Below, in pieces: positions 1 through 35,976 of a stretch of 35,976 bases of DNA (positions are counted from its first letter, which is position 1; each line of letters starts with the position of its first letter). The notes under the pieces were generated by a model. That model was not told the origin of the DNA, ran no database searches, and worked only from the letters and a program-made list of their open reading frames with translations. The DNA is taken from the IMG/VR virus record IMGVR_UViG_3300037493_000931, positions 1 through 35,976 of that record. The stretch is one strand, 5' to 3'. The translations under genes and the position numbers were made by a program. This stretch comes from a virus.

Positions 1-151
1 ATCAACAGTTCTGGTGCCGCTGCTATCAAACGAGCGTTTGCCGACTCCTCTCTTGCAGACATCTCGGAAGATGAGTCGCTGAAACCTCTGAACAGATTGC
101 AGATTGTGGCGATGGCATCGTTGTCGGTCTGTATTGTCAACACCCTTCGAG
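1..151. repeat. Left copy of 151-bp terminal direct repeat
   Basis: The first 151 bases match 35826-35976 in the same orientation. The only difference I found is base 25 (a) against base 35850 (c). This shows a circular or terminally redundant molecule of about 35,825 bp. The mismatch makes a purely mechanical exact k-mer overlap less likely; it could be strain variation, a sequencing error or a real short terminal repeat. In the gene that crosses it, the change swaps an Arg codon for an Ile codon. Confidence 0.95.
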
Positions 152-215
152 CGTTTTGATAAGGCCAACTCTCAACGCGCCAAGGCGCGGGTGTGTGTGC
201 TGTGTGCGTGTTCAT
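1..215 (-). CDS. 5' part of hypothetical protein spanning the genome ends
   Basis: An ATG at 213-215 on the minus strand opens a frame (MNTHTAHTPAPWRVESW...) that runs leftward through base 152. After joining the repeated ends it continues in phase into the frame ending at 35678. The joined product is about 120 residues. Without joining, the right-hand frame has only a GTG start at 35968. The ATG overlaps the stop of the gene at 212-424 by ATGA, so it is translationally coupled. A start of the type 'TAPWRV' followed by an Ala/Leu-rich C-terminal half is familiar among small phage proteins of unknown function. No function is assigned. Confidence 0.8.
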   Translation of the reverse strand, partial: MNTHTAHTPAPWRVESWPYQNARRVLTIQTDNDAIATICNLFRGFSDSSSEMSAREESANARLIAAAPELL

Positions 216-424
216 GGTGTTTCAATCAATTTCAAATGGTTGTTTTTCACGAGAGCCATGACATTCCTTAATTCCCCGAAATGACTCGCCTGGTGGCCGC
301 TGTGAGAATCAACCGGGATCGCGGCACAATAGCCTTTATTGTTCCTGTAAATGTCCCACGGGCCATTATGGGCCAGCAGGATGGGGAAGTTTTTCGTGTT
401 GTAATAATCGTGTGTAGTGTTCAT
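212..424 (-). CDS. Hypothetical small early protein (70 aa)
   Basis: The protein has 70 residues, is soluble and rich in Asn and His, and has no motif I recognise. Its start follows an A/C-rich leader (AATAACACT before ATG) that recurs before the gene at 440-706, with no Shine-Dalgarno. Its TGA overlaps the ATG of the junction-spanning gene as ATGA. It belongs to the leftward early operon. Confidence 0.7.
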   Translation of the reverse strand: MNTTHDYYNTKNFPILLAHNGPWDIYRNNKGYCAAIPVDSHSGHQASHFGELRNVMALVKNNHLKLIETP

Positions 425-439
425 AGTGTTATTTCAGGT

Positions 440-706
440 TCATGCTGTGATTTTTTCTGGAGCGGAGAATCGAGCGACTACTCCCATTCTGGAGCAATGC
501 GCTCGGAATCTTTTTTGCCAGTAAGGGGAGAGCGGTATTGCGGCATCCAGCATTTCCCCCCGTGAAAGCGTCCCCTTTCTATTGTCGGTGTATCCATAAT
601 CTGCGCCATTGTTTCCTGGCAGTTGCGCGACATAAAACATCGGCTTTGCTTTTGACCAGTAACGCCAAGCGAGGCGCGGTTCTGTTTCTGATATTTCAGC
701 TTTCAT
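440..706 (-). CDS. Hypothetical early protein (88 aa)
   Basis: This is an 88-residue soluble protein with an aromatic N-terminal half (WRYWSKAKPMFYV around residues 15-27, DYGYTD near 37) and a C-terminal segment SPYWQKRF...C. Similar short proteins occur in phage accessory regions, but I know no function. The start is preceded by the AATAACACT leader seen at the next gene. It lies 15 bp upstream of the 212-424 gene in the same leftward unit. Confidence 0.7.
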   Translation of the reverse strand: MKAEISETEPRLAWRYWSKAKPMFYVAQLPGNNGADYGYTDNRKGTLSRGEMLDAAIPLSPYWQKRFRAHCSRMGVVARFSAPEKITA

Positions 707-727
707 AGTGTTATTGTTTCAGGTTTT

Positions 728-883
728 TCAGTGTGTAAGGATGAAATAGGCGACATTTACCACCACCGCTCCAGCCACCGCCAGCGCGATCCATGCGCGG
801 AAGGTTAGCGGTTGCCGGCGGCGGCGGTTCCGGCGGTTGTACTTCAGCGTGTTTTCGATATACTTTTCGTTTAATGTTTTCAT
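728..883 (-). CDS. Small single-pass membrane protein (51 aa)
   Basis: I chose the ATG at 881-883 because it follows the A-rich leader AACAAATAAACAT; a longer open frame reaches 1060 but overlaps the preceding gene. The product has a very basic stretch (residues about 15-25, RRNRRRRQ) followed by one hydrophobic helix (about 28-48) ending ...YFILTH. The positive-inside rule would place the N-terminus in the cytoplasm. The role is unknown. Confidence 0.6.
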   Translation of the reverse strand: MKTLNEKYIENTLKYNRRNRRRRQPLTFRAWIALAVAGAVVVNVAYFILTH

Positions 884-900
884 ATGTTTATTTGTTCGGG

Positions 901-966
901 TCACTCTCCATTTGCCGACTTGTGACGGTCTGCTTGTGCAGGTTGGATTACCCCGTGTGGGGTCAT
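901..966 (-). CDS. Possible 21-aa coupled leader ORF
   Basis: A 22-codon frame (MTPHGVIQPAQADRHKSANGE) starts with an ATGA overlap on the stop of the gene at 963-1232 and ends 17 bp before the ATG of the membrane-protein gene. The ATGA coupling is the same device used throughout this operon, which is the only support. It may be a chance frame. Confidence 0.25.
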   Translation of the reverse strand: MTPHGVIQPAQADRHKSANGE

Positions 967-1232
967 GAGCAACACCCACAGCAAGGAGCATCTTCACAGC
1001 GTCCTTGCTTATTTCGATAGACTTCCGCACCACTCGAAAAGCGGTAAACATTCGAGACATAGCCCGCGCTTCTCGTGCGACGTGCTGCGGATGAAGCCCC
1101 CGCCACTAGTGCGCGTGCCTCGTCTGCTTTTTCGTCTGGGACGCTCCAACCTTTAGCGTATTTGTTCCATGTCCCGCCTAGTGCTTTTATCGACTCGCGG
1201 ACTGGGTATGTATTTCCTGTGATAGTTTGCAT
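963..1232 (-). CDS. Phage protein with N-terminal 'YPVRE-LGG-W' module (89 aa)
   Basis: Residues about 3-45 carry a pattern common at the N-terminus of phage and plasmid proteins: G-TYPVRESIKALGGTW, then a GWSVP turn, then an Ala-rich helix DEKADEARALV. The C-terminal half ends in a Cys cluster (C...APCCGCCS) that could bind metal. Its start follows the leader AAAAACAATATG. The biochemical role of this module is not known to me. Confidence 0.7.
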   Translation of the reverse strand: MQTITGNTYPVRESIKALGGTWNKYAKGWSVPDEKADEARALVAGASSAARRTRSAGYVSNVYRFSSGAEVYRNKQGRCEDAPCCGCCS

Positions 1233-1308
1233 ATTGTTTTTAGTTTATTTGTGCGGATGTTCTCCCCGCCCTATGCCCCCCCGTGAAGAGGGGCAACGGG
1301 CGATTAAA

Positions 1309-1536
1309 TCATGCGGAAGCGTTCAATGCCTCAATTTTACCTTGCAAATGGTAAGATTGGAAAACCCATCCGGGGCCGTATTTCTTGCCGCGATATTTCA
1401 CGCCGCCGATTTTCCGAACTTGTTTTTCGCTAGCGAGATAATGCGCCAAGTAGTAGCGCGGATTCCCGTTCACGTCATTAAGAAGACGTTTGAAGTTCGC
1501 TTCAGATAGTTTGATTTGTGCTTGTAATGGTGTCAT
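1309..1536 (-). CDS. Hypothetical protein; first gene of the leftward early operon (75 aa)
   Basis: This 75-residue basic protein (MTPLQAQIKLSEANFKRLL...) is the most upstream gene of the leftward unit, next to the candidate origin. The leader AACCAAAAACAATATG is almost the same as that of the following gene. First genes of phage early operons are often host-takeover or regulatory factors, but nothing in this sequence shows that. The fold is not recognised. Confidence 0.65.
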   Translation of the reverse strand: MTPLQAQIKLSEANFKRLLNDVNGNPRYYLAHYLASEKQVRKIGGVKYRGKKYGPGWVFQSYHLQGKIEALNASA

Positions 1537-1584
1537 ATTGTTTTTGGTTTGTTGGTTGCGTCGCTTGTTATTTGCGACAGGCAG

Positions 1585-1612
1585 AAGTTACCATAACACT
1601 CAAGATTGTCTA
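1585..1612 (-). promoter_or_regulatory. Candidate leftward early promoter with repeated TGTAGACA
   Basis: On the minus strand TAGACA (1607-1612) is followed after 16 bp by TAACTT (1585-1590), a weak sigma-70-like pair 50 bp upstream of the first early gene. The octamer TGTAGACA is repeated 15 bp further upstream (1622-1629), which could be an operator or a second -35. The location is right, but the -10 match is poor. Confidence 0.35.
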
Positions 1613-1745
1613 CATTTATTTTGTCTACATCTCATTTATTTTCATTTCCCTATATTCTATGCAGGATGCAGGGGCGAGACTTATTGCCAGTTACCAGCAA
1701 TAAGCGGGTTATTCGGGGTGAATTAGGTAAATAATAGGATATGCC

Positions 1746-1820
1746 GGGGATATATATGGGATATATATGGGATATATATATGGGATATATATATGAGGGA
1801 TATATGGATGATATATGGAT
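1746..1820. repeat. AT-rich tandem repeats (GGGATATATAT units)
   Basis: Four consecutive units of GGGATATATAT(AT), 11-13 bp long, start at about 1747, 1758, 1769 and 1782. Two degenerate units follow (GAGGGATATATGG, ATGATATATGGAT). The A/T-alternating cores would melt easily, as expected of a DNA-unwinding element. Frames through the block encode only Ile/Tyr/His-rich repeats and are not genes. Confidence 0.85.
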
Positions 1821-2120
1821 CAGGGAATATCTATTCACTCTCCCACAAATATATCGCCAACAATCGCAATCACCAGTCAATGCTCTCTGGCTATCCGCTT
1901 AAGGCATTGGTAGGGTGCTTTCTTTCTTTGATAAGTATAATCAGCATTTCCACAACCCGTCAAGGAAAAAAAAATCTTTTTTTACTAGCGGCCAACTATC
2001 CCTTTGCTGGCAATGAAATTCCGTGTCATGTACTGCAATCGCTCTTGTTGGAGATTTGTAGACAATTTACAATTATTCAACGATAATCGGTATTTACAAA
2101 GTAAACATCGAGGAGATTGC

Positions 2121-2172
2121 GCCGATGCCGCGTGCCGATGCCGCGTGCCGATGCTGGTGACGTGCCGGTGAC
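2121..2172. repeat. 13-bp tandem repeats GCCGATGCCGCGT
   Basis: Two perfect 13-mers (2121-2133, 2134-2146), a third diverged copy (2147-2159, GCCGATGCTGGTG) and a fourth degenerate one abut each other. They share the 13-bp pitch of the iterons immediately downstream, which suggests a helically ordered protein array. Confidence 0.8.
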
Positions 2173-2177
2173 ATGGC

Positions 2178-2366
2178 AAGCGAGTGTTTTAAGCGTACGT
2201 TTTAATGATGCGATGCGGTGCCAGGCGATAGGTAAGCGAGTGTTTCAAGCGTACGTTTCAAGCGTACGTTTCAAGCGGCGAGATCCAATACCAGGGCATG
2301 GTGAGCGAGTGTTTTAAGCGAGTGTTTTAAGCGAGTGTTTCAAGCGAGTGTTTCAAGCGGGTGCGG
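2178..2366. repeat. Iteron array, 12-bp units on 13-bp pitch
   Basis: Nine full units occur in three clusters. AAGCGAGTGTTT is at 2178, 2234, 2303 (first base G), 2316, 2329 and 2342. AAGCGTACGTTT is at 2191, 2247 and 2260. Partial units lie at 2273 and 2355. Within clusters each 12-mer is separated by a single C or T, giving a 13-bp period. The second type has a CGTACG palindrome at its centre. Such ordered direct repeats typically bind an initiator or repressor. Confidence 0.85.
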
Positions 2367-2450
2367 GGGGAGGGGGTTGTGCGCGTGTATACTTGTAAAT
2401 ATCTATCGGATTCCCCGCCCCTTTAAAAAATGCCCAACTGCGAATTATTC

Positions 2451-2478
2451 TTGACAGTTCCCACTGAAATGATACAAG
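2451..2478 (+). promoter_or_regulatory. Candidate late promoter, near-leaderless
   Basis: A perfect TTGACA (2451-2456) is followed after 16 bp by TACAAG (2473-2478). The predicted start point would lie at or next to the ATG at 2484, so the first late mRNA might be nearly leaderless. The -35 is strong and the -10 is weak. Confidence 0.45.
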
Positions 2479-2483
2479 TGTGC

Positions 2484-2738
2484 ATGAGCAGTCCGATTAG
2501 TTACGATTTGCAAGGACAAGGTGGAGGTCAAGTTATTACCTCGGCTAGTGGTGCGGTTACGGGTAAGTTCCGGTGGGTTCAGGTAGTGACTAACACAGTA
2601 TTTAGTGTTGTTACGGCATCGAACATTACAGGAGCGACTAGCCTTCAGACTATTACTATCCCAGCAGGTGTGGGGCTTGGCGGGTTGTTCACGGCACTTA
2701 CAGTAACCAGTGGAGTTGTAGTTGCTTATACCGTTTAA
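2484..2738 (+). CDS. Small virion-type protein, first late gene (84 aa)
   Basis: I chose the ATG at 2484 (MSSPISYDLQ) over the in-frame ATG at 2430, which would include the promoter sequence. The product is 84 residues, Gly/Thr/Val-rich and beta-prone throughout, with no charged helices, like head or tail decoration proteins. The stop overlaps the next start as TAATG. A precise role is not recognised. Confidence 0.65.
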   Translation: MSSPISYDLQGQGGGQVITSASGAVTGKFRWVQVVTNTVFSVVTASNITGATSLQTITIPAGVGLGGLFTALTVTSGVVVAYTV

Positions 2739-5188
2739 TGAGTCAGTATGCACAGAGTGGTAGTGCAATGGATGACGGACAATCCTCCGATGGAGATGGT
2801 GGATTCCTGAGTGTCAACCAGCGACTACAACTAAACCAGCTAGAAGTTGGTGAGGTTAGGGAGTCGTTGAATGGACGGATGGAAGGATATTGGAAACCGC
2901 GTCGAGGAGTGATTGCTAGGACAAGCTCGTTGACAAGCGGTGGCAGTCCATTGCAGTTGCCATTCTTTCTGATTGATGTAGCTAAGAACATCACGGCTGC
3001 TAGTGTGGCTACTGGGGTTGTTACCATTACCATTACTGGACATGGGTTGACAGGCACAGCATTGGCGCGAGTCGCTGGTCTAGTTGGTAATGTCGAGATG
3101 AATGGAGATGTGTCTCTGACTGTTGTTGATGTAAATACATTGTCATATTCTGTGCCTACGCTGACGAGTATCAGCGACCAAGTTGGCACACTGTCCACAA
3201 CTCCTATCAATGATGCTGCTAACGTCAACGTCAGGGCATCTTGTATCTTCAGCGACCCTAACTCCAGCAATGCTGAGAGCGTGGTGCTAGCGTTGGATTC
3301 CAAGGCTATCCTAGTTGATCTCGATGGATATACCACGAGTGATGTTAAATACCCCACTGGACAGACTGTCGGACAAGACACCGAAATGATACAAGCGTTT
3401 GACCGCGTGTTTCTATTCCGTGATGGTTCACAAGCATTTGAATGGTTCCCTAATGGTAGGCAGATTGTAAGTGCTAGTCAACCAATCAGTCCATCTGCAA
3501 TCGTGACTATGAGAGTCACCGACCATGGACTTAAGGCAAATGATACTATTGTGGTTAGCGGATTAACTGGCGGAAACACCTATGATCCTAATGGAACATT
3601 CACAGTTCTAGCCATTACGGACAAGGATGTATTTACATATACATCTACAGGAACGCAAACGACCGCTGCAACATTCGTTGTTACAAGTGCTGTGTTGAAA
3701 GCGGACTTCACGCTAGTGCCTGGAGGTGTTTACGTTCAGCCACAGATATTCACAACGACTGGAAACGATGGTTCAGTAAGCAATGGCCTTGTAAGTTTAA
3801 CTGTTACTGGCAATACTACCATTATAGCTGGAGACACTATTGTTATCTACGAGACTACAGTTCCTGAGTTTAGTGCTATTTCAGGCAAGTCATTTGAGGT
3901 GCTAAGTGCATCAACTACAAATATATCGTTCATTGCTCCAGTAGCTAATCTTGCAAGTCTTGGTGGCGGATTGCAGGTTGAGTTTGGCGGCAGGTTTAGC
4001 ATAGGCGGTGGATTCATTCACCAACCTGCCCCACCATGGGGAGTTTACTTCCAACGCAGATTGTGGGTTCCGTTTTATTACACTCCTGCTGGCACGTTTA
4101 GCTCTCCCACCTATACGAACAGGAAGATTACCGATGAGCTATCAGTTTCCGACCTTTTAGATAGCCACACGTTCGACCAGATTGCCAATCAGTTCAGGAT
4201 TACTGGAGGAACTGCTGATTACCTTGTTTCAATGCAGGGATTCTACGATGACAAACTGGTTGTCCTGAATCGTAACAGCTTACATTTGATAAGCGGGACT
4301 GTTGGCAGCTTGTCAGATACTAAGGTAACAGCATTGACTGACGAAGTTGGGTGCTTGGCGAGGAAAAGCGTTGTTATGAAAGGTAACGCTATGTTCTTTC
4401 TGTCAGATGAAGGTGTTTACGCTGTAGAGTTCCTGAATGATTACAACCTTCGGGGCGCAGATGAGCCTATCTCAAAGAATATTCAGCCGTATATTGATAG
4501 AATCAACAAGAATCTAGCCAAGGATGCGGTAGGAGTTTTGTTCAATAACCGATATTACCTTGCAGTAGCACTAGATTCAACGGCAGGAGCTAATAACGCT
4601 GCTGGAAATAACACAATTTTGGTGTTTAACTTCCTGAACAAAGGATGGGAGTCGATTGATACCTTTGGAGCCAGTGATTTCCTTGTGAAAAACCTACTCA
4701 TTGGTAGTGCTGCTGAGAGGAATAGCATTTATGCGGTAACGTCTCTAGGTGGACTGCATGAATTGGAAGCATTTGAATCATCGAATGACAACTTGCTTTC
4801 AGGTGGTTCAATAACCAGCTTTTCTATTAACTCATCCTTAACAACTAGGGGGTATGCGCTTGGCAATCTTGATCGCAAGCGGTTTACAGACGGCCAACTT
4901 ACCATGCAGTGCGTCGATGGTGGGCTAGGAGAGTATGACATCTCCTTTGCAGCGGAAGATCCAGACAACAGCCAAGAGATTGGGACTACAACGACCTTCC
5001 TTGATGGAGTCGTCCTCGGCACAGGCGCGTCAAACGAGGATGAAACTGGTAACATTAGGTTCCGACTAGGTGGGATCAGAGGGTATGTTGGAAGCCTAAC
5101 CTTGACACGCACGATTGGCTCCCCTAAGATAACATCCTTGAAGGTCACTGGTTCTGTGACAAATCGACAAATTATTTCTCAAACATAA
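2738..5188 (+). CDS. Large tail (nozzle/tubular B-like) structural protein (816 aa)
   Basis: This is an 816-residue beta-rich protein at the start of the late operon. The N-terminal region (about residues 25-70, LQLNQLEVGEVRESLNGRMEGYW...RRG) and later segments (DKLVVLNRNSLHLI, KSVVMKGNAMFFLSDEGVY) resemble the podovirus tail nozzle or tubular protein B class, where a propeller-like core contacts the adaptor ring. Two copies of a small beta module with a G/D-HGL signature sit near residues 90-150 and 250-315; a third is in the next gene. By analogy it would form the distal tail tube together with the adaptor encoded at 21957. The exact family is uncertain. Confidence 0.7.
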   Translation: MSQYAQSGSAMDDGQSSDGDGGFLSVNQRLQLNQLEVGEVRESLNGRMEGYWKPRRGVIARTSSLTSGGSPLQLPFFLIDVAKNITAASVATGVVTITITGHGLTGTALARVAGLVGNVEMNGDVSLTVVDVNTLSYSVPTLTSISDQVGTLSTTPINDAANVNVRASCIFSDPNSSNAESVVLALDSKAILVDLDGYTTSDVKYPTGQTVGQDTEMIQAFDRVFLFRDGSQAFEWFPNGRQIVSASQPISPSAIVTMRVTDHGLKANDTIVVSGLTGGNTYDPNGTFTVLAITDKDVFTYTSTGTQTTAATFVVTSAVLKADFTLVPGGVYVQPQIFTTTGNDGSVSNGLVSLTVTGNTTIIAGDTIVIYETTVPEFSAISGKSFEVLSASTTNISFIAPVANLASLGGGLQVEFGGRFSIGGGFIHQPAPPWGVYFQRRLWVPFYYTPAGTFSSPTYTNRKITDELSVSDLLDSHTFDQIANQFRITGGTADYLVSMQGFYDDKLVVLNRNSLHLISGTVGSLSDTKVTALTDEVGCLARKSVVMKGNAMFFLSDEGVYAVEFLNDYNLRGADEPISKNIQPYIDRINKNLAKDAVGVLFNNRYYLAVALDSTAGANNAAGNNTILVFNFLNKGWESIDTFGASDFLVKNLLIGSAAERNSIYAVTSLGGLHELEAFESSNDNLLSGGSITSFSINSSLTTRGYALGNLDRKRFTDGQLTMQCVDGGLGEYDISFAAEDPDNSQEIGTTTTFLDGVVLGTGASNEDETGNIRFRLGGIRGYVGSLTLTRTIGSPKITSLKVTGSVTNRQIISQT

Positions 5189-5189
5189 T

Positions 5190-6176
5190 ATGGCTGGAGT
5201 CGTAAATACAACCCACGTTTTTGCAACAAACGAAGTAATCACTAGCACGTTGATGAATAATATCATCGACGAGACGGAGTTTACTTCTGATGCTCTAGCC
5301 AATGGAACCCTGGCGATAACTGGCGGCAAGATCAAGGTTGCAACAGGTGGAATTACAGCCAATGAGATGGCGACAGATGCCGTAACTGCAACTGCAATTC
5401 TTAATGGCACTATTACCAATGCAAAAATCAACGCATCCGCAGCGATTGACCTATCAAAGCTAGGAACGGGAGCTTTGCCTACCGCAATTACAATAGCATC
5501 TGCTAATATTGTGGATGGAACTATTGTAACAGCAGACATTGCAGACGCTGCCATTACCGCGCCTAAGCTGAATGGAGCGCAGACTGGAACTGCCCCTATC
5601 TACGGAATCCGAGCATGGGCTAACTTCAATTCCACAGCAAACACCAATGTAACTGGAACTTATTCCAGAACTGGAACTACTGTTACAATCACAGTGACTG
5701 GTCATGGGTTGATTGCTGGCAATTTAATCTTTATTGATCACACAGTTGGAACTGGAACTGCCCCATTTGATGGTCTTTACGAAGTGTTGGCAGTAACTGA
5801 TGCAAACACATTTACAGTAACGAGTAGCGCGTCAACAACTTCAACTGGAACAGTTACTCTTTTAAGGAAAACAATTCGTGCAAGTGGAAACATATCGTGC
5901 ATCTCGGCAGCGGCTGCTAGCCCTACAATACCACCAAGCGCAAATGATAGCGCACAAGATGGTTACTACGTAGCTAATTTCTCAGTCGCTATGCCTAGTG
6001 CTAACTATTCTATCCTTGGGACTTGCGCCACAACGGCAGCGTTTGCAATTTCCGCTGGAAATAAGGTGCTATCTGGGTCACCAAACAACACTCAAAGCTC
6101 TAGGATATTGACCATTGATACAAGCAACAACGATCCAGTGAGCAATTTGCATAATAGCATTTCAATTATTGGATGA
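5190..6176 (+). CDS. Tail fibre/spike-like protein (328 aa)
   Basis: The first 140 residues consist of short Ala/Thr/Ile repeats (LANGTLAITGGKI, TDAVTATAILNGTI, SANIVDGTIVTADI) of the type that forms trimeric fibre necks. An HGL beta module (TVTITVTGHGL, about residues 168-215) follows, shared with the preceding tail protein, and then a C-terminal beta domain. This is a plausible host-contact protein attached to the tail. Its stop overlaps the next ATG as ATGA. Confidence 0.7.
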   Translation: MAGVVNTTHVFATNEVITSTLMNNIIDETEFTSDALANGTLAITGGKIKVATGGITANEMATDAVTATAILNGTITNAKINASAAIDLSKLGTGALPTAITIASANIVDGTIVTADIADAAITAPKLNGAQTGTAPIYGIRAWANFNSTANTNVTGTYSRTGTTVTITVTGHGLIAGNLIFIDHTVGTGTAPFDGLYEVLAVTDANTFTVTSSASTTSTGTVTLLRKTIRASGNISCISAAAASPTIPPSANDSAQDGYYVANFSVAMPSANYSILGTCATTAAFAISAGNKVLSGSPNNTQSSRILTIDTSNNDPVSNLHNSISIIG

Positions 6177-6505
6177 ACATACATCTAGCAACAGCAATCG
6201 ACCTTTATGAATCAAATGACATCGACATACAACGTCTCATCCAATGGCACATGTGCTATGGTGTTGTCATATCTACGCCAAGGGTCTTTGCACTATGCTT
6301 TCACTCTGATAGCAAGCATCCTGAAAATGCTGTTACGTTCACTGAATCAGATACGCTTTACGTTACGATTTGCTGCGGAGACATGGAAAATGGTCTTGGG
6401 CTTTTCAAAGATGACTATGATTACATTTCCTTTCGACGCGACTTCAAGGGATTAAATCGCACTCGCTTACTAAATATGAAAAAGTTCTACTCAAAACTAC
6501 AATAA
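6173..6505 (+). CDS. Hypothetical protein (110 aa)
   Basis: A 110-residue protein is coupled by ATGA to the fibre gene. It is mixed alpha/beta with several Cys and aromatic residues and no signal peptide or membrane helix. Its place between fibre and ejection proteins suggests a fibre chaperone or a small virion protein. Nothing in the sequence decides this. Confidence 0.6.
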   Translation: MNIHLATAIDLYESNDIDIQRLIQWHMCYGVVISTPRVFALCFHSDSKHPENAVTFTESDTLYVTICCGDMENGLGLFKDDYDYISFRRDFKGLNRTRLLNMKKFYSKLQ

Positions 6506-6507
6506 TT

Positions 6508-7353
6508 ATGGGATCAGCACCAAAAATTAAGGCTCCAAAGATGGATATTGGCGCAGACATTGGAAACTATGTTTCTGGAATGTCCAAGTCCTTGCCAGGA
6601 ATCATTTCGCAAGAACAGCAATTCCGTCCTCAGTTCCAAGGGTTAAACCTTAGTGACATTCAATCGTTTTTAAGTGGTGCAGGTGGACAACAAGGAATCT
6701 TTGGTCTTAGCAATCAAGCAGCGCAACAAGCTGGCATGGGACTAGGTGAAGCTCGTGAAGCAGAACTCGGTCAAATGACTGGGCAAGCAGGACTCACTAG
6801 AGGCTTAATGCAAGCTCTTTCACCAGAACAGGCATACGCAGCTCAAAATGCAGATGCAGAGGCTAGACGGGCTTATGCGTCCTCGCAATCACTAAATCCG
6901 CAAGAACAGCGTAGTTACCAACAGGCTGCCAGAGAAGGAGCTTCCGCTGCTGGCAGGATTGGTGGTAATGCCGCAATCGCATCGGAAGTAATGGGTCGAG
7001 AGGAAATGCTTGCTAGAAAAAGGGCGGAAGCCGCACAAGCAGCGCAGAACTCGTATAATCTTTCACAAGGATTCTACACGCAACCTGGTCTCAACCTACT
7101 TGGTTCTGCGCCAATGGCGTATCAACAAGGACAAAACTTCTTGCAGACTGGACTAGGTGCCATTGGCGCAGGAACACCACAGTTGTTTGATACATCTGTT
7201 GGATTGAATCTTGGTGCTGCTCAAAGGTCAAATCAACTAGCTGCGGCATCTGCAAACGCACAAGCTAAAGCTGCACAGAACGCAGCAATGTTTAATGCGA
7301 TTGGTGAAATTGGTGGGTCTATTACCAAGGTTGCAAGTGGCGGCATGAAATAA
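6508..7353 (+). CDS. Internal virion/ejection protein, Ala/Gln-rich (281 aa)
   Basis: This 281-residue protein is unusually rich in Ala, Gln and Gly, with long helical stretches (about 95-185) and glycine-rich ends. It is the first of three consecutive genes that look like the internal core or DNA-ejection proteins of podoviruses: low-complexity Ala-rich, then medium, then very large. Such proteins leave the capsid to build a conduit across the cell envelope. I assign the class from composition and order, not from a defined domain. Confidence 0.6.
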   Translation: MGSAPKIKAPKMDIGADIGNYVSGMSKSLPGIISQEQQFRPQFQGLNLSDIQSFLSGAGGQQGIFGLSNQAAQQAGMGLGEAREAELGQMTGQAGLTRGLMQALSPEQAYAAQNADAEARRAYASSQSLNPQEQRSYQQAAREGASAAGRIGGNAAIASEVMGREEMLARKRAEAAQAAQNSYNLSQGFYTQPGLNLLGSAPMAYQQGQNFLQTGLGAIGAGTPQLFDTSVGLNLGAAQRSNQLAAASANAQAKAAQNAAMFNAIGEIGGSITKVASGGMK

Positions 7354-7366
7354 AAAATAAAACAAT

Positions 7367-8977
7367 ATGGCAACTTACGGAAGCGGACAAATGCTAGGCT
7401 CTGGAATCAACCCTGAGTCATTCAAACAAGATTACAGTGGATTTGCTCGCGCTGCGGAAATGCAAGCGCAGGGGTTGTCTAATCTTGGTGGTAGTATTGC
7501 AGGGGTGATTAAGGACTATGGACAAGCCAAGCAAGAGCAGAAGAAAGTAGACGCTTACAATAAGGCATCCGCTAAGTCTATCGAGGCAGCAATAACTCTA
7601 GGAGATTCGTATGGAATTACTGGTGCAGAGCAAACTCTCCGTCCGTTCTTGTCCGCTTACAATGATCCTAATCTTAGTCCTATCGAGAAAGCCGCAATGC
7701 TTGATGAAGGAAAGGCAATGATTCCCAACGTGTTCGGAAGATTCGATAAGAGTCAGGCAATGGCTATTGAGAATGCAAGAAATGCTCCACCATTACCTTC
7801 TCCTCTTACGTTTAAGGATGAGCTCTTAAAGACTGATAAGGGTGATGTTTTGGTAAAACAAGGAAGTGATGGTCAAATATATGATCCAATAACAAAATAT
7901 CCAATTTTGGATTTGCCAGCTTTTGGAAGAGGAGAATCTCCAGAAGTTTTTTCCAATCAACTAGGTTCCGAAGCTGCCAATCAAATTGTTGCAGGAATGA
8001 ATCTTGTTGCCTCGCCTAGCATGGGAACTTCCGCAGATGGCGGTCCTGGAGTCTTGCCGCAAAAACCAGATACAAATACTGAATCTGCAAAATTGATAGC
8101 TGAAGCTAGCGGAATGGGTGGGACAACAAGTGATGTTCCTGAAGGCTTATCTCCTCTTGGTGGTGGAAATGTTGCCAAACAAGCGCGGGGAGCTATGATT
8201 GTTGACGGACCACCCACAACAGACAAACAAGCAAAACCTATTCAGCCACTTATCCCTAGGTACATTAGCAATGAGCCAAAGGATGGCCAGACCGGGACTG
8301 TAATGAATCAAGATCAAATCAATCAGCTTGTGTCACAAGGAGCAAAACTTGATGCGATTCCAATGGCAGATGGTAGGTTCCTTGTAACTTCAGCAACTAT
8401 TGGTGGCAAGCCAATGGTTGAAGTGAACACCGGAGTATCAGACCAACAAAAACGTGCTGAAATGGTTGATAAAGATTTATTCGATCAAAAGAAACAACTT
8501 CAAGGTGCTGTGCAAAATAAAGACAATATCAAAAAAATGATAAGTCTTATTGATGAAGGTGTAAAAACTGGATTTGCTCAAGATGCAATAATGCAATTTA
8601 ATAGAGCATTTGGCAAAGACGTTTCAAATTCTGAAACATTTAAGTCTGTATCTGGAAACCTTGCTATGGGATTTATCAATCTTACCAAAGGTGCTATCTC
8701 CGACAGAGAAATGGCATATTTCACTACTGTTTTGGCTCCTAATCTTGGCAATAGTGCAGAAGGAAATAGAAAAATAGGAGAATTTATGCTTAAAGCAGTT
8801 GAAAAAGCTGAAAAAGCTGAAAAAGCAATATCTGAAGGAATGCGACAAAAGAAAAGCGCGTTTGATATTGAAGAAGAAGTAAGCAAAATTAGAAATGGGC
8901 AAGATTTAATTCCTGAATCTGCAGTTGCCCCAAGTAGCAATTCACAATCTATTTTCGAAAAACACGGAGTCAAATGA
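7367..8977 (+). CDS. Internal virion/ejection protein (536 aa)
   Basis: This 536-residue protein follows the previous one after an A-rich spacer (AAAATAAAACAATATG). The N-terminal 100 residues are helical (FARAAEMQAQGLSNLGGSI...DYGQAKQEQKKV), the middle (about 180-300) is Pro/Gly-rich and probably disordered, and the C-terminal third is charged helix (GEFMLKAVEKAEKAEKAISEGM). The next gene starts inside its stop as ATGA, so the two are made in linked amounts. The call rests on order and composition. Confidence 0.6.
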   Translation: MATYGSGQMLGSGINPESFKQDYSGFARAAEMQAQGLSNLGGSIAGVIKDYGQAKQEQKKVDAYNKASAKSIEAAITLGDSYGITGAEQTLRPFLSAYNDPNLSPIEKAAMLDEGKAMIPNVFGRFDKSQAMAIENARNAPPLPSPLTFKDELLKTDKGDVLVKQGSDGQIYDPITKYPILDLPAFGRGESPEVFSNQLGSEAANQIVAGMNLVASPSMGTSADGGPGVLPQKPDTNTESAKLIAEASGMGGTTSDVPEGLSPLGGGNVAKQARGAMIVDGPPTTDKQAKPIQPLIPRYISNEPKDGQTGTVMNQDQINQLVSQGAKLDAIPMADGRFLVTSATIGGKPMVEVNTGVSDQQKRAEMVDKDLFDQKKQLQGAVQNKDNIKKMISLIDEGVKTGFAQDAIMQFNRAFGKDVSNSETFKSVSGNLAMGFINLTKGAISDREMAYFTTVLAPNLGNSAEGNRKIGEFMLKAVEKAEKAEKAISEGMRQKKSAFDIEEEVSKIRNGQDLIPESAVAPSSNSQSIFEKHGVK

Positions 8978-11900
8978 GCGAATTGAAACAAAACAAAGCG
9001 GCTATTGAAGACGAGTTTCGCAAAATCAACGAAACCAATAAGGTTATCGATCAAAAACTTGACGCAGCAAAAGCATCTGGCAATACCGATGAGTATAATT
9101 CTTTGATCAATGATTTAAGAGCAATGAAGGATCGAGAAAATTTCCTTCAAAATAGCTACACAAAGCTAGCTACGCAAGAAGCAGACTTGCAAGTAGCTGA
9201 TGTCAGTAAGAAAATGGACGTTCTTAGGAAAAGTGTTCCCGTTCCTTTTGCTTCTCCGATGCAATCAATGGGAATGCCTGGAGCTACTGCATTAAGCACA
9301 AATCAACAATTACCTAAAGAGGTTGATGAAAGAAATCGCAAGATTGTTGGTGAGATTTACAATTTGCCAATCGGTAAAGGTGGACGTAAAGCTGAAAAGA
9401 TTCCGACATCTCTCATGGCGCAGGTGCAAAGCCTGTATGACCCTACTAGCAAATCCCAACTACTTGAGAAAACATACGGAAAAGGAAATGTCCTTCCAGT
9501 AGATGTCGGCGGGAATACAGAGTTCTTTATCAAATCACCTGATGGAATTAAAACAACACTTGATAAGGGGATTGCTGGTCTTGCTGGAATTGCAACCGAG
9601 GCACCTGTTGTTGCATCTGAAATCGCGTCATTCTTAGGTATTCTTGGATCAACAAAAAGTCCAGCACTTGCCAATGTTGGATCAGCGGCAGTTGGTGGAG
9701 TTGTGGGATCGGGTATTGATACGGCATTAAGGCTGTCTTATGGTCTTAGTCCTGATTTTGGCGGCACAATAGCAAGGCGCGGAACCGGAGCTATTATTGG
9801 TGCAGGAACAGGAATGCTTACCGATGTTGCTATTCCTGCATACCGAGCAGCAAGAATTCCTGACCCATTTGAAAACAAGTTTGTTAAAATCCTTGATGAG
9901 TCGGCTAACAGATTGAGAGTAAGGGAGGAAAAGCTAGCAGCAAGTCAAGGTCGCGCTCCTGGCGAAATAAATGTTCCAGTTGGAGCTAGATTAGCAGGGC
10001 AGCAAGGTGTTGATATTCAGTCTGAACTTGCTGGGACATATGCAGGGTCTGGAATTGCAACAGGATCAAGAAACACTCAGGAATCGTTGCTTAGATTGAG
10101 TGATGACATAAAAAGTAACATTCCAGTCACCCCCAGTGATTTTTCAAATATCGCCATTCAACAAGAAGCAAAGAAAAACGCTTTATCTGAACAGATTGGT
10201 GTAATTACTGGTAGAGGAAAAAGAATTATTGACGCAGCATTTAATCGACAAACAAAAGGCCCATTAAGTAGAATTGACGATCTTGGTAAAACCTTGTTTT
10301 CTTCTATTAAAGATGCTAGAGTTCAAGCTATAGAAAACGTAAGAGCAGCTAGAGAAGAAGTTTTCTCACTGGCTGACCAAGCTGGATTTAGTATGACTCC
10401 CGAAGAAATGCTAGATAAGGTTTCGGAAATAAGTAGGCAAGCAAATGAATCTGGAGCATTAAACACGTCAGCGGTTGATATTGTTTCAAATCGTTTGAGA
10501 ACAAGGAGGGATGCTCCCATTCTTTTAGAGCGAGCAAGACAACAAGCTGACGATTACTCTAGTTTTGGTTCATCAGTTCCTCAAGATTTACTTAAAAGAA
10601 TAGATGATCTTGAGTCAATTTCGGGGCCATTAACTGCCATTGATTTTGATAATTTTGTAAGAGAATTTAGAGAAGCAAGACCTGATAATGTTTCTAGTGG
10701 GGCAACCAAAGATGTATTTGGCGGGAAGATTGCATCAGGACTAAGTAATTACAGGAAACAGGTTTTTGATTCTTTGGAAACAACATTGCCTGATGGATCA
10801 AAAGCAAATGTTGGAACTCTTTTCGAAAAGTATTCCGATGAAGTCAATACACGACAAAAATACAATGAGAATCTTTTAGGTAGTATCTTAAAAGAAGCTG
10901 GAGGAGAACAAAGCAAAAACTCAAGGGCGATTGTAAATTCTGTATTGAAAGAACCGGATACAACAAGGAAAGTTATTCAATCTCTTCGTGAACTTGAAGC
11001 ATCTGACCCAAGTAAAGCTGGGCAAGCAGATAAAATTCTAGAACTATTGCAGTTGCAATATATGAATGATATTGGCATCGGCGCAGGTGGAGCATCAAAA
11101 GTGAAGATTGACGATGGGTTTCTTGATGCTCTTTTTGGAAGAGAAGCAGCCGCACAAAAAAGGTCTATTGAAGAATTGAATAGAAATTTAGGCAATATCG
11201 GAGCGTTTGATTTCAGTATTGATGACATTAAAAGAATGGGACAACCTCTTTCTGAGCAAGAAAGAAGAGCTTTAGCAAAGAACATCACACAAAAAGCCAA
11301 ACTTCAAAAAGAAGAAGCAGCATTGGCAAATTCAACAATATTGAAACTTGCTAAAAAAGGAGACTATAAGAACATTGATCCCGATGCTCTTTCTTCTGTT
11401 TTGCTTTCTAAAGACAGCACAATTAACGATGTTGTAAATGCGATGACTGAACTTAGCAAGTTGTCGCCAGAAGCAAGGAATCTTTTCAAAGGTGATTTCA
11501 AGAGAAATCTATTCAATAAATATCCTCATGGAGAAACAACTGTAAATGCTCCATTTATGCCATTATTTGAAACTAAGAAATTTCTATTAGATTATGAGAT
11601 AGCACCAGGCGCAACTTCTCAATTAGGCAAGAAACTAGAAGTTATTCTAGGAAAAGAAGAAGCTGAAGGTATTGCTGATATAGCAAGACTGTCTAATGCA
11701 AACATGATTACTGATGTTACAGCACAAGGATTTGTTCCTAGATTTACCGCAACTAATAATGGAGTGATTTTAGGTATTCCATTTGGACAGCTTGCGACAT
11801 CTGTAAGAAATAGATACGTAACAGCAATGCTTTCCTCTGGTTCTCAACTGAACACATTGAAAAGAGCACTTGCCAAAAACGCAATGCCAGGAGCCGTGAA

Positions 11901-12090
11901 TAAAGCGTACAATGACATGGCAAAAGAAATGTTTTTGACGAAAACCGGATTAGAAGCATTAGCTCACCAAGCATCGAGCGATCCTGAGTTTTCTGCTGAG
12001 TTGACCAATATGGCAAAGCAATTTAAGGAAAATCAAGGAATCAACCTTGCTGCCGACATGATAAAAATGGAAAGAGCAAAAGAAAAATAA
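8974..12090 (+). CDS. Very large internal virion/ejection protein (1038 aa)
   Basis: This is the largest gene of the window (1038 residues). It opens with a charged coiled-coil region (residues 1-75). A glycine/alanine-rich hydrophobic stretch follows (about 195-290, with AAVGGVVGSGIDTALRL and GTGAIIGAGTGMLTDVAI) that could insert into a membrane, and then about 700 residues of mostly helix. This matches the size and position of the large internal core proteins that line the ejection channel of podoviruses. I see no lysozyme, protease or polymerase motif. Confidence 0.6.
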   Translation: MSELKQNKAAIEDEFRKINETNKVIDQKLDAAKASGNTDEYNSLINDLRAMKDRENFLQNSYTKLATQEADLQVADVSKKMDVLRKSVPVPFASPMQSMGMPGATALSTNQQLPKEVDERNRKIVGEIYNLPIGKGGRKAEKIPTSLMAQVQSLYDPTSKSQLLEKTYGKGNVLPVDVGGNTEFFIKSPDGIKTTLDKGIAGLAGIATEAPVVASEIASFLGILGSTKSPALANVGSAAVGGVVGSGIDTALRLSYGLSPDFGGTIARRGTGAIIGAGTGMLTDVAIPAYRAARIPDPFENKFVKILDESANRLRVREEKLAASQGRAPGEINVPVGARLAGQQGVDIQSELAGTYAGSGIATGSRNTQESLLRLSDDIKSNIPVTPSDFSNIAIQQEAKKNALSEQIGVITGRGKRIIDAAFNRQTKGPLSRIDDLGKTLFSSIKDARVQAIENVRAAREEVFSLADQAGFSMTPEEMLDKVSEISRQANESGALNTSAVDIVSNRLRTRRDAPILLERARQQADDYSSFGSSVPQDLLKRIDDLESISGPLTAIDFDNFVREFREARPDNVSSGATKDVFGGKIASGLSNYRKQVFDSLETTLPDGSKANVGTLFEKYSDEVNTRQKYNENLLGSILKEAGGEQSKNSRAIVNSVLKEPDTTRKVIQSLRELEASDPSKAGQADKILELLQLQYMNDIGIGAGGASKVKIDDGFLDALFGREAAAQKRSIEELNRNLGNIGAFDFSIDDIKRMGQPLSEQERRALAKNITQKAKLQKEEAALANSTILKLAKKGDYKNIDPDALSSVLLSKDSTINDVVNAMTELSKLSPEARNLFKGDFKRNLFNKYPHGETTVNAPFMPLFETKKFLLDYEIAPGATSQLGKKLEVILGKEEAEGIADIARLSNANMITDVTAQGFVPRFTATNNGVILGIPFGQLATSVRNRYVTAMLSSGSQLNTLKRALAKNAMPGAVNKAYNDMAKEMFLTKTGLEALAHQASSDPEFSAELTNMAKQFKENQGINLAADMIKMERAKEK

Positions 12091-12096
12091 CAAATC

Positions 12097-12125
12097 TTGA
12101 ACTTTAATTCAAACTAGAGTTTAAT
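12097..12125 (+). promoter_or_regulatory. Candidate promoter before terminase genes
   Basis: TTGAAC (12097-12102), then 17 bp, then TTTAAT (12120-12125): a good sigma-70-type pair in the 57-bp gap between the ejection and terminase genes. The -35 lies inside an inverted repeat, TTGAA-6-TTCAA (12097-12112), which could be an operator. Confidence 0.5.
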
Positions 12126-12128
12126 TGC

Positions 12129-12143
12129 TTCAGCAAGGCTGAA
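12129..12143 (+). promoter_or_regulatory. Hairpin just upstream of the small terminase start
   Basis: TTCAGC-AAG-GCTGAA forms a 6-bp stem with a 3-nt loop that ends four bases before the ATG at 12148. It has no T-tract, so it is not a terminator. Its location suggests an effect on initiation or mRNA stability. Confidence 0.4.
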
Positions 12144-12147
12144 CCTT

Positions 12148-12702
12148 ATGAGCGATGAACAACTCCAGAAAATAAAGGACAACTACTACGATGACCGCCC
12201 TGACAAAAGCGAATGGTTCCTAGAAGTAAGAGAACGCGCTAAGTCGCTTCCTCGCAACAGCATCGAACACTACGCGCCACACAAGGCAGCGTTGACATTG
12301 TTTCTGTTGGCTCAAGGCGCAACGATTAAGGACATATCTAAGAAAACAGGTGTTGGTAGGGCTACTATCCGCACCTTGGAATGGCGACATAACGATACTC
12401 TTGAGACAAAGCGAAAAGAGTTCTCCATGCGGTACGCTATTGCTGCGCAGGAATATACTGATTTATTGTTTGAACGAGCTACTCAACTGTTCGATGACCC
12501 TGAAAGCCTTGCTAAGATTTCACCTGAGAAGCTGGCAATCACAGTTGGTATCCTTACTGATAAAGCAGCGCAGCTTACAGGCATGGCTACGACCGTTGTA
12601 GAGCATCGCAAGGGTGCTAGTCTCGATGACGCTGCAAACCTTATCAATGAAGCAAGAACACGCATTGCTAAGGGCAAGATAATCGACGCGGAAACAGTAT
12701 GA
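12148..12702 (+). CDS. Terminase small subunit-like protein (184 aa)
   Basis: The 184-residue protein lies immediately before the large terminase and overlaps its start by ATGA. The N-terminal part has a helix-turn-helix (about residues 50-75, FLLAQGATIKDISKKTGVGR followed by TIRTLEW), as expected for pac/cos recognition. The centre is helical and suited to ring assembly. The ATG follows a strong promoter candidate and a hairpin. The small-subunit call rests on the HTH plus adjacency. Confidence 0.75.
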   Translation: MSDEQLQKIKDNYYDDRPDKSEWFLEVRERAKSLPRNSIEHYAPHKAALTLFLLAQGATIKDISKKTGVGRATIRTLEWRHNDTLETKRKEFSMRYAIAAQEYTDLLFERATQLFDDPESLAKISPEKLAITVGILTDKAAQLTGMATTVVEHRKGASLDDAANLINEARTRIAKGKIIDAETV

Positions 12703-14297
12703 TTTGGAGAGCGCATCAGATACTCACTCCGCCAACGGATGACGAGTTGGTTCAGATGACCCCCGAAGAGGTGTTGTCAATACATCGTATTTACCATGAG
12801 GCGATTGAGAACGCAGAGAAAGACCCGTATCAGTATGGGTTTCGCTTGCCTCACTGGACAAAGGCTGAGGAGCAGTTGCATGAGGTCAATGAAATCCTAG
12901 CACTTGGTGGCAACAGGAGCGGAAAAACTCAGTGGGGGGCCTTTTCTGTTGTTCGTGCTGCGGTGGAGAATCCTAACTCCGAGATATTCTGCTTTGCTCA
13001 AACATCTGAAGTGTCTATTCGCCAACAACAAAGCGCGGTATGGGCATGGTTACCAGAGTATCTCAAAACAAAGTTTACAAGCGCAAACGCATACATTTCC
13101 TACAAGAAGAAAACTGGCTTTACCGATTCGTCGCTAATCTTGCCAAACGGTTCACAGATTATCTTCAAAACGTATTCCCAGTATCAGAACAATCCAACTA
13201 TTTTGGAAGGCGCGGAGCTTGGTTCTAGGAATCCTAAATGGCACAATATCGGCGTATGGCTCGACGAATACCTCCTTGGCCCTGAACTGATAAACACGCT
13301 TAGATTTAGGTTAGCAACTCGCAACTCAAAAATGCTGGTTACGTTTACGCCTATTGACGGGTGGACGGAAGTAATCAAGGAGTATCTTGATGGTGCCACA
13401 ACCATTGAAAGCAGGGAAGCGGAATTGCTGAATGGTGAACTTGTTCCGTATGTGCAGAAGTCAAAGAAGCTAAATGCTTCCGTGCATTATTTCCATTCAC
13501 AGGATAACGCTTTTGGCGGATATGACCGCATTAAAGAGACGCTGAAGGGAAGGACGCGAGAGGAAATACTTATCCGCGCCTATGGTGTGCCGATGAAATC
13601 ACACGCTACGAAGTTTCCTAAATTCAATAAGATCGTCAACGTGGTGGAGCCAGAGAAGATTCCTACTAGGAACATTACACGCTATCACATCATCGACCCT
13701 GCTGGATCAAAGAACTGGTTCATGTGCTGGATTGCAGTGGATGAGAGTAGCACAATGTGGATTTACCGTGAATGGCCTGGGGTTGACGTAGGTGACTGGG
13801 CAGAATGGCGCGGTGGTAAGTGGATGCCTGGAGAGGGTGCTAAAGGGCAAGGCTTTGGAATACGTGACTACGTAGAGCTTGTCGAGCAACTTGAAGGTGA
13901 GGAGGAAATCTTTGAACGATTGATTGACCCTCGACTTGGAGCTGCCAAGTATCAAGTGCAAGATGGTTCATCGTCGATTATTGAGGATTTGAATGAAGCC
14001 GGTATGGTTTTTATCCCAGCCCCAGGACTAGACATCGACGATGGATTGCAAGCATTGATCGGGAAAATGGCATGGGACACAACTAAGCCGTTGGATTCTG
14101 TCAATCGACCGCATTTCTACATTAGCTCCGACTGCGAGAACATCATCCAAGGACTATCTGAATACACTGGTGAAGGTGGATTAAAGGAAGCATGGAAGGA
14201 TGTGATCGACGTTTTACGCTATGCTGCAATATCTGGAATAGATCATGTTGACAATTCTGTGAGTCTTGTTACAACTCAGGGCGGAGGAGGTTACTAA
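12699..14297 (+). CDS. terL: Terminase large subunit (532 aa)
   Basis: This is the ATPase-nuclease that packages DNA through the portal. The Walker A motif GGNRSGKT is at residues 70-77 and a Walker B-like VWLDEY lies near 186-191. The nuclease half begins around residue 325 with HIIDPAG (first acidic residue) and carries a further acidic motif in ERLIDPRLGA near 408. The length of 532 is usual for the family. It starts within the small terminase stop (ATGA) and is followed by the connector genes. This is the surest assignment in the late region. Confidence 0.93.
   Translation: MIWRAHQILTPPTDDELVQMTPEEVLSIHRIYHEAIENAEKDPYQYGFRLPHWTKAEEQLHEVNEILALGGNRSGKTQWGAFSVVRAAVENPNSEIFCFAQTSEVSIRQQQSAVWAWLPEYLKTKFTSANAYISYKKKTGFTDSSLILPNGSQIIFKTYSQYQNNPTILEGAELGSRNPKWHNIGVWLDEYLLGPELINTLRFRLATRNSKMLVTFTPIDGWTEVIKEYLDGATTIESREAELLNGELVPYVQKSKKLNASVHYFHSQDNAFGGYDRIKETLKGRTREEILIRAYGVPMKSHATKFPKFNKIVNVVEPEKIPTRNITRYHIIDPAGSKNWFMCWIAVDESSTMWIYREWPGVDVGDWAEWRGGKWMPGEGAKGQGFGIRDYVELVEQLEGEEEIFERLIDPRLGAAKYQVQDGSSSIIEDLNEAGMVFIPAPGLDIDDGLQALIGKMAWDTTKPLDSVNRPHFYISSDCENIIQGLSEYTGEGGLKEAWKDVIDVLRYAAISGIDHVDNSVSLVTTQGGGGY
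14286..14293 (+). promoter_or_regulatory. Strong Shine-Dalgarno, unusual in this genome
   Basis: A purine-rich GGAGGAGG-type stretch inside the end of the terminase gene precedes the ATG at 14299. Most other genes here start without SD, so this site stands out. It supports the 14299 start over an earlier in-frame start. Confidence 0.55.
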
Positions 14298-14298
14298 T

Positions 14299-14559
14299 AT
14301 GAGTGCGAAAAAAGAAACAAAGAAGCGTGGCCGACCAGCAAAGATTGTACAGGATACTGTGCAAGACGTTCCTGATGTCCCGCTAAAAGCGTTGATTTTA
14401 GGCGTTTGCAATAATCCCACATGGGTAAGGGGAAGGATTGATGGATTCTCTGTCAACGTAAAGTGTCCCGCTCAAGTATCAAGACGCTTGCTAGGAAAAG
14501 AAGTTAGTGTTACTCTAGTCAATTCCGACCTTGGAGACTACTATCAATACATAGCATGA
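14299..14559 (+). CDS. Small hypothetical protein between terminase and portal (86 aa)
   Basis: The 86-residue protein starts at 14299 behind the SD-like stretch. Its N-terminus is highly basic with an AT-hook-like KKRGRPAK (residues 8-15), suggesting DNA or nucleic-acid contact. The rest is a short beta-rich domain. The stop overlaps the portal start as ATGA. Its position suggests a packaging accessory or head-assembly factor, but the function is not known. Confidence 0.7.
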   Translation: MSAKKETKKRGRPAKIVQDTVQDVPDVPLKALILGVCNNPTWVRGRIDGFSVNVKCPAQVSRRLLGKEVSVTLVNSDLGDYYQYIA

Positions 14560-16622
14560 ATGACGTTCAACAAATAGAAGATGAATCCCTTGTTTATTTA
14601 GACAAGGAACCTGATATTAACGCATTGGCTGATGCTTATGATACTTGCTTAGTTGATCTAGACTACTACTTTGAATCTTGCCTTAGGTCTTACAATGACC
14701 GCAGGAACATCTGGGATGGAAAATCTGATGACCTTCGCAAGAATGGAGCAAATGCTTTTCCATGGCAAGGTGCTTCCGACCAAGAAGTGAACGTAGTTGG
14801 CGAGCGCATTGATATGTATGTCGCCTTGTTTGATCAAGCGTTGGCTCGTTCCCATATTAAAGCGTTCCCGACATCTATGGCTGCAATGCCTAAAGCTGCG
14901 GTTGTTTCTGGTTTTCTAAAATGGATGCGTTCGTCATACATTCCCGACTTCAAGCGTCAGATGGAGCTTGCTGGCAACTATCTAATGGAAAAGGGAATCA
15001 TGGTTTCCTATGTTGGATGGAAGCGTGAGAAGCGTTCCTACTTACAAAGCGTAAGCCTTGAACAGATTCAACAAGCATCACCTGACCTTGCTGAACTAAT
15101 TCTAAGTGGACAGGATGATGCGGTATTGGTTGATTTAATCCAACAATCGTTTCCTGACCTTTCCAACAAACGTGCAAAGAAAGCAATCAAAGACCTACGC
15201 AAGATGGGAGCGGCAGAGATTTCCCTTCCGCGTCAAACTGTTGACTGTCCAGTTGTTTGCGCTTGCGCTCCCGATGGCGAGGTGATGTTCCCTTCTTATA
15301 TCTCAGACCCACAACGCGCACCATACATGTTCTGGCGAACATTCCTCACAGCTCAGGAGCTTGAGAAGAAGGTGACAAATGAAGGATGGGACGCTAAATG
15401 GGTGGACAACGCTATCTTAACCCTACGTGGAAAAGACTCCATGTATCTCGATGGCGAGAAAGTGAAAACCCAAACTCGCCTACCAATTACAGATGACAAT
15501 GATCTGGTAATGATCGTCTATGCGTATCAACGATTGATCGACGAAGAAGATGGTTCCGAGGGTATTTATTGCACAGTGTTCCATCCACAAACAGATGGCT
15601 ATGCCAAGCATGAGCTGCTCAATGGCTACGATGACTATCCATTTGTGGTCACTCGCCTAGCCAATGACCAGAAACGGATGTATGAAGTTCAAACATTCTC
15701 TGATATTCTCCGTGGCCCTCAGATGCAAATCAAGACCGAGCGCGACAGTCGAATTGACCGTGCGTCATTGGCTACTTTGCCACCGATTATGCACCCTGCC
15801 GGTCGCCCACCATCTGACTGGGGGCCAGGACGTAGAGTTCCATATCGTCGGCTAGGCGAAATTGCTTTCGGCCCTATTCCCCCACGGGATGACGGCTCCG
15901 TAGAGAGCGAGCTTTCCATGCGTGGACAAGCTGATCGTGCCATCGGATTGGATCTCGCAAATCCGCTCTCATCGGCACGTCAGCAGTATTATATCGGTAA
16001 GTTCCTCGATCATGTTAAGGATGTCTTAACAATGGCTTGGAAGCTCTATCAGCGAATGGGGCCTGATGAAGTATTCTTCCAAGTGACTGGCAATCCCAAC
16101 CCACAGGTAATGACCAAGGGCAGCCCTGATGAGAACTTCTCAATCATGGTGTCATTTGACTCATTGTCCAGTGACCCAGAGACAGCGGAGACGCAGTTGA
16201 AGAACATGGTGTCACTTGTCCAGTTGGATCGTAATGGCATCCTCGATGTCAATAAGCTCCTTGAGTTTGCCGCATCGTCGATCAATCCTATCTTTGCAGA
16301 CTACGTATTGCAACCAGTTGAGGAAGCGCAACAGAAGGTTCAGAAGAACGTTACCGATGACCTTGCGAAGATATTTGCTGGTATCGAAGTTCCTGCTCAA
16401 CCAAACGGAGCGCAGATTGCAATGCAGATGGTGCAAGCATACGTTCAGCAGCCTGACGTTGCAGCTAGAGCGCAGCAAGACGAAGCTTTTGCAGGTCGCT
16501 TGCAGAAATATGCCAGTCAATATCAATTCCAGCTACAACAGGCACAGAACGCTGAGATTGGACGTATCGGAACAGCACCCGCTGAAATGGGTGGCATGAC
16601 AACTCAAGGAATGGAACAATAA
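14556..16622 (+). CDS. Portal (head-tail connector) protein (688 aa)
   Basis: This 688-residue protein directly follows terminase. The N-terminal region (about residues 25-75) has the pattern YNDRRNIWDGKSDDLRKNG then AFPWQGASD, typical of a group of podovirus-type portals. A mid-protein segment (residues about 385-450: QTFSDILRGPQMQIKTERDS, later PGRRVPYRRLGEI) follows. The C-terminal 90 residues are Gln/Ala-rich helix, as in portal barrels that extend into the head. It would form the dodecameric ring for DNA entry and exit. Confidence 0.85.
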   Translation: MNDVQQIEDESLVYLDKEPDINALADAYDTCLVDLDYYFESCLRSYNDRRNIWDGKSDDLRKNGANAFPWQGASDQEVNVVGERIDMYVALFDQALARSHIKAFPTSMAAMPKAAVVSGFLKWMRSSYIPDFKRQMELAGNYLMEKGIMVSYVGWKREKRSYLQSVSLEQIQQASPDLAELILSGQDDAVLVDLIQQSFPDLSNKRAKKAIKDLRKMGAAEISLPRQTVDCPVVCACAPDGEVMFPSYISDPQRAPYMFWRTFLTAQELEKKVTNEGWDAKWVDNAILTLRGKDSMYLDGEKVKTQTRLPITDDNDLVMIVYAYQRLIDEEDGSEGIYCTVFHPQTDGYAKHELLNGYDDYPFVVTRLANDQKRMYEVQTFSDILRGPQMQIKTERDSRIDRASLATLPPIMHPAGRPPSDWGPGRRVPYRRLGEIAFGPIPPRDDGSVESELSMRGQADRAIGLDLANPLSSARQQYYIGKFLDHVKDVLTMAWKLYQRMGPDEVFFQVTGNPNPQVMTKGSPDENFSIMVSFDSLSSDPETAETQLKNMVSLVQLDRNGILDVNKLLEFAASSINPIFADYVLQPVEEAQQKVQKNVTDDLAKIFAGIEVPAQPNGAQIAMQMVQAYVQQPDVAARAQQDEAFAGRLQKYASQYQFQLQQAQNAEIGRIGTAPAEMGGMTTQGMEQ

Positions 16623-16665
16623 AAAACTTGCAATTCTTGGAGCAATCTCTAAAGTTCTATTACAC

Positions 16666-16842
16666 ATGAACGCAACCACAGAACAAAAAAAGGAATTTAC
16701 GTTAAAAATCTACCAATGCCCAGACGGTTCTTGGAGGATTCTTTCAGAAGATTACATTAACGAGTGGGGAGACTATAAACTTCGCCATCTAACCGCTGAT
16801 GAGGTGGTTCACGAAATCAATTGCCTTTTACAATTACCATGA
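16666..16842 (+). CDS. Small hypothetical protein (58 aa)
   Basis: The frame is MNATTEQKKEFTLKIYQ...INCLLQLP, 58 residues, acidic and soluble. It starts 43 bp after the portal stop and overlaps the next small gene by ATGA, which supports its being translated. It is not recognised. Confidence 0.6.
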   Translation: MNATTEQKKEFTLKIYQCPDGSWRILSEDYINEWGDYKLRHLTADEVVHEINCLLQLP

Positions 16843-16985
16843 AACAAGGACTATATTCAAATATCAATGCCAAACGCAAACGTATTGCAGCAGGTAGCGG
16901 AGAGAAGATGAACAAGGTTGGCAGCAAGAAAGCACCGACTGCGAAGGACTTCCGCGAATCAGCTAAAACTGCCAAGAAAAAATGA
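16839..16985 (+). CDS. Small basic conserved phage protein (48 aa)
   Basis: A 48-residue, Lys/Arg-rich protein with the pattern GLYSNINAKRKRI...GSGEKM...KKAPTAKDFRESAKTAK. I recognise this as a widespread short protein found near portal and scaffold genes of podovirus-like phages. Its function is unknown; charge suggests binding nucleic acid or an acidic partner. It is linked by ATGA overlaps to both neighbours (starts 16839, next gene 16982). Confidence 0.75.
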   Translation: MKQGLYSNINAKRKRIAAGSGEKMNKVGSKKAPTAKDFRESAKTAKKK

Positions 16986-17224
16986 ACAAGCTGCCAAATG
17001 ACATAGCTCGATGCAATGGAGTTGGGTTTGATGAAGGTGGTGAATGGGACTGGCGTGAAGGTTGCGAGACTTGCCTACGGCGAACCGCTCCAAAGCCTGA
17101 ATACTACTCACTGATTGACCCTCCTGCTATCCTTGCCTTTGAATGCGAATACCTAATTGAACCCGTAACTCCACCAAGCAGTGAGCGTAGAGAGGCATTA
17201 TTATCGCTTTTAGAAAAATCTTAA
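16982..17224 (+). CDS. Hypothetical protein with Cys motif (80 aa)
   Basis: An 80-residue acidic protein with CNGVGFDEG...C..CLRR in its first 35 residues, which could be a small metal site. It is coupled by ATGA to the preceding basic protein and is not otherwise recognised. Confidence 0.65.
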   Translation: MNKLPNDIARCNGVGFDEGGEWDWREGCETCLRRTAPKPEYYSLIDPPAILAFECEYLIEPVTPPSSERREALLSLLEKS

Positions 17225-17234
17225 TCAAACCATA

Positions 17235-17489
17235 ATGGAAAAGCGATTTACAAAGATAGTCACCAATCCTGCTACGGGACGCAAGAGAACTGTGAAGTTT
17301 GGGCAAGCTGGCAAGGCAGCAGATGGCGGTGATCGTATTCGTCCAGGCACGGCCAAAGGGTCAAGTTATTGCGCTAGAAGTTATGGTATCAAAAAACGCT
17401 TGCCAGAAGCGCAGCAAAATGATCCTAATACTCCCAACAATTTAAGTCGAAAAAAATGGAAATGCTCGGGCAAAATCAGCAGGAAATAA
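17235..17489 (+). CDS. Small conserved basic phage protein (84 aa)
   Basis: The 84-residue protein has TNPATGRKRTVKFGQ at its start, then a PGTAKGSSYCARSYGI segment and PNTPNNLSRKKWKC near the end. This combination is a common small phage protein of unknown role located between portal and capsid genes. Its 3' end overlaps the GIY-YIG endonuclease gene by 34 bp in another frame, and the final residues (SGKISRK) may have been altered by that insertion. Confidence 0.7.
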   Translation: MEKRFTKIVTNPATGRKRTVKFGQAGKAADGGDRIRPGTAKGSSYCARSYGIKKRLPEAQQNDPNTPNNLSRKKWKCSGKISRK

Positions 17490-18130
17490 GAAATTCTGGA
17501 ATTTACAGAATCACCTGTATTGCTAATAACCATTTTTATTATGGAAGTAGCATAAATTTAAAGTCTAGGATTAAGAATCATCTTAGTAAACTTAGGGCTA
17601 AATGTCATAGAAACAAAAGGCTTCAGCGTATATTTGATAAATATGGAGAGTCCTCACTGACATTTGAGGTGGTTAAATATTGCGATCCAAGTTTTATTCT
17701 TGATGAAGAACAAGAATATCTTGATGAGTATATTTCAAATGAAAATTGCGTAAATTTTTGCAAGAGTGCCAAGTCACCAATGGCTGGAGTGAAATTCTCG
17801 GTTACACATAAGAAAAAAATATCAGAATCTCAAGCTAGAAACAAATACACTTTTTATTATGAGTGTGGTAAAATTGAATTATTTGACAGTCTAAAGATAG
17901 CTGGAGACAGATTTGGGGTAAAAAGCAATATTGTTTCAAGATGGTTCAAAAGAAAGAACCTTGGCAGGAGTCATGGAATTTTAAGAACATCAAATATTAT
18001 TAAGGCGGAGAAATCTGGAGATCAGGATATTGTTCTTCTTCCTTGGGATTATAAAAAAGAATCTTGGATGCTAGCTGGCGCAACAAGCAAAACTGGTTAC
18101 TATCGAAGCAAAAGGAAATCAATGAAATAA
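17456..18130 (+). CDS. GIY-YIG homing endonuclease (224 aa)
   Basis: The catalytic domain is at residues about 14-95: GIY at 15-17, YYG at 28-30, the Arg of LKSRIKNH near 38, and the conserved acidic DEEQEYLDEY near 83-92. A C-terminal helix-turn-helix-like DNA-binding part follows (SLKIAGDRFGVKSNIVSRWF, about 143-162). The gene is clearly more AT-rich than its neighbours and overlaps the preceding gene, as expected of a recently inserted selfish endonuclease. The last residues (SWMLAGATSKTGYYRSKRK) look unlike the enzyme and may derive from the tail of the interrupted neighbour. Confidence 0.85.
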   Translation: MEMLGQNQQEIRNSGIYRITCIANNHFYYGSSINLKSRIKNHLSKLRAKCHRNKRLQRIFDKYGESSLTFEVVKYCDPSFILDEEQEYLDEYISNENCVNFCKSAKSPMAGVKFSVTHKKKISESQARNKYTFYYECGKIELFDSLKIAGDRFGVKSNIVSRWFKRKNLGRSHGILRTSNIIKAEKSGDQDIVLLPWDYKKESWMLAGATSKTGYYRSKRKSMK

Positions 18131-18131
18131 T

Positions 18132-18257
18132 ATGAAAAAAGGTAAATCAAACAGTTGTGGTCACGAAGGAAAAGAATACGGCAAAAAAGGTAAGAACTAT
18201 GTTGAGGTTGAAATCAAGATGGTTCGCGCTCCAAAGAAAAAACCCAAACGTAAATGA
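18132..18257 (+). CDS. Small basic protein (41 aa)
   Basis: A 41-residue Lys/Gly-rich protein, MKKGKSNSCGHEGKEYG...PKKKPKRK, starting one base after the endonuclease stop and overlapping the next gene by ATGA. Probably a minor nucleic-acid-binding or assembly protein; not recognised. Confidence 0.6.
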   Translation: MKKGKSNSCGHEGKEYGKKGKNYVEVEIKMVRAPKKKPKRK

Positions 18258-18466
18258 CATCAATACCAAAGCCAACAATCCAGCAAGCAGTCGACGCTCT
18301 ATCCGACCGTGATGAGTTCAAGGTTATCCTTCAGTTCCTCTACGATGAGCGTGAGCGATGCTTTGGAGACCTTCGACAGTGTGCAGACACAAATGACGTA
18401 ATGAAGATCGTGGGCAGCGTCTCAACACTAGATGAGCTTTTAGTTCTTCTGAAAAAACAAGCTTGA
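18254..18466 (+). CDS. Small hypothetical helical protein (70 aa)
   Basis: A 70-residue all-helical acidic protein (IQQAVDALSDRDEFKVILQF...DELLVLLKKQA) that closes the accessory group upstream of a terminator. It is coupled by ATGA to the gene at 18132. Similar short proteins occur at this place in related phages; the role is unknown. Confidence 0.65.
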   Translation: MTSIPKPTIQQAVDALSDRDEFKVILQFLYDERERCFGDLRQCADTNDVMKIVGSVSTLDELLVLLKKQA

Positions 18467-18490
18467 CATTCATCAGCATTCCGCTATTAC
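18463..18490 (+). promoter_or_regulatory. Candidate promoter for a very short transcript
   Basis: A perfect TTGACA (18463-18468), overlapping the stop codon of the upstream gene, is followed after 16 bp by TATTAC (18485-18490). A terminator sits only about 40 bp downstream, so initiation here would give an RNA of roughly 70 nt unless it reads through. Confidence 0.4.
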
Positions 18491-18529
18491 TTCCCTGCTG
18501 TTTTGTTTTCAGCTTGTTTGTGTTCAGAG

Positions 18530-18565
18530 ACCCGTAGAGATTAAACCCTCTACGGGTTTTCTTTT
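18530..18565 (+). terminator. Rho-independent terminator
   Basis: The stem CCCGTAGAG / CTCTACGGG (18531-18539 with 18548-18556) has an 8-nt loop and is followed by TTTTCTTTT. It closes the terminase-portal-accessory unit and separates it from the scaffold-capsid unit. Confidence 0.85.
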
Positions 18566-18566
18566 A

Positions 18567-19035
18567 TGTTTCAAATAATAGAATCACTTCGCTACGCTCA
18601 AATTCATTCTCCCTGAGAGGATGAAGTCAAACCGATCTCTTAGCATTACCTTTCAGCAATGCTTTATTCTGTAGTCCACTATGCAGAACCCCTGCTTCCA
18701 GAGACCTGATTCGGTTTAGCACTCTTCCCCCCGTTTCGGATTGTAGTCCTAACAAGATGCTAGTCGATAGATCGTAATCGGAGCTAGCTGCGCGCCTAAT
18801 AGTGATGAAGCCTTTCAGCCCCTTTGCCTGTTCGCCTGGCTGACTCGTTCCAAGTGAAACTAGCCAAAGAAAAAGGCTAGCACAAGGAGGTCGAAATACT
18901 CGTGCTAGCCCTCCATCCATGCGGTTAAGCAATCGTGGGAAAAAAACAGTAACGATGAGTTCGACCTCTCGTCAACGCGAATCTACATTTTATTTCACAA
19001 AACACAAGAACAAACTTCATCATTTATATTCGGTA
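18567..19035. ncRNA. Structured non-coding interval with possible pseudoknot
   Basis: About 470 bp have no credible gene. A 9-bp perfect stem (18875-18883 with 18902-18910) encloses a loop whose GAGGTCGAA (18887-18895) is complementary to TTCGACCTC at 18960-18968, an H-type pseudoknot on the plus strand. An upstream CTAGCC (18860-18865) competes for the same stem. Read on the minus strand, the stem is followed by TTTTTCTTT and would be a terminator. Further small hairpins lie at 18600-18623 and 18637-18658. I do not recognise a known RNA family. Confidence 0.4.
18866..18910 (-). terminator. Possible minus-strand terminator
   Basis: On the minus strand the stem GGCTAGCAC / GTGCTAGCC is directly followed by TTTTTCTTT. 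No gene on that strand needs it nearby, so it may end an antisense or non-coding transcript, or only be part of the plus-strand fold. Confidence 0.45.
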
Positions 19036-19065
19036 TTGACAATGTAATCAAATTTGTGGTAATTA
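19036..19065 (+). promoter_or_regulatory. Candidate promoter for scaffold-capsid unit
   Basis: TTGACA (19036-19041), then 18 bp, then TAATTA (19060-19065), in front of the scaffold gene at 19104 and downstream of the structured interval. The -35 is perfect and the -10 weak, the same imbalance as at 2451. Confidence 0.45.
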
Positions 19066-19103
19066 CCTGTGACGCACCGCCGAGCGTAAATGGCGTTTCC
19101 ATT

Positions 19104-20117
19104 ATGAGTAATCCAGAAGCTACCGCTGAAGCTATTGAATCAGTGTCCAACATGTCATTTGAAGAGCTTGTAGCTCAGAGAACGGCAAGACTAAGTAATC
19201 CAGAACCTGAATCCGAGGAGCAATCTGAAGAATTGGAACCTGAAGGCGAGGAGGAAGAAGTTCCTGTTGAGCCAGAGGAGACCGAGACCGAGGAGGAAAC
19301 CGAAGAAGCGGAGGAGGAAAGTGAAATTGATCTACTGTCGTTGACCACGGAGCAGATTCAATCTTTAGCCAAAAAGGGTAAAAGCCGACTCCTGCAACGG
19401 ATTGGTGAGCTGACCGCTCAAAAGAAAGCCCTGGAGGAAAAGATTCAATCCCAACCCGAAGTTAAGCCGGTTCCTCAAGAACAGAATCCGTTTCGTGAAA
19501 TCCAGTCACTTGATGACTTGAAAGCGAAATACCAAGAACTTGAGAAAACGCTTGAATCAACAGATGAACTACTGGAGGAATACGAAGATTATCGTTCTGA
19601 AGACATAATCCTAGTTGGAGACAGGGAGTTCACAAAACAGCAGATTAAGAAAGCTAACCGTAACTCCCGCGAGGCGTTGACTAAATTCTTACCTGCCCAG
19701 CAAGCGCATCTTGTGCAGATTGCTCAGTGGGATCAGTTGAAAGGTCAATACATCGCAGCAGCAGAAGAAGAAGTTCCAGACATCAAGGATGAAACCACGA
19801 TTGTCGGGAAACAATTCAAGGATTTAATGTCTGACCCGCTTATCGAAAAGCTACGTAAACAAGTTCCTGAAATTGGCCATCAAATTGAATATCTCTTGGC
19901 TCACGCATCAAACTCCATCAATGGGGTAACGAGAATTAAGAAGCAAGCTGCGGTGGGGAATAAACTGAAAATCAGTCCATCTTCTTCCCCATTTGGTGCA
20001 GGTGCTGCAAAATCCTCGGTATCATCAAAGATTAAAGGAGCTGAAGCATATAACCGCTTTGAAAAGAGTGGGAGTCCAGAAGAATGGGTTGCTGCTAGAA
20101 TCGCTAAATACAAATAA
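19104..20117 (+). CDS. Scaffolding protein (337 aa)
   Basis: I chose the ATG at 19104 (MSNPEATAEAIES...), which lies after the promoter candidate. Residues about 30-80 are an extremely acidic Glu/Pro/Thr tract. Long helical, coiled-coil-prone segments follow (about 85-160), and a small basic C-terminal part ends ...EEWVAARIAKYK. An acidic, helical protein placed directly before the major capsid gene is the usual signature of a head scaffold, whose basic tail would contact the capsid. Confidence 0.75.
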   Translation: MSNPEATAEAIESVSNMSFEELVAQRTARLSNPEPESEEQSEELEPEGEEEEVPVEPEETETEEETEEAEEESEIDLLSLTTEQIQSLAKKGKSRLLQRIGELTAQKKALEEKIQSQPEVKPVPQEQNPFREIQSLDDLKAKYQELEKTLESTDELLEEYEDYRSEDIILVGDREFTKQQIKKANRNSREALTKFLPAQQAHLVQIAQWDQLKGQYIAAAEEEVPDIKDETTIVGKQFKDLMSDPLIEKLRKQVPEIGHQIEYLLAHASNSINGVTRIKKQAAVGNKLKISPSSSPFGAGAAKSSVSSKIKGAEAYNRFEKSGSPEEWVAARIAKYK

Positions 20118-20135
20118 CTTTTACCAACTACTACT

Positions 20136-21134
20136 ATGCCTATCTCAAATACTTATCAGCCATCAGCCCCCGCCGCTAAGACCGGACAGGGTTCCGCTGT
20201 TTCCAACCGCGAGGATCTCAGCAATGAGCTTTCGATTCTTGCTCCAGAGGAAACTCCCATCCTTTCGCTTTGCGCCAAAGGAAAAGCAAGTGCTACTTAT
20301 TCCGAGTGGACTGTTGACAGTCTCGCCGCTCCCGCTACTACGGGTATCAGCGAAGGCTCCGACGTAACGTCATTCTCTGACAAGTTTGCTGATCGCGCTC
20401 GCCTTGGTAACTACATCCAACTCATGCGCCGTGACTACATTGTGTCCAACCTCCAGCAAGCGGTGACTAGCGTCGGCCCTGCTAACGTGGCCCAAGCAGA
20501 AGCTAAGTCCATGCGTGAGATCAAGCGCGACATCGAAGCAACTATCGCCTCCAATAACGAGATGACGGTTGAAAATGGTGCTGGCACTCCTTACGGTATG
20601 CGTGGTCTTGGCAAGTGGATTGACTCTTCTGCACAATCAACTAATCCAGTTCCTGCTGCTTATCGCACTCCGTCCGGTTCGATCCTTACCAGCACCGTTT
20701 CGGAGTCCACGTTCAACACCATGCTTGGCTCGATTTTCTCCCGTAACGGAGAAATGAACAGCCTTACGCTTGTTGCCAACACTGCGTTGCGCCAAATCAT
20801 CAGCGGATTCACTCGCTCGCAAACGGCATCGTCGGCTGGCATCTACCATGTCAACCAAGAAGCACTAAGCAAGACGATTACCCTTTCGGTGAACCTTTAC
20901 GATTCCGATTTCGGTATCGTTAAGATCGTCAACGGCAACCCTGCTTGTATGCCAACCGGATCAACCAACGTCGGCTACGTCCTCAATCCCAAGTATCTCG
21001 GTTTCAACACCTTGATTCCTATGGGTGCTACTCGCCTGGAGAACCAAGGTGGCGGCGAGCGTGGTTTCATCGACGTTGCTGGAACTCTGTGCGTCAAGCA
21101 TCCCCAAGCCCACGGTAAAATCGCTTACAGCTAA
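20136..21134 (+). CDS. Major capsid protein, SU10-like (332 aa)
   Basis: This is a 332-residue protein. The N-terminal part (EDLSNELSILAPEETPILSL) and the following TYSEWTVDSLAAP resemble the SU10 / DUF5309 major capsid family (HK97 fold). Other family-like parts are RRDYIVSN, a long Ala/Glu helix (AQAEAKSMREIKRDIE) and the C-terminal loop NVGYVLNPKYL. The position after scaffold agrees. Codons here favour C-ending synonyms more than the surrounding genes, consistent with very high expression. Confidence 0.85.
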   Translation: MPISNTYQPSAPAAKTGQGSAVSNREDLSNELSILAPEETPILSLCAKGKASATYSEWTVDSLAAPATTGISEGSDVTSFSDKFADRARLGNYIQLMRRDYIVSNLQQAVTSVGPANVAQAEAKSMREIKRDIEATIASNNEMTVENGAGTPYGMRGLGKWIDSSAQSTNPVPAAYRTPSGSILTSTVSESTFNTMLGSIFSRNGEMNSLTLVANTALRQIISGFTRSQTASSAGIYHVNQEALSKTITLSVNLYDSDFGIVKIVNGNPACMPTGSTNVGYVLNPKYLGFNTLIPMGATRLENQGGGERGFIDVAGTLCVKHPQAHGKIAYS

Positions 21135-21162
21135 AATTAACTAGAAAAGAAACTAAAATATC

Positions 21163-21633
21163 ATGCCTAAAATTGCAAATAATGAATCGGGACGCGGTTT
21201 TACTGACGTCATTGTGCTTACATCAGCGGATTTGGCGGCAATCGCGGCTGCTGGTGGAACTAAAACCATTGGGTTGATTCCCAAGGGAGGCGGCATTCGT
21301 GGTGCTAGTATCTCGACTTCGCAAACCTTTGTTACATCTGGCACTTCGACTGCCGTTGCAGCAAACGGTGCTGTGTCCGTTGGTATCTCTGGAACCGCCG
21401 CGAAACACATTGCTTCCGCTGTTCCTCCAGCGACTGTTGATACGGCGGCACGCTTTAATAGCGGTAGTGGATGGACAACTAATATTCCTGTAGTAATTGA
21501 TATTCCAACTACTGCTGCAATCCCAGTAATCCTTACTGTGGCAGCAGGAACCACAACTGGAGCTTACTCCGCGCTTGATGGTCAAATTGTCATCACTCTT
21601 GACATTCTTGATCCTGTCGCGCAAGCAGGCTAA
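21163..21633 (+). CDS. Probable head decoration protein (156 aa)
   Basis: A 156-residue Ala/Thr/Ile/Gly-rich beta protein with almost no charged residues, encoded right after the capsid gene and before a strong terminator. This location and composition fit a decoration or head-fibre protein. No specific family is recognised. Confidence 0.6.
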   Translation: MPKIANNESGRGFTDVIVLTSADLAAIAAAGGTKTIGLIPKGGGIRGASISTSQTFVTSGTSTAVAANGAVSVGISGTAAKHIASAVPPATVDTAARFNSGSGWTTNIPVVIDIPTTAAIPVILTVAAGTTTGAYSALDGQIVITLDILDPVAQAG

Positions 21634-21642
21634 ACCCAAATT

Positions 21643-21678
21643 GGGGAGGGAGGTAAAATCTCCCTCCTCTTTTTCTTT
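21643..21678 (+). terminator. Rho-independent terminator after capsid/decoration genes
   Basis: The arms GGGGAGGGAG (21643-21652) and CTCCCTCCTC (21660-21669) pair with one mismatch around a 7-nt loop, followed by TTTTTCTTT. It ends the high-expression capsid unit; genes beyond it would need read-through. Confidence 0.8.
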
Positions 21679-21957
21679 ATGTTTGCAAACGAAGAAATCA
21701 ACGCAGCACTTGTCCGTGAGTTATGCTCTGGACGTAAGTTTATTGAAAGCCTAGAAAATCGCAGGGAGATTGAAGCCGCTGCGGAGGCAAAGAAAATGAG
21801 GGAAGTGAAGTCCATTGCTGGAAAGCCAGTTGGCTCTATTCCGCAACGTGAGTATCTACTACTTGCTAAAAAATACGGGAGCGAATGCTGGGATGACCGA
21901 GGCTTCGTCCGTGACTTTTTCAAATCACAATCACACCTGAAAGCAGGTAACATTTAA
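21679..21957 (+). CDS. Hypothetical protein (92 aa)
   Basis: A 92-residue charged helical protein starting right at the end of the terminator T-tract, with Arg/Glu-rich helices (LENRREIEAAAEAKKMREV) and a C-terminal segment EYLLLAKKYGSECWDD. Small proteins of this type occur between capsid and adaptor genes. The stop overlaps the next start as TAATG. Confidence 0.65.
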   Translation: MFANEEINAALVRELCSGRKFIESLENRREIEAAAEAKKMREVKSIAGKPVGSIPQREYLLLAKKYGSECWDDRGFVRDFFKSQSHLKAGNI

Positions 21958-22571
21958 TGCAAACAAAAACCTACGCTGAACTACTATCGTTAATCCAATC
22001 GTTAAGCGGGGTTGTCTTTGCGACACTAGAGCTTGGCAGGATTAAAGCTCTAATCAATCGCCGTGCATTACGTGCATTTCGTTCGACTAACTACTGGCCT
22101 CGCTTCCTTAAAATCGGAGAAGAACGCACAGTGACTAGCAACGTGGTTCCCTATACCGAGTCTGGCAAGAGTTCGATTGATACTTACTTGCGCATTCATG
22201 TGCAAGCTCCGTATGTAACCACTTCGGTTCAAGAGTATGACATCATGGTGACGGCGGATGGAGCTACGTTAGTAGCTGGAAACTCCGCTCCTACGTCTGC
22301 TTTTGTTACATACAAAGCACAACTTAGTGATACTTACGGTGATGGGACTGGAGAATCCACATCCATTCCAGCAGAGTGGTATCAATACATAGCGCATGGA
22401 ACCTATGCTGATTACCTACGTGCAGAAGGGCAACAGGAGAAAGCAGCATTGGCAGACCAAGAAGCGGATATGTTGCTACAGGAAGAAATGATTCGCATCG
22501 ACGAACAACATACTTTACAAATGGTGGCAAACAGGATATTTACCAACGCGAATATGCAGATGCGTTACTAA
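21957..22571 (+). CDS. Head-tail adaptor / tail tubular A-like protein (204 aa)
   Basis: The 204-residue protein begins with a helical part (KTYAELLSLIQSLSG, then RIKALINRRALRAFRS, residues 5-42). A beta region follows, and the protein ends with long helices (ADYLRAEGQQEKAALADQEA). This fits the adaptor proteins that sit below the portal in podoviruses (gp11-like) in size, order and position relative to the capsid genes. The identification is moderate. Confidence 0.6.
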   Translation: MQTKTYAELLSLIQSLSGVVFATLELGRIKALINRRALRAFRSTNYWPRFLKIGEERTVTSNVVPYTESGKSSIDTYLRIHVQAPYVTTSVQEYDIMVTADGATLVAGNSAPTSAFVTYKAQLSDTYGDGTGESTSIPAEWYQYIAHGTYADYLRAEGQQEKAALADQEADMLLQEEMIRIDEQHTLQMVANRIFTNANMQMRY

Positions 22572-22572
22572 T

Positions 22573-23331
22573 ATGATTTTTGCACTTGGACTAACTGTTT
22601 CTAATGTCAATCCACGAGCGACTTTGTATCTTGGTGGCGCAGATGCTAGTTTAGCAGCTAGCTGGTATAGCGACGAAGGGCTAACTACTCTAGCGGGTAG
22701 GGTTCCAAATGCTAATGACATTGTTGAGTTTCGCGGAACATCGCGACTAATCACGGGTGGGTTTACATGCTACATGCTAAAGCTGACACAGTCATCAAGG
22801 ACATGGTCGGTGATTTGCGATGTTGCCACGTTTGATCTTATGCTCATCACTGGGAATAATGTTGCTTGGGATCAAGGTGGCAATACATTTGTAGGAAACA
22901 TTTATTGCGCTGGTGATAATTGCTCTTTTACTATTGACATACATGATATAATCCCTGGAATGCTTAGTAACGACGATCTTTACGTCATAATAGCTGGTGA
23001 TGCTTCGTTGAGCACGGGAAACACAGATGGCTTGCTAACAGCATCAGGGACTTCTTCTGGCATAAGTGGTTACCACGGAGGTATCGCAATCTTCAGTGGA
23101 CAAGGCGCAACGAACAATGGCGAAGTATCAGGTGATGCGATATTCTCTGGCGTAGAATCAGAGAACGGTAATTATGCAGCAAGTGACGCATATTTCCTTG
23201 GGGCGCTCTCAATCAATAGCGACAGTGTTGGAGGCAATGCTTACGTGGCTCTAGGAGCAGGTTCTACTGGAACAGGCGACATCGGAGGAATTGTATCAGG
23301 AACAACAACTTACCCATACACACCACCCTAA
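22573..23331 (+). CDS. Beta-rich virion protein, possible fibre (252 aa)
   Basis: A 252-residue Gly/Ser/Thr/Asn-rich protein, nearly all beta, with repeated short strands such as AIFSGQGATNNGEVSGDAIF in the C-terminal half, suggestive of a beta-solenoid or trimeric fibre. It follows the adaptor gene after one base. It could be a second fibre or a head fibre; no family is recognised. Confidence 0.55.
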   Translation: MIFALGLTVSNVNPRATLYLGGADASLAASWYSDEGLTTLAGRVPNANDIVEFRGTSRLITGGFTCYMLKLTQSSRTWSVICDVATFDLMLITGNNVAWDQGGNTFVGNIYCAGDNCSFTIDIHDIIPGMLSNDDLYVIIAGDASLSTGNTDGLLTASGTSSGISGYHGGIAIFSGQGATNNGEVSGDAIFSGVESENGNYAASDAYFLGALSINSDSVGGNAYVALGAGSTGTGDIGGIVSGTTTYPYTPP

Positions 23332-23334
23332 TTT

Positions 23335-23742
23335 ATGATACCGCATCCAAATCCAATCACAGTTACTCCTTTGTTCGATAAAACATGGATTACTTCTGCC
23401 AGAATCCTAATCGGTTCTGGCGGTATCGTCACCTATGCCCGTTACAACGGGGAGCAAATACTCAACGAGAGTCCTATCTTTGCACAAATTGAGCCACTGG
23501 AACTTGCGCTCATTGAACCTATCCTTATCAAGGAAGCAAAACGGATGTTTGGAATTACAGAATTAAAACACGTTGCTGTGCAATCGCCATCCCCAGCATC
23601 CTCAATCAAAGTTATTTTCTCAGATCAAGATAGCAAGCAGTATCGAATCAATAGTGCAGTTGTGCTTGCTAACACTGATGTGGTTTTTAGTGTTGCATTT
23701 CAATCCGTCATGTCCCATCTTGGGACTGTAATCAATAAATAA
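23335..23742 (+). CDS. Hypothetical virion-associated protein (135 aa)
   Basis: A 135-residue mixed alpha/beta protein (MIPHPNPITVTPLFDKTW...), no signal or membrane segment, in the late operon between a fibre-like gene and the tiny membrane genes. Not recognised. Confidence 0.6.
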   Translation: MIPHPNPITVTPLFDKTWITSARILIGSGGIVTYARYNGEQILNESPIFAQIEPLELALIEPILIKEAKRMFGITELKHVAVQSPSPASSIKVIFSDQDSKQYRINSAVVLANTDVVFSVAFQSVMSHLGTVINK

Positions 23743-23744
23743 CT

Positions 23745-23897
23745 ATGAAAACTACCGCCCTAGGAATCCTGACTATTATCGTAACAGTTGCCAACGTAGC
23801 TATTCAGTTACTAAACGGAGGCAGCCCAGACATCGCTGCATCATTCGCTGCCATCCTTGGTGGAGTCGGCCTAATCAAAGCTGCTAACGCAAAATGA
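23745..23897 (+). CDS. Tiny membrane protein, holin candidate A (50 aa)
   Basis: The 50-residue protein has an N-terminal hydrophobic helix (about residues 5-23, ALGILTIIVTVANVAIQLL) and a second Ala/Gly-rich one (30-46). Size, two short helices and the place before a cell-wall enzyme suggest a holin or antiholin. The stop overlaps the next ATG as ATGA. Confidence 0.55.
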   Translation: MKTTALGILTIIVTVANVAIQLLNGGSPDIAASFAAILGGVGLIKAANAK

Positions 23898-24058
23898 ACA
23901 AAGATTTCTACCACAGCGTAATTGGGACTCTCACGCCTATGCTGGGCGTGGCAACTTCGCTTCAGGAGAATATCGAATACTCGCTCCGAATCAGCGGCTT
24001 AATCGTTGGCTTGGTTGTCGGTCTCGCTAGTCTTTGGCGCATTATGAAAAATAAATAA
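23894..24058 (+). CDS. Tiny membrane protein, holin candidate B (54 aa)
   Basis: The 54-residue protein has one clear C-terminal transmembrane helix (about 33-50, ISGLIVGLVVGLASLW) and a basic end (RIMKNK). It is coupled by ATGA to the preceding tiny gene. The two could act as a holin pair; this is inferred from position and topology. Confidence 0.55.
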   Translation: MNKDFYHSVIGTLTPMLGVATSLQENIEYSLRISGLIVGLVVGLASLWRIMKNK

Positions 24059-24060
24059 CC

Positions 24061-24192
24061 ATGAAAATTAAATACATCGCATTCATTTCGCTAGGAGCAA
24101 TCCTGTCAAGCTGCACAATTCAGCATGACGGCACATCGTTCAGCCTAGACAAGGAAGTGATTCCAATGATTCAAATCATCGCTGACAAGTGA
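24061..24192 (+). CDS. Small lipoprotein, spanin (Rz1-like) candidate (43 aa)
   Basis: MKIKYIAFISLGAILSSC is a lipoprotein signal ending in a lipobox with Cys at residue 18, leaving a 26-residue mature lipoprotein. Short outer-membrane lipoproteins next to lysis genes are typical of o-spanins, and would indicate a Gram-negative-type host. A matching inner-membrane spanin is not obvious. Confidence 0.6.
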   Translation: MKIKYIAFISLGAILSSCTIQHDGTSFSLDKEVIPMIQIIADK

Positions 24193-24290
24193 TAGCAACA
24201 ATCCATTTTGTCGAGGCAGTAATAGGCGTGTCACTTTTTGCGCTTTCGATTGCCGCGATTATGTGGGTATTCTTTCACGTAGACGAATAA
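24189..24290 (+). CDS. Tiny membrane protein with GTG start (33 aa)
   Basis: A GTGA overlap with the lipoprotein stop opens a 33-residue frame dominated by one transmembrane helix (about 9-29, EAVIGVSLFALSIAAIMWVFF). The coupling and the membrane helix support it as a real gene, possibly a partner of the lipoprotein or a holin regulator. It ends one base before the lysis-enzyme ATG. Confidence 0.5.
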   Translation: MIATIHFVEAVIGVSLFALSIAAIMWVFFHVDE

Positions 24291-24291
24291 T

Positions 24292-24846
24292 ATGAGCATA
24301 ATTCCAACCAGCCGACCACAAGCAAATCGGCATGAGATACTTGCCAAAGTTCCTACTTGGGTAATTGAGAAATACAAAGTCATTCTAGTCGGAATCCGTG
24401 GCTACTACCGTGATACGATGGGCGAGGCTGGGAAGAACGACCGTGGAATCTACGACGATGCGATTTCCATTATTGCCCCTGATTTCTTCGGGAGCTACAA
24501 CTCCAATACCGACCCAAGTTGTTCAGACCGACAAAGACCAGACGTTGCAGTGTTGTCCCCTGGCGTTCACATTTACCGCAAAGGAAAACACAAGATCATG
24601 TCTCCACTTGGTTACGCTGCATTCAGACCAGCAACACCTAACGAAGAATTGCCAGTGACTCGCAGCGGTAAACCTAGTTTCGGAGTGGCTATCAACATCC
24701 ACAAAGGCGGTGTCAATGGCACAAGTTCCCTCGGATGTCAGACGATCCCACCTGCACAATGGGAATCATTTCGTAGCACGGCATACATGCTGATGGATCG
24801 CTATAATCAAGAGAAGATTCCATACGTATTAGTAGAAAACAAATAA
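24292..24846 (+). CDS. L,D-transpeptidase-fold (YkuD-like) cell-wall enzyme, lysin candidate (184 aa)
   Basis: The C-terminal half carries the active-site pattern INIHKGG (His at 137) followed by TSSLGCQTI with Cys at 149. This is the His...S-x-G-C arrangement of L,D-transpeptidase-like domains found in phage lysis and peptidoglycan-modifying proteins. The N-terminal part has GIRGYYRDTMG and NDRGIYDDAI, usual in this phage subfamily. No signal peptide is seen, so export would depend on the nearby membrane proteins. Position next to holin and spanin candidates supports a lysis role. Confidence 0.65.
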   Translation: MSIIPTSRPQANRHEILAKVPTWVIEKYKVILVGIRGYYRDTMGEAGKNDRGIYDDAISIIAPDFFGSYNSNTDPSCSDRQRPDVAVLSPGVHIYRKGKHKIMSPLGYAAFRPATPNEELPVTRSGKPSFGVAINIHKGGVNGTSSLGCQTIPPAQWESFRSTAYMLMDRYNQEKIPYVLVENK

Positions 24847-25647
24847 ATGAAGCCAATAAAAAGCAAGTCAAAGATAATCGTTCTTCTTTCGGATTTGCAC
24901 ATTGGCTCAGTCGTCGGTCTGTGGCCGTCTGATTTCATCTCCAACGAAGGGTTCCCTATAGGTCAGAACGCATTCCAGAAATGGCTGTGGAATTGCTGGG
25001 ATGATTGCCATCAATGGATTGCCAAGACCGTTGGTGACGAGCCGTATGAGTTGGTAATCAATGGCGACTTGGTTGAAGGCATTCACCATCGCACAACGCA
25101 AGTAATGAGCGCGGATGTCAGCGACCAATCTACCGCCGTCATTCAGATCCTCCAGCCGATAACAGGCAAAGCTGCCGGCATTCACATCATCAAAGGAACG
25201 GAGTGCCACACGAGGAATGATGAGATTCGCATTGGCAAAGTTCTAGGCGCGTCGAAGAACCCTGAGAACGGACAGAACGCATGGGACAACCTGGACATTG
25301 AAATGAATGGAACGCTTATCAACTTCGCGCATCACATTTCAGCAACGTCCCGCCCGTATCTGGAAGCAGGGGCGCATAGCATCGCACTAGGAAGTATTAC
25401 ACACTCCCGCGCAAGAGTGGGCAAACGTATTCCATCTGTAATCTGTCGGGCGCATCGTCATCGACATGGAATCTGGACAGACGGCAACCAAGCATCGCTC
25501 ATCACAGGCGCGTGGCAGGGGCTTACCCGTCATGGCTACAAGGTTGTCCCCGACGCTATCACAGAGCCTTCCTGCATCATCCTCGACGCAAGGACAACGG
25601 ACAAGGGTGACCTACCACTATTTCACCAACGCAAATACATACCATAA
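24847..25647 (+). CDS. Calcineurin-like metallophosphoesterase (266 aa)
   Basis: The two-metal phosphoesterase motifs are in order: SDLHIGS (15-21), NGDLVEG (about 73-79), GTECHT in place of the usual GNHD (about 118), a His pair in FAHH (about 163), and AHRHRHG (about 201-207). The GTECH variant is known in phage members. Substrate cannot be told; such enzymes process phosphodiesters in nucleotides or nucleic acids. It directly abuts the lysis gene and ends overlapping the next start (TAATG). Confidence 0.8.
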   Translation: MKPIKSKSKIIVLLSDLHIGSVVGLWPSDFISNEGFPIGQNAFQKWLWNCWDDCHQWIAKTVGDEPYELVINGDLVEGIHHRTTQVMSADVSDQSTAVIQILQPITGKAAGIHIIKGTECHTRNDEIRIGKVLGASKNPENGQNAWDNLDIEMNGTLINFAHHISATSRPYLEAGAHSIALGSITHSRARVGKRIPSVICRAHRHRHGIWTDGNQASLITGAWQGLTRHGYKVVPDAITEPSCIILDARTTDKGDLPLFHQRKYIP

Positions 25648-25886
25648 TGGCAAAGAGCATCCCAAAAGTAAACGGCATGGACTGGATTATTGACCAGCTT
25701 AAAGAAGTCACTCCTGACCCAGATGAGTTCAGCGCACAGATGGTTGCTGAAAAACTCAATCAAAGATTTGGTGTTATTCACTGCATGATTCAAAGGAAGG
25801 TTGCTAAAGGAGAGCTTACTAAGCGCAAGATACTCGTCAATGGACGACATGTAAATTACTACAAGCGGGTCATTTCTTCCCCCTAA
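25647..25886 (+). CDS. Small winged-helix-like protein, last rightward gene (79 aa)
   Basis: A 79-residue basic protein whose central part (FSAQMVAEKLNQRFGVIHCMIQRKV...GELTKR) reads as a helix-turn-helix with a following beta wing. It may regulate late transcription. Its 3' end overlaps the convergent helicase-loader gene by 17 bp, so the two operons collide here without a visible terminator. Confidence 0.65.
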   Translation: MAKSIPKVNGMDWIIDQLKEVTPDPDEFSAQMVAEKLNQRFGVIHCMIQRKVAKGELTKRKILVNGRHVNYYKRVISSP

Positions 25887-26451
25887 ACGATTCCCAGTTA
25901 AAAGCTAACGCTTCGCCATTCTCATTAAACCTATCCATCACAGCGGGGGATAGAGTGGATGATAGCTTCTCAAATGTATAGTTTGAAATCAGGATTGTTG
26001 GCATGTTGTCTAAATACCTAGCGTCGATGATGGCTGTGAGCTTGTCGTCCTCGAATTTCGTCTCTCCCCTGACCTGCACTTCGTCAATCACCAGCAGGGC
26101 AGCATCGCAGTAATCTTTGATAACTTCCCTTTCTGACTTCTCAGACCCCTCGGTGTAAGTGGATTTGATTGTTGAGAAAAGGTTCATTGCTGTGGTGTAA
26201 ACCATCGGACGCTTCCTGTAAGTGGTCGTCCATCCTGGCTCCCCCGTGCTGATGTTCGGTCGCTTGGACTTGTGCGCTCTAGCAACCTCCCATGCCATCC
26301 GCGTCTTGCCTGTGCCATATCCCCCGTGGAGGATCGTAATGCCCCCAGAATCGGTTGCGGCAAGTGCTTTGGCGTAGTTTGCCAACCATCCTTCACCTGT
26401 CGCTGGTGGGGCATCCTCGTAGCGTTTTGGGAATCCTCGTAGTGGGTTCAT
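25870..26451 (-). CDS. DnaC/IstB-like AAA+ helicase loader (193 aa)
   Basis: Walker A GGYGTGKT is at residues 43-50, Walker B LLVIDE at 119-124, a sensor-1 Asn in PTILISNY near 156-163, and an arginine-finger region SPAVMDRF near 169-176. The 193-residue length and motif spacing match DnaC-type loaders. It would load the host replicative helicase at the phage origin, since the window encodes no helicase. It is the last gene of the leftward operon and is coupled to the preceding gene by ATGA. Confidence 0.85.
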   Translation of the reverse strand: MNPLRGFPKRYEDAPPATGEGWLANYAKALAATDSGGITILHGGYGTGKTRMAWEVARAHKSKRPNISTGEPGWTTTYRKRPMVYTTAMNLFSTIKSTYTEGSEKSEREVIKDYCDAALLVIDEVQVRGETKFEDDKLTAIIDARYLDNMPTILISNYTFEKLSSTLSPAVMDRFNENGEALAFNWESFRGKK

Positions 26452-26726
26452 AGTTGATTGATGATTTGTGAAACTGTGTAAGTGTGTGCTTTGTTAAGCA
26501 GGTGGGAGTAGTCAACGGGAAGTGTCGGTTCGATATTCTCTGAATCAGCGGTGCGGATAAGCATTTCAGCCGCCTGGCTTACGCTGCATTTCTCACGCTG
26601 TGCAAGCCGACGAATACGCTGGAATGTTTCTTGCTCCAATCGGAGGACGATAATTGCTTTCACCTCCCACGGTTTCTTCCTCCTACGCCCTGTGACGATA
26701 TTGAATCCCTTGTCGCTAGCTCTCAT
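26448..26726 (-). CDS. Ribbon-helix-helix-like DNA-binding protein (92 aa)
   Basis: Residues about 22-60 (VKAIIVLRLEQETFQRIRRL...KCSVSQAAEMLIRTA) fit a ribbon-helix-helix fold: a beta strand, a helix, and a second helix starting SVSQAAE. A basic N-terminus (TGRRRKKPW) adds DNA affinity. It could be an autorepressor of the early operon or an origin-binding accessory. ATGA overlaps join it to both neighbours. Confidence 0.65.
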   Translation of the reverse strand: MRASDKGFNIVTGRRRKKPWEVKAIIVLRLEQETFQRIRRLAQREKCSVSQAAEMLIRTADSENIEPTLPVDYSHLLNKAHTYTVSQIINQL

Positions 26727-26926
26727 GACAATTTATATTGAGCAAAGGTTTTTCCGTTACGGGTTATCGGCGTTGTGCGAATATCCACCCCATCCTTGCG
26801 GAGTTCGGCTATTCTTGCAGCAAGGCGCATACATCCCCATTTCTCAAGAGCTTGCATTGGTGTTAGTTTGTAGCCCCGTAGGAGCCATGCGTGTATCTTT
26901 TTAGTTGTGCTTGGTTGTTTATTCAT
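26723..26926 (-). CDS. Small helix-turn-helix phage protein (67 aa)
   Basis: The 67-residue protein shows the pattern IHAWLLRGYKLTPMQALEKWGCMRLAARIAELRKDG followed by a short wing. It belongs to a common group of small phage winged-helix proteins. It is the first gene downstream of the cassette array on this strand, and its start is 19 bp from the outermost attC-like box. Confidence 0.7.
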   Translation of the reverse strand: MNKQPSTTKKIHAWLLRGYKLTPMQALEKWGCMRLAARIAELRKDGVDIRTTPITRNGKTFAQYKLS

Positions 26927-26944
26927 TTTGTTGTGTTGTGTAAA

Positions 26945-26999
26945 TTCTAACTTATCGCATCAGGAAAGGCTCTTGCCTTCCTGTGCTGGGGTGTTCGTT
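26945..26999 (+). other. attC-like site a (55 bp)
   Basis: The outer boxes are TTCTAAC (26945-26951) and GTTCGTT (26993-26999). The inner arms CAGGAAAGGC (26961-26970) and GCCTTCCTG (26975-26983) pair perfectly apart from one extra A. It is the shortest and leftmost site. Confidence 0.65.
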
Positions 27000-27037
27000 G
27001 AAGAATTTCCAGAACCACCAACCACCGCACCAACACC

Positions 27038-27328
27038 ATGAGACATAATCTGTTTATCGTCTACGACCTCAATTCGCCCGGACAGAACTACGCCGCCGTC
27101 AGAGACGCTATCAAGGCTCTCGGGAAGTGGCACCAGTTCCAATACTCCCTCTTCTACGTCAATACGCTGTTCAGCGCAGAGGATGCCTTTGCCAAGGTCA
27201 TCTCCGTTATGGACACCAACGATCGGTTGGCGGTGATTAACGCCGAGAGAGGTGTTGTCAGCACTTGGGATCGGCCTCCCATCACTGAGATAAACGCCAT
27301 CTGGAGTCAGCACCAGGTCGAAGGGTGA
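27038..27328 (+). CDS. Cas2/SinR-like small protein, cassette 1 (96 aa)
   Basis: The product begins with beta strand NLFIVYDLNSPGQNY (residues 4-18), then a helix, then WHQFQYSLFYVNT (about 31-43), a second helix and DTNDRLAVINA (about 58-68). This is the ferredoxin-like layout of Cas2 and the related SinR/VapD-type proteins; YDLNSPGQ is typical of the SinR-like branch. No cas1 or CRISPR is near, so an adaptation role is unlikely; an RNase/toxin-like or counter-defence role is possible. It is the only cassette gene in the standard orientation, followed by its own attC-like site. A long antisense frame exists but lacks recognisable features. Confidence 0.65.
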   Translation: MRHNLFIVYDLNSPGQNYAAVRDAIKALGKWHQFQYSLFYVNTLFSAEDAFAKVISVMDTNDRLAVINAERGVVSTWDRPPITEINAIWSQHQVEG

Positions 27329-27424
27329 GCTGTCTTTATTACTTATTTGCATATTTTCAAGCGGACTGCATTCCGAACTCACCACTCAAAGGCAGGTGAC
27401 ATCCCATAAAGAATAATGAAGAGC

Positions 27425-27513
27425 AACGAACAAGACGCTTCATGCAACCCGCCGGAGCGTCTTTCTTACAATCGGAGTATAGCGTGGGCGGGTGCATGAG
27501 CTAGGCGTTCGGC
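27425..27513 (+). other. attC-like site 1 (89 bp)
   Basis: The outer boxes are AACGAAC (27425-27431) and GTTCGGC (27507-27513). Inner arms TCATGCAACCCGCC (27440-27453) and GGCGGGTGCATGA (27487-27499) pair over 13 bp with one extra A on the left. AACGAAC is the exact complement of the GTTCGTT that opens its cassette at 26993. Confidence 0.85.
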
Positions 27514-27788
27514 AAACAAGGAGAGTCGTCCGGCACTATGGGAGTGCATCCGCCATCCGTTCGTTCCGGCGTGACTTCCTGCCGTGGATGGGCTGCGAGA
27601 TAGACTTTGAAGCTGCGCCACTGGTCGCGGCGTTTCTCCCACTGTCCGGGGGCTGGTTCGATTCCGTCGTGGTCGTGGTTGAAGAAAGCCTGTTCGATGG
27701 TCTCAATGTCGAAAGTTCCCGCCAATGCCGAACAAGGCGGTGGAGGACAACAGCCTCCCGTTGAGTCTTTTGGTGTATTCATAGTCAT
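27501..27788 (-). CDS. Cassette 2 hypothetical protein (95 aa)
   Basis: The frame starts inside the loop of attC-like site 2 (ATGA overlap with the upstream cassette gene; MNTPKDS two codons later is an alternative start) and ends within site 1 as ...CLPNA-stop. The first 20 residues (Cys/Pro-rich, CCPPPPC) are therefore encoded by attC sequence. The middle (IETIEQAFFNHDHDGIEPAPGQWEKRRDQW...) looks like a genuine soluble domain. Function unknown. Confidence 0.6.
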   Translation of the reverse strand: MTMNTPKDSTGGCCPPPPCSALAGTFDIETIEQAFFNHDHDGIEPAPGQWEKRRDQWRSFKVYLAAHPRQEVTPERTDGGCTPIVPDDSPCLPNA

Positions 27789-27824
27789 TTGGCGGGAGGC
27801 TGTGCCTCACCTTGGGCGTTCGGC
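27727..27824 (+). other. attC-like site 2 (98 bp)
   Basis: The outer boxes GCCGAAC (27727-27733) and GTTCGGC (27818-27824) are fully complementary. Arms GGTGGAGG.CAACAGCCTCCCG and CGGGAGGCTGTGCCTCACC pair with three extra bases on the left arm, one of them the A seen in the other sites. The loop holds the minus-strand start codon of the cassette 2 gene. Confidence 0.8.
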
Positions 27825-28060
27825 AGACAATTATTACATTTAGGCTTCCCACCGAAAACGCGCCACCCAGCAGACCAAGCCTGTTCCGCGCATTCATCCT
27901 TGGTCTTACGGTAAAACCCCTCACCCCCGCATCCATTTGGGCAGAAGATTCGCCATTCACGCATTTCGCCGCCGTTATAATCCTTGTGCGACAAATACGG
28001 AATTAAAGAAGCCGAACAATTCGTGGGAGGCAACGCCTCGGAGTTAGTTAATGTATTCAT
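27785..28060 (-). CDS. Cassette 3 zinc-binding-type protein (91 aa)
   Basis: The 91-residue frame starts in the loop of site 3 and ends in site 2 with a TGA shared with the next ATG (ATGA). The N-terminus carries EALPPTNCSAS, encoded by the attC arm and nearly repeated in the cassette 6 protein. The body has four Cys/Gly motifs (FCPNGCGG, C, KPKCNNC) that fit a zinc ribbon. Probably a small regulatory or nucleic-acid-binding phage protein. Confidence 0.65.
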   Translation of the reverse strand: MNTLTNSEALPPTNCSASLIPYLSHKDYNGGEMREWRIFCPNGCGGEGFYRKTKDECAEQAWSAGWRVFGGKPKCNNCLPNAQGEAQPPAK

Positions 28061-28096
28061 GGTCGTTAGGGGCGTGCCTCCACAGAGGCGTTAGCC
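28011..28096 (+). other. attC-like site 3 (86 bp)
   Basis: The outer boxes are GCCGAAC (28011-28017) and GTTAGCC (28090-28096). Arms GTGGGAGGCAACGCC (28023-28037) and GGCGTGCCTCCAC (28071-28083) pair with two extra bases, including the A. GCCGAAC is the exact complement of the GTTCGGC that opens its cassette at 27818. Confidence 0.85.
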
Positions 28097-28287
28097 GGAG
28101 AATGCTTGATGCAATGCTTACAGGTCACGTGCTTCCAGTTTCTCGCCAGCAGTCCGCGAGGTGGTCGCTTGGAGTAGTAGCCTTTTCCTCCACGGCAAAC
28201 GGTGGTGGGTGTCAGTTCGTATTGCCCAAGCCCGACGTAGGCGTTGACCTTGGATTTGTAGTTCGCTTTGTGGATCGTTTCGCTCAT
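28066..28287 (-). CDS. Cassette 4 hypothetical protein (73 aa)
   Basis: I chose MSETIHKANY at 28287 with an A-rich leader; the frame is open back to an ATG at 28368 inside site 4 (MHGKANS...), which may be used as in neighbouring cassettes. The body includes a basic stretch (GGKGYYSKRPPRGLL) and a Cys pair (TCKHC). The last residues SPANASVEARP are encoded by the arm of site 3. Function unknown. Confidence 0.6.
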   Translation of the reverse strand: MSETIHKANYKSKVNAYVGLGQYELTPTTVCRGGKGYYSKRPPRGLLARNWKHVTCKHCIKHSPANASVEARP

Positions 28288-28298
28288 AATTTTAAGAA

Positions 28299-28417
28299 GG
28301 ATAACGTGCGGATGCGTTGTTGTGCATGAAAGGAGGTTTTGTGTATTGCTATTCGCTTTGCCGTGCATGCGTGTTATTCAAGGTCGGTTTTGGTTGTCCT
28401 GTGCTGAGGTGTTCGCA
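28299..28417 (+). other. attC-like site 4, degenerate (119 bp)
   Basis: The outer boxes are GGATAAC (28299-28305; 6/7 complementary to the cassette start GTTAGCC at 28090) and GTTCGCA (28411-28417). The interior holds a TGCATGAAA...TTTTGTGTA hairpin that recurs at 29219 and 30314. Arm pairing is poorer than in sites 1-3. Confidence 0.5.
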
Positions 28418-28536
28418 TTACATAAAGATTAAAGACATTCCGACTAATGCCCATAAAGCCGCTGTCTCGCCGTTTCCGTTTTTTAGCATGGCCGTTGCGA
28501 CTGGAAGCATGGCAATGCCCAAAATAATGCGAACAA
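28411..28536. repeat. Duplicated cassette body, copy 1
   Basis: These 126 bp match 29015-29140 with four differences that I count. The match starts exactly at GTTCGC and ends two bases after GCGAAC, where the sequences diverge abruptly. The limits coincide with the attC-like boxes. Confidence 0.9.
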
Positions 28537-28576
28537 TTCGCGGCAGATCAACCGCCCATTTGCTTTTCAATTTCAT
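28418..28576 (-). CDS. Cassette 5 two-helix membrane protein, copy 1 (52 aa)
   Basis: The start (MKLKSKWAV) lies in the loop of site 5 with an ATGA overlap on the preceding gene. The first 14 residues come from the attC arm. The remainder (IVRIILGIAMLPVATAML, then GETAALWALVGMSLIF) forms two transmembrane helices with a short polar turn. The C-terminal 30-plus residues are identical to the protein at 29022-29189. Possibly a holin-like or envelope protein; unknown. Confidence 0.65.
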   Translation of the reverse strand: MKLKSKWAVDLPRIVRIILGIAMLPVATAMLKNGNGETAALWALVGMSLIFM

Positions 28577-28624
28577 TTCGTTGGCATTTCTTGCGCGGCG
28601 GTGCCTGCGCTGTTTTGGTTCGCG
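28528..28624 (+). other. attC-like site 5 (97 bp)
   Basis: The outer boxes TGCGAAC (28528-28534) and GTTCGCG (28618-28624) pair over six bases. The inner arms (28539-28556 and 28597-28609) pair only with several bulges. TGCGAAC is the exact complement of the GTTCGCA that opens its cassette at 28411. Confidence 0.65.
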
Positions 28625-28977
28625 GGAGAAAATGACCATGTAATCGTCTCGTCCTTGTGCGGCAGTCCGCAGATATTACAGCACTTGATTTCCACCCATC
28701 CGGTTGAGTCTTCCCCGCACGCGCATTTCGGCTTGTGCATCTTTTCCAACGCCTGCTTGCAATGATTGCGCTCCCAAGTAACGCGTATGATGTCATTAAC
28801 GGCATTTGTAGCCTCTATAATGGCATCATTCATGCGCTTTTCCATGCTTCTCATGCTCATTACAAGATCGCTTTCACATTCGGCGTTAGCTACTGCTTCA
28901 TCGGTTTCTGGTGTGTCCCAAAAAGAAGAGGAACAATTTGTTGTAGGCAATGCCTCGGGTTTGGTTGGTTGGTTCAT
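28573..28977 (-). CDS. Cassette 6 coiled-coil/zinc-motif protein (134 aa)
   Basis: The start is at 28977 in the loop of site 6. The N-terminus has EALPTTNCSSS as in cassette 3, then TPETDEAVANAE and a helical stretch (MEKRMNDAIIEATNAVNDII, WERNHCKQALEKM). A Cys-rich part follows (CACGE...CCNICGLPH) that fits a zinc ribbon. It ends in site 5 as ...SPANQNSAGTAAQEMPTK. The TPETDE / helical pattern resembles the early protein at 30502-30894. Function unknown. Confidence 0.65.
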   Translation of the reverse strand: MNQPTKPEALPTTNCSSSFWDTPETDEAVANAECESDLVMSMRSMEKRMNDAIIEATNAVNDIIRVTWERNHCKQALEKMHKPKCACGEDSTGWVEIKCCNICGLPHKDETITWSFSPANQNSAGTAAQEMPTK

Positions 28978-29021
28978 ATTATTCAGTTTTGTTTTGGTTG
29001 TTGTTGGCTGGGGTGTTCGCA
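28928..29021 (+). other. attC-like site 6, degenerate (94 bp)
   Basis: The outer boxes are GAGGAAC (28928-28934) and GTTCGCA (29015-29021). The left half resembles site 3 (GAACAATT...GTAGGCAATGCCTCGG) while the right half resembles site 4 (GGTTGTT...GGGGTGTTCGC). The arms hardly pair, and it looks like a hybrid of two sites. Confidence 0.45.
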
Positions 29022-29140
29022 TTACATAAAAATCAGAGACATTCCGACTAATGCCCATAAAGCCGCTGTCTCGCCGTTTCCGTTTTTTAGCATGGCCGTT
29101 GCGACTGGAAGCATGGCAATGCCCGAAATAATGCGAACAA
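29015..29140. repeat. Duplicated cassette body, copy 2
   Basis: Second copy of 28411-28536, with the same limits at the attC-like boxes. Confidence 0.9.
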
Positions 29141-29189
29141 GGCGTGCGAGGCAACGCGAGGAACGTCTGATTTTGGATTCGGGCTTCAT
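29022..29189 (-). CDS. Cassette 7 two-helix membrane protein, copy 2 (55 aa)
   Basis: Starts at MKPESKIRRSS in the loop of site 7. The frame is also open upstream to an ATG at 29261 (MHNKRLDIHK...), shared with the cassette 10 gene leader. The first 17 residues are encoded by the attC arm and differ from copy 1, while the two-helix body is almost identical. The pair shows the same body joined to two different attC-encoded N-termini. Confidence 0.65.
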   Translation of the reverse strand: MKPESKIRRSSRCLARLVRIISGIAMLPVATAMLKNGNGETAALWALVGMSLIFM

Positions 29190-29219
29190 TCGTCGCGTGC
29201 CTCCACTTGGTCGTTCGGC
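29132..29219 (+). other. attC-like site 7 (88 bp)
   Basis: The outer boxes are TGCGAAC (29132-29138) and GTTCGGC (29213-29219). Arms GTGCGAGGCAACGCGA (29144-29159) and TCGCGTGCCTCCAC (29193-29206) pair with two extra bases in the same places as site 3. TGCGAAC exactly complements the cassette start GTTCGCA at 29015. Confidence 0.85.
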
Positions 29220-29306
29220 ATGAAAGGCGGTTTTGTGTATGTCTAGGCGTTTGTTGTGCATGAGTGTTGCTTAAAGTTTGCCCTTCTCGCCTTCCTGTGC
29301 TGGGGT
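29190..29306. other. Cassette 8 remnant without a clear gene
   Basis: Between the boxes GTTCGGC (29213) and GTTAGCC (29307) there is only a copy of the roughly 60-bp CATGAAA...TAGGCGTTTGTTGTGCATGAGTG element also present at 30315-30366, plus the CCTTCCTGTGCTGGGGTGTT tail shared with site a. No AAC box is present on the plus strand, so its site is degraded. Confidence 0.55.
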
Positions 29307-29307
29307 G

Positions 29308-30054
29308 TTAGCCCAAGAGAAAGGCGGTTTGCGTGGTGATCGGTGCGTTGATTTCATAGCGTTGGCTTTGTCCTTTCGGGTATGGTTCCACAGGGTATTT
29401 GAGAGCCGCCCTGATTGCGGACTGTTGCTTTTTCGTTCCCACCGCGAAGACATAGCGATGCTTTCGCGGGCGGTCGTCCAGATAGAAGTCGTCACCGTAT
29501 TTCTCGCGCATCCATTCAGCGCGGTTGGCTTGGCCTCGGCTTTCGTCTGCCACGGTTGCGCCGTGGAGATGTTCGCGGCCTTTGATTTTCCAGTCTGTGC
29601 GCTTCGCGCTCAGTCCGGTGTAGATGAAGTTCGTTGCTTGGTAGATGTAGCCGACATGCCCTTGTGCCGTGTCTGCGTAGCTTACCACCACGGACGGTTT
29701 CGGCAGCATCCTCAGCGACCTTCCCACCAGTAGGCTTGCCACGTTTGGGGAGTTCTCGCAGCACAGGCGATTCAGTTCCAGCACATGCTCTGCCCATTCG
29801 TCGCCGCACAGTCCGCCTCTCAGCGGTGCGCTTGCTGGCGTGCCGTATGTCACCACCCCGACAAGCTCCGTGCCCCGCCACGCTCCGAAGGCGTAGGAGA
29901 TCGGACACATGCGCTTTGCATAGTGCCGCATTAGCAAGAACGGTTCGGCCTCCTTCGCTGGTATCGCAGCCACCAAAAGAGGGCTAACAAGACGCTGCAT
30001 GGAATGCCGCGCAGCGTCTTTGGCGAGTTCGGGAGTCTGTGATGCGGCATCCAT
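29308..30054 (-). CDS. Mom-like DNA modification protein, cassette 9 (248 aa)
   Basis: The core carries VVSYADTAQGH (residues 123-133) followed by VGYIYQATNFIYTG (134-147), the most typical block of the phage Mu Mom family. Mom is a GNAT-fold enzyme that adds a methylcarbamoyl group to adenine and protects phage DNA from restriction. Upstream parts (ISYAFGAWRGTELVGVVTYG, LELNRLCCENSPN) also fit. I chose the ATG at 30054, within site 9, five bases after the preceding stop; the first 25 residues are attC-encoded. The stop codon lies in the box GTTAGCC at 29307. A small zinc-ribbon gene lies two genes upstream. Confidence 0.75.
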   Translation of the reverse strand: MDAASQTPELAKDAARHSMQRLVSPLLVAAIPAKEAEPFLLMRHYAKRMCPISYAFGAWRGTELVGVVTYGTPASAPLRGGLCGDEWAEHVLELNRLCCENSPNVASLLVGRSLRMLPKPSVVVSYADTAQGHVGYIYQATNFIYTGLSAKRTDWKIKGREHLHGATVADESRGQANRAEWMREKYGDDFYLDDRPRKHRYVFAVGTKKQQSAIRAALKYPVEPYPKGQSQRYEINAPITTQTAFLLG

Positions 30055-30071
30055 GAGCTTATGCGTTAGCG
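29982..30071 (+). other. attC-like site 9 (90 bp)
   Basis: The outer boxes GGCTAAC (29982-29988) and GTTAGCG (30065-30071) pair over six bases. Arms CATGGAATGCCGC (29998-30010) and GCGGCATCCATG (30044-30055) pair over 12 bp with one extra A. GGCTAAC exactly complements the cassette start GTTAGCC at 29307. Confidence 0.85.
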
Positions 30072-30358
30072 GAAGAAATCCACCCGGCGAAAAACGCTTC
30101 GAGCCGGGCCGGGAATAGTCCGCCAGATTCGTTTGTCCCAAGGATGGCATCGTCTAGGCAGTCGAAGTGTATTTCTTCTTTTGCCCACTCCTCGTATGCG
30201 GCTTTTGCCTGCATCGCGGTTTCGAAGTTGTAGCCGTAGGGTTTCCATCGTTCTTCGAGCTGTTCCAGTCCGGAGACATCCTCCAAGACCGCTAACCAGC
30301 GGATGCGTTGTTGTGTATGAAATGCGGTTTCGTGCATGTCTAGGCGTTTGTTGTGCAT
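30059..30358 (-). CDS. Cassette 10 hypothetical protein (99 aa)
   Basis: The 99-residue frame starts in the right-hand site (MHNKRLDMHETAFH, nearly repeated in the leader at 29261) and ends in site 9 as ...ISSANA. The body is acidic and helical (GLEQLEERWKPYGYNFETAM, AYEEWAKEEIHFD). Not recognised; the body length suggests a genuine domain. Confidence 0.6.
   Translation of the reverse strand: MHNKRLDMHETAFHTQQRIRWLAVLEDVSGLEQLEERWKPYGYNFETAMQAKAAYEEWAKEEIHFDCLDDAILGTNESGGLFPARLEAFFAGWISSANA
30290..30352 (+). other. attC-like site 10, right end of array (63 bp)
   Basis: The outer boxes are CGCTAAC (30290-30296) and GTTTGTT (30346-30352). The inner hairpin TGTATGAAA / TTTCGTGCA pairs with wobbles. 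CGCTAAC exactly complements the cassette start GTTAGCG at 30065. Beyond it the ordinary phage operon resumes. Confidence 0.65.
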
Positions 30359-30367
30359 GAGTGTTGT

Positions 30368-30505
30368 TTAATGTGCGTTTTGGTTGCATTTATCCCCATC
30401 ATAATCATCCCGCTCCGCCTCATCCTCCCCGATACAAATAGGGCAGGTTGTGGTTGAGCTGGGCCAGTTGGTGCTTCCGCAGATGTGGCAGGGTCGTTTT
30501 GTCAT
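30368..30505 (-). CDS. Small zinc-ribbon protein (45 aa)
   Basis: MTKRPCHICGSTNW...CPICIGEDEAERDD has two CxxC pairs (residues 6-9 and 21-24), a minimal zinc ribbon, and an acidic C-terminus. It is coupled by ATGA to the gene at 30502 and is the last ordinary gene before the cassette array. Mu uses a small zinc protein (Com) to control mom translation; a similar link here is only speculation. Confidence 0.65.
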   Translation of the reverse strand: MTKRPCHICGSTNWPSSTTTCPICIGEDEAERDDYDGDKCNQNAH

Positions 30506-30894
30506 GGTTCGGTTTCTAATGCTTGTTCAATTTTTCGCAAAATTTCCTGCCAAGCGTCGAACGCCATTGCATTGGCCACGCCCTGATTTTGCAAAGCCCA
30601 GTAGTCATGTGGTTTATCGCCTTTATCGTAAGCCAAGATGTCGCGCAAGATTTCAGCCATCTCTTTCCGCTGACTTTCTATTCTCAGAAGTTCAACGGCA
30701 AGAAATGTTGCGCTTGCTGGGTGTATCTCGAAGTGTTCGCACAAGCCGCTTATGGCGTTTTGCAAATCGTCGCGCTCACGTTCTAGCTTTCGGGCGAAGT
30801 CTTTGCTAACGGCATGATGTTCGGTGACTTTCCCACCTTCCCATGTCACGCGGTGAATTTCGGCATCTGTCTCAGGTGTGGGTAGTGCCATCAT
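30502..30894 (-). CDS. Conserved phage protein, 'PETDAE / FARKLERERD' type (130 aa)
   Basis: The pattern LPTPETDAEIHRVTWEGG (about 4-21), then DFARKLERERDDLQNAI and a long helical C-terminus, is a very common early phage protein of unknown role. It overlaps the previous gene by ATGATG, so either Met may serve as start. Part of the coupled leftward chain. Confidence 0.7.
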   Translation of the reverse strand: MMALPTPETDAEIHRVTWEGGKVTEHHAVSKDFARKLERERDDLQNAISGLCEHFEIHPASATFLAVELLRIESQRKEMAEILRDILAYDKGDKPHDYWALQNQGVANAMAFDAWQEILRKIEQALETEP

Positions 30895-31556
30895 GGTTTT
30901 GCGTTCGTGGTTAGGGATTGCAGGGCTTCGGTTGCAACATATCTAGCTCCGTGACCATTGTCGCATTGTAGGTCATCGTAATCGAATGTCGCAATCATTT
31001 TCAAAGCCTCCGCCAGCTTGTCCCGCTGTTCCCTATATTCACGGCACAATGAAGAAGCTCGGCATCCTTCATCGACTACGAGTTGCAGTCTGTCCCGCTG
31101 CTCTCTAATTCTGGTAATAACTTCCCAAGGAGGTTCAAGCTGGTCGTTCTCTCGTTTGCAAGCGGGGATTGGGTCGCAGTCAAGCACTGCTGCAATAACT
31201 TTTTGATACATTCCTTCGATTAAGTCCAGCTGCTCGGTCAACTCATGTATTTGATTGTGCAGTTCAATATGTTCATCTGCGCGATCTTGAACTGCGTTCT
31301 CGGTATGCTCAGTTTGAATTCTGAGATTGGTTTTCAGCAAGTCAATCTCCTTCCACGCCTCGTCCCGCTGCTCGGTGACGGCGGTTAGTTCTGTTGCTTT
31401 ATCTTGTGGCTCCAACGGTGGTATGTAAGGTTGCCACGTATCTCCTTGGCAATGATATGTCATTCCATCATTTCCAAGACCAAGCAGAACTCCTTGCCAT
31501 ACGGAGTCGTTATGTGACATCAGTAATTGTATTATTTTCGGTGTCGGTGTGTTCAT
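30891..31556 (-). CDS. Coiled-coil early protein with EQRD repeats (221 aa)
   Basis: The 221-residue protein has a short N-terminal beta part (residues 1-50). A long coiled coil follows with recurring EQRDEAW, IREQRDRLQ and YREQRDKLAEAL motifs at about 65, 155 and 180. Such EQRD repeats are frequent in phage accessory proteins; the role is structural or unknown. The leader is ACTAACTAACTAAACAAACTATG, with no SD. Confidence 0.65.
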   Translation of the reverse strand: MNTPTPKIIQLLMSHNDSVWQGVLLGLGNDGMTYHCQGDTWQPYIPPLEPQDKATELTAVTEQRDEAWKEIDLLKTNLRIQTEHTENAVQDRADEHIELHNQIHELTEQLDLIEGMYQKVIAAVLDCDPIPACKRENDQLEPPWEVITRIREQRDRLQLVVDEGCRASSLCREYREQRDKLAEALKMIATFDYDDLQCDNGHGARYVATEALQSLTTNAKP

Positions 31557-31567
31557 AGTTTGTTTAG

Positions 31568-31921
31568 TTAGTTAGTTGTCCATTTTCCAATCGTGCGTAG
31601 AAAGGCTTCTGCGCGTTGTGCGGCGGTAGCGCGAACAAATTCGAAGGCGAGGTAGCCTACTATTTTTGATAAGGTTTCGTAGTAGGTTACTCTTTGTGGG
31701 TAGCCTGTCAGCACATTCTCAGCTTCATTCATCGCGTTGAGGTTGTTGAGGTAGTCGGGCAAAGTGTCCATCGGGACTTCGTGATTTAAAACCTGTTGCG
31801 TAGTGTAGTCGTCAATTTTACGCCAAGGCACTAAACCGTGAGGATTTAAACCTTGGACTTGGCCGCAGCATGTCCACCCACACGCTTCCGCAATGGCTAT
31901 TCTTTGTTGTTCTGGTGTCAT
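31568..31921 (-). CDS. Hypothetical phage protein, DUF2591-like (117 aa)
   Basis: A 117-residue protein with IAIAEACGWT at residues 8-17, LPDYLNNLNAMNEAENVL in the middle and a C-terminal ATAAQRAEAFLRTIGKW. This is the familiar 'recruitable' phage protein often called DUF2591-like; no biochemical function is established. Coupled by ATGA to the resolvase gene. Confidence 0.75.
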   Translation of the reverse strand: MTPEQQRIAIAEACGWTCCGQVQGLNPHGLVPWRKIDDYTTQQVLNHEVPMDTLPDYLNNLNAMNEAENVLTGYPQRVTYYETLSKIVGYLAFEFVRATAAQRAEAFLRTIGKWTTN

Positions 31922-32361
31922 TTTGTTTGTTGTGTTCCGTATTGTGCAATAAGTAAAGCATCGGCAGTGGCATGAGTTACCTTCATGCTGGGGAAAAGCT
32001 CCTGTGCCTTGCGCTTGGAGACATTTTTATCACCTTTCGTCATACATCCAAGCTCTTTCTGCCATACTTGTGGACGAATTCTAGCAAAAGGTATGCCAGC
32101 GGCGGTTAATGCCATCTCGAGGTGTCCGAATCCATTTCCAAAAGTGAAGGCTGATTTTACGCCCATCTGCGGCGATGAATGAACTTGCTCGATGTATGCG
32201 TAGATTCCAGTCCCTCCAGTTTCCGCGTTCATGCTTATGGAAACAATCAACTCCCACAGGTCTTGCAGGGTATCAGGCATTTTCTCCACACATGGTTTAC
32301 CATCAGTGATCCATGCGATTCCGCCGTTCACGCCTGGGTCAATTCCAATTATTGTTTTCAT
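31918..32361 (-). CDS. RuvC-like Holliday-junction resolvase (147 aa)
   Basis: The RNase H-fold resolvase motifs are visible: GIDPGVNGG (residues 6-14, first Asp), an acidic YIEQVHSSP near 57, RPQVWQKELG near 97, and the C-terminal HATADALLIAQYG near 129-141 with the last Asp. It would resolve recombination or replication junctions before packaging and completes an ERF, nuclease, SSB and resolvase recombination set. ATGA overlaps on both sides. Confidence 0.85.
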   Translation of the reverse strand: MKTIIGIDPGVNGGIAWITDGKPCVEKMPDTLQDLWELIVSISMNAETGGTGIYAYIEQVHSSPQMGVKSAFTFGNGFGHLEMALTAAGIPFARIRPQVWQKELGCMTKGDKNVSKRKAQELFPSMKVTHATADALLIAQYGTQQTK

Positions 32362-32561
32362 TCTTTCCAGAGCTTGATCTTTAGTTTCTTTGCGAGACCA
32401 ACAACCGCGTCGATCTCGTTGTCATGGTTAAAACTGTGCTGTGTCTCACTTTTGTAAGCCACCCACCTGTTGTCCTTTGTCATTAGCGTTTTAATGTTCC
32501 TTGCTTTCATCCATTTGAGCCGTGGGGACATCTCCTCGGGCATATCTGGGAATAGGTTCAT
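32358..32561 (-). CDS. Hypothetical protein (67 aa)
   Basis: A 67-residue basic protein (SPRLKWMKARNIKT...ETQHSFNHDNEIDAVVGLAKKL). The pattern resembles small phage proteins found beside resolvases; function unknown. Starts with ATGA overlap on the previous gene and ends with ATGA on the resolvase start. Confidence 0.65.
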   Translation of the reverse strand: MNLFPDMPEEMSPRLKWMKARNIKTLMTKDNRWVAYKSETQHSFNHDNEIDAVVGLAKKLKIKLWKE

Positions 32562-32767
32562 AGTAGCTCAACTTTCAACCTCCCCACTTCTACGCCCCTA
32601 GTGGTCTTGATGATGCAATGATTGATGTTAATCATGTCGAACAGAACGCGGGATAGGTATTCTCTATCCGTCCTGTCGGAACAATCGTAAGACATCGTGA
32701 TGGATCTAAAGCCTAGTTTGGCGGCTTTCTCTTCTGAGTATGTTGGTGGTATTGGTGGTCTAATCAT
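32558..32767 (-). CDS. Hypothetical protein (69 aa)
   Basis: A 69-residue alpha/beta protein (SEEKAAKLGFRSITMSYDC...). The start follows an A-rich leader. Its stop overlaps the next start as ATGA. Not recognised. Confidence 0.65.
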   Translation of the reverse strand: MIRPPIPPTYSEEKAAKLGFRSITMSYDCSDRTDREYLSRVLFDMININHCIIKTTRGVEVGRLKVELL

Positions 32768-32824
32768 AATGAAAGTTTGCCCTGTTGCGATTCTCTGGGC
32801 CAGAGGATTTTTTACTATCGCAAC

Positions 32825-33070
32825 TTAGTTTGTATTTTTTCGGAAATAGCGGGTGTTGTAGCTATTCCCTGGTGTCGCCTGTCGAAACTCGACACCATCC
32901 AGCAGACTACTGCCGTATTCGCGCTCAACTTTCTCCTTAGATAGCCAGAGGTCTTTCTTGAAGCATGGCGAGGCGACGAGATACTTTTGTGCTTCAGCAT
33001 CCCATCCTATGATTGTTTTGTCATAGTATTTGATGCCGATTTCCAGAGGTGTATCGTCGAATATGCTCAT
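32825..33070 (-). CDS. Hypothetical protein (81 aa)
   Basis: The ATG at 33070 overlaps the preceding stop as ATGA, which fixes the start. The 81-residue product MSIFDDTPLEIGIKYYDKTIIG... is beta-rich and basic at its end. Not recognised. A non-coding gap of 57 bp follows. Confidence 0.65.
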   Translation of the reverse strand: MSIFDDTPLEIGIKYYDKTIIGWDAEAQKYLVASPCFKKDLWLSKEKVEREYGSSLLDGVEFRQATPGNSYNTRYFRKNTN

Positions 33071-33357
33071 GGCTTTTCGTAGTAGTCTCTCACTTCTTTG
33101 TCCCATCGGCGCAGAAAACAATCCTCGCCATCATCGCCGCTTAGCAGCCAGTCCATGCGCTGCGTCATTTCTGCCGCCTGTCGCAAAGTGTGCGCGGCCT
33201 CGCGGAACTTTTCAATGATTTCAGGCGGGTAGTTGTTGCCTCGCCGTTGTCCCCACTTGTCCAGAGATTCGTCATCGTTTGATTTAATTACCTCGTCAAT
33301 CTCCACCGCGATGTCCTCAATTCGGTATTGTTGGTAGTCAAAATGTCCTCCGCTCAT
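33067..33357 (-). CDS. Conserved phage protein, 'MSGGHFDYQQY' type (96 aa)
   Basis: The start MSGGHFDYQQYRIEDIA is the hallmark of a widespread phage protein of unknown function, here 96 residues with an acidic helical body (EIIEKFREAAHTLRQAAEM) and an RRWDKEV end. Its frequent place in early operons is also seen here. Coupled by ATGA to the next gene. Confidence 0.8.
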   Translation of the reverse strand: MSGGHFDYQQYRIEDIAVEIDEVIKSNDDESLDKWGQRRGNNYPPEIIEKFREAAHTLRQAAEMTQRMDWLLSGDDGEDCFLRRWDKEVRDYYEKP

Positions 33358-33384
33358 GGTGTTTGTATGGTTGTTATCACTATT

Positions 33385-33696
33385 TTAGAAGGGTATGAAA
33401 TCCGCCTCGTCTGAAACATTAGCATCTACGCTAGCAGATACCCGCCAGCCCGATAGAGAAGCGTAATACTTCCCGTTGTATTCACTCCCGCGAATGTTCA
33501 CGCTGATTGTTGCCTGTTGCCCTACTTTCAGAGCGGAAATCATCTCGATTTTCTCCTTGGCGAACTCGATAGGCACTTTCTGAGGGAATTTGCCTTCCGT
33601 CTCGATAACAATCGTTTGCTTTTTGAATCCAGATGCAAACTCTTGAATATCAAGAATTGCTTCAACTTTGCCCGTAATGTCAATTTTATCACTCAT
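33385..33696 (-). CDS. DUF3127-type single-strand DNA-binding protein (103 aa)
   Basis: The ATG at 33696 (MSDKIDITGKVEAIL) gives 103 residues. An OB-fold-like series of strands (FKKQTIVIETEG, QKVPIEFAKEKIEMI, GQQATISVNIRG, YYASLSGWRV) is followed by an acidic tail ending DEADFIPF, the partner-binding tip typical of single-strand binding proteins. This fits the DUF3127 family. Position between nuclease and resolvase genes supports a recombination and replication role. Confidence 0.8.
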   Translation of the reverse strand: MSDKIDITGKVEAILDIQEFASGFKKQTIVIETEGKFPQKVPIEFAKEKIEMISALKVGQQATISVNIRGSEYNGKYYASLSGWRVSASVDANVSDEADFIPF

Positions 33697-33742
33697 ATTT
33701 AGTTTAGTTTGTGAGCGTGTAGGATGCGCTCCCCCCGTTGGT

Positions 33743-34552
33743 TCATAGATAAACTGGTTTCTCAATGATGGTAATCCCCTCATGTTGGCGCGGCCATGTG
33801 TCCGTGGCACAACACGCTTGCCATTTCGCAACAGCGTTCATGTATCCGACTCGCCCCGCCTCGATGAGTTCAGGGGAGACTTCCACCCATGCTGACTCAT
33901 GCGGTGAATCAACCTCGATGAAGCAAATAACAAAGCGTGTGCGATTCTCTCCGCTGGCAGCGTTCCATAGGTCGAGATACAAAGCAGCTTGCCAGTGGTA
34001 ACCTCGGTCAATGATGGTATTGGTGATGTTCCTTAAACTGCCGATTTTCGCGGTAGTCTTGAGATCCACCAGCAGGTCTAGGTCGTCGGGGACAAGATCA
34101 ATCATCCCTTTGATTTCAGTTGCGCCAATGATAGCGAACACTGCGACCTCGGACTTGTATCCACCCCCGAATCTGTAGGCGTAGTCTTCGGAAAAGACCT
34201 GTTCACAACCTGAAGCTGCGCGGATGTCGTCGCTGGTTGCTATCATCTTCCCCATAGCTCTCGCATCGTCTCTCCATTCCTGGGCGGCTTTTGTGCGAAA
34301 GTCTGGGAATGGCATGACAGCGGCGATGTCCTCCAGCGGGATATTGGGTTCTAGGATAGCGGAGTGGATAAGCGTGCCTAAATCCATCGCCTTCGTTGCT
34401 TCTCGCCCCGTGGAATGTCGCCACTTGTAGGGAGATTGGTTGAAATCCCATAGCAGCGACTTTGAAACAGGCGCGTTCAGGTTCCTGGGCGATGCAGAGC
34501 GCATATAATACGCTTTGCCTAGGTTGTATTCGATGGTTGCTTCTTTTATCAT
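33743..34552 (-). CDS. RecE/Cas4-like PD-(D/E)XK nuclease (269 aa)
   Basis: Motifs appear in order: GTLIHSAILEP with His 63, an acidic GMIDLVPDD around 149-157, VDLKTT at 162-167 (the D-x-K pair) and a Gln in YHWQAALYL at 185-193. These are the RecB/RecE-type exonuclease residues of the PDDEXK_12 (DUF3799) group. The enzyme would resect double-strand ends for the annealing protein encoded just upstream, to which it is coupled by ATGA. Confidence 0.85.
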   Translation of the reverse strand: MIKEATIEYNLGKAYYMRSASPRNLNAPVSKSLLWDFNQSPYKWRHSTGREATKAMDLGTLIHSAILEPNIPLEDIAAVMPFPDFRTKAAQEWRDDARAMGKMIATSDDIRAASGCEQVFSEDYAYRFGGGYKSEVAVFAIIGATEIKGMIDLVPDDLDLLVDLKTTAKIGSLRNITNTIIDRGYHWQAALYLDLWNAASGENRTRFVICFIEVDSPHESAWVEVSPELIEAGRVGYMNAVAKWQACCATDTWPRQHEGITIIEKPVYL

Positions 34553-35124
34553 GGCTTTGATCTCTTGGTTGCGAATGCTTTGTCGATGCTGGCAATTTTA
34601 TCAGTCGTTAATTGGCCCACTGAGGCGACCCCGTAATGCTTCAGAAATGCCGCTTCGTCGATGCCTAGGGTTTCGATGCCCTCCTTGATGCGATTTGCTT
34701 CAGGATTCGATATAAGCGGGTGGACGGCTGGTTTGGTGTGCGCGGCGGTATTGCCGTCGTCGTCCTCTTGTGCGACCCCACAGAGAGCGGCAAGGCTGTA
34801 TCTGCGAAGGTAGGTTGTCGCCGCTCCGATGCCTTGCCCGTCCAGCTTGGCAGGAACGCATGACATGGTGCCGTGAATATACCCGCCCCCGCTGTGTGCG
34901 ATGGTGGTCGTGACATGGCAGGTTCCCCCATCGAATGACGGGGATTGGATAACGGATAGCCCGTTCGAGGCAAGGACTGGGCGAACGGTGTTTAATACCT
35001 CCGCTAGGTCTGCGTATTTCGATTTGAAGTGAGGATTCAAGCTCCCCTTCGTCGCGTTTTCAACCTCCCCCTGCATCTTGGCAAGGGCGGTGAATAGTTC
35101 TGGTGTGCTGTGTTCTAGGTTCAT
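34549..35124 (-). CDS. erf: ERF-family single-strand annealing protein (191 aa)
   Basis: The N-terminal half (ELFTALAKMQGEVENATKGS, NPHFKSKYADLAEVLNTVRP, then GIGAATTYLRRYSLAALCGV at about 108-127) matches the ERF recombination family. I chose the ATG at 35124 (MNLEHSTPEL); a TTG at 35196 would add 24 Asn/Thr-rich residues overlapping the upstream gene. ERF proteins anneal single strands during phage recombination and circularisation, consistent with a terminally redundant genome. Confidence 0.88.
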   Translation of the reverse strand: MNLEHSTPELFTALAKMQGEVENATKGSLNPHFKSKYADLAEVLNTVRPVLASNGLSVIQSPSFDGGTCHVTTTIAHSGGGYIHGTMSCVPAKLDGQGIGAATTYLRRYSLAALCGVAQEDDDGNTAAHTKPAVHPLISNPEANRIKEGIETLGIDEAAFLKHYGVASVGQLTTDKIASIDKAFATKRSKP

Positions 35125-35170
35125 GGTTTGGTTTGTGTTTGGCAGGGTTTGTCCCCCTGCCGCGATTGTT

Positions 35171-35488
35171 TTATTGGTTTTGGTTTCGTTGTTCAAGAAT
35201 AATTTGTGAGTATTTTTGCAGTATCATCTTCAATCGTTCACGGGTTGGATCGCAGTATTGCAAGCGTTCGTGAATCTTCCGCCTGGCATAGAATGCGGCG
35301 GTGTGGTGAGTTCTCCCCACCGCTTCGCACGATGCCTGGAGTGAATGCGCCTCCGCCCATAGCGTCATGACAATCTGACGCGCTAGGGCTTCAGCGAATG
35401 TTTTTCGCTTGCCGGTAATTGCCTCGGGTGTGGTTCCCATCACCTCCGCAGTCGCCGCAAGCAACGCGAGTTTGTCGTCAATTAGCAC
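35171..35488 (-). CDS. Free-standing DnaA domain IV-like DNA-binding protein (105 aa)
   Basis: Residues about 14-80 match the DNA-binding C-terminal domain of DnaA: VMGTTPEAITGKRKT, ALARQIVMTLWAEA and the box-reading GRTHHTAAFYARRKI (58-72) in the place of GRDHSTV...RKI. The AAA+ part of DnaA is absent. The GTG start follows an AGGGGGCAAGA purine stretch and overlaps the previous gene by 11 bp. It may recognise DnaA-type boxes to steer host replication or bind the phage origin. Confidence 0.75.
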   Translation of the reverse strand: MLIDDKLALLAATAEVMGTTPEAITGKRKTFAEALARQIVMTLWAEAHSLQASCEAVGRTHHTAAFYARRKIHERLQYCDPTRERLKMILQKYSQIILEQRNQNQ

Positions 35489-35681
35489 TCTTGCCCCCTT
35501 TCCTGTGGTGACGAATGATTTTCGCCGCGTCGCCGCGCTTAAAAATGCACGCGGGGACGTAAAGCATGGAAGGAAGCGCGAATCCCGCGTATTTCCCGTG
35601 TTCGTGCCGCCCTGTGTAGATCGTGATTTCTGGCATCTTGTGAATGCACCCGTATTTGTTCCGTATTGTTTTTATGTTCAT
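35478..35681 (-). CDS. Small basic hypothetical protein (67 aa)
   Basis: The ATG at 35681 (MNIKTIRNKYGCIHK) overlaps the upstream stop as ATGA, which decides the start. The 67-residue product is strongly basic with a C-terminal AAKIIRHHRKGGK. Not recognised. Confidence 0.65.
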   Translation of the reverse strand: MNIKTIRNKYGCIHKMPEITIYTGRHEHGKYAGFALPSMLYVPACIFKRGDAAKIIRHHRKGGKSAN

Positions 35682-35976
35682 GGCTTCAGTGGTTCGATTG
35701 TTGCTTTCGCGATAACGGCTCTGCATTGTTCAAATAAAGACTGGGCGAATCCATAACGATCCTCCCCTTCTCGTTTGTTGCCAGCATCGACAAATTCAGC
35801 GGTTGCGAGGAGTCCTGTCAATGCCATCAACAGTTCTGGTGCCGCTGCTCTCAAACGAGCGTTTGCCGACTCCTCTCTTGCAGACATCTCGGAAGATGAG
35901 TCGCTGAAACCTCTGAACAGATTGCAGATTGTGGCGATGGCATCGTTGTCGGTCTGTATTGTCAACACCCTTCGAG
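35678..35976 (-). CDS. 3' part of the junction-spanning hypothetical protein
   Basis: This is the continuation of the frame that starts at 215 (see 1-215); together they encode about 120 residues. This part has an Ala/Leu/Arg-rich helix (ARLRAAAPELLMALTGLL) and a segment EDRYGFAQSLFEQC, a pattern common in small phage proteins of unknown role. Read alone it would need a GTG at 35968. Confidence 0.75.
   Translation of the reverse strand, partial: RRVLTIQTDNDAIATICNLFRGFSDSSSEMSAREESANARLRAAAPELLMALTGLLATAEFVDAGNKREGEDRYGFAQSLFEQCRAVIAKATIEPLKP
35826..35976. repeat. Right copy of 151-bp terminal direct repeat
   Basis: Same sequence as 1-151 except for c at 35850 against a at 25. Confidence 0.95.

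Follow-up and report, generated by a model that had tools for sequence, protein, structure and literature searches.

Tandem palindromic iterons between the early and late genes of an environmental phage: a candidate replication origin with a lone DnaA domain IV

The iterons of phage λ, each an imperfect inverted repeat, are bound by dimers of the O protein, and an AT tract is needed for unwinding (PMC7466680). The phage locus described here resembles the λ origin in several respects: its tandem iterons have an imperfect inverted-repeat structure, there is AT-rich DNA in the region, and the phage encodes a DnaB loader (assigned to its family by sequence) that would act on a host helicase. It is unlike the λ origin in that the repeats are intergenic rather than inside the initiator gene, and the unit is 12 bp on a 13-bp pitch instead of 19 bp. 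Moreover, no match to an O-like initiator was found among the scanned proteins, a lone DnaA domain IV being encoded instead, and about 500 bp separate the iterons from the conserved AT-rich segment on their left, whereas the AT tract of λ abuts the iterons. The likeness to oriC is also partial. The phage encodes a DnaA domain-IV fold and a DnaC-like loader, and a few relatives have TTATNCACA boxes beside the iterons. In contrast to oriC, the iterons are not of DnaA-box sequence, the gap holds no cluster of TTWTNCACA-type boxes, and the phage protein lacks both the N-terminal domains and an AAA+ domain III linked to its domain IV. Iteron plasmids of the P1 and RK2 type resemble the present locus in having directly repeated iterons close to AT-rich and GC-rich segments; unlike these, the present locus has a palindromic unit, and neither a Rep protein nor any plasmid or prophage sign was found. 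No account of such a system turned up in our search of the open-access literature.

We propose that the gap between the early and late genes is probably the replication origin of a λ-like, host-helicase-dependent phage, with replication starting here. If so, a widespread group of environmental phages would have a compact origin in which λ-like palindromic iterons are found together with a DnaC-like loader and a DnaA DNA-binding domain that stands alone. Such an origin would allow testing of how little DnaA suffices to start replication, and would give an origin model for phages without a known initiator.

The early/late gap and its iterons

The window (the whole stretch of DNA analysed, 35,976 nucleotides) is from a freshwater-type phage. 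Its ends overlap imperfectly over 151 bp (positions 1-151 against 35826-35976, 150/151 matching), which indicates a circular or terminally redundant genome with a unique length of 35,825 bases; four full-length relatives have exact end overlaps of 87-127 bp. Early genes run leftward on the minus strand from 1536 and late genes run on the plus strand from about 2484, so that the repeats sit, as an earlier note on this DNA had it, in the gap between diverging units. Blastn of the gap against annotated phages gave no match, and an Rfam search returned nothing. Relatives were collected by scans with the DnaA domain-IV protein (29, then 38 loci), an 816-aa late protein (80 of 358) and the loader (59 loci). 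From these, 40 non-redundant early/late gaps were used for gap comparison and nine full genomes for gene content. The gene order is kept: late genes, gap, and an early operon with the DnaA domain-IV gene upstream of Erf and exonuclease genes. A candidate early promoter, TTGACG-18-TATACT, reads leftward on the minus strand at 1934..1963, from a promoter scan in which promoter-like matches were no commoner than in shuffles. The candidate late promoter, TTGACA with a weak -10 on the plus strand at 2451..2478, was placed by eye and was not returned by the scan. Relatives keep both the TTGAC(A/G) at the early-promoter position (TGTCAAG on the plus strand) and the TTGACA of the late one.

All three repeat families that had been described between 1746 and 2366 are present. 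Nine 12-mer iterons form three sub-arrays of two, three and four units on an exact 13-bp pitch, at 2178..2202, 2234..2277 and 2303..2359 on the plus strand. Six are of the AAGCGAGTGTTT type (2178, 2234, 2303 with G first, 2316, 2329 and 2342) and three are AAGCGTACGTTT (2191, 2247 and 2260). A whole-window scan with AARCGNNYGNTT gave 17 matches, most of them at the iteron cluster, against 1.46 +/- 1.37 in shuffles (largest 6), and TTYAAGCG gave 12 against an expected 3.2 +/- 1.8. The iteron repeats are real and highly non-random.

The profile from the 40 gaps defines the unit as AARCGNNYGWTT, a 12-bp imperfect palindrome. Compared with its own reverse complement, the position weight matrix of isolated units gives a correlation of 0.84 (null 0.00 +/- 0.25, largest 0.87 of 2000). 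When only the left half serves as seed, the right half comes back (Y 0.91, G 0.83, W 0.89, T 0.83, T 0.80), and units also occur singly; the unit is therefore a 12-bp imperfect palindrome and not an 8-bp word plus spacer. The window arrays start with GGY-AAGCG or GGT-GAGCG. A trailing half unit, TTTC-AAGCGG, closes sub-arrays 2 and 3, which fits the 12-bp unit boundary. The GAGT and GTAC types of the earlier note are present, and the two binding modes it thought possible are not needed, since both types are states of one degenerate palindrome. The palindromic unit, which recalls the λ iterons and by that analogy favors an origin, suggests a dimeric binder. A dimeric regulator would also suit it, and here the main rival of the origin reading enters: that the iterons are an operator array on which a dimer of a phage ribbon-helix-helix (RHH) or winged-helix protein (described below) governs the early/late switch. 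We regard this as rather unlikely. The iterons do lie between two divergent promoters, leftward early and rightward late. However, the arrays, of up to nine sites, end about 90 bp short of the late -35 and begin over 200 bp away from the early promoter, and so overlap neither core promoter.

The unit is found at the early/late gap in nearly all of the 40 gaps, where tandem TTYAARCG-type repeats on a 13-bp pitch stand directly ahead of a G-tract. Seven of the nine full genomes pass the cluster threshold, each time with this as the sole cluster in the genome; the unit is inverted in one of the remaining two and degenerate in the other. Copy number varies, down to one or two iterons in some relatives. 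This scarcity argues against an origin, and the freedom of copy number and orientation to vary also argues against an operator. Related phages without repeats at this place would have spoken against the original proposal, and in this family the cluster is kept at the divergence, one per complete genome, always in phages with the DnaA domain IV and loader. Perfect DnaA-type boxes, TTATYCACA, stand just left of the iterons in the gaps of L022, L023, L028 and L045, numbering 5 against 0.7 expected, and are absent from the window. In the window, TTATNCACA with at most one mismatch is not enriched, and none lies in the gap up to the late start.

The AT-rich block at 1747-1818 (plus strand), built of GGGATATATAT/ATATATATGGGAT units on an 11-13 bp pitch, has the lowest stability of any 60-bp stretch within about 1.2 kb. 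The (GGGATATATAT)n block was found in the window only, and the relatives read have purine arrays there, GGAAGGAA or AGAGAATCAAGG; given this lack of conservation, its proposed part as an unwinding-type element is not supported. What is conserved lies left of the range first described: on the plus strand at 1605..1650, the 9-mer TTGTCTACA occurs twice, at 1606 and 1621, ahead of an AT-rich stretch. With 1.38 copies expected, TTGTCNACA occurs 36 times across 24/40 gap regions; most copies lie at -550 to -770 relative to the G-tract and have AT-rich DNA after them, and in many relatives this AT-rich stretch coincides with the stability minimum. TTGTCGACAA is a palindrome. The segment at 1605-1650 could be an unwinding element, or else serve the early unit as a leader or operator. 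Its conservation near the iterons would favor an origin, whereas its distance of ~500 bp from them, with the early promoter in between, argues against one. The GC-rich 13-bp tandem repeat GCCGATGCCGCGT (x2.6, 100% match) lies at 2121..2154 on the plus strand. As a conserved element it was rejected: relatives often have a GC-rich array here, and its sequence differs from phage to phage.

The G-tract and the sister clade

Directly after the iterons comes the G-tract GGGGGGAGGGGG (2365..2376, plus strand), which starts a bipartite element whose A-box, AAAAAAT, is at 2425-2431. The element consists of AGGGGGGGAGGGGGT and then an AAAAWTTT/AAAAAA box, mostly 44-50 nt on (window 2365-2431; L137-L215; L040:23095). 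It occurs in many unrelated phage contigs, in at least 120 stretches, often directly ahead of terminase large-subunit genes and sometimes of primosomal or O-like genes, and is possibly a packaging or priming site. No paper on it was found in the literature, and a G-tract/C-tract hairpin is not more stable than shuffles (z +1.48). Two contigs, L146 and L154, both stop exactly 25 nt past the G-tract at ...GCAT, resembling a physical DNA end.

That the element adjoins the iterons, is common to unrelated phages and often precedes terminase genes might suggest that the iterons belong to a pac site read by the small terminase. This is very improbable. Left ends of the family contigs are not clumped at the gap, the end overlaps being of the circular type, and a sister clade has the terminase and G-tract without the iteron cluster, on which ground we rejected the pac reading. 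Phage C75C1 of that clade (TerL identity 41%) keeps the G-tract at the early/late boundary, encodes an O/DnaD-like initiator as well as a DnaB helicase of its own, and has no iterons and no homologue of the DnaA domain IV, loader, RHH or winged-helix proteins. The G-tract is present in 37 of the 80 sister-clade loci, and an iteron cluster in 0/37 of these; DnaB matches were found in several of the loci that extend far enough into the early region. Both clades have terS, terL and portal genes, and their small terminases are homologous (25% identity, E 5e-7). The iterons thus travel with the replication and regulation module rather than with packaging, and the G-tract stands outside the iteron system. 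The absence of iterons where DnaB and an O/DnaD-like initiator are present suggests an origin. Two points weigh against that use of the contrast: it is effectively one evolutionary event, not 37 independent ones, and the sister clade also lacks the candidate regulators, so that the missing RHH and winged-helix proteins of iteron-less C75C1 fit an operator as well.

Phage proteins and candidate iteron binders

The stand-alone DnaA domain IV-like protein (105 aa; 35171..35488, minus strand) matches PF08299 at E 1.2e-7 and 32.1 bits, above the curated cut-off of 31.5. Its profile matches 3pvp and 1j1v, both DNA-binding domains of DnaA (E about 1e-5), and it consists of domain IV only. The DnaC/IstB-like AAA+ helicase loader lies at 25870..26451 on the minus strand (phrog_50 E 2.9e-40; PDB 6qel DnaC E 6.7e-14). 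Both had been recognized in the earlier note, as had the lack of a helicase or initiator ATPase: among the window proteins scanned, which did not include every late ORF, no helicase, primase, polymerase or full-length initiator ATPase was found. Every family member with its early region covered has the lone DnaA domain IV (PF08299) and the DnaC-like loader. A distant group, with about 57% loader identity, also has both, and its full genome has iterons as well. DnaA domain-IV relatives were found neither in phages nor in 84,980 bacterial and archaeal genomes, and no prophage was seen.

Two further candidate iteron binders are encoded on the minus strand, an Arc-like RHH protein (26448..26726), with weak family matches, and a winged-helix HTH_39 protein (26723..26926; PF14090 E 7.7e-10). 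Among the genes compared, these two, the DnaA domain IV, the loader, small proteins at 25647 and 32358, Erf and the exonuclease are present in 9/9 full genomes. The TreK-like protein at 1309-1536 (PF24229 E 6e-14), once suggested as a repeat binder, is present in only 3/9, and we rejected it because of this patchy presence. The TreK-like family takes its name from Staphylococcus phage terminal repeats. In our alignment, the DnaA domain-IV helix variants (RTHHTAAFYAR, RIHHTSAVYAR, KNSHQTVMHGR, RTCHSTVIWAR and RISHGVAMYAR) keep the histidine equivalent to E. coli H434 while neighboring residues change. In contrast, the winged-helix motif KWGCMRLSARI is nearly invariant among relatives. With a DnaA domain-IV recognition helix that varies, iterons that stay constant and a better conserved winged-helix protein, the DnaA domain IV, winged-helix and RHH proteins are all best taken as candidate repeat readers. 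The varying recognition residues count against the origin reading; a nearly invariant winged-helix recognition region, matching the invariance of the iterons, and the presence of the RHH and winged-helix proteins in every full genome speak for the operator.

Proposed replication start at the gap

Under the origin reading, the steps that we infer are as follows. A phage DNA-binding protein (the DnaA domain IV, winged-helix 26723 or RHH 26448) would cover the tandem iterons with their 12-bp palindromic unit, and the DnaC-like AAA+ loader would be recruited to them. Host DnaB would be loaded where DNA close by is melted, the most plausible places being the AT-rich stretch beside TTGTCNACA and DNA that the leftward early promoter opens. 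The non-random cluster, the same unit at the same place in relatives, and the DnaA domain IV and loader in every full genome point to such an origin. The origin proposed in the earlier note is supported in part: as to the cluster, conserved with the module and absent when this is replaced, and not as to the GGGATATATAT-type unwinding block, the 1309 binder and the two modes. A more specific version, in which domain IV and an AAA+ DnaC/DnaA-like ATPase, as two proteins, jointly do at the phage iterons the job of DnaA at oriC, and the loader would double as the melting ATPase, seems to us quite improbable.

The same repeats might also serve both replication and the timing of early/late transcription. 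This draws on the facts given above for the operator and on λ, where replication initiation and promoter activity are coupled (PMC3985674); we consider it improbable indeed.

In the nine genomes, the minimum of the detrended cumulative GC skew falls 0.3-6.1 kb from the late gene start toward the early genes, to its left; on the late side, the maximum is found about 13-16 kb away. The skew thus turns roughly here, in favor of the origin reading. This check, which the earlier note had named, is compatible with an origin in the region and is imprecise, the minimum being kilobases off in 8/9 genomes, and it is confounded because the direction of transcription switches at the same place.

Two other genes of the window may be mentioned. 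A Mom-family protein (29308-30150; PF25680, E 1e-39), not detected in the eight other full genomes compared, likely has a role in DNA modification. A GIY-YIG type homing endonuclease is encoded among the late genes, at 17456-18130.

Follow-up and report, generated by a model that had tools for sequence, protein, structure and literature searches.

A phage-borne integron-cassette cluster whose attC arms probably encode the ends of its proteins

The window analysed here is the whole of an IMG/VR phage record (IMGVR_UViG_3300037493_000931; 35,976 bp). It holds six convincing attC sites, all in the top-strand (+) orientation, with the intervening genes on the minus strand. Their R''/R' cores follow the pattern RYYYAAC...GTTRRRY and are accompanied by complementary L arms, five of the sites being identified by strict scan and one by its fold. 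The scan placed its five strong sites on the + strand only and none on the − strand; ten shuffles gave a single, weaker match in total. The strong sites are site 1 (27425–27513; R'' AACGAAC, R' GTTCGGC; score −26.1), site 2 (27727–27824; R'' GCCGAAC, R' GTTCGGC; score −30.6, fold −24.5 kcal/mol), site 3 (28011–28096; score −23.3), site 7 (29132–29219; R'' TGCGAAC, R' GTTCGGC; score −25.0) and site 9 (29982–30071; R'' GGCTAAC, R' GTTAGCG; score −25.9). Site 5 (28528–28624, +; R'' TGCGAAC, R' GTTCGCG with an imperfect spacer) folds well (−15.8 kcal/mol) but falls below the strict scan criteria. In the bottom-strand folds of sites 1, 2, 7 and 9, extrahelical bases bulge from the '' arm as in canonical attC, and this fixes the polarity of the sites. 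An element at 28920–29022 (+), which an earlier note on this DNA had taken for the attC of its sixth cassette, is a degenerate half-site: the R''/L'' arm and leader survive, the R'/L' side has been replaced, and with the stem lost the fold reaches only −3.8 kcal/mol. The scan is conservative: it recovered one TJE1 region known from the literature and, in the searched part of PH101, no more than weak candidates; attC counts are therefore lower bounds. An Rfam search of the array gave no match, and the region had no more sigma-70 promoters or terminators than shuffles.

The cassette genes are packed around these sites. The gene at 27501–27788 (−, 95 aa) begins at an ATG at 27788 or 27782, both within the loop of site 2; its leader, MTMNTPKDSTGGCCPPPPCS, derives from site 2 and its tail, LPNA, from site 1, inside which its TAG stop lies. 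The same leader and attC recur in another record (L166) with a different body. Overlapping it by an ATGA at 27785–27788 is the gene at 27785–28060 (−, 91 aa), whose leader MNTLTNSEALPPTNCSAS is encoded by the loop, L'' and R'' of site 3 and whose tail PNAQGEAQPPAK is encoded by R'/L' of site 2; a protein search of viral contigs found no relatives of this gene. A short gap (28066/28060) separates it from the gene at 28066–28287 (−, 73 aa), which takes its tail SPANASVEARP from site 3 and starts outside a degenerate site at about 28296–28385. The gene at 28418–28576 (−, 52 aa) starts with MKLKSKWAVDLPRIV in the loop of site 5, in an ATGA overlap with the upstream stop (28573–28576), and its body is duplicated at 29022–29189 (−, 55 aa) under a different attC leader that starts with MKPESKIRRSSRCLARLV in the loop of site 7. 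Between the two copies lies the gene at 28573–28977 (−, 134 aa), with leader MNQPTKPEALPTTNCSSS and a tail, SPANQNSAGTAAQEMPTK, that passes R' of site 5 in frame 0; a relative in record L225 has MNTPTNSEALPLTNCSA as its leader instead. The cassette gene at 29308–30054 (−, 248 aa) encodes a Mom-like DNA-modification protein (Pfam Mom, 1e-39; PHROG 1384, 3e-52), starts in the loop of site 9 with the site-encoded leader MDAASQTPELAKDAARHSMQRLVS, and stops at a TAA inside an R' box, not beyond it as had been thought. After a second short gap (30059/30054) comes a gene at 30059–30358 (−, 99 aa), with a tail SSANA from R'/L' of site 9 and a start in a degenerate site. A single array gene, at 27038–27328 (+), points the same way as the attC sites; it encodes a Cas2-like small protein (phrog_1090, 2e-16; weak Pfam Cas2 match, 0.029).

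The earlier note had quoted arm-derived leaders (EALPPTNCSAS for 27785–28060, EALPTTNCSSS for 28573–28977) and tails (PNA at the stop at 27501, SPANQ... at 28573, SSANA at 30059), all of which we verified in the sequence. Its statement that starts lie in the loops, often as ATGA overlaps, holds at 27785–27788 and 28573–28576 and fails for the gene at 28066–28287. Most cassette genes have a weak Shine-Dalgarno motif or none, as do the other genes of the phage, and such motifs are therefore of no help in telling the loop starts apart.

The array is flanked, downstream in the gene direction, by an IstB/DnaC-like ATPase (25870–26451, −; Pfam), and upstream lies the PDDEXK exonuclease of the early operon (33743–34552, −; Pfam). 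No tyrosine recombinase (PF00589) was matched in the window, nor in 35 of the 36 further phage records searched, and the intI gene of a complete integron was not found. With six attC sites in 2.7 kb, the array is thus a cluster of attC sites lacking an integrase (CALIN), probably relying on a host enzyme. No host integron carrying these attC families was found. Among 84,980 bacterial and archaeal genomes, a search for Mom gave no match and a capsid search gave one weak and uninformative match, in a Clostridia MAG; phage C75C1, the nearest isolate by capsid (54%), had no attC by scan.

In a classical cassette, a complete ORF comes before an attC that points the same way; here the genes run against attC. 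The same holds across many phages, where attC is opposite to the gene direction at 64 sites and with it at 5 (2 in shuffles), as the earlier note had claimed for this array. The sequence signs of coding through attC likewise extend to many other phages, in a preferred R' frame, in loop starts and in in-frame leaders. On the bottom strand, frame 0 (codon AAC of RYYYAAC) is the longest open frame at 28 of 42 independent sites, against 7 and 7, and ORFs of at least 50 aa run through R' in frame 0 in 31 cases against 12 and 10. Frame 0 is not the longest at about a third of sites, of which some are false attC calls, some are TAA-in-R' ends and some have no upstream gene. Reverse genes end in the L' arm or loop of the next site and the following gene starts there, often as ATGA: an ORF of at least 50 aa starts within −8 to +12 of the stop at 22 of 32 sites, and the offset between start and stop peaks at −4 (nine sites). 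Cassettes usually have no stop codon of their own before R', a feature that the earlier note missed; a minority, Mom among them, use the TAA of RYYTAAC as their stop. The contrary case raised in that note, that plus-strand frames are the translated ones, does not hold, as the top-strand frames at R' sites are short and show no preference.

Evidence on the coding of the arms comes from one attC family, that of site 3 (tail NASVEAR, leader MNTPTNSEALPLTNCSA), which is common to many phages, occurs in records with no terminase match, and was not found in GenBank phages and plasmids. Twenty unrelated gene bodies follow it in frame. Against the reading that the arms are untranslated, with starts 3' of R'' or ORFs overlapping attC by chance as in classical non-coding attC, stands the leader frame, which stays open over 40 codons or more in 20/20 independent bodies (the other frames in 2/20 each), with a constant distance from ATG to L''. 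This agrees with the reading of the arms as coding leaders in the earlier note. The Mom leader points the same way, with 72 nt free of indels over six variants and single-codon differences that are synonymous in 44 cases and non-synonymous in 19; record L009 carries a 1-nt deletion just 5' of its ATG. Together with an R' frame preference confined to the bottom strand, these signals make untranslated arms very unlikely, even though the leaders are of low complexity and the first good ATG follows R'' at some sites (e.g. in records L152 and L196), so that the leader is not encoded by every attC. When the NAESIHP family was searched for by pattern, ordinary genes were caught by chance as well. Reverse-oriented genes do occur occasionally in classical arrays, and one gene here (27038–27328) retains the canonical direction, as might be expected if classical cassettes had been inserted inverted and the fit of starts and stops to attC were secondary and specific to this phage; such an origin is highly improbable, because both the reversed gene direction and the frame preference recur in many phages, at dozens of independent sites.

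The junctions bear on how the array was assembled. In six contexts the Mom cassette shows similarity that begins at the AAC of R', the sequence upstream being unrelated; among alignments more generally, 102 start and 32 end at R'. As judged by such comparisons, these breakpoints match the attC crossover, between RYYYAA and C of R' on the bottom strand, and Mom and other cassettes behave as mobile units bounded by R' crossovers. It is because homology breaks exactly at the R' box, and does so in several phage contexts, that we regard the cassettes as exchanged at integron junctions, and the proposal in the earlier note that recombination re-joins the genes agrees with this shuffling. The tight, co-directional packing of the genes and the stop/start pairs in the loops would also suit the regulatory or coupling hairpins of an ordinary operon, but against this stand the attC-type R''/R' cores and bulges and the shared cassettes whose homology ends exactly at the R' core with different neighbours on either side, and we consider this reading scarcely credible. 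Homologous recombination by the phage itself, with attC serving as short homology and no integron integrase involved, deserves somewhat more weight, although it too is unlikely: the phage encodes an ERF annealing protein as well as the PDDEXK exonuclease, no tyrosine recombinase was found, and attC-only blocks running from R' to R'' are common to otherwise unrelated genes, but annealing would be expected to break anywhere within shared arms, whereas the breakpoints coincide with the R' core even where the arms of the two sites differ, and the bulged attC hairpin, needless for annealing, has been kept. Breakpoints also occur at R'', where attC modules and gene bodies have been re-paired. These had escaped the earlier note and are unexplained by bottom-strand recombination at R' alone.

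We conclude that the region is very probably a phage-borne CALIN that is a mirror image of classical cassettes, with attC arms that encode protein. In this cluster the cassette genes run co-directionally with the minus-strand replication operon of the phage, each cassette opening, in the gene direction, at the R' crossover, with attC next and the gene body last. Within attC, the L' arm and the loop would supply an in-frame stop for any upstream gene, while the cassette's own gene would have its start codon in the loop and its first 15–25 residues encoded by loop, L'' and R''. A stopless body would then leave through the next R' in the preferred frame, to be closed by the attC of the next cassette. 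With stop, start and leader laid out in this way, any two cassettes joined at R' would yield a correctly terminated upstream protein carrying a new short tail, and translation would start again only a few bases away. The recombining enzyme would most likely be an integron integrase of the host, working on the bottom strand in its folded form, and ribosomes would probably terminate and reinitiate in the exposed loop, which would couple the genes during infection. A broader proposal, which could as easily prove wrong as right, is that attC acts as a portable gene-junction module of stop, start and leader that is exchanged at both R' and R'', each body, leader and tail being shuffled independently of the others between unrelated phages.

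In its attC structure, R' junction and exchange of small cassettes the array resembles class 1 integrons and the Vibrio superintegron, and in Vibrio repeats, as here, one attC family is carried by many genes. In classical integrons a complete gene precedes its own attC, whereas here attC comes first and contains the stop of the neighbouring gene together with the start and leader of the gene that follows, the next cassette usually closing the latter. Protein-coding attC sites were reportedly engineered by Nivina et al. (Sci Adv, 2020) as a synthetic design; the arrangement described here is likewise protein-coding, but natural and apparently widespread. Phage CALINs are already known, and we found no published report of the coding-attC arrangement. 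Integrase-less attC clusters have been described in virulent phages, with small cargo that includes DNA-modification genes, as in the present array, and their attC sites were functional with IntI1 in 5/6 cases tested (Qi et al. 2023, PMC9892861). In the sections of that article considered here, the TJE1 and PH101 cassettes lie in the typical same direction, the reverse of the array in our window, and coding attC arms, loop stop and start codons, an R' frame preference and stopless cassettes are not reported. A second parallel is offered by ORF-11 and ORF-18, short ORFs of attI/attC that aid expression by termination-reinitiation and whose stop codon is supplied by the inserted cassette (Jacquier et al.; reviewed in PMC8876359). 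There, as would be the case here, ribosomes traverse a recombination site through termination coupled to a restart, but ORF-11 and ORF-18 are stand-alone, very small leader ORFs that run the same way as attC/attI, whereas here the cassette proteins themselves would cross, in the opposite direction.

The textbook picture of a cassette is thus reversed, with a recombination site that would be protein-coding and would supply an operon's punctuation, leaving translation unbroken by shuffling. Lytic phages would in this way trade small accessory genes between lineages by means of a host integrase, and the Mom DNA-modification cargo would probably act against restriction. One attC family standing before 20 unrelated genes, together with the breaks at R'', provides material for the open question of cassette origin. 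If exchange of R'/R'' modules is real, it would amount to a natural, modular shuffling of protein termini, and cassettes may have been caught in the act of forming as attC joins a new gene in frame.

We recovered five attC sites in the window by scanning for RYYYAAC...GTTRRRY with complementary arms, all on the plus strand and spanning 27425-30071, against one weaker match in ten shuffles. A sixth site (28528-28624) has a good fold with an imperfect R' box. Folding places the bulged bases on the bottom strand's '' arm, the position they occupy in established attC sites, and this sets the polarity; the window attC sites are real. Across about 200 related viral loci (overlapping loci of the same contigs included), 64 sites oppose a reference gene (the DNA-modification gene Mom, IstB or the exonuclease) and 5 run along it, with 2 in shuffled sequence. 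The sole window array gene in the attC direction encodes a Cas2-like small protein (phrog_1090; 27038-27328, plus strand) and is flanked by an R'-like half-site near 26990 and by attC-1. A half-site motif, (G)AACACCYCAGCACAGGA, recurs on the minus strand at 26983-27004, 28389-28422, 28990-29018 and 29285-29318; these copies comprise R' and L' without matching L''/R'', and may be attC sites that have decayed or sites of a different type. At cassette ends where the attC structure is gone lie three diverged copies of a repeat of 65-68 nt (GCGTTGTTGTGCATGAAAGGCGGTTTTGTGTATG...; 28290-28390, 29205-29290 and 30286-30375).

The array sits inside a minus-strand gene block that occupies roughly 35.5 to 25.9 kb. 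The window, a complete IMG/VR virus record (35,976 bases), encodes a terminase, an SU10-type capsid, an ERF annealing protein, a PDDEXK exonuclease and an IstB-like ATPase, and the closest isolate by capsid comparison is Phage C75C1 (54%). A twister-P1 ribozyme match at 898-954 (minus strand) is below threshold (37 bits versus a gathering score of 67).

The array genes favour a single frame when crossing R', that of the AAC in the bottom-strand crossover core (RYYYAA|C). The longest bottom-strand frame open into R' was the AAC frame at 28 of 42 independent upstream contexts (attC score <= -21), the other frames accounting for 7 and 7; in the same count, ORFs of at least 50 codons entering R' numbered 31 in the AAC frame and 12 and 10 in the others. 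Top-strand frames (11, 12 and 16) were short runs without preference. Five of six window attC sites are crossed in the AAC frame, with the C-terminal tails PNA, PNAQGEAQPPAK, SPANASVEARP, SPANQNSAGTAAQEMPTK and SSANA. Past R' this frame mostly ends within the L' arm or loop, and at 22 of the 32 sites where it closes there an ORF of 50 aa or more begins between -8 and +12 of the stop, most often at -4 (9 sites), where stop and start overlap as ATGA. Mom differs in that its stop is a TAA within R' itself, and its neighbours diverge directly after. A second, shorter attC class (~60 nt; tail NVQDDSRDLSR) in three of the compared loci (L022, L028 and L031) is also crossed in frame 0.

The attC-encoded leader shares its reading frame with unrelated genes. 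Searching viral contigs for ATGAAYACA, a gap and GAGGCRTTGCC returned 38 stretches; true members of this family have a constant ATG-to-L'' distance and the leader MNTPTNSEALPLTNCSA, usually preceded on the upstream side by the tail NASVEAR. Behind this leader stand 20 independent gene bodies, and every one of them stays open for 40 codons or more in the leader frame (median 78), versus 2 of 20 in each of the other two. The 72-nt Mom leader has no indels across six variants, and its single-codon differences are 44 synonymous versus 19 non-synonymous (pairwise, non-independent counts); a one-base deletion in locus L009 falls immediately upstream of the Mom ATG, outside the indel-free leader. Further attC families have a like tail and leader pattern. 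In the family with tail xEVRHGAKDxDxE (L152, L196), the start codon lies past R'', so that the site encodes a tail and no leader.

Cassettes move through exchange at R'. In six different contexts of the Mom cassette (window versus loci L004-L011), similarity begins at the AAC of R' and upstream sequence is unrelated; over all loci compared, 102 alignments start at R' and 32 end there, counts that are non-independent and dominated by the Mom cassette. A further 204 alignments span R' to R'' and end there, while 23 start at R'' and continue into the body (families counted redundantly in both), and one body is present twice in the window (28387-28536 and 28991-29140, 94% identity) with a different attC leader ahead of each copy. 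Hence attC modules and gene bodies have been re-paired at R'', which could reflect either cassette genesis or rare recombination of the top strand. No tyrosine recombinase was found in the window or in 35 of the 36 other phage records searched, so the recombining agent is likely the integrase of the host or of a co-infecting element. The L010 record carries a partial tyrosine-recombinase match (G002:C1:9805-10011), the only one among the 37 phage records searched.

Clusters of attC sites without an integrase (CALINs) are already known in phages, and their attC sites were functional with IntI1 in most tested cases; TJE1 and PH101, isolates described there, carry cassettes in the typical direction (PMC9892861). 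Termination-reinitiation by short ORFs across attI and attC is also known (PMC8876359). The open-access, non-preprint literature searched yielded no description of reverse arrays with coding attC arms and stopless cassettes, and we therefore take the arrangement, rather than phage CALINs themselves, as new.

Most likely, a host integrase would recombine the bottom-strand attC hairpins while the phage infects. In the mRNA, the open loop of this hairpin would expose both the stop and the start codon, and ribosomes from the upstream gene would terminate and then restart there. Shine-Dalgarno motifs are absent from most of the phage's genes, which fits a dependence on coupling and open start regions without proving it. 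The NASVEAR attC family occurs in viral records 13 to 100 kb long. Most of them lack a match to the window terminase, so the cassette pool appears to be common to unrelated phages, although some records are fragments, in which the lack of a terminase match does not prove a separate lineage.
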